A stretch of DNA of 20,123 nt from a virus. A program made the translations under genes and the position numbers. Positions 1 to 20,123 of this stretch are shown here, piece after piece (the first letter of the stretch is position 1; each line of letters opens with the position of its first letter). The notes beneath the pieces are model-generated. The model ran no database searches. It worked only from the letters and a program-made list of their open reading frames with translations, and was not told where the DNA came from. The DNA lies in IMG/VR virus record IMGVR_UViG_3300044691_000044, positions 1 to 20,123 of that record; one strand, given 5' to 3'.

Positions 1-25
1 CTTCCCATTTCGGATCGAAAAGCAT
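1..25 (-). CDS. Truncated start of a phage gene (MLFDPKWE...)
   Basis: Only the first eight codons (MLFDPKWE) are inside the window; the gene continues past base 1. The ATG at 25 has a good ribosome binding site, GGAGAA, five bases upstream on the minus strand. It follows the 40-residue membrane-peptide gene after a 55-base gap and is probably a further member of the same leftward operon. Proteins starting like this occur as small orphans in rhizobial prophages, but eight residues are too few to assign a family or function. Confidence 0.55.
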
Positions 26-80
26 TATAGTTCTCCATGTGAATTAAAAATCGGGGCCTAGAGCTAACCCTTCAACAACA

Positions 81-203
81 TCACAGCCCCATCCAGAAGA
101 CGGCCAGCCAGAACGCGACGGCAAGCGGAACCGCCCATTTCCAATTGCCCTCGAATAGCCATTGCCAGCCTTCCTCGATGATATCGGTCGGTTTGCTGGT
201 CAT
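81..203 (-). CDS. Small single-pass membrane protein, 40 aa
   Basis: A 40-codon ORF starts at 203 and ends with TGA at 81-83. Its first half is polar and Trp-rich (MTSKPTDIIEEGWQWLFEGN) and its second half is a hydrophobic, Trp-containing segment (about residues 22-40) long enough for one membrane span. The start overlaps the stop of the upstream DUF968/HNH-type gene by one base (TAATG), and GAGGGA lies six bases before the ATG, so translation is well supported. No family is recognised. By size and position it could be a host-membrane-directed accessory protein of the left operon, but this is inference. Confidence 0.55.
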   Translation of the reverse strand: MTSKPTDIIEEGWQWLFEGNWKWAVPLAVAFWLAVFWMGL

Positions 204-631
204 TAGCGTTCCCTCATATTTGAACGTAAAATTCCGTCCGCGATTTCATCGTCACCGCTTGCGGAATGCAGAGCCAGGGCGAGGCCGAACGGATCAACGC
301 CCTTTGATGTCCACCAGCGAATTTCCGCAGTATCCCAGTCGTATTCGTCCTTACGGGCATCGCAAAATGCGTGCTGCTCGTCATGCTCACGACGGCACAG
401 CGGAACTGCCCATTTATCGGAAGCCTTCTCAGCGCCTCCGGTTTCACGCTTGCCGTAAATCGCATTCGCCGATCGGATATGTGCCGGGTCCGGGTCAGGT
501 GCGCCGCAAATGCAGCAGCGCAGAGTCTTGATCCATTTCAAATGCGCCTTGTCTTCTACGCGCGGGCGCTTCTGCCTTGTTGAAGCAACAGAGAACGCCG
601 TGGCGGGGCGTATGATGCGCTGGCCGGTCAT
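203..631 (-). CDS. DUF968/HNH-type nuclease
   Basis: This is a 142-residue protein with a zinc-finger-like HNH core: a CCICG knuckle near residue 40, then DPAHIR, then a WAVPLCRREHDEQH stretch holding Cys and the late His residues. The order Cys-x2-Cys, His, Cys, His is that of DUF968/NinG-like phage HNH nucleases, which are found beside phage recombination genes and act on branched or recombining DNA. The ATG at 631 is preferred over the one at 658 because it overlaps the upstream TGA as ATGA and has AAGGAGAG just upstream. It follows an orphan and the annealing recombinase, which fits a recombination role. The family is fairly clear; the substrate is inferred. Confidence 0.7.
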   Translation of the reverse strand: MTGQRIIRPATAFSVASTRQKRPRVEDKAHLKWIKTLRCCICGAPDPDPAHIRSANAIYGKRETGGAEKASDKWAVPLCRREHDEQHAFCDARKDEYDWDTAEIRWWTSKGVDPFGLALALHSASGDDEIADGILRSNMRER

Positions 632-1134
632 GCCCCGATCCTCTCCTTGGCCAGCCACGCTTGATATTCGGTATCAAGCTGATGCCAGAGAACTCGCTTT
701 CGATGATCCGTAGAAAATTCAGCCCGCGAATTCACTCTGCAAACATGCCGGACGGCGATTGCGGCGGTATCCGAGTTTGTCACGTCCGGATAACTCATCA
801 CCTCACGCAAGAATGCCCAAAACTCAGGCTCATTTGAGCGGATCCCTGCTTGGGCGGCCGGCTGGACTTCTTGCCAATCCATCCGCTTCGGCCCGGCCGA
901 CTTGGGATCTTGCCGGGCCGTTGCGGGGGCGGGGAGTTTCGAATTCTCCTTTTCGTCTTGAGGAAGATTGAGTGCAGCAATTCCGAACCAGACTTCGTTC
1001 GCAGCATTGGGCATGCCGCCAAGCACGTCATAGGCCGCGTCGGCCTCTGCCAACGGGACTTCCATGACGACCTGGATCACGCCGCGCGTCTTGATAAGTT
1101 TCCAATCGGCGTAAGCGGCTTTGAACGCGGTCAT
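628..1134 (-). CDS. Conserved rhizobial-phage orphan, 168 aa
   Basis: The protein begins with a compact alpha/beta-looking segment (VIQVVMEVPLAEADAAYDVLGGM, in part) that seems typical of a conserved rhizobial prophage family of unknown function. A Pro/Lys/Ala-rich linker follows (about residues 60-95), then a helical C-terminal domain rich in Trp and charged residues. The ATG at 1134 directly follows the TAA of the annealing recombinase gene (TAAATG), and the stop overlaps the start of the DUF968/HNH-type gene by four bases. Lying between an annealing protein and a nuclease suggests a DNA-recombination accessory. No catalytic motif is visible, so no function is assigned. Confidence 0.65.
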   Translation of the reverse strand: MTAFKAAYADWKLIKTRGVIQVVMEVPLAEADAAYDVLGGMPNAANEVWFGIAALNLPQDEKENSKLPAPATARQDPKSAGPKRMDWQEVQPAAQAGIRSNEPEFWAFLREVMSYPDVTNSDTAAIAVRHVCRVNSRAEFSTDHRKRVLWHQLDTEYQAWLAKERIGA

Positions 1135-1809
1135 TTACGCGGCCTTCTTGGTGAGCGCGGCGCGCTTGTCGGTCACGGCAACCTTGAGGGTTGCAACCTG
1201 CGAATCATCCAATTCGAACTTGCGGCGCAGTTCCTTCTGAGCGGGCGAATTCCACCACGTCAAAAGCTGCTCGGCATCGTCATAGCCCGCGATGGCTTCG
1301 CGACATTCGACCATGAATGCGTTGCGCTCGATCAGCGATACGGCAGCCGGAGCGTCGTTGGCAGCCATCTCGTTTTTCAGACTGTTGACGTACTTGTCGT
1401 CATCGAACATGCCCATATGCACGTCAGCTCCGACGCCGATCATTTTGAGCGCATTGGTAACGCCGTCCGTGAAAGCCTTCTTGAAGGCTTCGTCATCGCC
1501 ACGGAGGCCGCTGGATTGCTTGACCACCGCCTTATCGCCGCCGACGCCGAATACGACCTGATCTCGCTTGCCGTACCAAATCGAGGCCGTGCAATAGACG
1601 AGAACTTCACCATCAGATCCCTGCACAACCTGGAACACGGGGGCGTTGATGCCCCAGCCTTCGCCGCACGGTCCAAACTCCTCCGTCATCTTCCGATATG
1701 AATAGATCGGCTTGATGGACGTGCCCTTGAAGCCTCCGGAGCGCTGGAACGGCTTCGTATGTTTTGGATCGGTCTTGCCGAGGCGATCCCAGAGATCAGT
1801 ATTAGACAT
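1135..1809 (-). CDS. Putative Rad52/Erf-like single-strand annealing recombinase
   Basis: The 224-residue protein opens with MSNTDLWDRLGKTDPKHTKP. It has a mid-region with YSYRKMTEEFGPCGEGWG and then EAFKKAFTDGVTNALKMIG near residues 110-130. A charged helix-forming segment with KKAFTDAxxxALK, after a beta-rich half, is characteristic of phage Rad52-superfamily annealing proteins, which coat resected single strands and pair homologous ends. The C-terminal 80 residues are helical and variable. I chose the ATG at 1809 because GGAGA lies six bases before it; it overlaps the upstream TAA by eight bases. Family placement comes from remembered sequence style, not a search, so Erf or Sak subfamily is open. 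Confidence 0.6.
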   Translation of the reverse strand: MSNTDLWDRLGKTDPKHTKPFQRSGGFKGTSIKPIYSYRKMTEEFGPCGEGWGINAPVFQVVQGSDGEVLVYCTASIWYGKRDQVVFGVGGDKAVVKQSSGLRGDDEAFKKAFTDGVTNALKMIGVGADVHMGMFDDDKYVNSLKNEMAANDAPAAVSLIERNAFMVECREAIAGYDDAEQLLTWWNSPAQKELRRKFELDDSQVATLKVAVTDKRAALTKKAA

Positions 1810-2032
1810 CTGCAGTCTCCAGCGGCTTTGCTTCGTAAATGACTTCGGCCGCAATGACCTTGGCGAGCGCGGCTTCCAGAACCTTGCGCGCTGCCGTCAG
1901 TTCAAGCTGCGCCTTGGTCTGAAACTCGGCTCGGCATGGAAGCAAGCGAGCATGACGGGCGGCCATTTCGGCGCCGGCTTCGATGAATTGAAGGTGCGTT
2001 GAGACGTTTGCGCGCCAGTCTGATAGGGTCAT
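1802..2032 (-). CDS. Small helical orphan, 76 aa
   Basis: This 76-residue, Ala/Glu-rich protein is predicted by eye to be almost entirely helical (two or three amphipathic helices, e.g. KAQLELTAARKVLEAALAK). A longer in-frame opening exists upstream, but the ATG at 2032 is far better: it overlaps the preceding TGA as ATGA and has AAGGAGC seven bases before it. The stop overlaps the recombinase gene, indicating translational coupling. No family is recognised; a small helical partner of the recombinase is possible but unproven. Confidence 0.6.
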   Translation of the reverse strand: MTLSDWRANVSTHLQFIEAGAEMAARHARLLPCRAEFQTKAQLELTAARKVLEAALAKVIAAEVIYEAKPLETADV

Positions 2033-2304
2033 ACCCGTTGCTCCTTGCGCTTCGAGTGAAACGTCATGACGTAACGGTCGCGGATAAGCGCTTCGCTTTG
2101 TGCTTCCAAAAGTGAGAGAATGTACGAGGGATGATTTGCCTTTAGCTCGGCAATCATTTCGGCTTTTGATTTGGTTGATGTCTGTTCGCGAAAAGCCTTT
2201 ACGCTTGCCCAGAATGCCTCCCGCCGCGCCGTCACCTTCGGGTTGCTCGCGAGTTGCCATTCAAGAAGTAGGCCGTCCATGGTTTCTTCGCTCAGCCGCG
2301 TCAT
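2029..2304 (-). CDS. Small orphan, 91 aa
   Basis: A 91-residue, charged, helix-rich protein (MTRLSEETMDGLLLEWQLAS at its start) with a C-terminus ending EQRV. Start and stop are each ATGA overlaps with neighbours, and GGAGC precedes the ATG by seven bases. It shares the terminal EQRV and an almost identical junction sequence with the upstream 63-residue gene. No domain is recognised. It is a member of the leftward operon between an HNH-like gene and the annealing recombinase. Confidence 0.6.
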   Translation of the reverse strand: MTRLSEETMDGLLLEWQLASNPKVTARREAFWASVKAFREQTSTKSKAEMIAELKANHPSYILSLLEAQSEALIRDRYVMTFHSKRKEQRV

Positions 2305-2492
2305 ACCCGCTGCTCCATCTCGGATTTAACAGCCTCTTGGTGCGGCTCCATGCCGAAAGCAGAAAGCGTCTCGGCAATGCGTTCGCGCAATCGGCGCTCC
2401 ATGATCTCGCCGACGAGACCGCTTGACGCGATGGCCTCGCAATAGCCGATGATCTTCGCGACGGCGTAGAGTTGTTCAGTAGATCGGGCCAT
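2301..2492 (-). CDS. Small orphan, 63 aa
   Basis: A 63-residue helical protein (MARSTEQLYAVAKIIGYCEA...) ending EMEQRV. The ATG at 2492 has a strong GAGGAGA six bases upstream and is preferred over an in-frame TTG at 2510. It overlaps the upstream gene by 17 bases and the downstream gene by ATGA. No family is recognised. The ribosome binding site is better than at most junctions here, so it may be translated more independently. Confidence 0.6.
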   Translation of the reverse strand: MARSTEQLYAVAKIIGYCEAIASSGLVGEIMERRLRERIAETLSAFGMEPHQEAVKSEMEQRV

Positions 2493-2661
2493 CGCCGTTC
2501 TCCTCGCCAAATTGGTTGTCGTCGAATTCGTCGTCGCTCAACTTCCGAACCATGCGCGGCTGCTTGCACATCGCATCCCACTGTTCGCGCGTCGGGCAAT
2601 GGTGTGCGCCGTAGACCTTCGCGATTGTCGCGCAGTAGGCGGTGTACACGTCGAACATCAT
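2476..2661 (-). CDS. Small acidic-tailed orphan, 61 aa
   Basis: A 61-residue protein starting MMFDVYTAYCATIAKVYGAH and ending in an acidic stretch (DDEFDDNQFGEENGDGPIY). The ATG at 2661 overlaps the TGA of the HNH-like gene as ATGA, with TGGAG five bases before it; an upstream in-frame GTG at 2667 is the alternative. Cysteines are scattered (three) without a clear zinc-knuckle spacing. The acidic tail could mimic nucleic acid or bind a basic partner, but no function can be assigned. Confidence 0.55.
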   Translation of the reverse strand: MMFDVYTAYCATIAKVYGAHHCPTREQWDAMCKQPRMVRKLSDDEFDDNQFGEENGDGPIY

Positions 2662-3161
2662 GCACACTCCATGGAGGCCCTGCGGCGGGATTCTCGACCC
2701 TTCTCGGCACCAAACCGACGCCTGCGATCAAGGTCGTCTCCGACAATGGGCGGATGAGTGAGCGCAGCTTCTAAATCCCACCCTTTTGCGACACGTGATT
2801 TTGCGGCGGTGTACGATACGGGTGAATTCGAGAGCCGATGAGCTTCGGCAAAAGCGACAACAACGCCACGAAATTCAACCAAATGAGCAGAACGTCGGTT
2901 ACAGTTTTGCTGCTCTCTGGTTGCCCAGCGGCAGTTCGCGGGCTCATAGTTGCCGTCGTTGTCGATGCGATCCAGCGTTAGGGCGGCAGGTCGTTGGCCC
3001 ATATCCGCAAGGAAGTTTACAAACTTACTCCAGCGCGGGCATACGGAAATTCCTCGTCCGCCGTAATTGGCAAACAAACGGTATTTTGGATTAAAACATC
3101 GGGTGCGCATCGAATTCCAAATCCCATGCTCTGACGGGAATTGTTTTGACAAATTGGTCAT
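2658..3161 (-). CDS. HNH-like endonuclease with C-terminal HTH
   Basis: The 167-residue protein has the pattern of a well-known free-standing phage endonuclease family: YGGRGISVCPRW (about residues 33-44), then LDRIDNDGNYEPANCRWAT (62-80), then an EQxxxNRR basic helix. A C-terminal segment (residues about 93-138: FRGVVVAFAEAHRLSN ... GWDLEAALTHPP) matches the HTH-like DNA-binding tail common in these proteins. The position where canonical HNH has its first His is occupied by Asp (LDRID), as is usual in this subfamily. The ATG at 3161 follows GAGGGG and overlaps the stop of a 32-codon ORF (TGATG). It probably acts as a homing-type or packaging-related nuclease; the target is unknown. Confidence 0.7.
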   Translation of the reverse strand: MTNLSKQFPSEHGIWNSMRTRCFNPKYRLFANYGGRGISVCPRWSKFVNFLADMGQRPAALTLDRIDNDGNYEPANCRWATREQQNCNRRSAHLVEFRGVVVAFAEAHRLSNSPVSYTAAKSRVAKGWDLEAALTHPPIVGDDLDRRRRFGAEKGRESRRRASMECA

Positions 3162-3259
3162 CAGAACCCCCTCAATCCAAACCCGATGCAATTCCAAACA
3201 ATCGCCGATCCCAACAACGCAATTCCAATGGAGCAGTAGAAGTCGATACGGTTGGGCAT
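3161..3259 (-). CDS. Tiny membrane peptide, 32 aa
   Basis: A 32-codon ORF fills the space between the Nmad5-type gene and the HNH-like gene. Its ATG lies one base after the upstream TGA, and its own TGA overlaps the next ATG by one base (TGATG). The sequence begins MPNRIDFYCSIGIALLGSA and is hydrophobic from about residue 8 to 29, enough for one membrane span, ending in Arg-Gly-Phe. The ribosome binding site is weak, so it is probably translated by coupling. No family is recognised. Confidence 0.45.
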   Translation of the reverse strand: MPNRIDFYCSIGIALLGSAIVWNCIGFGLRGF

Positions 3260-3260
3260 G

Positions 3261-3875
3261 TCAGGCGGCCTTCTTGACTGGCAGCTTGAAGATTTCATTC
3301 AGCTTGCCGACCGGGATTGCAGGCAGCTTCGTCGGGTTGGAGAAAAACCGCTGCGTAAACGGCTCAATCTCAGGCCACGACTTGAGAAGCGCGGGCAGCG
3401 TCGTTACACTGTTGATCGCGGCATTGGCCTGTTTCTCGGCAGCGCTGATGCGCTCCCCCAAGTCCTTGCTGGCGGAGATCAGGGCTTGGTGGCGAACTGA
3501 AAGCCGGTGGTCTGGCGCATAGACCTTTGCGCAATGGTTGTTGTGCTTGGAGAGAACGCGCCGATTGATGTTCTCGATTTTGTCGGTGGACTTCTTGCGT
3601 AACTTGTTGAATGAGCCGTAGACGCCGCCGTTGAAGTAAAGCGAAGCGTAGGCCGCGCCAGTGTCGCCGAACTGGACGGAAATCAAATTGGTTTCCGGCA
3701 GCCAGCCAGCGGGGAGAGCGTCGATCTTTTCGCGCTCGACCTTGCGGTAAAGGTCATCATAGACATCCGACGCAAACGACTTGCGGGAAGTTACGAAGGC
3801 CTCGATCTCATCCGAGAACCGATGGCGCATGATTTCGAGAGCCAAGGTCTCCCGGATATAGTTCGTAAGCCTCAT
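3261..3875 (-). CDS. Nmad5-family protein (nucleotide-modification-associated)
   Basis: The 204-residue protein starts MRLTNYIRETLALEIMRHRF. It carries YDDLYRKVEREKIDALPAGW (about 39-58) and ISVQFGDTG (65-73), and ends with a WPEIEPF...LPAIPVGKLNEIFKLPV segment. This order matches the phage family called Nmad5, found beside DNA-modification genes in some phages; its biochemical activity is not established. I chose the ATG at 3875 (GGAGAG five bases before) over an upstream opening at 3938, which would cross the operator. It is the first gene of the leftward operon and sits 45 bases from a repressor-type operator, so expression is probably repressor-controlled. Family assignment is from memory. 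Confidence 0.55.
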   Translation of the reverse strand: MRLTNYIRETLALEIMRHRFSDEIEAFVTSRKSFASDVYDDLYRKVEREKIDALPAGWLPETNLISVQFGDTGAAYASLYFNGGVYGSFNKLRKKSTDKIENINRRVLSKHNNHCAKVYAPDHRLSVRHQALISASKDLGERISAAEKQANAAINSVTTLPALLKSWPEIEPFTQRFFSNPTKLPAIPVGKLNEIFKLPVKKAA

Positions 3876-3918
3876 CTCGTCTCTCCATCGCTGGCCGGTA
3901 GGAATTTGCCGATGGATA

Positions 3919-3949
3919 GATGAAAGCACAGCTTTCAATGTGATGCAAG
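3919..3949 (-). promoter_or_regulatory. Candidate PL promoter of the left operon
   Basis: On the minus strand CTTGCAT (3949-3943) forms a possible -35 and, 17-18 bases on, TTTCAT/TTCATC forms a weak -10. The same arrangement, with the same spacing and the same operator in the spacer, is present in front of cro. This conservation, not the match to consensus, is the support. Transcripts would start about 35 bases before the Nmad5-type gene, leaving room for its GGAGAG site. Confidence 0.4.
3921..3937. promoter_or_regulatory. Operator O1 (left), TGAAAG-N5-CTTTCA
   Basis: A perfect palindrome, TGAAAGCACAGCTTTCA (7-bp arms, 3-base centre). Read on the minus strand it is identical to the site in front of cro, including three flanking bases (CAT). 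It overlaps the proposed left promoter and is the expected binding site of the CI-like and/or Cro-like protein. Confidence 0.7.
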
Positions 3950-3954
3950 CGAAA

Positions 3955-3971
3955 TGAAAGAAATACTTTCA
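3955..3971. promoter_or_regulatory. Operator O2 (left), TGAAAG-N5-CTTTCA
   Basis: TGAAAGAAATACTTTCA has 6-bp perfect arms and a 5-base centre, matching O1 in every arm position. Its centre is 34 bp from that of O1. It lies upstream of the proposed left promoter, fitting a second, possibly cooperative, repressor site. Confidence 0.65.
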
Positions 3972-4017
3972 ATTATTTTGGGCCGGATTCGAAAACGGTG
4001 ATTCTGGCCGCCATCTC

Positions 4018-4767
4018 CTAGGGAGAACCGGCCATTACAATCTTATGGAGGGCCACTACCGCACTGCACGCAAAGGTTAGAACCTTTTTCGGGTGCAGTT
4101 GCATGACTTTTAGGGTCTTATCGTCCTTGGAGACGAACCGTTTGACGTAGCCGACCACGGGTCCGCCGTCCGATGTTTGGATTTGAACCACCACATCGTC
4201 GTCTTTTTTGATCGGCTCATATGGATGAACGAAGACGACCTCGCCATGCTTGAATCTCTCAAGCATCGAATTGCCTATGACGTAGACAGCATAGGCGTCA
4301 GGAACGCCGTGCAACTTCGGTGGGGCCTCGATCTCTCCGAAATTGTCATCGGCGGTAAAGATTAGCGCACCTTCTCTTCCGCCCATGCCCTGGCCCCTAA
4401 TCGGAACTCTCGCATACCCCTCGATGGGTAGGCCAAGCTCGGCATTGTGCACGAATTTCCTTCGCGCGGTAATTATTTGTCGTGGGGCCGACACAATACT
4501 TTTGGACGTTCCACTTTCCGGAACTTTTGATTCAAATGTCATCGGCTCGATGCCAACCCCGCGTTCGAGCCAGTTAAGATCGACATCGAACTTGTCGGAT
4601 ATGGCGGCCAGGTTGGCGCGGCTGATCCCGCCGCCCAGCTCCCAGTTCCCCACGGCGCCGCGGGTGATCCTGATGCCTTCGACCTCGCCGAGGGCCTCGG
4701 CGAATTTCTCCTGCGACAGGCGCGCCCGCTTCCGCACCTGCTTAATTCTTGTGGCTCTATTCCCCAT
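4018..4767 (-). CDS. CI-like repressor (XRE HTH + S24 LexA-type domain)
   Basis: The 249-residue protein has an N-terminal XRE helix-turn-helix (about residues 5-65: RIKQVRKRARLSQEKFAEAL, then GAVGNWE). A linker follows, then a C-terminal S24 domain with the Ser motif VIGNSMLERFKHGEVVF (Ser167) and the Lys motif GYVKRFV (Lys209). Such proteins hold the phage in lysogeny and are inactivated by RecA-stimulated self-cleavage. The usual Ala-Gly cleavage pair is not seen; the matching stretch reads RGQGMGGREGA. An in-frame ATG at 4803 would add 12 residues and abut an operator; I prefer 4767 because the HTH begins there, but 4803 with a leaderless mRNA is possible. Palindromic operators lie on both sides of the gene, indicating autoregulation. 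Confidence 0.85.
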   Translation of the reverse strand: MGNRATRIKQVRKRARLSQEKFAEALGEVEGIRITRGAVGNWELGGGISRANLAAISDKFDVDLNWLERGVGIEPMTFESKVPESGTSKSIVSAPRQIITARRKFVHNAELGLPIEGYARVPIRGQGMGGREGALIFTADDNFGEIEAPPKLHGVPDAYAVYVIGNSMLERFKHGEVVFVHPYEPIKKDDDVVVQIQTSDGGPVVGYVKRFVSKDDKTLKVMQLHPKKVLTFACSAVVALHKIVMAGSP

Positions 4768-4803
4768 GTCATCGAGAGTGCCCTTTTCCCATCGCGCATT
4801 CAT

Positions 4804-4820
4804 CGAAAGATATACTTGCA
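4804..4820. promoter_or_regulatory. Operator O4 (right), degenerate
   Basis: CGAAAGATATACTTGCA matches 10 of 12 arm positions of TGAAAG-N5-CTTTCA. Its centre is 23 bp from that of O3, the spacing of lambda-type tandem operators. It overlaps a TATATC hexamer that could be the -10 of the repressor gene's own promoter on the minus strand, so it is a candidate autorepression site. Confidence 0.5.
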
Positions 4821-4845
4821 ATTCATTGAAAGCTGTGCTTTCAAT
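4815..4845 (+). promoter_or_regulatory. Candidate PR promoter of cro
   Basis: CTTGCAA (4815-4821) followed 18 bases later by TTCAAT (4840-4845) matches the layout of the left promoter. If used, transcription would begin at about 4851-4852, at the ATG of the cro-like gene, giving a leaderless mRNA. The cro-like gene indeed has no Shine-Dalgarno sequence. Both hexamers are imperfect. Confidence 0.4.
4827..4843. promoter_or_regulatory. Operator O3 (right), TGAAAG-N5-CTTTCA
   Basis: TGAAAGCTGTGCTTTCA is a perfect palindrome whose arms can be extended by one base each side (T4826/A4844). It is identical to O1 read on the other strand; with three flanking bases the shared word is CATTGAAAGCTGTGCTTTCA. 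It lies between the divergent repressor and cro-like genes and would block the rightward promoter when occupied. Confidence 0.7.
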
Positions 4846-4850
4846 GCGCC

Positions 4851-5093
4851 ATGAGCGATTTGGAACCAGTATCCGACCCGGCCGCGGTTGCCCTGACTGA
4901 GGCAAAACAGGCCGTAAACGGCGCCAGCGGCCTCGCCCGTGCGCTCGGGGGCGAGATCAGCCCGCAGGCCATCTCCCAGTGGAAGCGCGTCCCAGCGGAG
5001 CGCGCGGCCGATGTAGAGCGGGTGACTGGGATTCCTCGGCATCGGCTCCGACCTGACATTTTCACCCGGCCTGAGACGGAGACTGCGGCGTGA
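4851..5093 (+). CDS. Cro/YdaS-like HTH regulator
   Basis: The 80-residue protein has a single helix-turn-helix: AVNGASGLARALGG, then ISPQAISQWKRVPAERAADV, then ERVTGIPRHRLRPDIF near the end. The RVPAER..DVERVTG...H.LRPDI signature is that of the YdaS/Cro-like family, which opposes a CI-type repressor and promotes the lytic programme. It is divergent from the repressor gene and starts eight bases after operator O3 with no ribosome binding site, so its mRNA may be leaderless. Its stop overlaps a GTG start of the next gene (GTGA). Confidence 0.8.
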   Translation: MSDLEPVSDPAAVALTEAKQAVNGASGLARALGGEISPQAISQWKRVPAERAADVERVTGIPRHRLRPDIFTRPETETAA

Positions 5094-5488
5094 GCGCATC
5101 CTCTGGGAAAGGCACCGGAATGCACTTGGATTCATCCCGTCTGCAATTTAAGCGCATCGGCACCCGCAAGAGCGAATTCCTAGATGACCGGGTTGTCGAG
5201 GTGAGGCGCCTTCTCCGATCCGACATGACGACCAGTGAAATCGCGGAATCTCTGCACGTTAAACTCTCGTCTTTGAGGCGCTTCATCAAGCAGCGCCAAC
5301 TTTGTCGCAGCCTCGCTGACAGAAAAAACTTCATCTCAACCCAGCGGTCCATCGCAAAACTGGATCAGCACGGAAACCCCATTCGCCCGCATAGCTCAGA
5401 TGGAGAGCAGCCGCATTGTAGGCGGAAGCGCGCAGACTCAAGCCCTGCTGCGGGCACCAACCCCTCAAAGCAGGGAATAGACGCATGA
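5090..5488 (+). CDS. HTH-containing regulator-like protein
   Basis: The 132-residue ORF starts with GTG overlapping the cro stop (GTGA); an ATG at 5120 is the alternative. Residues about 33-68 (VVEVRRLLRSDMTTSEIAES, then LHVKLSSLRRFIK) form a helix-turn-helix of the type found in small phage regulators, so a CII-like role is possible by position. From about residue 99 to 123 the coding sequence runs straight through a tRNA-Thr-like sequence, and the encoded tail is low-complexity, polar and basic. The stop overlaps the next ATG (ATGA), which argues that the frame is read to the end. The HTH is reasonably clear; the function is not. Confidence 0.6.
   Translation: MSASSGKGTGMHLDSSRLQFKRIGTRKSEFLDDRVVEVRRLLRSDMTTSEIAESLHVKLSSLRRFIKQRQLCRSLADRKNFISTQRSIAKLDQHGNPIRPHSSDGEQPHCRRKRADSSPAAGTNPSKQGIDA
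5385..5459 (+). tRNA. tRNA-Thr(TGT)-like sequence, CCA encoded
   Basis: The 75 bases fold as a tRNA. Acceptor arms GCCCGCA (5385-5391) and TGCGGGC (5449-5455) pair perfectly, followed by A and an encoded CCA. The D-arm is GCTC/GAGC. The anticodon loop ATTGTAG (5415-5421) gives anticodon TGT. The T-arm GCAGA/CCTGC has loop CTCAAGC. Departures from a normal tRNA are C instead of T54, an A53-C61 mismatch, and one mismatch at the top of the anticodon stem. It lies inside the reading frame of the HTH gene. It may be a working phage tRNA, a decaying one, or a tRNA-derived remnant. Confidence 0.6.
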
Positions 5489-5757
5489 GAAATTTCGGGA
5501 TCATGAGCGGACGGCAACGCCTTTCGGGGGCTTCCAGCACGTCACCGTCCGCTTACAGCGCAGCGCGCGCTGATTCAATTCCATTACCGGCGGCGTCGAT
5601 CCTTTCGGAATCCGCCGATTACCCTCCGCTCGAATTCCTCAATATCAAGGACGCGCTTCTCAACGTACTCGCGTTGATTAGCATCGCGCTTGCTGTCTGT
5701 GCGGTCGGCATCGGGCTTCCGCTGGCCGCGTTCATCATGCTTTTCGTCGGGACTTAG
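5485..5757 (+). CDS. Small membrane protein, 90 aa
   Basis: The start overlaps the preceding stop (ATGA), with AGGGA about eight bases upstream. The first 50 residues are Ser/Ala-rich and polar. Residues about 57-90 are strongly hydrophobic (ALLNVLALISIALAVCAVG, then LPLAAFIMLFVG) and could form one long or two short membrane spans at the very C-terminus. No family is recognised. A membrane protein among early regulators could serve superinfection exclusion or similar, but that is speculation. Confidence 0.55.
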   Translation: MRNFGIMSGRQRLSGASSTSPSAYSAARADSIPLPAASILSESADYPPLEFLNIKDALLNVLALISIALAVCAVGIGLPLAAFIMLFVGT

Positions 5758-5865
5758 ATATCGAACCACGTTCGCGGTTGCTGCCGCTAGCGTGATGAAG
5801 CTCAAGGGATCATTTTCGTTGCAAGCGTTCTTCATGCCAACATTCAACAGCATGGAGTTTTGCAA

Positions 5866-6231
5866 GTGTTCAAAAAGAGGTTGCCAGTGTCCGACGCCGC
5901 TTACATCGACGCCGCTCAGAAATGGTCCAAGGACCTCACGCGCATGAAGGCGCGAGGCCCAGGCGATACTGAAAACGCCATGCGGCAGATCGAACGAGAG
6001 TACGGAATAGATTACGGATTCCTATGGTCGCTCAGATATCGCCGGGAGCGGCTTAGGACAATCAGCATCTCGGTCTACGAGAGCATCAGGGCGGCTTATC
6101 GCGCAGAGTGTGAGCGACAAATGCGAAAGCTGGAAAATGAAATTCTTCGAACCGAACAAATCGCCGGGTCTGATCTCAATTCAGTTCGCGCGGCTAAGAC
6201 TTTGGTGGGACCGAACAATCGCGCGGATTAA
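5866..6231 (+). CDS. Conserved rhizobial-phage orphan, 121 aa
   Basis: The protein carries the block RGPGDTENAMRQIEREYGID followed by a FWSLRYRRER-like segment (here FLWSLRYRRERL), then SVYESIRAAYRAECERQM and a C-terminal NSVRAAKTLVG. This pattern recurs, from memory, in rhizobial prophages just before replication genes, always without known function. The middle looks like a helix-turn-helix followed by a long helix, so DNA binding is plausible. I chose GTG at 5866 because GGAG lies eight bases before it; the TTG at 5860 is too close to that site. It stands 108 bases after the membrane protein gene, a stretch in which I see nothing else. Confidence 0.6.
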   Translation: MFKKRLPVSDAAYIDAAQKWSKDLTRMKARGPGDTENAMRQIEREYGIDYGFLWSLRYRRERLRTISISVYESIRAAYRAECERQMRKLENEILRTEQIAGSDLNSVRAAKTLVGPNNRAD

Positions 6232-6258
6232 GCAAGCCCGCGACACATGGGGGAAGTG

Positions 6259-6789
6259 ATGGCGTCACTCGCAATCGAAGCCGATCAGAGACACAGACGC
6301 TTCCATGCCGAGATCGCGCGCCGGGCCATGCTCGTATCCCAACGCGAGGACCGACGATCGTACTTCATCCCAAATACACCGTTTGGCGTTCTGAAAATCG
6401 CGCCAAAAGCGCCAGCCAGGATCGTTCCGATCTATCGAATGTGGTTTGAGGACCTGATTGAAGAGGCGGAGCGGCGCATGAAGCCTGCGGCGCCTCTCAG
6501 CATTGACGACATCCAGGCGGAAATAGCCCGCTTTTACGATGTAAGCAAAGCCGATCTTTTATCGCCTGTCCGAACCACGGAATTAGTCAGGCCGCGACAG
6601 GTGGCATATTATCTTTGTCGGCAACTCACCCCGCGCTCGCTTCCAGACATTGGGCGCAGATTCGGCGGCAGAGATCATTCTACGGTTCACCGCGGCAATC
6701 AGAAGATAGCCGACCTCATCGTGCGAGATGCAATCCTCGCAACTGAAATTGAAAAGATCAAGGCCGCCCTCGTAATGAGGCTGGCATGA
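6259..6789 (+). CDS. Stand-alone DnaA domain IV (origin-binding) protein
   Basis: The last 90 residues of this 176-residue protein are a DnaA C-terminal DNA-binding domain: IQAEIARFYDVSKADLLSPV, then RPRQVAYYLCRQLTPRSLPD, then FGGRDHSTVHRG, which is the DnaA signature contacting DnaA boxes. No AAA+ ATPase domain is present, so it can bind DNA but not melt it. The N-terminal part is basic and of unknown fold. I chose the ATG at 6259 (GGGGGA just upstream) over that at 6247, which lacks a ribosome site. It is coupled to the VRR-NUC gene by ATGA and lies close upstream of the replication initiator, suggesting a role in replication initiation or in recruiting or mimicking host DnaA. Confidence 0.8.
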   Translation: MASLAIEADQRHRRFHAEIARRAMLVSQREDRRSYFIPNTPFGVLKIAPKAPARIVPIYRMWFEDLIEEAERRMKPAAPLSIDDIQAEIARFYDVSKADLLSPVRTTELVRPRQVAYYLCRQLTPRSLPDIGRRFGGRDHSTVHRGNQKIADLIVRDAILATEIEKIKAALVMRLA

Positions 6790-7187
6790 AGCGCGACGAG
6801 GAACAAATCCACCGCGCCGTCATCTCGCATCTCAACATGCGATCGATGCCGGGCGTGTTCTTTTTCCACTGCCCGAATGGCGGAAAGCGCAGCAAGGCCG
6901 AGGCTGGCATTTTCAAGGCCCTCGGCGTCCGCGCGGGCATGCCTGATTTGATTTTATTCTACCGTGCCCAGATCTTCGGGCTTGAGTTGAAGGCCTCCAT
7001 AGGACGGCTCAGGGACTCCCAGAAGGCAACGCTTGACGCCATGCAATTGGCCGGCGCCAGAACGTCGGTTGCCCATACGCTCGATGAGGCCCTGATCACC
7101 CTTGAGTGCTGGGGTGTCCTCAAGCGTGATTTGAATTCCAGTATCCATCGCGTTCCCGAAGCCACAGGCCAGCGCGAGAATGCATGA
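6786..7187 (+). CDS. VRR-NUC domain nuclease
   Basis: The 133-residue protein is a compact VRR-NUC nuclease of the PD-(D/E)XK fold. After an N-terminal helix it has FFFHCPNGGKRSKAEAGIFK (25-44) and LGVRAGMPDLIL (47-58), which holds the catalytic Asp54. GLELKA (65-70) follows with Glu67 and Lys69, and then the RDSQKATLDAM helix. Phage members of this family cut branched or structured DNA and often lie with replication genes. Start and stop are ATGA overlaps, so it is coupled to the DnaA-like gene before it and the small orphan after it. The key residues are all present. Confidence 0.85.
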   Translation: MKRDEEQIHRAVISHLNMRSMPGVFFFHCPNGGKRSKAEAGIFKALGVRAGMPDLILFYRAQIFGLELKASIGRLRDSQKATLDAMQLAGARTSVAHTLDEALITLECWGVLKRDLNSSIHRVPEATGQRENA

Positions 7188-7375
7188 CGGACAATTGGCA
7201 AAGCCTTGCCGACATCACTGCCAGGATCACCCATAGACTGACGCCAGAACCCTTCTCGGTGACGCTGCAAGCCTCGCTGGCTGCGGCGGTGCGTCTGGAG
7301 GCAGCAAAGACCGGCCACGCCCCTGAAACCATCATAGCCGAGGCTGTGCGGTTCTACGTGGGGGATGCCGCGTGA
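7184..7375 (+). CDS. Small protein, possibly ribbon-helix-helix, 63 aa
   Basis: The 63-residue protein has FSVTLQASLAAAVRLEAAKT followed by GHAPETIIAEAVRFYVGD, which reads as a short strand followed by two helices, the arrangement of a ribbon-helix-helix DNA-binding protein. Start (ATGA) and stop (GTGA) overlap the neighbours. If the fold is right, it could be an operon autoregulator or plasmid-style copy regulator; the match is by pattern only. Confidence 0.55.
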   Translation: MTDNWQSLADITARITHRLTPEPFSVTLQASLAAAVRLEAAKTGHAPETIIAEAVRFYVGDAA

Positions 7376-8103
7376 GCGACCGCGGCGTGTTCGCTGTTGA
7401 TCGCGGCGTGTGGGATCACCCCATGTTCGCCGACGAGCCGTTCACCGAGCGCGAAGCATGGCTGTGGATGGTGTCCGCGGCGGCTTGGATCGCGAAGCGC
7501 GTGCGCGTCGGGAAGGCGATGGTTGATCTCGATCGGGGCCAGCTTGCGTTCGCTACTCGCTTCTTGGCAGCGCGATGGAAGTGGGCGCACTCGAAAGTAG
7601 TTCGGTTTCTAAAACGACTCGAAACCGACACGATGGTGACTACGCTGGCGACACGCGAATCGACACTCATAACCATATGTAATTACGAGAAATATGCCTT
7701 TGGCCGAAACGCAACTGAAACGCAAACCGGAACGCAAACCGGAACGGAAGTGAAACGCCAGCGGAACAAAGAAGAAGAACTTAATAACTTAAGAACTAAA
7801 GATTGTGCCAAGGCACCCCGATCGTACGACGAAAAATTTGAAGGGGCTTGGCAAGCTTACCCGAGGAGGGACGGTGCCAACCCCAAGGCGCCTGCTGCCA
7901 AGCGCTTTCTTGCTGCTGTTAAAGCTGGGACCGAGCCTCAAACAATAATCGATGCGGTTAAGCGATACGCGACGGCCGAGGCTCGCAACGTCGGAACGCC
8001 ATACATTCCCCAGATGGTCAAATGGCTGGGGGATCAGCGCTGGCTCGATTACGACGGAACCCAAACCGCCGCAGTTTTTAACATCCGGAGCAGCATGATA
8101 TGA
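7372..8103 (+). CDS. Phage replication initiator (winged-helix, lambda O-like layout)
   Basis: The GTG start overlaps the preceding stop. Residues about 10-105 form a winged-helix domain typical of phage replication proteins (GVWDHPMFADEPFTEREAWL, then RGQLAFATRFLAARW and KVVRFLKRLE). A hydrophilic Thr/Gln/Lys/Glu-rich linker spans 112-150. A C-terminal helical domain (FEGAWQAYPRRDGANPKAPA ... PYIPQMVKWLGDQRW) is common in initiators that work with a partner helicase or loader. Repeats lie in the linker DNA and may be the origin. It is coupled by ATGA to the ATPase gene. The protein probably binds the origin and recruits the replication ATPase. Confidence 0.75.
   Translation: MSDRGVFAVDRGVWDHPMFADEPFTEREAWLWMVSAAAWIAKRVRVGKAMVDLDRGQLAFATRFLAARWKWAHSKVVRFLKRLETDTMVTTLATRESTLITICNYEKYAFGRNATETQTGTQTGTEVKRQRNKEEELNNLRTKDCAKAPRSYDEKFEGAWQAYPRRDGANPKAPAAKRFLAAVKAGTEPQTIIDAVKRYATAEARNVGTPYIPQMVKWLGDQRWLDYDGTQTAAVFNIRSSMI
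7706..7801. other. Candidate replication origin inside the initiator gene
   Basis: Six repeats of the type G-R-A-A-C-G-C-A-A start at 7706, 7717, 7729, 7741, 7752 and 7763, so they are spaced 11 or 12 bases apart; the middle two are the closest copies (ACGCAAACCGGA twice). They are followed by an AT-rich stretch holding three tandem 8-mers, AACTTAAT, AACTTAAG and AACTAAAG (7778-7801). Iterons plus an AT-rich unwinding region within the linker of the initiator gene is the lambda O layout. Biased linker codons (Glu-Thr-Gln-Thr-Gly) could also produce such repeats. Confidence 0.45.
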
Positions 8104-8933
8104 ACCAGCATATTCCCACACCTCGGCACGGCATTCCGGGCTACTACGCGCTCGCAGACCTTCCGCAGCGGAAGCCCCTGAGCGAATCCGCAAAGTCCAC
8201 GGGCTGGGAAGAACTCGACAAAATCCTCAAGATTTATCCCGGCCAGTTCATCGTGACGACGGGCAACGCCGGCAGCGGGAAATCAACGTTCCTGTTCAAT
8301 CTGATCATCAATCTTTGCTGGAAAAACAAAACGCGGGCTTGGCTGTACGTTCCTGAAAACGAGATGAACCTTCTGCAAAAGCTGGAAAAGATGTTCGGCG
8401 ATCAGCCTGACGGGTCGTTGTTCGGCGCCTTCAAATATACCCAGTGCTTCGTCCAGTCATCGAATTATATCCACTACGACGACGAGCCGCGGACGATCGA
8501 ATGGATCTTGGACAACGCCTATGCGGCCTACCAGAAAGACGGCGTGAGCCTGGTTCTGATTGATCCATGGAACGAGCTGGAGCGCGCCAAAATGAAGGAC
8601 GAAAACCTGACCGACTACATCGGCCGCTGCCTCATGCGGGTGAAGATGTTTGCCAAGGAAACCGGCTGCACCATGTTCATGGTGGCGCATCCGACGAAGG
8701 CCGCGAACGGTCGTGACGTGACCCTTGGCGACATTGAGGGTTCGATGCACTGGTTCAATAAATGCGACAACGGCCTGATCGTGAAGCATGAGCCGGGAAG
8801 CCGGGAAACGGTCGTGATCAGCGCGAAGGTGCGAGAGCAGCCCTACGCCGGAAAGCCCGGCCACTGCATTTTCCTGGTGGACCCTGAGACGGGCATGTTT
8901 ACCGAACAACTCGGCGGCGGACAGGCGCTTTGA
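8100..8933 (+). CDS. DnaB/RecA-type replication ATPase
   Basis: The 277-residue protein has one RecA-fold ATPase domain: Walker A GNAGSGKS (55-62), Walker B LVLIDPW (151-157, Asp155) and a conserved MVAHPTK (194-200) near the expected sensor position. GTP/ATP-driven helicases of the DnaB and T7 gp4 C-terminal type look like this, but a primase domain and the DnaB N-terminal domain are missing, so it is a minimal helicase or a helicase loader. The start overlaps the initiator stop (ATGA), which pairs the two functionally. Residues 30-50 (SAKSTGWEELDKILKIYPGQ) are the usual lead-in to Walker A. Confidence 0.8.
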   Translation: MNQHIPTPRHGIPGYYALADLPQRKPLSESAKSTGWEELDKILKIYPGQFIVTTGNAGSGKSTFLFNLIINLCWKNKTRAWLYVPENEMNLLQKLEKMFGDQPDGSLFGAFKYTQCFVQSSNYIHYDDEPRTIEWILDNAYAAYQKDGVSLVLIDPWNELERAKMKDENLTDYIGRCLMRVKMFAKETGCTMFMVAHPTKAANGRDVTLGDIEGSMHWFNKCDNGLIVKHEPGSRETVVISAKVREQPYAGKPGHCIFLVDPETGMFTEQLGGGQAL

Positions 8934-8960
8934 TCACCTGAACAGGGAGAGGGCTGAGGG

Positions 8961-9092
8961 ATGAAGTCACTTTACCATTGCGCCAAGTGCGGGCGGCTTT
9001 CCACTCGGCTTGGCAGCTATAGATGCGTCGAAGCACAACTTTACTGCGCAAATGAGTGCGTACCGACCGCCACAAATGGAGACCGAAAGTGA
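8961..9092 (+). CDS. Small Cys-rich protein, 43 aa
   Basis: This 43-codon ORF has ATG at 8961 after a purine-rich GGGAGAGGGCTGAGGG. The protein (MKSLYHCAKCGRLSTRLGSY...) has CxxC near the start and three further Cys (CVEAQLYC, then NEC), which could bind one zinc as a small ribbon. The stop overlaps a GTG start of the next gene (GTGA). No family is recognised. Confidence 0.5.
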   Translation: MKSLYHCAKCGRLSTRLGSYRCVEAQLYCANECVPTATNGDRK

Positions 9093-9280
9093 GCAACTAT
9101 AGCAAACTGCCAAAGGCTAAATTACTCGATTTCGGTTGGACGAGCGGGAAACCCTACTTTGCCAAGTTCCGGCTCGCGAACGCATACCGCTTCCAGCTTT
9201 GGCGTCTTGTAATCCACTGTAGGGCGCCATGGCTCGACGGACCGGCGCGACAACTCCACCCCCACCTATTCCGAGACTGA
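9089..9280 (+). CDS. Small basic orphan, 63 aa
   Basis: Starting with a GTG that overlaps the preceding stop (GTGA), this 63-residue protein is basic and aromatic-rich (SNYSKLPKAKLLDFGWTSGK ... AYRFQLWRLVIHCRAPWLD). It has no recognised domain. The longer upstream opening at 9056 runs across the Cys-rich gene and is less likely. After it, 113 bases without a convincing gene lead to the next CDS. Confidence 0.4.
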   Translation: MSNYSKLPKAKLLDFGWTSGKPYFAKFRLANAYRFQLWRLVIHCRAPWLDGPARQLHPHLFRD

Positions 9281-9393
9281 ATAGTGGTGACCGACAATGG
9301 CGAGGCATCGGCACTGACGACTGACTTCTCCGAAGGTGAGGCGAACTCACTTTCGCGCTGAAACCTAAATCCGACGACAAGGGGCGCTGCAAT

Positions 9394-9945
9394 ATGGCTA
9401 AACCACGCCGCAAGGGAAAACCTTACAACCCGGCAAGCCCGGTTCATGACCGCCGCTCGCAGGATCTTCTACGCAATGCACAGGTCGGAACAATCGAGGT
9501 GGACGACCCAATGGCACTTGAACCGGGGGATAAGATCGTGGTGCTGAGATCGACGCGGGACGATCCACTGGCGAGACTGCATGACCGCGGGCAGATCGAC
9601 GAAGCCCAGTACCAGGGCGGCCGAGCCTTCCAGCACGATTTCGAATCTGCGGAGCGCGGGCCACAGGCGATCGACCCATCAAAAGAATATGTGGATGGCG
9701 GAAAGCTTCCGGAGCCCATCACCGAAGGCCAGCGCAAGGCCGTGATGCGATTGAACCGGGCAGAGCGGAGTTTGGGTGCGGACGGCTCAGCCCTCACCCA
9801 CGCTGTTCTTATTCGCGGGGAGACCGTTTCGCAGATCGCCAGAGCGCGCGGATTGGCCGGCGAGCGGTGGGATAAATACTTCGGCCTTCGGTTTCGGGAA
9901 TGCCTGGATACGTTGGCTGTGGTTTACGGGTTTGCGACCTCTTGA
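9394..9945 (+). CDS. Probable late-gene regulator, 183 aa
   Basis: The N-terminal 45 residues are basic (MAKPRRKGKPYNPASPVHDR). The rest contains DDPLARLHDRGQIDEAQYQG, a linker ending VDGGKLPEPITEGQRKAVMR, and a C-terminal helix-turn-helix-like region (ALTHAVLIRGETVSQIARAR followed by RFRECLDTLAVVYGF). This family is frequent, from memory, in rhizobial prophages directly before the terminase genes, and the C-terminal half resembles region 4 of sigma factors in layout. Position at the early/late border fits an antiterminator or late activator, but no experimental link is known to me. Confidence 0.55.
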   Translation: MAKPRRKGKPYNPASPVHDRRSQDLLRNAQVGTIEVDDPMALEPGDKIVVLRSTRDDPLARLHDRGQIDEAQYQGGRAFQHDFESAERGPQAIDPSKEYVDGGKLPEPITEGQRKAVMRLNRAERSLGADGSALTHAVLIRGETVSQIARARGLAGERWDKYFGLRFRECLDTLAVVYGFATS

Positions 9946-9970
9946 CAGACCGGTCCGGCAAAGCTCATGT
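9942..9970 (+). promoter_or_regulatory. Weak candidate promoter before tRNA-Gly
   Basis: A perfect -35 hexamer, TTGACA (9942-9947), overlaps the stop of the regulator gene, and lies about 55 bases before the tRNA. The expected -10 position carries only TCATGT (9965-9970), a poor match. The 8-bp palindrome GACCGGTC sits in the spacer. It could start tRNA and late transcription with help from an activator. Confidence 0.25.
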
Positions 9971-9999
9971 TTTCGTCATGGTGCACTGATTTGCACTTT

Positions 10000-10074
10000 G
10001 CGGCGTTAGCTCAATGGTAGAGCTACAGTCTTCCAAACTGAGGACGAAGGGTTCGATTCCCTCACGCCGCTCCA
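10000..10074 (+). tRNA. tRNA-Gly(TCC), CCA encoded
   Basis: The 75-base sequence folds as a standard tRNA: acceptor GCGGCGT/ACGCCGC, D-arm GCTC/GAGC with loop AATGGTA, anticodon loop CTTCCAA (anticodon TCC at 10032-10034), T-loop TTCGATT, discriminator T and encoded CCA (10072-10074). There are single mismatches at the outer ends of the anticodon and T stems. It would read GGA and related Gly codons. It stands alone between the regulator gene and the packaging genes, so it is phage-carried and not a host tRNA at an attachment site. From its end to 10341 I see no gene. Confidence 0.9.
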
Positions 10075-10341
10075 ATCAATTCCAATCGGACGGCCTTTCC
10101 CCTCTCGCGGCCGCTCAAGCCCCCTCCCAAGACGTGGTGCCAGTGAATAGGGGATGGGCTGTCCGAGATGAATCTGACTGCGGCGTTGCTGCTGAGCGGA
10201 CGACCCACATTGAGCAACCTATGTGGCCCCGCGTCGGAAGCTGGGAGTTGCGCCCCAGCCGGTCAGATACTTTTTCGATTCAATCGAGAGCGAAGCAAAC
10301 TGCACCGCATTTGCGATCACCTGACCACGGAGAAACCTGAA

Positions 10342-10518
10342 ATGGCGTGGTGGATTTGGACGCTGGCCGGAATTTACATCGTCGGTTTTGTGATGGTGTT
10401 CATGTTCAACATGGCGATAGGTCCGATCACGCCGGGTTTGTGTTTGCTTCGTGCGGCGGTGTGGCCGTGGTTCATTTTGACCGGCCAGCCTCATGGCATA
10501 CCGTTGAGGATGGATTGA
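10342..10518 (+). CDS. Small membrane protein, 58 aa
   Basis: The ATG at 10342 has GGAGAAA seven bases before it and begins MAWWIWTLAGIYIVGFVMVF, a clear membrane segment. A second hydrophobic stretch (LCLLRAAVWPWFILTG, about 34-49) may be another span or a re-entrant segment. A longer frame from 10168 has no ribosome site and its added residues look random. No family is recognised. Placement just before the packaging genes would fit an accessory membrane protein. Confidence 0.55.
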   Translation: MAWWIWTLAGIYIVGFVMVFMFNMAIGPITPGLCLLRAAVWPWFILTGQPHGIPLRMD

Positions 10519-10548
10519 TTTCCCCCACCCAAGAGCGGAGATAGCGGG

Positions 10549-10644
10549 ATGAAGTGGCTCTTCGCACTCAAAAACAGTCACCATATCGCATGGCTTTACA
10601 CGATCGCCCGCGCAGAGAAAATGAACGGGCAGGATTGGGGATAG
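10549..10644 (+). CDS. Tiny orphan, 31 aa
   Basis: The ORF starts with MKWLFALKNSHHIAWLYTIA and ends RAEKMNGQDWG, an amphipathic peptide. GCGGAGATAGCGGG lies just before the ATG, with GGAG about 10 bases upstream. Neither a family nor a function is apparent. Coding status is likely but not certain. Confidence 0.35.
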   Translation: MKWLFALKNSHHIAWLYTIARAEKMNGQDWG

Positions 10645-10645
10645 C

Positions 10646-10755
10646 ATGACCACAACCATCGATTGGCCGACCGGCTCTAGATTGGGTCAGTTGAGGATAA
10701 GCCGGATTTGTTGATAAAAATGGCAGACTATTTGGAGCGGACCGCACCGAAATGA
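10646..10755 (+). pseudogene. Possible small frameshifted gene before terminase
   Basis: Frame one gives MTTTIDWPTGSR from ATG 10646. Another frame, open from 10681, gives SVEDKPDLLIKMADYLERTA and ends with TGA overlapping the ATG of the next gene (ATGA). Each half looks protein-like, and together they would be a gene of about 36 codons broken near 10680. Alternatively the second half is a short gene starting at TTG 10708 after GAGGAT. A sequencing error could also explain it. Confidence 0.25.
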
Positions 10756-11036
10756 GCAGGGGTCGAAAAGCCGGTTTTAAGATGTCCGATGAGCACCGGA
10801 CTAAAATCGGAAACAGCCAAATTCTCAAATGCTTGCTTGAACACGTCGAGGGCGTGCGCGAGATGAGCGCGACGCAGGTTTCGGCTGGCCTTGGGCTGCT
10901 ACGGAAAGTTATGCCGGACCTGTCGTCAGCAGAGTTGAAATCGGAAGTCGTCCACAGGTACGTCGCTCGCCTGCCAGCGAAGGCCAAGAGTACCGAAGAA
11001 TGGCAGCAACAGCACTCGCAGAATACGATTCAGTAA
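10752..11036 (+). CDS. terS: Putative terminase small subunit
   Basis: The 94-residue protein begins MSRGRKAGFKMSDEHRTKIG and continues SQILKCLLEHVEGVREMSAT, then AGLGLLRKVMPDLSSAEL. This helix-rich pattern recurs, from memory, in small phage proteins directly before large terminases, where a DNA-binding small subunit is expected. The middle could be a helix-turn-helix. It overlaps the large subunit gene by 37 bases. Assignment rests mostly on position and on the shared AGLGLLRKVMPD motif seen in related small proteins; a different packaging accessory is possible. Confidence 0.55.
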   Translation: MSRGRKAGFKMSDEHRTKIGNSQILKCLLEHVEGVREMSATQVSAGLGLLRKVMPDLSSAELKSEVVHRYVARLPAKAKSTEEWQQQHSQNTIQ

Positions 11037-12457
11037 GCTGGGAAGCACAGCCTGGGCCTCAATCGTCACTGATATCATGCCCGGTCTTTGAGGTTTTCTT
11101 TGGTGGAGCGCGCGGCGGCGGCAAGACGGATGGCGTATTAGGCGACTTCTTGGAGCACGCCGACACTTATGGTGAGAATGCCATTGGGCTGATGATCCGC
11201 CGGCAGCGGACTGAATTGGTCGAGACGATTGAGCGCTCCAAGCAAATCTATTCGCCGCTTGGTTGGAAGTTCCACGAACAGGACAAGATGTGGCGAGCGC
11301 CTGACGGGGCTCGATTGCGGTTTGCCTATTTGGAAACCGACGCTGATGCGGAAGCATATCAGGGCCACAGCTACACGCGGCTTTATGTGGAGGAGATAGG
11401 AAACTTCCCGTCTGAAAAGCCGATCCTGAAACTGATGGCGACGCTGCGCTCGGGTGCGGGCGTTCCCACAGGGTTTAGGTCAACGGGCAACCCTGGAGGG
11501 CCAGGGCATCAATGGGTTCGGGCTCGCTACATTGATCCTGACCCGATGGGCTATAGGGTCATCAAGGACGCTGTGAGCGGTCTAGAGCGGGTTTATATCC
11601 CGTCGCGCGTCGCTGATAACAAATACCTTGGCGATGACTATGTGGCCAAGCTCAAGGCGTCCGGTTCGAAGGAGTTAGTTCAAGCGTGGCTTGAAGGCGA
11701 TTGGACCGTTATCGAGGGTGCGTTCTTCGATTGTTGGGAATCTGCCCGACATATCGTCAAGCCGTTCGTGATCCCTGAGGATTGGGCGCGCTTCCGATCC
11801 GGCGACTGGGGATCTGCAAAGCCATTCTCGTTCGGTTGGTGGGCTGTCGTCGGCGATAAGTTTAGGATGGAAAGCGGCCTTTGGCTTCCTCGGGGTTGCC
11901 TAGTTCGTTACCGCGAATGGTACGGGATGCAGCCGGGAAAGCCCAACACGGGGCTCAAGCTTCATGCGGATCAAGTCGGGGAAGGCCTGGCTTCGCGCGA
12001 GGCGAAGGATCAGAAGCTGGTTGGTGGAGTGCTCGATCCTGCCGCGTTTGCCGAGGATGGCGGTCCACCGATCTCGGAACGTATCAACGCGGAGCTTATC
12101 AAAGCCAAACTAGTCCCGTTCCGGCCGGCGGACAACAAACGAGTGCCAGGCCGCGGCGCGATGGGCGGCTGGGATCAGATGCGCGGAAGATTCGTAGGCG
12201 ATGAGGATGGGCTTCCAATGATCGTCACGTTCTCGACCTGCATCGATAGCATCCGGACGATACCGGCACTGCAACATGATCCGCTGAAGCCGGAAGACCT
12301 TGACAGCGACATGGAAGACCACGCTGGCGACGAATGGCGATACGCCTGCATGTCGCGGCCGTGGGTGCGGAAGAAGACGACGGATGAGAAGCCCAAGAAC
12401 GTCTCCGGCTACAAGTCGATGGCGAGCGCGGGCGGCGAAGATTTCAAGGTGTATTGA
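11000..12457 (+). CDS. terL: Terminase large subunit (packaging ATPase/nuclease)
   Basis: The 485-residue protein has the terminase ATPase motifs: Walker A GGARGGGKT (35-43), Walker B LYVEEIG (128-134) and a motif III-like STGNPGGPG (161-169). The C-terminal RNase H-like nuclease has GDWG (268-271, Asp269), VLDPAAF (Asp347) and an acidic DMEDHAGDE segment (438-445). It pumps DNA into the procapsid through the portal and cuts the concatemer. The start lies inside the small-subunit gene. The length is normal for a P22/headful-type terminase and no key residue is missing. Confidence 0.95.
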   Translation: MAATALAEYDSVSWEAQPGPQSSLISCPVFEVFFGGARGGGKTDGVLGDFLEHADTYGENAIGLMIRRQRTELVETIERSKQIYSPLGWKFHEQDKMWRAPDGARLRFAYLETDADAEAYQGHSYTRLYVEEIGNFPSEKPILKLMATLRSGAGVPTGFRSTGNPGGPGHQWVRARYIDPDPMGYRVIKDAVSGLERVYIPSRVADNKYLGDDYVAKLKASGSKELVQAWLEGDWTVIEGAFFDCWESARHIVKPFVIPEDWARFRSGDWGSAKPFSFGWWAVVGDKFRMESGLWLPRGCLVRYREWYGMQPGKPNTGLKLHADQVGEGLASREAKDQKLVGGVLDPAAFAEDGGPPISERINAELIKAKLVPFRPADNKRVPGRGAMGGWDQMRGRFVGDEDGLPMIVTFSTCIDSIRTIPALQHDPLKPEDLDSDMEDHAGDEWRYACMSRPWVRKKTTDEKPKNVSGYKSMASAGGEDFKVY

Positions 12458-12460
12458 GCA

Positions 12461-12619
12461 ATGATCAGCATTTCGCATTGGGGGCTGTTTTGTCCCAAGG
12501 CCGGCATGTCTTCTGACACGCTGAAACGGCTACTTATTCTCAGCTTTGATGAAGTAGATTGCTGGTTTCCGTCTCCGCCATCTGATTTTTACTTTGGGCC
12601 TCCCGAGACTTGGACCTGA
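12461..12619 (+). CDS. Small orphan between terminase and portal, 52 aa
   Basis: This 52-codon ORF begins MISISHWGLFCPKAGMSSDT three bases after the terminase stop, and its TGA overlaps the portal ATG by one base (TGATG). It is aromatic- and proline-rich at the end (CWFPSPPSDFYFGPPETWT). The exact fit between two genes supports coding. The portal gene has only a weak ribosome site, so coupling through this ORF is likely. No family is recognised. Confidence 0.5.
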   Translation: MISISHWGLFCPKAGMSSDTLKRLLILSFDEVDCWFPSPPSDFYFGPPETWT

Positions 12620-14649
12620 TGAACCAGCTTCCCGCTGTTCAGCCACAGCAGTCACTAACCAAGATCGACCAGGGGAAGGATGACGACTATTTCGACGTGA
12701 CGAGGCTGAAGCGGCAATATCAGGACTACGCCGCGGCCAAGGAATCCGAAGCCCGCGAAATGGTGCAGTCGCGGCATTATTACCACTCCGACCAGTGGAC
12801 GGCCAAAGAGATCAGCATCCTTCGCGCTCGTAAGCAGCCGATCACCACGTCAAACCGGATCGTGCGCAAGCTGGACGCAATCGGCGGGCTGGTTGAGCGG
12901 CTGAGGCAAGATCCCAAGGCCTATGCTCGCACGCCGAAACATGATGAGGGCGCCGAGCTTGCGACCGCAACGCTTCGTTTCGTGCTGGACAATAACGATT
13001 GGAAATCCAAGTCAGGGCGCATTGCCCATGCTGGCGGGTTGGACGGCATTTCCGGCATTGAGTTCGATCTTGTGCCGGGCGATGAGGGTGATCCCAGTCT
13101 CGAGATGCATATCGTCTACGGCGACGGGTTCTTTTATGACCCTCGCTCGTATGACGAGGGCTTCACGGATGCCCGTTTTCTCGGGGTTTCAAAGCCTGTA
13201 GACGCCGAACAGGTGAAAGAGCTTGTTCCCGGCCGCGAAGCCGAGATTGACCAGCTATTTTCCGATGTCGGATCGGATATGACGACCATTGCCAGCCAGG
13301 ACCGGGACAAGAACTGGATCAGCGGAACTAATGACCGCGACATGCGCAAGCTGCAACTGGTCGATCACTGGTACATCAAGGGCGGCAAATGGCGCTGGTG
13401 CCTCTACGTTGGCAATACCATGCTGATGCAGGGCATTTCGCCATTCGTTGACGAAAAAGGCAAGAGCTTCCCGCGCTACCGGATGTTTTCGGCCTTTGTG
13501 GACCATGACGGCGACCGATATGGCTTCGTTCGTAACCTGAAATCTCCTCAGGACGAGATCAATCATCGCCGCTCCAAGGCTCTGCATTTGCTCAACACCA
13601 AAGTCATGATGTCAGAGAAGGGCGCGGTTGACGATATCGAGATCGCGCGTCGTGAGCGGGCAAAGCCTGACGGCTGGATCGAGGTTAATCCGGGCCTGAA
13701 GGTCGAAACGGTTGATACCGTGCAGGACTTCAAGGGCCAACTGGAAATGCTCCAGGAGGCCAAGAACGAGATCGAAAACTTCGGGCCTAACCCGGCTTTG
13801 ATCGGACAGGGCTTGGAGGATAGTTCGGGCCGCGCCATTCAGTTGTTGCAGCAGGCCGGCATTGCCGAGCTTGGCCCGTATCTATCGGCTTATAAGAATT
13901 GGAAAATCCGGGTCTATCGGGACATCTGGAACACCATTCAGCGCTACTGGACTTCGGAGCGCTGGATTCGCGTGACGGATGACCAGAACGTGGCGCAGTT
14001 CTTCCAGATCAACCAAAGCAAGCATCCGGAAACTGGCCAGCCCCATTTGGATCAATACGGCCGGCCGGCAATCGTCAACGCGATCGGCTCGCTGGACGTG
14101 GATATCATCATCGACGAAGGCCCGGATGCGGTCAATCTCCAGGGCGACAGCATGATGGTGCTGCAAAGCCTCGGACCGCAGTTCCTCCAGCAGTTCCCGG
14201 ATATCGCGCTGGAGCTCTCGCCGCTGCCTAACTCGGTCAAGAAGCCGATGCTGGACAAGATCAAGCAGCAGCAGAATGCGCCGCCCAAGCCCGACCCGAA
14301 AGTCATGGCGATGCAGGCTCAAGCCCAGATCGACCAGCAGACGGCCCAGCAGGACGCTGCATTGAAGCAACAGGATGCTCAACTAAAGGAGCAGCAGGCG
14401 CAACGGGACGACCAGCGGGCTTCCCAACAGGCTCAGGCGGACATTCAGATTGAACGGATGAAGGCCGCCAACCAGATCGAGATCGAGCGGGTTCGAGCCG
14501 AGGCCGATATCCAGATCAAGCGCATGGAAGCCGCGGTCAACGCCCGGCTGACTGCATCGAAGCACGAACAAGACATGGATATGGCCAAGGATAAGGCCGC
14601 CTACGAACGACAGATGGCGAAAGCCCAGCCTGAAAGGGCATCAGCATAA
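12619..14649 (+). CDS. Portal protein, P22-type
   Basis: The 676-residue protein is a portal of the P22 family: a start rich in Gln/Asp, then VTRLKRQYQDYAAAKESEAR and the HYYHSDQW motif near residue 50. Family-typical LRARKQPITTSNRIVRKLDA and a core with ERAKPDGWIEVNPGLKVETV and IGQGLEDSSGRAIQLLQQAG follow. From about residue 545 it ends in a long Gln/Ala/Lys-rich coiled coil, corresponding to the barrel that extends into the capsid in P22. A dodecamer forms the DNA entry channel for the terminase. An in-frame TTG at 12610 exists, but ATG 12619 overlaps the previous stop. The next gene starts on the last base of its stop (TAATG). Confidence 0.9.
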   Translation: MNQLPAVQPQQSLTKIDQGKDDDYFDVTRLKRQYQDYAAAKESEAREMVQSRHYYHSDQWTAKEISILRARKQPITTSNRIVRKLDAIGGLVERLRQDPKAYARTPKHDEGAELATATLRFVLDNNDWKSKSGRIAHAGGLDGISGIEFDLVPGDEGDPSLEMHIVYGDGFFYDPRSYDEGFTDARFLGVSKPVDAEQVKELVPGREAEIDQLFSDVGSDMTTIASQDRDKNWISGTNDRDMRKLQLVDHWYIKGGKWRWCLYVGNTMLMQGISPFVDEKGKSFPRYRMFSAFVDHDGDRYGFVRNLKSPQDEINHRRSKALHLLNTKVMMSEKGAVDDIEIARRERAKPDGWIEVNPGLKVETVDTVQDFKGQLEMLQEAKNEIENFGPNPALIGQGLEDSSGRAIQLLQQAGIAELGPYLSAYKNWKIRVYRDIWNTIQRYWTSERWIRVTDDQNVAQFFQINQSKHPETGQPHLDQYGRPAIVNAIGSLDVDIIIDEGPDAVNLQGDSMMVLQSLGPQFLQQFPDIALELSPLPNSVKKPMLDKIKQQQNAPPKPDPKVMAMQAQAQIDQQTAQQDAALKQQDAQLKEQQAQRDDQRASQQAQADIQIERMKAANQIEIERVRAEADIQIKRMEAAVNARLTASKHEQDMDMAKDKAAYERQMAKAQPERASA

Positions 14650-14936
14650 TGGCAAAGCTCTATATCTCGGAATATGCGAATATCGGGGTAAGTGGCGCGC
14701 AGATTGCGGCCGGACCTCCAATCGCTGTCCAGGCAATTGACTTCAGCGGCGGCGCTACATCATCTTCGGCCTTCAATGTTCAGACCCGTTTTGTGCGGCT
14801 GCACAATGACGCGATTTGCTCGCTTCGCTTTGATGGAAGCGCTGCGACTACATCTTATCCGAGATCTCCAGCGGATACGATCGAGTATTACGGGGTTGCT
14901 GGCGGCTCGATCGTTTCGGCAATCGTGAACACCTGA
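14649..14936 (+). CDS. Small beta-rich virion protein, 95 aa
   Basis: The 95-residue protein (MAKLYISEYANIGVSGAQIA...) is rich in Ser/Thr/Ala and predicted beta-strands, with FVRLHNDAICSLRFDG in the middle and EYYGVAGGSIVSAIVNT at the end. Small proteins with the same start and the same RFVR-H-DAICS core recur between portal and coat genes in related podovirus-like prophages, where a capsid or neck accessory role is assumed. It is joined to the portal by TAATG and to the next gene by a one-base overlap. The exact role is unknown. Confidence 0.65.
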   Translation: MAKLYISEYANIGVSGAQIAAGPPIAVQAIDFSGGATSSSAFNVQTRFVRLHNDAICSLRFDGSAATTSYPRSPADTIEYYGVAGGSIVSAIVNT

Positions 14937-16939
14937 TGGCATTCGGGCGGCTGGGAGGAATGGGGCGAGGCTTTGGGCGCTTCGGTGTCCTTGGAGGAGC
15001 GAACGGCCCGCAAATCACCAACAGCATCGTTGCCGCCAACCGCACCGTCACGCCGGGCAGTATCTCGGGCGCGATCACGGTACCTTTCACGTACTACACC
15101 CAGCACAGCGCCTCGCCGGAAGGCGCGATTTCGGCCCTGCAGTTCATCGACCTTGGCTGGTACTGGTTTGACAACGCAACGACCATCGTCCCAACGAACA
15201 TCGGCGGGACCTACACGTTCGACCGATACGTTGAGTATCCTATCAACTCTGGCGTCTTCACACAGGTTCAATCTGGTGCTGTCGTCACAGACGGTGGCCA
15301 GATCAAGAGCACTGCGTCAATCGGCTTAACCATTCCGAAAGGAGCTGCGTTCGGCGTTCGCACGGTGATCACCGCGGTCACTGGCGCAGGCGTTGTACCT
15401 CTGCATGCGATCCCCGCGGCGCCAAGCGTCCTCGGCCTCTTTGAGGGATCGCAGGCAGGTAGCTTCGGCAACAGCGGCGCGGTGCTGGTTAGCGCTTCGG
15501 CCGCGGACAGTTTCAGCCCGGCGGCGATCATTGGCACCGTAGCAAAGGCGTCGGCGCGGGCTCACGTTATCGTCGGCGACAGCATTACGGCGATCGGCCA
15601 GGGCGATGCGCTCTCGACAGGCCCGAACGGCGGCAACGGTTGGATGGCGCGCGCGCTCGATCCGGTTTGCGCCTACACCCGGATCGGTCGCCAGTCGATC
15701 AGTGCCATGGATATCGCTGCCGGTGGCAGCAAACTGACGACGCTGATAGGCGCCCTCGGATACACCCATGTAGGCGCCTTTCTCGGCACCAACGATTTCA
15801 ATGCGCGCTATAACCGCACCGCCGCGCAATGCTCGACCGACTGCGGGACCATCATGGGGATGTTCTCTAATACCGGAGTGGCCAAATATCAGGGGACGGT
15901 CGGAGGAAACTCAACCTCCTCGGACGGCTTCAAGACGGCGGGGAACCAGACCGCCAACGCAACGCAGCTCGCGCAGGTGCCGACGTTCAATCCAGCGGTG
16001 CGTGCGGTCCCCGCGTATCTCAATGGCGGCTTCGTCGTGGACTACGGCGCCTTTACGGTGCCCGTCACCGACAATTGCAAGTGGCGCGCGCCCTACGTCA
16101 TGACGGCGGACGGCACCCACCCGAACAGTTACGCCCATAATTGGCTCGCCAACCAGGCGCGCCCGGCGTTGGGCGGCGTCTATCTTGCCGAAGCCGAAAC
16201 CACTGCGTTTTTCTCTGCATCGACCACGGCGGGCAATCCGGCGCCGATCGCGACGTGGCTGGACGACTACAACAGCCTTATATTCATGGCGAAGCAGAAC
16301 GGTTGGTGGTCGCAAGCGTCCAAAATCCACCTGTACAATGGCTACGACCGCGGCGTCGCCAAGCGCAATATCAAGCGCAACGGAGACCATCAGAGCGAAA
16401 GCGGTACGGTTGGTTGGGCGGCGAAGACAGGATTTAGCACGCTTGGCACGGGTAAGCTCACATCGACCTACAACCCGACTACCGCAGCCGATGCCCTGCT
16501 GACGCAAAATTCGCTGCATGCGGCGCTGGGTATTTCGACGAACGAGGCAATCAGCAACGGTGCCACGGACTACGCGCTGTGGAACGCCGCTGGTACGTTC
16601 TTCACCAGCCGGAACAACCTGAACGTGGCTCAGGGTCGTGCCAATTGCGCCGCCAACCAAGCGACTGCCGCAACTGTCACCGACTCGACCGGCGATTGGG
16701 CGTTCACACGCACAGCCGCCACGACGACGAACATCTATTTGAACGGGACTTCACTGGTAACCAACGCTACGGCCTCTATCGCTGTCGTCAGCGCCACCGA
16801 AGAACTGGGCGGCCTCGGCGCCACGTTCACGAACAAGACATTCTCTTACATGACGGTCGGCGCTGGCATGTCGGCCGGGCAGATTGGCAATCTCAAGTAC
16901 GACATGAATTGCTTCAACAGCGTGGCGCAGGCGCTGTGA
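14936..16939 (+). CDS. Large virion-associated SGNH/GDSL hydrolase
   Basis: The 667-residue protein has a glycine-rich start (GRLGGMGRGFGRFGVLGG) and a beta-rich N-terminal domain (about 25-200). An SGNH hydrolase domain follows: block I HVIVGDSIT with Ser216, block II RIGRQS with Gly251, block III GTND with Asn286, and block V DGTHPN with Asp392 and His395. All catalytic positions are thus present. The C-terminal 200 residues (WSQASKIHLYNG ... GNLKYDMNCF) look like a concanavalin/LamG-type jelly roll. Enzymes of this kind remove acyl or ester groups from surface polysaccharides. Position between portal and scaffold, not with tail fibres, is unusual. It probably decorates the virion and modifies host glycans. 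Confidence 0.75.
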   Translation: MAFGRLGGMGRGFGRFGVLGGANGPQITNSIVAANRTVTPGSISGAITVPFTYYTQHSASPEGAISALQFIDLGWYWFDNATTIVPTNIGGTYTFDRYVEYPINSGVFTQVQSGAVVTDGGQIKSTASIGLTIPKGAAFGVRTVITAVTGAGVVPLHAIPAAPSVLGLFEGSQAGSFGNSGAVLVSASAADSFSPAAIIGTVAKASARAHVIVGDSITAIGQGDALSTGPNGGNGWMARALDPVCAYTRIGRQSISAMDIAAGGSKLTTLIGALGYTHVGAFLGTNDFNARYNRTAAQCSTDCGTIMGMFSNTGVAKYQGTVGGNSTSSDGFKTAGNQTANATQLAQVPTFNPAVRAVPAYLNGGFVVDYGAFTVPVTDNCKWRAPYVMTADGTHPNSYAHNWLANQARPALGGVYLAEAETTAFFSASTTAGNPAPIATWLDDYNSLIFMAKQNGWWSQASKIHLYNGYDRGVAKRNIKRNGDHQSESGTVGWAAKTGFSTLGTGKLTSTYNPTTAADALLTQNSLHAALGISTNEAISNGATDYALWNAAGTFFTSRNNLNVAQGRANCAANQATAATVTDSTGDWAFTRTAATTTNIYLNGTSLVTNATASIAVVSATEELGGLGATFTNKTFSYMTVGAGMSAGQIGNLKYDMNCFNSVAQAL

Positions 16940-17081
16940 GCTTCCATGGCAACACACAATTCGGCTCCCGCAAGGTTGAGCCGCAAGTAATCGTTAGCGA
17001 CTGACGACATAGCCGCAAGACTACCCGCACGCCTGAGCGACAGAGGGCATACGTGATCGCACGAAACGCGAGAGGACGACA

Positions 17082-17891
17082 ATGACCATTGAGAACGAGG
17101 AACTAGACGAGGCTGAACTGTTCAATGCTGCGATTTCTGACGAGCCGGAAGTCATTCCGGAGGCGCCGGAGCCTGTCATTGAACCGGAAAAACCCGTAGC
17201 GGAAGTGGTTGCCGAGCCTGAACTGACGGCTGAGAAGCCGGCGGTTGATGACAGCGCGCCGCAAGTGCCGTCATGGCGTGTTCGTGAGATCAACGAGGAG
17301 AAGCGGGCGGCGATTGCCGAACGTGACGCCTTGTTGGCTGAGCGGGCAAACTGGCAGCGGCAGCAAACCACGGAACAGCCGAAGCCGGCCGAAAAGCCCG
17401 CCAAGCCTGATCCACTGCTCGATCCCGAGGGTTACGAAGCCTACCTTGAAGCCAAGGTGGAGGCCAAGTTCCTGAACGACCGCCGGGAAACCAGCCTCCA
17501 AGCGGCCCGCGACGCCAATCCGAAAGAGTTCGACGAAGCATACGCCGCCGCGCAAAAGGCTGTAGACCCGGCTCTCAAGGCCAGGATGCAGGAAACGCGC
17601 AACCCCGGCAAAACGCTTCTCGAATGGCATCGTGAGGAGAAGGCCAAGGCCGAAGTCGGCACTGACCTGACTGCGTACAAGGCCAAGCTGCGCGAAGAAG
17701 CTCTGAAAGACCCGGAGTTTCGGAAAGCGGCGATGGAAGCTTGGCGCGCCGACGCTCAACCCTCGAACAATAGTCGTCCCCGAGTTGATCTCCCTCCATC
17801 CCTGAACGGCGCAAGCCGGTCAAACGCAGCGCTGCGATCGTCCCAGGAAGACGTTTCCGACGCTGAACTATTCTCAGAAACAACCGGCTGA
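17082..17891 (+). CDS. Capsid scaffolding protein
   Basis: The 269-residue protein is Glu/Lys/Ala/Pro-rich and mostly helical. It has a strongly acidic first 60 residues, a charged helix (VREINEEKRAAIAERDALLA) and a central DPLLDPEGYEAYLEAKVEAK segment typical of phage scaffold proteins. A Ser/Asn-rich tail ends SDAELFSETTG. Composition and place directly before the coat gene support the role: it would guide coat assembly and be removed before packaging. GAGAGGA precedes the ATG by six bases. The preceding 142 bases after the SGNH gene hold no clear gene. Confidence 0.8.
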   Translation: MTIENEELDEAELFNAAISDEPEVIPEAPEPVIEPEKPVAEVVAEPELTAEKPAVDDSAPQVPSWRVREINEEKRAAIAERDALLAERANWQRQQTTEQPKPAEKPAKPDPLLDPEGYEAYLEAKVEAKFLNDRRETSLQAARDANPKEFDEAYAAAQKAVDPALKARMQETRNPGKTLLEWHREEKAKAEVGTDLTAYKAKLREEALKDPEFRKAAMEAWRADAQPSNNSRPRVDLPPSLNGASRSNAALRSSQEDVSDAELFSETTG

Positions 17892-17915
17892 TCGCCGCCG
17901 CACACCGATGAAACC

Positions 17916-17939
17916 ACCCGCCTTAACGGCGGGTTTTTT
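17916..17939 (+). terminator. Rho-independent terminator between scaffold and coat
   Basis: ACCCGCC (17916-17922) and GGCGGGT (17928-17934) form a 7-bp GC-rich stem with loop TTAAC, followed by a run of six T (17934-17939). It is a textbook intrinsic terminator just 25 bases after the scaffold stop and before the coat gene. Confidence 0.8.
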
Positions 17940-17976
17940 ATTGGGCGGTGACGGCCATTAGAAAGGATACCGGCCA

Positions 17977-19173
17977 ATGGCCCTCACTGCCAATCACGTC
18001 AACAATGAAGTCATCAAATTCCGCAAAAACGCGGCAATCGACTTCCTCCGCAAATCCCGGTTCGACCCCTTCATGGGATCGGATTCGACCTCCGTCATCG
18101 TCCGCATGAGCGATCTTGCCGGCGACGGCAAGGAAATCAATATCCCGCTGGTAACCCAGCTCACGGGCTCCGGCGTCGGTGCCGGCATCCTGCGAGGTGC
18201 TGAAGAGCAGATCGACTCCTACGGCTTCCCGGTCTGGGCGGACTGGGCTCGTAACGCGGTCGCCAACAACCGCGCTGTGAACAAGGAGTCGTCGTTCTCG
18301 ATCCGCTCAACGGCTCGTTCGCTACTGTCGGGCTGGTCGCGTCGTATCGTTCGCGATGACATCGTGGATGCGCTGCTGTCGATCCCGACCGCATCGGTCC
18401 AGGCTGGGCGCCTCACGGCAACGGGCGGCGGCAACCGCGTCAACGGCGTGAAATGGTCGGCAGCGACCACGGCGCAAAAAAATACCTGGGTTACCGCCAA
18501 TCAGGATCGCGTCGTGTTCGGCTCGGTCATTGCGAACTACTCGACCACGTTCGCGACCGCGGCGGCCAACGTCGATTCCACCAACGACAAGATGACGGCG
18601 GCGGTGGGCTCGCTGATGAAGAACGTGGCACAGCAGACCGGCGTTTCCGCCTCCAATCCCGGCGTTTACAACGGCCTGCCGAAAATCACCCCGTTCCAGA
18701 TGAAGAGCACGGATCAGGAATGGTACATCTGCTTTCTCGGTTCGCGGGCGATGCGCGATCTCAAGGCCGATCCGGTCATGTTCCAGGCCAATCGGGACGC
18801 GCGGGAACGTGAAGGTGCCGATCCGACGAAGGTCAATCCGATCTTCACGGGCGGCGGGCTGATCTTCGATGGCGTGATCTATCTGGAAATCCCGGAAATC
18901 ACCCAGCGGCTGCTTCTGGCCGGTATCGGCGCCAGCTCGATCGCGGTCGAGCCTGTGTTCCTGTGCGGTCAGGGCGCTTTGGCTTACGCCATGGGCCAGA
19001 TGCCGCGCCCGACCACGCTTGAGGACGGGGATTATGATTTCATTTCAGGCATGGGCATCGAAGCTCAATATGGAGTGGGAAAAGTCGCCAAGGCCAGCAT
19101 TAACGACTCGTCGAATACACTCGTTGACTGGGGTATCGTAACGGGTTTCGTAAGCGGCGTCGCTAACGCTTAA
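17977..19173 (+). CDS. Major capsid (coat) protein, N4 gp56-like family
   Basis: The 398-residue protein starts MALTANHVNNEVIKFRKNAA and has the features of the phage capsid family related to N4 gp56 (DUF4043): DSTSVIVRMSDLAGDGKEIN, then LVTQLTGSGVGAGILRGAEE near residues 60-80, and a long middle with GSRAMRDLKADPVMFQANRD. EDGDYDFISGMGIEAQYGVG lies near the end. It forms the HK97-fold icosahedral shell. AAAGGATA lies before the ATG, and an intrinsic terminator stands between it and the scaffold. Its final 11 bases overlap the antisense HNH gene. Confidence 0.85.
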   Translation: MALTANHVNNEVIKFRKNAAIDFLRKSRFDPFMGSDSTSVIVRMSDLAGDGKEINIPLVTQLTGSGVGAGILRGAEEQIDSYGFPVWADWARNAVANNRAVNKESSFSIRSTARSLLSGWSRRIVRDDIVDALLSIPTASVQAGRLTATGGGNRVNGVKWSAATTAQKNTWVTANQDRVVFGSVIANYSTTFATAAANVDSTNDKMTAAVGSLMKNVAQQTGVSASNPGVYNGLPKITPFQMKSTDQEWYICFLGSRAMRDLKADPVMFQANRDAREREGADPTKVNPIFTGGGLIFDGVIYLEIPEITQRLLLAGIGASSIAVEPVFLCGQGALAYAMGQMPRPTTLEDGDYDFISGMGIEAQYGVGKVAKASINDSSNTLVDWGIVTGFVSGVANA

Positions 19174-19708
19174 ACGCCGAGTTTTGAGATTTTGCAAGGG
19201 TTGCCTCGTAAGCAGCCTTTGCTTCTTCAAGGGTGTGGAAGTCTCCTATGAACTTTCGCTTTTTATCCACCTGCATCAACACCCGGAATTTCTTTGATCC
19301 GGCGCGTTTGGTTTTCATCGGATAGATGCAACTCAATCCGAGAGAATTGGCGCTCCGTGTCTTTAGATTCCATGTGTTCTGCCATTGGGTAGCGGCTCGG
19401 AGATTCCCCCATCGGTTATCATCCGGTTCCCCGTTTATATGGTCAACCTGCTCTGTTGGATCGGCATTCGTCATCATCTTCCAGACGATACGATGCACAG
19501 TAGTTAGACGACCATTAACGCGGACTTGGCGATGGCCACAGGTGTTTACTGCGCCGACCTGCTTGCCGGCGTACTTCGTATTGAATGTCCTGTTTTCCCT
19601 CGTATCGGGCGGACGCACTTTCCAGATCAAAATCCCAGCGATGGGATCGTAATGGAAAAGAGCATGAAGCTCTGCGGCGGGAGGTGTGGGCAATATCTGT
19701 ACTGGCAT
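19163..19708 (-). CDS. Homing-type HNH endonuclease with AP2 domain
   Basis: The 181-residue protein has an HNH core in HRIVWKMMTNADPTEQVDHI followed by NGEPDDNRWGNLRAATQWQN (about 70-110), with the motif VDHIN carrying the conserved Asp-His. The C-terminal GLSCIYPMKTKRAGSKKFRV ... FIGDFHTLEEAKAAYEATLA is an AP2-like DNA-binding domain. This HNH-AP2 layout is typical of free-standing phage homing endonucleases. It lies antisense in the late region and converges on the coat gene, overlapping its last codons. There is no Shine-Dalgarno sequence; a strong promoter places the likely transcript start at the ATG. Confidence 0.85.
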   Translation of the reverse strand: MPVQILPTPPAAELHALFHYDPIAGILIWKVRPPDTRENRTFNTKYAGKQVGAVNTCGHRQVRVNGRLTTVHRIVWKMMTNADPTEQVDHINGEPDDNRWGNLRAATQWQNTWNLKTRSANSLGLSCIYPMKTKRAGSKKFRVLMQVDKKRKFIGDFHTLEEAKAAYEATLAKSQNSAFKR

Positions 19709-19714
19709 CCAGCC

Positions 19715-19742
19715 AATATAGAATCACCGACTTAATAGTCAA
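19715..19742 (-). promoter_or_regulatory. Strong sigma70-like promoter of the antisense HNH gene
   Basis: On the minus strand TTGACT (19742-19737), a 16-base spacer and TATATT (19720-19715) match the sigma70 consensus at 10 of 12 positions. The -10 ends seven bases before the A of the ATG at 19708, so transcription should start at or next to the start codon, giving a leaderless mRNA. Confidence 0.6.
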
Positions 19743-19762
19743 CATCTAAGGAGAAATAGAGA

Positions 19763-20123
19763 ATGGCTTATCGAAAAGATTGGGTTCAGCCTCAGGCCGG
19801 CCCCATGGGCTTCTACAATACCATGAAAACCATCGGCCGCGTCGTTACGATTACGGTCGCGGACAACGTGACGGCGAATACCATCGGGGCGCTCAAGCTC
19901 CCCGCCGGTTTTACTGTGACCGGACTCGTTGGGGCAGCTACCGATATGGACTCCGGTGCTGCCATGCTGATCACTGTCGGAGACGCGGGGAACGCCGCTC
20001 GTTACGTTGCGAGCGTTAGCACTCAGGCGGCGGTCGCATCACTGACGCTGGCCGCCGCTGGTCTTCTGTTCCTCAACACCGTGGATACGGAAGTCCTCAT
20101 CACCATCGCCACACAGGCCGGCA
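19763..20123 (+). CDS. Post-capsid virion protein, 3' end outside window
   Basis: The gene starts with ATG 19763, eight bases after AAGGAG, and stays open to the window end (120 codons). It begins MAYRKDWVQPQAGPMGFYNT and is Gly/Ala/Thr/Val-rich with alternating hydrophobic residues, suggesting beta structure (VVTITVADNVTANTIGALKL). A gene of this kind directly after the coat gene is often a head decoration or head-tail joining protein, but I do not recognise the family. It is separated from the coat gene by the antisense HNH gene. Confidence 0.7.
   Translation, partial: MAYRKDWVQPQAGPMGFYNTMKTIGRVVTITVADNVTANTIGALKLPAGFTVTGLVGAATDMDSGAAMLITVGDAGNAARYVASVSTQAAVASLTLAAAGLLFLNTVDTEVLITIATQAG

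Follow-up and report, generated by a model that had tools for sequence, protein, structure and literature searches.

Described switches closest to the locus

The immunity region of phage lambda follows the order OL-cI-OR-cro, with the operators placed over PR. Among characterised systems, the nearest to the locus described here is immC of Rhizobium phage 16-3, for which we took the operators (OL1, OL2, OR1, and OR2) from the annotation of NC_011103. Both in 16-3 and in the window (i.e., the whole stretch of 20,123 nucleotides of viral DNA analysed here), a single repressor gene has a pair of operators to its left and another to its right, at a distance of about 850-900 bp, and the promoters (PL, PR, and Pc) either overlap the operators or directly adjoin them. 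The C-terminal domain of the 16-3 C repressor is furthermore 41.5% identical to that of the window repressor (E=5e-33), whereas its N-terminal domain has no detectable similarity to that of the window protein. The operators of 16-3 are also different, being of the ACAA...TTGT type with another length and spacing and with no TGAAAG site in the region, and no YdaS-type cro is annotated beside the repressor. With lambda, the locus shares the gene order, the overlap of the OR sites with PR, a predicted leaderless cI, and the S24 C-terminal fold. Lambda has three operators per side, however, versus two clear ones in the window (three at OR in some relatives), and the window differs also in having a cro of the YdaS/P22_Cro type that is predicted to be leaderless, in lacking rexAB-type genes between OL and cI, and in its unrelated operator sequence.

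Labrenzia phage vB_LagS-V1 (PP058680, host Roseibium aggregatum) has the same recognition helix and the same Cro type as the window; at the place of PL it carries a TGAAAG site (L215:2953) with CTTGCA upstream of it, and a variant site occupies the OR position (L215:4951). Its repressor, in contrast, lacks an S24 domain, OL and OR are about 2 kb apart, and its record (PP058680) carries no operator annotation. In the portions of the reports at hand, the switches of PY54 and PaaR2/YdaS (PMC4488713, PMC8630535) are likewise described as having leaderless switch mRNAs, with YdaS binding operators in a short divergent region; these are enterobacterial systems with other operator sequences, and the same portions describe no equivalent left operator pair.

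The switch in the window thus belongs to the lambda/16-3 kind of twin-operator switch, a known type, and its operator sequence is one of which we found no earlier description when searching the literature for the motif and for immunity regions of Bradyrhizobium phages. A nucleotide search of the region against 50,697 phage records also gave no matches.

Operator sites beside the repressor gene

A reading of the sequence alone had pointed to palindromes of the form TGAAAG-N5-CTTTCA at 3921, 3955, and 4827 with a degenerate copy at 4804, and our motif search recovered all four. On the left of the repressor gene are OL1 (TGAAAGCACAGCTTTCA, 3921..3937), which overlaps the -10 region of PL and is kept in 43 non-redundant loci, and OL2 (TGAAAGAAATACTTTCA, 3955..3971), which lies upstream of the PL -35, 34 bp away from OL1. 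On the right, OR1 (TGAAAGCTGTGCTTTCA, 4827..4843) overlaps the -10 region of PR, and the degenerate site is OR2 (CGAAAGATATACTTGCA, 4804..4820), a copy with two mismatches whose right half, CTTGCA, also serves as the PR -35; its degeneracy fits this double role as an operator half and a promoter element. The left and right arrays are not equivalent, since OL1 and OL2 are 34 bp apart in the window versus 23 bp for OR1 and OR2. All four sites are confined to the two gaps beside the repressor gene, namely 3876-4017 and 4768-4850, and a search tolerating up to two mismatches gave no other match in the 20,123-base record. When the record was shuffled 100 times, the mean number of such matches was 0.73 and none of the 100 shuffles reached 4, while base composition predicts about 0.0006 exact matches for the window.

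A 20-base word shared by the two sides, CATTGAAAGCTGTGCTTTCA, was also found as claimed, at 3921-3940 (minus strand) and 4824-4843 (plus strand), against an expectation of zero, and CTTGCA does stand at equal distance on both sides (4815-4820, plus; 3944-3949, minus), each copy beginning 12 bases upstream of its site. Indeed, the left and right arms form an inverted repeat of 29 nt with 90% identity. The leading CAT of the 20-mer varies, however, in the closest relative, L004, where the right-hand word is GGATGAAAG and the left-hand one CTATTGAAAG, suggesting that the constrained unit is the 17-bp site with the upstream CTTGC and the spacer TGC and not the full 20-mer.

Conservation of the arrangement in relatives

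Searches with the repressor and Cro found relatives with a matching arrangement, one of them a Bradyrhizobium sp. 141 prophage. With a profile built on the N-terminal domain of the repressor, 80 loci were retrieved, or 63 after removal of near-duplicates; among these non-redundant loci, a site was present within 300 bp upstream of cI in 48/63, downstream in 47/63, and on both sides in 45/63. The motif turning up at random elsewhere had been named as what would speak against the sites, and we saw no further copy in the record and none with up to one mismatch in 281 kb of DNA flanking the relatives' loci. In the records of L004 and L005 sites occur at the switch only, and in 12 further phage records nearly all are in the switch region. 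The occurrence of sites around cI in 45/63 loci together with their absence from 281 kb of flanking DNA argues that the palindromes are operators. In the contig of L108 (IMGVR_UViG_2896003607_000008), a second operator-like site pair was noted at 63460-63508, about 20 kb from the switch, and this is perhaps a separate element of the same operator class.

The spacing of these elements is rigid. OR2 is exactly 23 bp from OR1 in 42/44 non-redundant loci, the cI ATG lies 75-76 nt from OR1 in 42/44, and, in every locus where the cro start codon was found, 23-27 nt separate it from the first base of OR1 (43/43). The OL1-OL2 distance is 33-36 bp in 36/43 loci, and about 27/44 have an OR3-like site at 41 or 45 bp from OR1. 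The lambda-like OL/PL and OR/PR pair about the repressor that was proposed from the sequence alone is hence upheld across many relatives.

Part of the survey had been queried with GAVGNWE, so that the invariance of the recognition helix there is partly circular. A pattern of the PR region composed of DNA only (CTTGCA-N6-TGAAAG-N3-TGCTTTCA), which avoids such circularity, was run on IMG/VR and matched 30 contigs. Twenty-eight of them were also in the list obtained with the repressor N-terminal domain; the 29th encodes RGAVGNWE and a Cro helix, and the 30th is cut off and shows the site pair only.

The duplicate-free list also contains 13 retrieved loci (of the 63) without the motif, most of which have the same recognition helix with another upstream layout, and the helix alone therefore does not dictate the site. 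Loci with this helix and without TGAAAG-N5-CTTTCA sites are L131, L136, L142-L144, L152, L160-L163, and L167-L176; some such loci have half-site-like words (TGAAAGCAAACG, TGTAAGCAATAT) 200-255 bp upstream.

Predicted promoters and transcript starts

PR is predicted at 4816..4844 (plus strand), with a -35 of TTGCAA (4816-4821), a 17-bp spacer, a TGC extended -10, and a -10-like TTTCAA (4839-4844), and from the conserved spacing its start would be at about 4851, which is the A of the cro ATG. PL, predicted from the sequence and a PL profile, lies at 3920..3948 (minus strand) and has a -35 of TTGCAT (3943-3948), again a 17-bp spacer and a TGC extended -10, and a -10-like TTTCAT (3920-3925). A consensus promoter scan called neither of them in the window because the -10 TTTCAA is far from TATAAT. 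For cI, a weak PRM-like promoter is predicted at 4775..4803 (minus strand; ATGAAT, 17 bp, CACTCT) with an expected start at about 4767; it matches sigma-70 poorly in the window, and relatives have a better -10 (CATAGT, CATATT). OR3 is not recognisable in the window, where its position is degenerate. In relatives with OR3, this site sits in the spacer of the weaker predicted cI promoter, the start of which would coincide with the cI AUG.

Since the choice of sites relied on the 12 palindrome positions, the conservation of these is partly built in, and the five central positions played no part in that choice. Among the latter, a T at position 9 and a G at position 10 (the first base being 0) occur in 100% and 100% of OR1, 98% and 100% of OL1, and 67% and 47% of OL2. 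Near-invariance of TG in OR1 and OL1 with a weaker occurrence in OL2, upstream of the -35, is as expected if TG serves the promoter, and the invariant TGC in OR1 and OL1 looks like an extended -10. OL2 retains its palindrome despite its position upstream of the -35. Furthermore, CTTGC is nearly invariant upstream of both OR1 and OL1 and constitutes, on the right, half of OR2. A shared operator and promoter function would explain why the OR1 and OL1 words are alike, rather than a recent duplication.

Leaderless cI and cro mRNAs are predicted from the positions of the start codons. Such mRNAs have been demonstrated for cI and cro of PY54 (PMC4488713) and for paaR2, which adjoins ydaS (PMC8630535), at least in the parts of these reports available to us, and are hence plausible here. 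The first gene downstream of PL (3261..3875, minus strand) encodes a 204-aa protein with an Nmad5 (nucleotide modification associated) domain (Pfam, E=4.7e-25), and this gene has a leader and an SD-like GGAGAG.

Repressor and Cro-like protein

The repressor gene (4018..4767, minus strand) encodes a cI-like protein of 249 aa, in which Pfam finds an HTH_3 N-terminal domain and an S24 C-terminal domain and which is a transcriptional repressor in PHROG. In the AlphaFold model (mean pLDDT 79.9, pTM 0.51, with a disordered linker), the recognition helix RGAVGNWE (residues 36-43) is helix 3. Fold searches matched the N-terminal domain to the operator-bound P22 c2 repressor and the 434 repressor, and the C-terminal domain to lambda CI, including the octamer structure 1kca, and to LexA; a sequence search of solved structures with CI gave no matches. 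Ser167 and Lys209, the Ser/Lys dyad of S24, are invariant in the alignment of 14 relatives, and the protein thus has the make-up of a lambda-type repressor, namely an N-terminal HTH and a C-terminal S24 domain with the dyad. In S24 repressors, the cleavage dipeptide is usually Ala-Gly. Around residues 127-131 of the window protein, Gly-Gly (GQGMGGREG) stands in the apparent place of that dipeptide, at what we take to be the position of the LexA/lambda cleavage site.

Some loci (L126, L133, L135, L170, and Labrenzia phage L215:4469-4951) encode short repressors of about 140-160 aa that keep the recognition helix and the operators and have no S24 domain, so that induction through self-cleavage seems impossible. 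The motif is unchanged where the C-terminal domain differs or S24 is absent, and in 16-3, conversely, the C-terminal domain is common while the N-terminal domain and the operators differ; in both comparisons, the operator type goes with the N-terminal domain of the repressor, which is what binding of the sites by this protein would predict.

The cro-like gene (4851..5093, plus strand) is divergent from cI and adjoins OR. Its 80-aa product belongs to the YdaS/P22_Cro family, passing the curated Pfam cut-offs of both PF15943 (43.7 bits; cut-off, 30) and PF14549 (33.8 bits; cut-off, 30.2), and resembles in its sequence a Cro protein of solved structure, 3bd1.

A probable lambda-style switch and its alternatives

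Copies of one operator flank the repressor gene and overlap the predicted outward early promoters, and a divergent Cro-type gene adjoins OR. Taken as a whole, the locus is best explained as a lambda-style lysis/lysogeny switch with the four sites as its operators, a reading to which we assign a probability of about 0.9. The positions of the sites, their conservation and geometry, the protein families, and the predicted fold are established; from these we infer which protein binds the sites, repression, activation of PRM, and the leaderless transcripts. A dimer of the CI-like repressor would read each 17-bp site through helix 3 and, bound at OR1/OR2 and OL1/OL2, would cover the -10 and -35 of PR and PL, turning off the early operons on the cro side and the Nmad5 side. 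When bound at OR2, the repressor probably helps its own promoter, which has its predicted start about 45 bp away from the centre of OR2. The Cro-like protein, judging from lambda and YdaS, probably occupies these sites too and turns down PL, PR, and cI. Each site would be operator and promoter at once, with CTTGCA as the -35 and TGC as the extended -10, and the cI and cro mRNAs would both begin at their AUG.

A DNA loop between OL and OR through CI oligomers, as in lambda, could be added to this switch without replacing it. The presence of sites on both sides in most loci and the resemblance of the C-terminal domain to that of lambda CI in the octamer structure are in line with looping, but the spans between OL1 and OR1 are widely spread (835-5208 bp) with no helical phasing at 10.3-10.7 bp, and one repressor family without the S24 domain still has operators on both sides. 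We consider the chance of such a loop to be somewhat short of even.

Alternatively, one phage protein might use the sites alone, either the YdaS-like Cro with CI acting elsewhere or CI by itself. Several motif-bearing loci were indeed found through Cro similarity alone, and split roles have a precedent in PY54, where Cro binds only OR3 according to the part of that report at hand (PMC4488713). In our alignment, nonetheless, RGAVGNWE is invariant in all motif-adjacent repressors, including seven that were not retrieved through CI similarity, and the repressor C-terminal domains vary where the operator does not; a single user of the sites is thus unlikely.

Far less probable is that the palindromes serve a host regulator of the phage early genes, with CI acting elsewhere. 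The sites do overlap promoters, and the host regulator CtrA reportedly governs genes in certain phages of Alphaproteobacteria (PMC9437464). The sites, however, track the CI/Cro module across phages of otherwise different content, and the PR arrangement was found in only 2/265 genomes of the host genus of L093, one of them being that prophage itself, whereas a host regulon would be expected to give many sites. As for a recent inverted duplication that left the left side without a regulatory role, the 29-nt repeat is what would favour it, but we reject it as scarcely credible since OL1 and OL2 persist in relatives where the left word has drifted away from the right one (in L093, the central words of the two sides differ from each other) and the OL-OR distance varies across relatives over the range given above.

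A possible immunity class and use of the motif

Returning to the lambda-style switch, the proposal of the sequence-only reading that these operators define the immunity specificity of this phage holds in part: the operator is not private to one phage, being common to dozens, and would instead define an immunity class. One operator specificity with a near-invariant repressor domain would then be common to many alphaproteobacterial temperate phages whose C-terminal domains differ (some without S24), and distant phages may form a single cross-immunity group in which both switch genes are leaderless; we offer this tentatively, as a reading that is rather more doubtful than probable. The analysis provides a precise and testable map of operators and promoters for a large set of little-studied temperate phages, encountered here in Bradyrhizobium and Roseibium. 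The motif can be used to locate switch regions and to predict cross-immunity between phages, and also to study how the DNA-reading domain of the repressor moves between phages independently of the induction domain.

Other features of the record

Judging solely from the nearest relatives of the window phage, the host is probably a Bradyrhizobium-like soil bacterium. No tyrosine-integrase match was found in the window record, which may be a fragment; four related phage records have one each, three of them above the cut-off, in keeping with a temperate phage. HNH-type nuclease matches lie near both ends of the record (203-658 and 19163-19708, both on the minus strand). In the early operon, a gene at 6247-6789 (plus strand) encodes a 180-aa protein with the DnaA C-terminal DNA-binding domain (PF08299, E=6e-26), in which no second Pfam domain was found. 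A tRNA-Gly (TCC) gene is also predicted at 10000-10074 (plus strand), overlapping the start of an ORF at 10014-10340.
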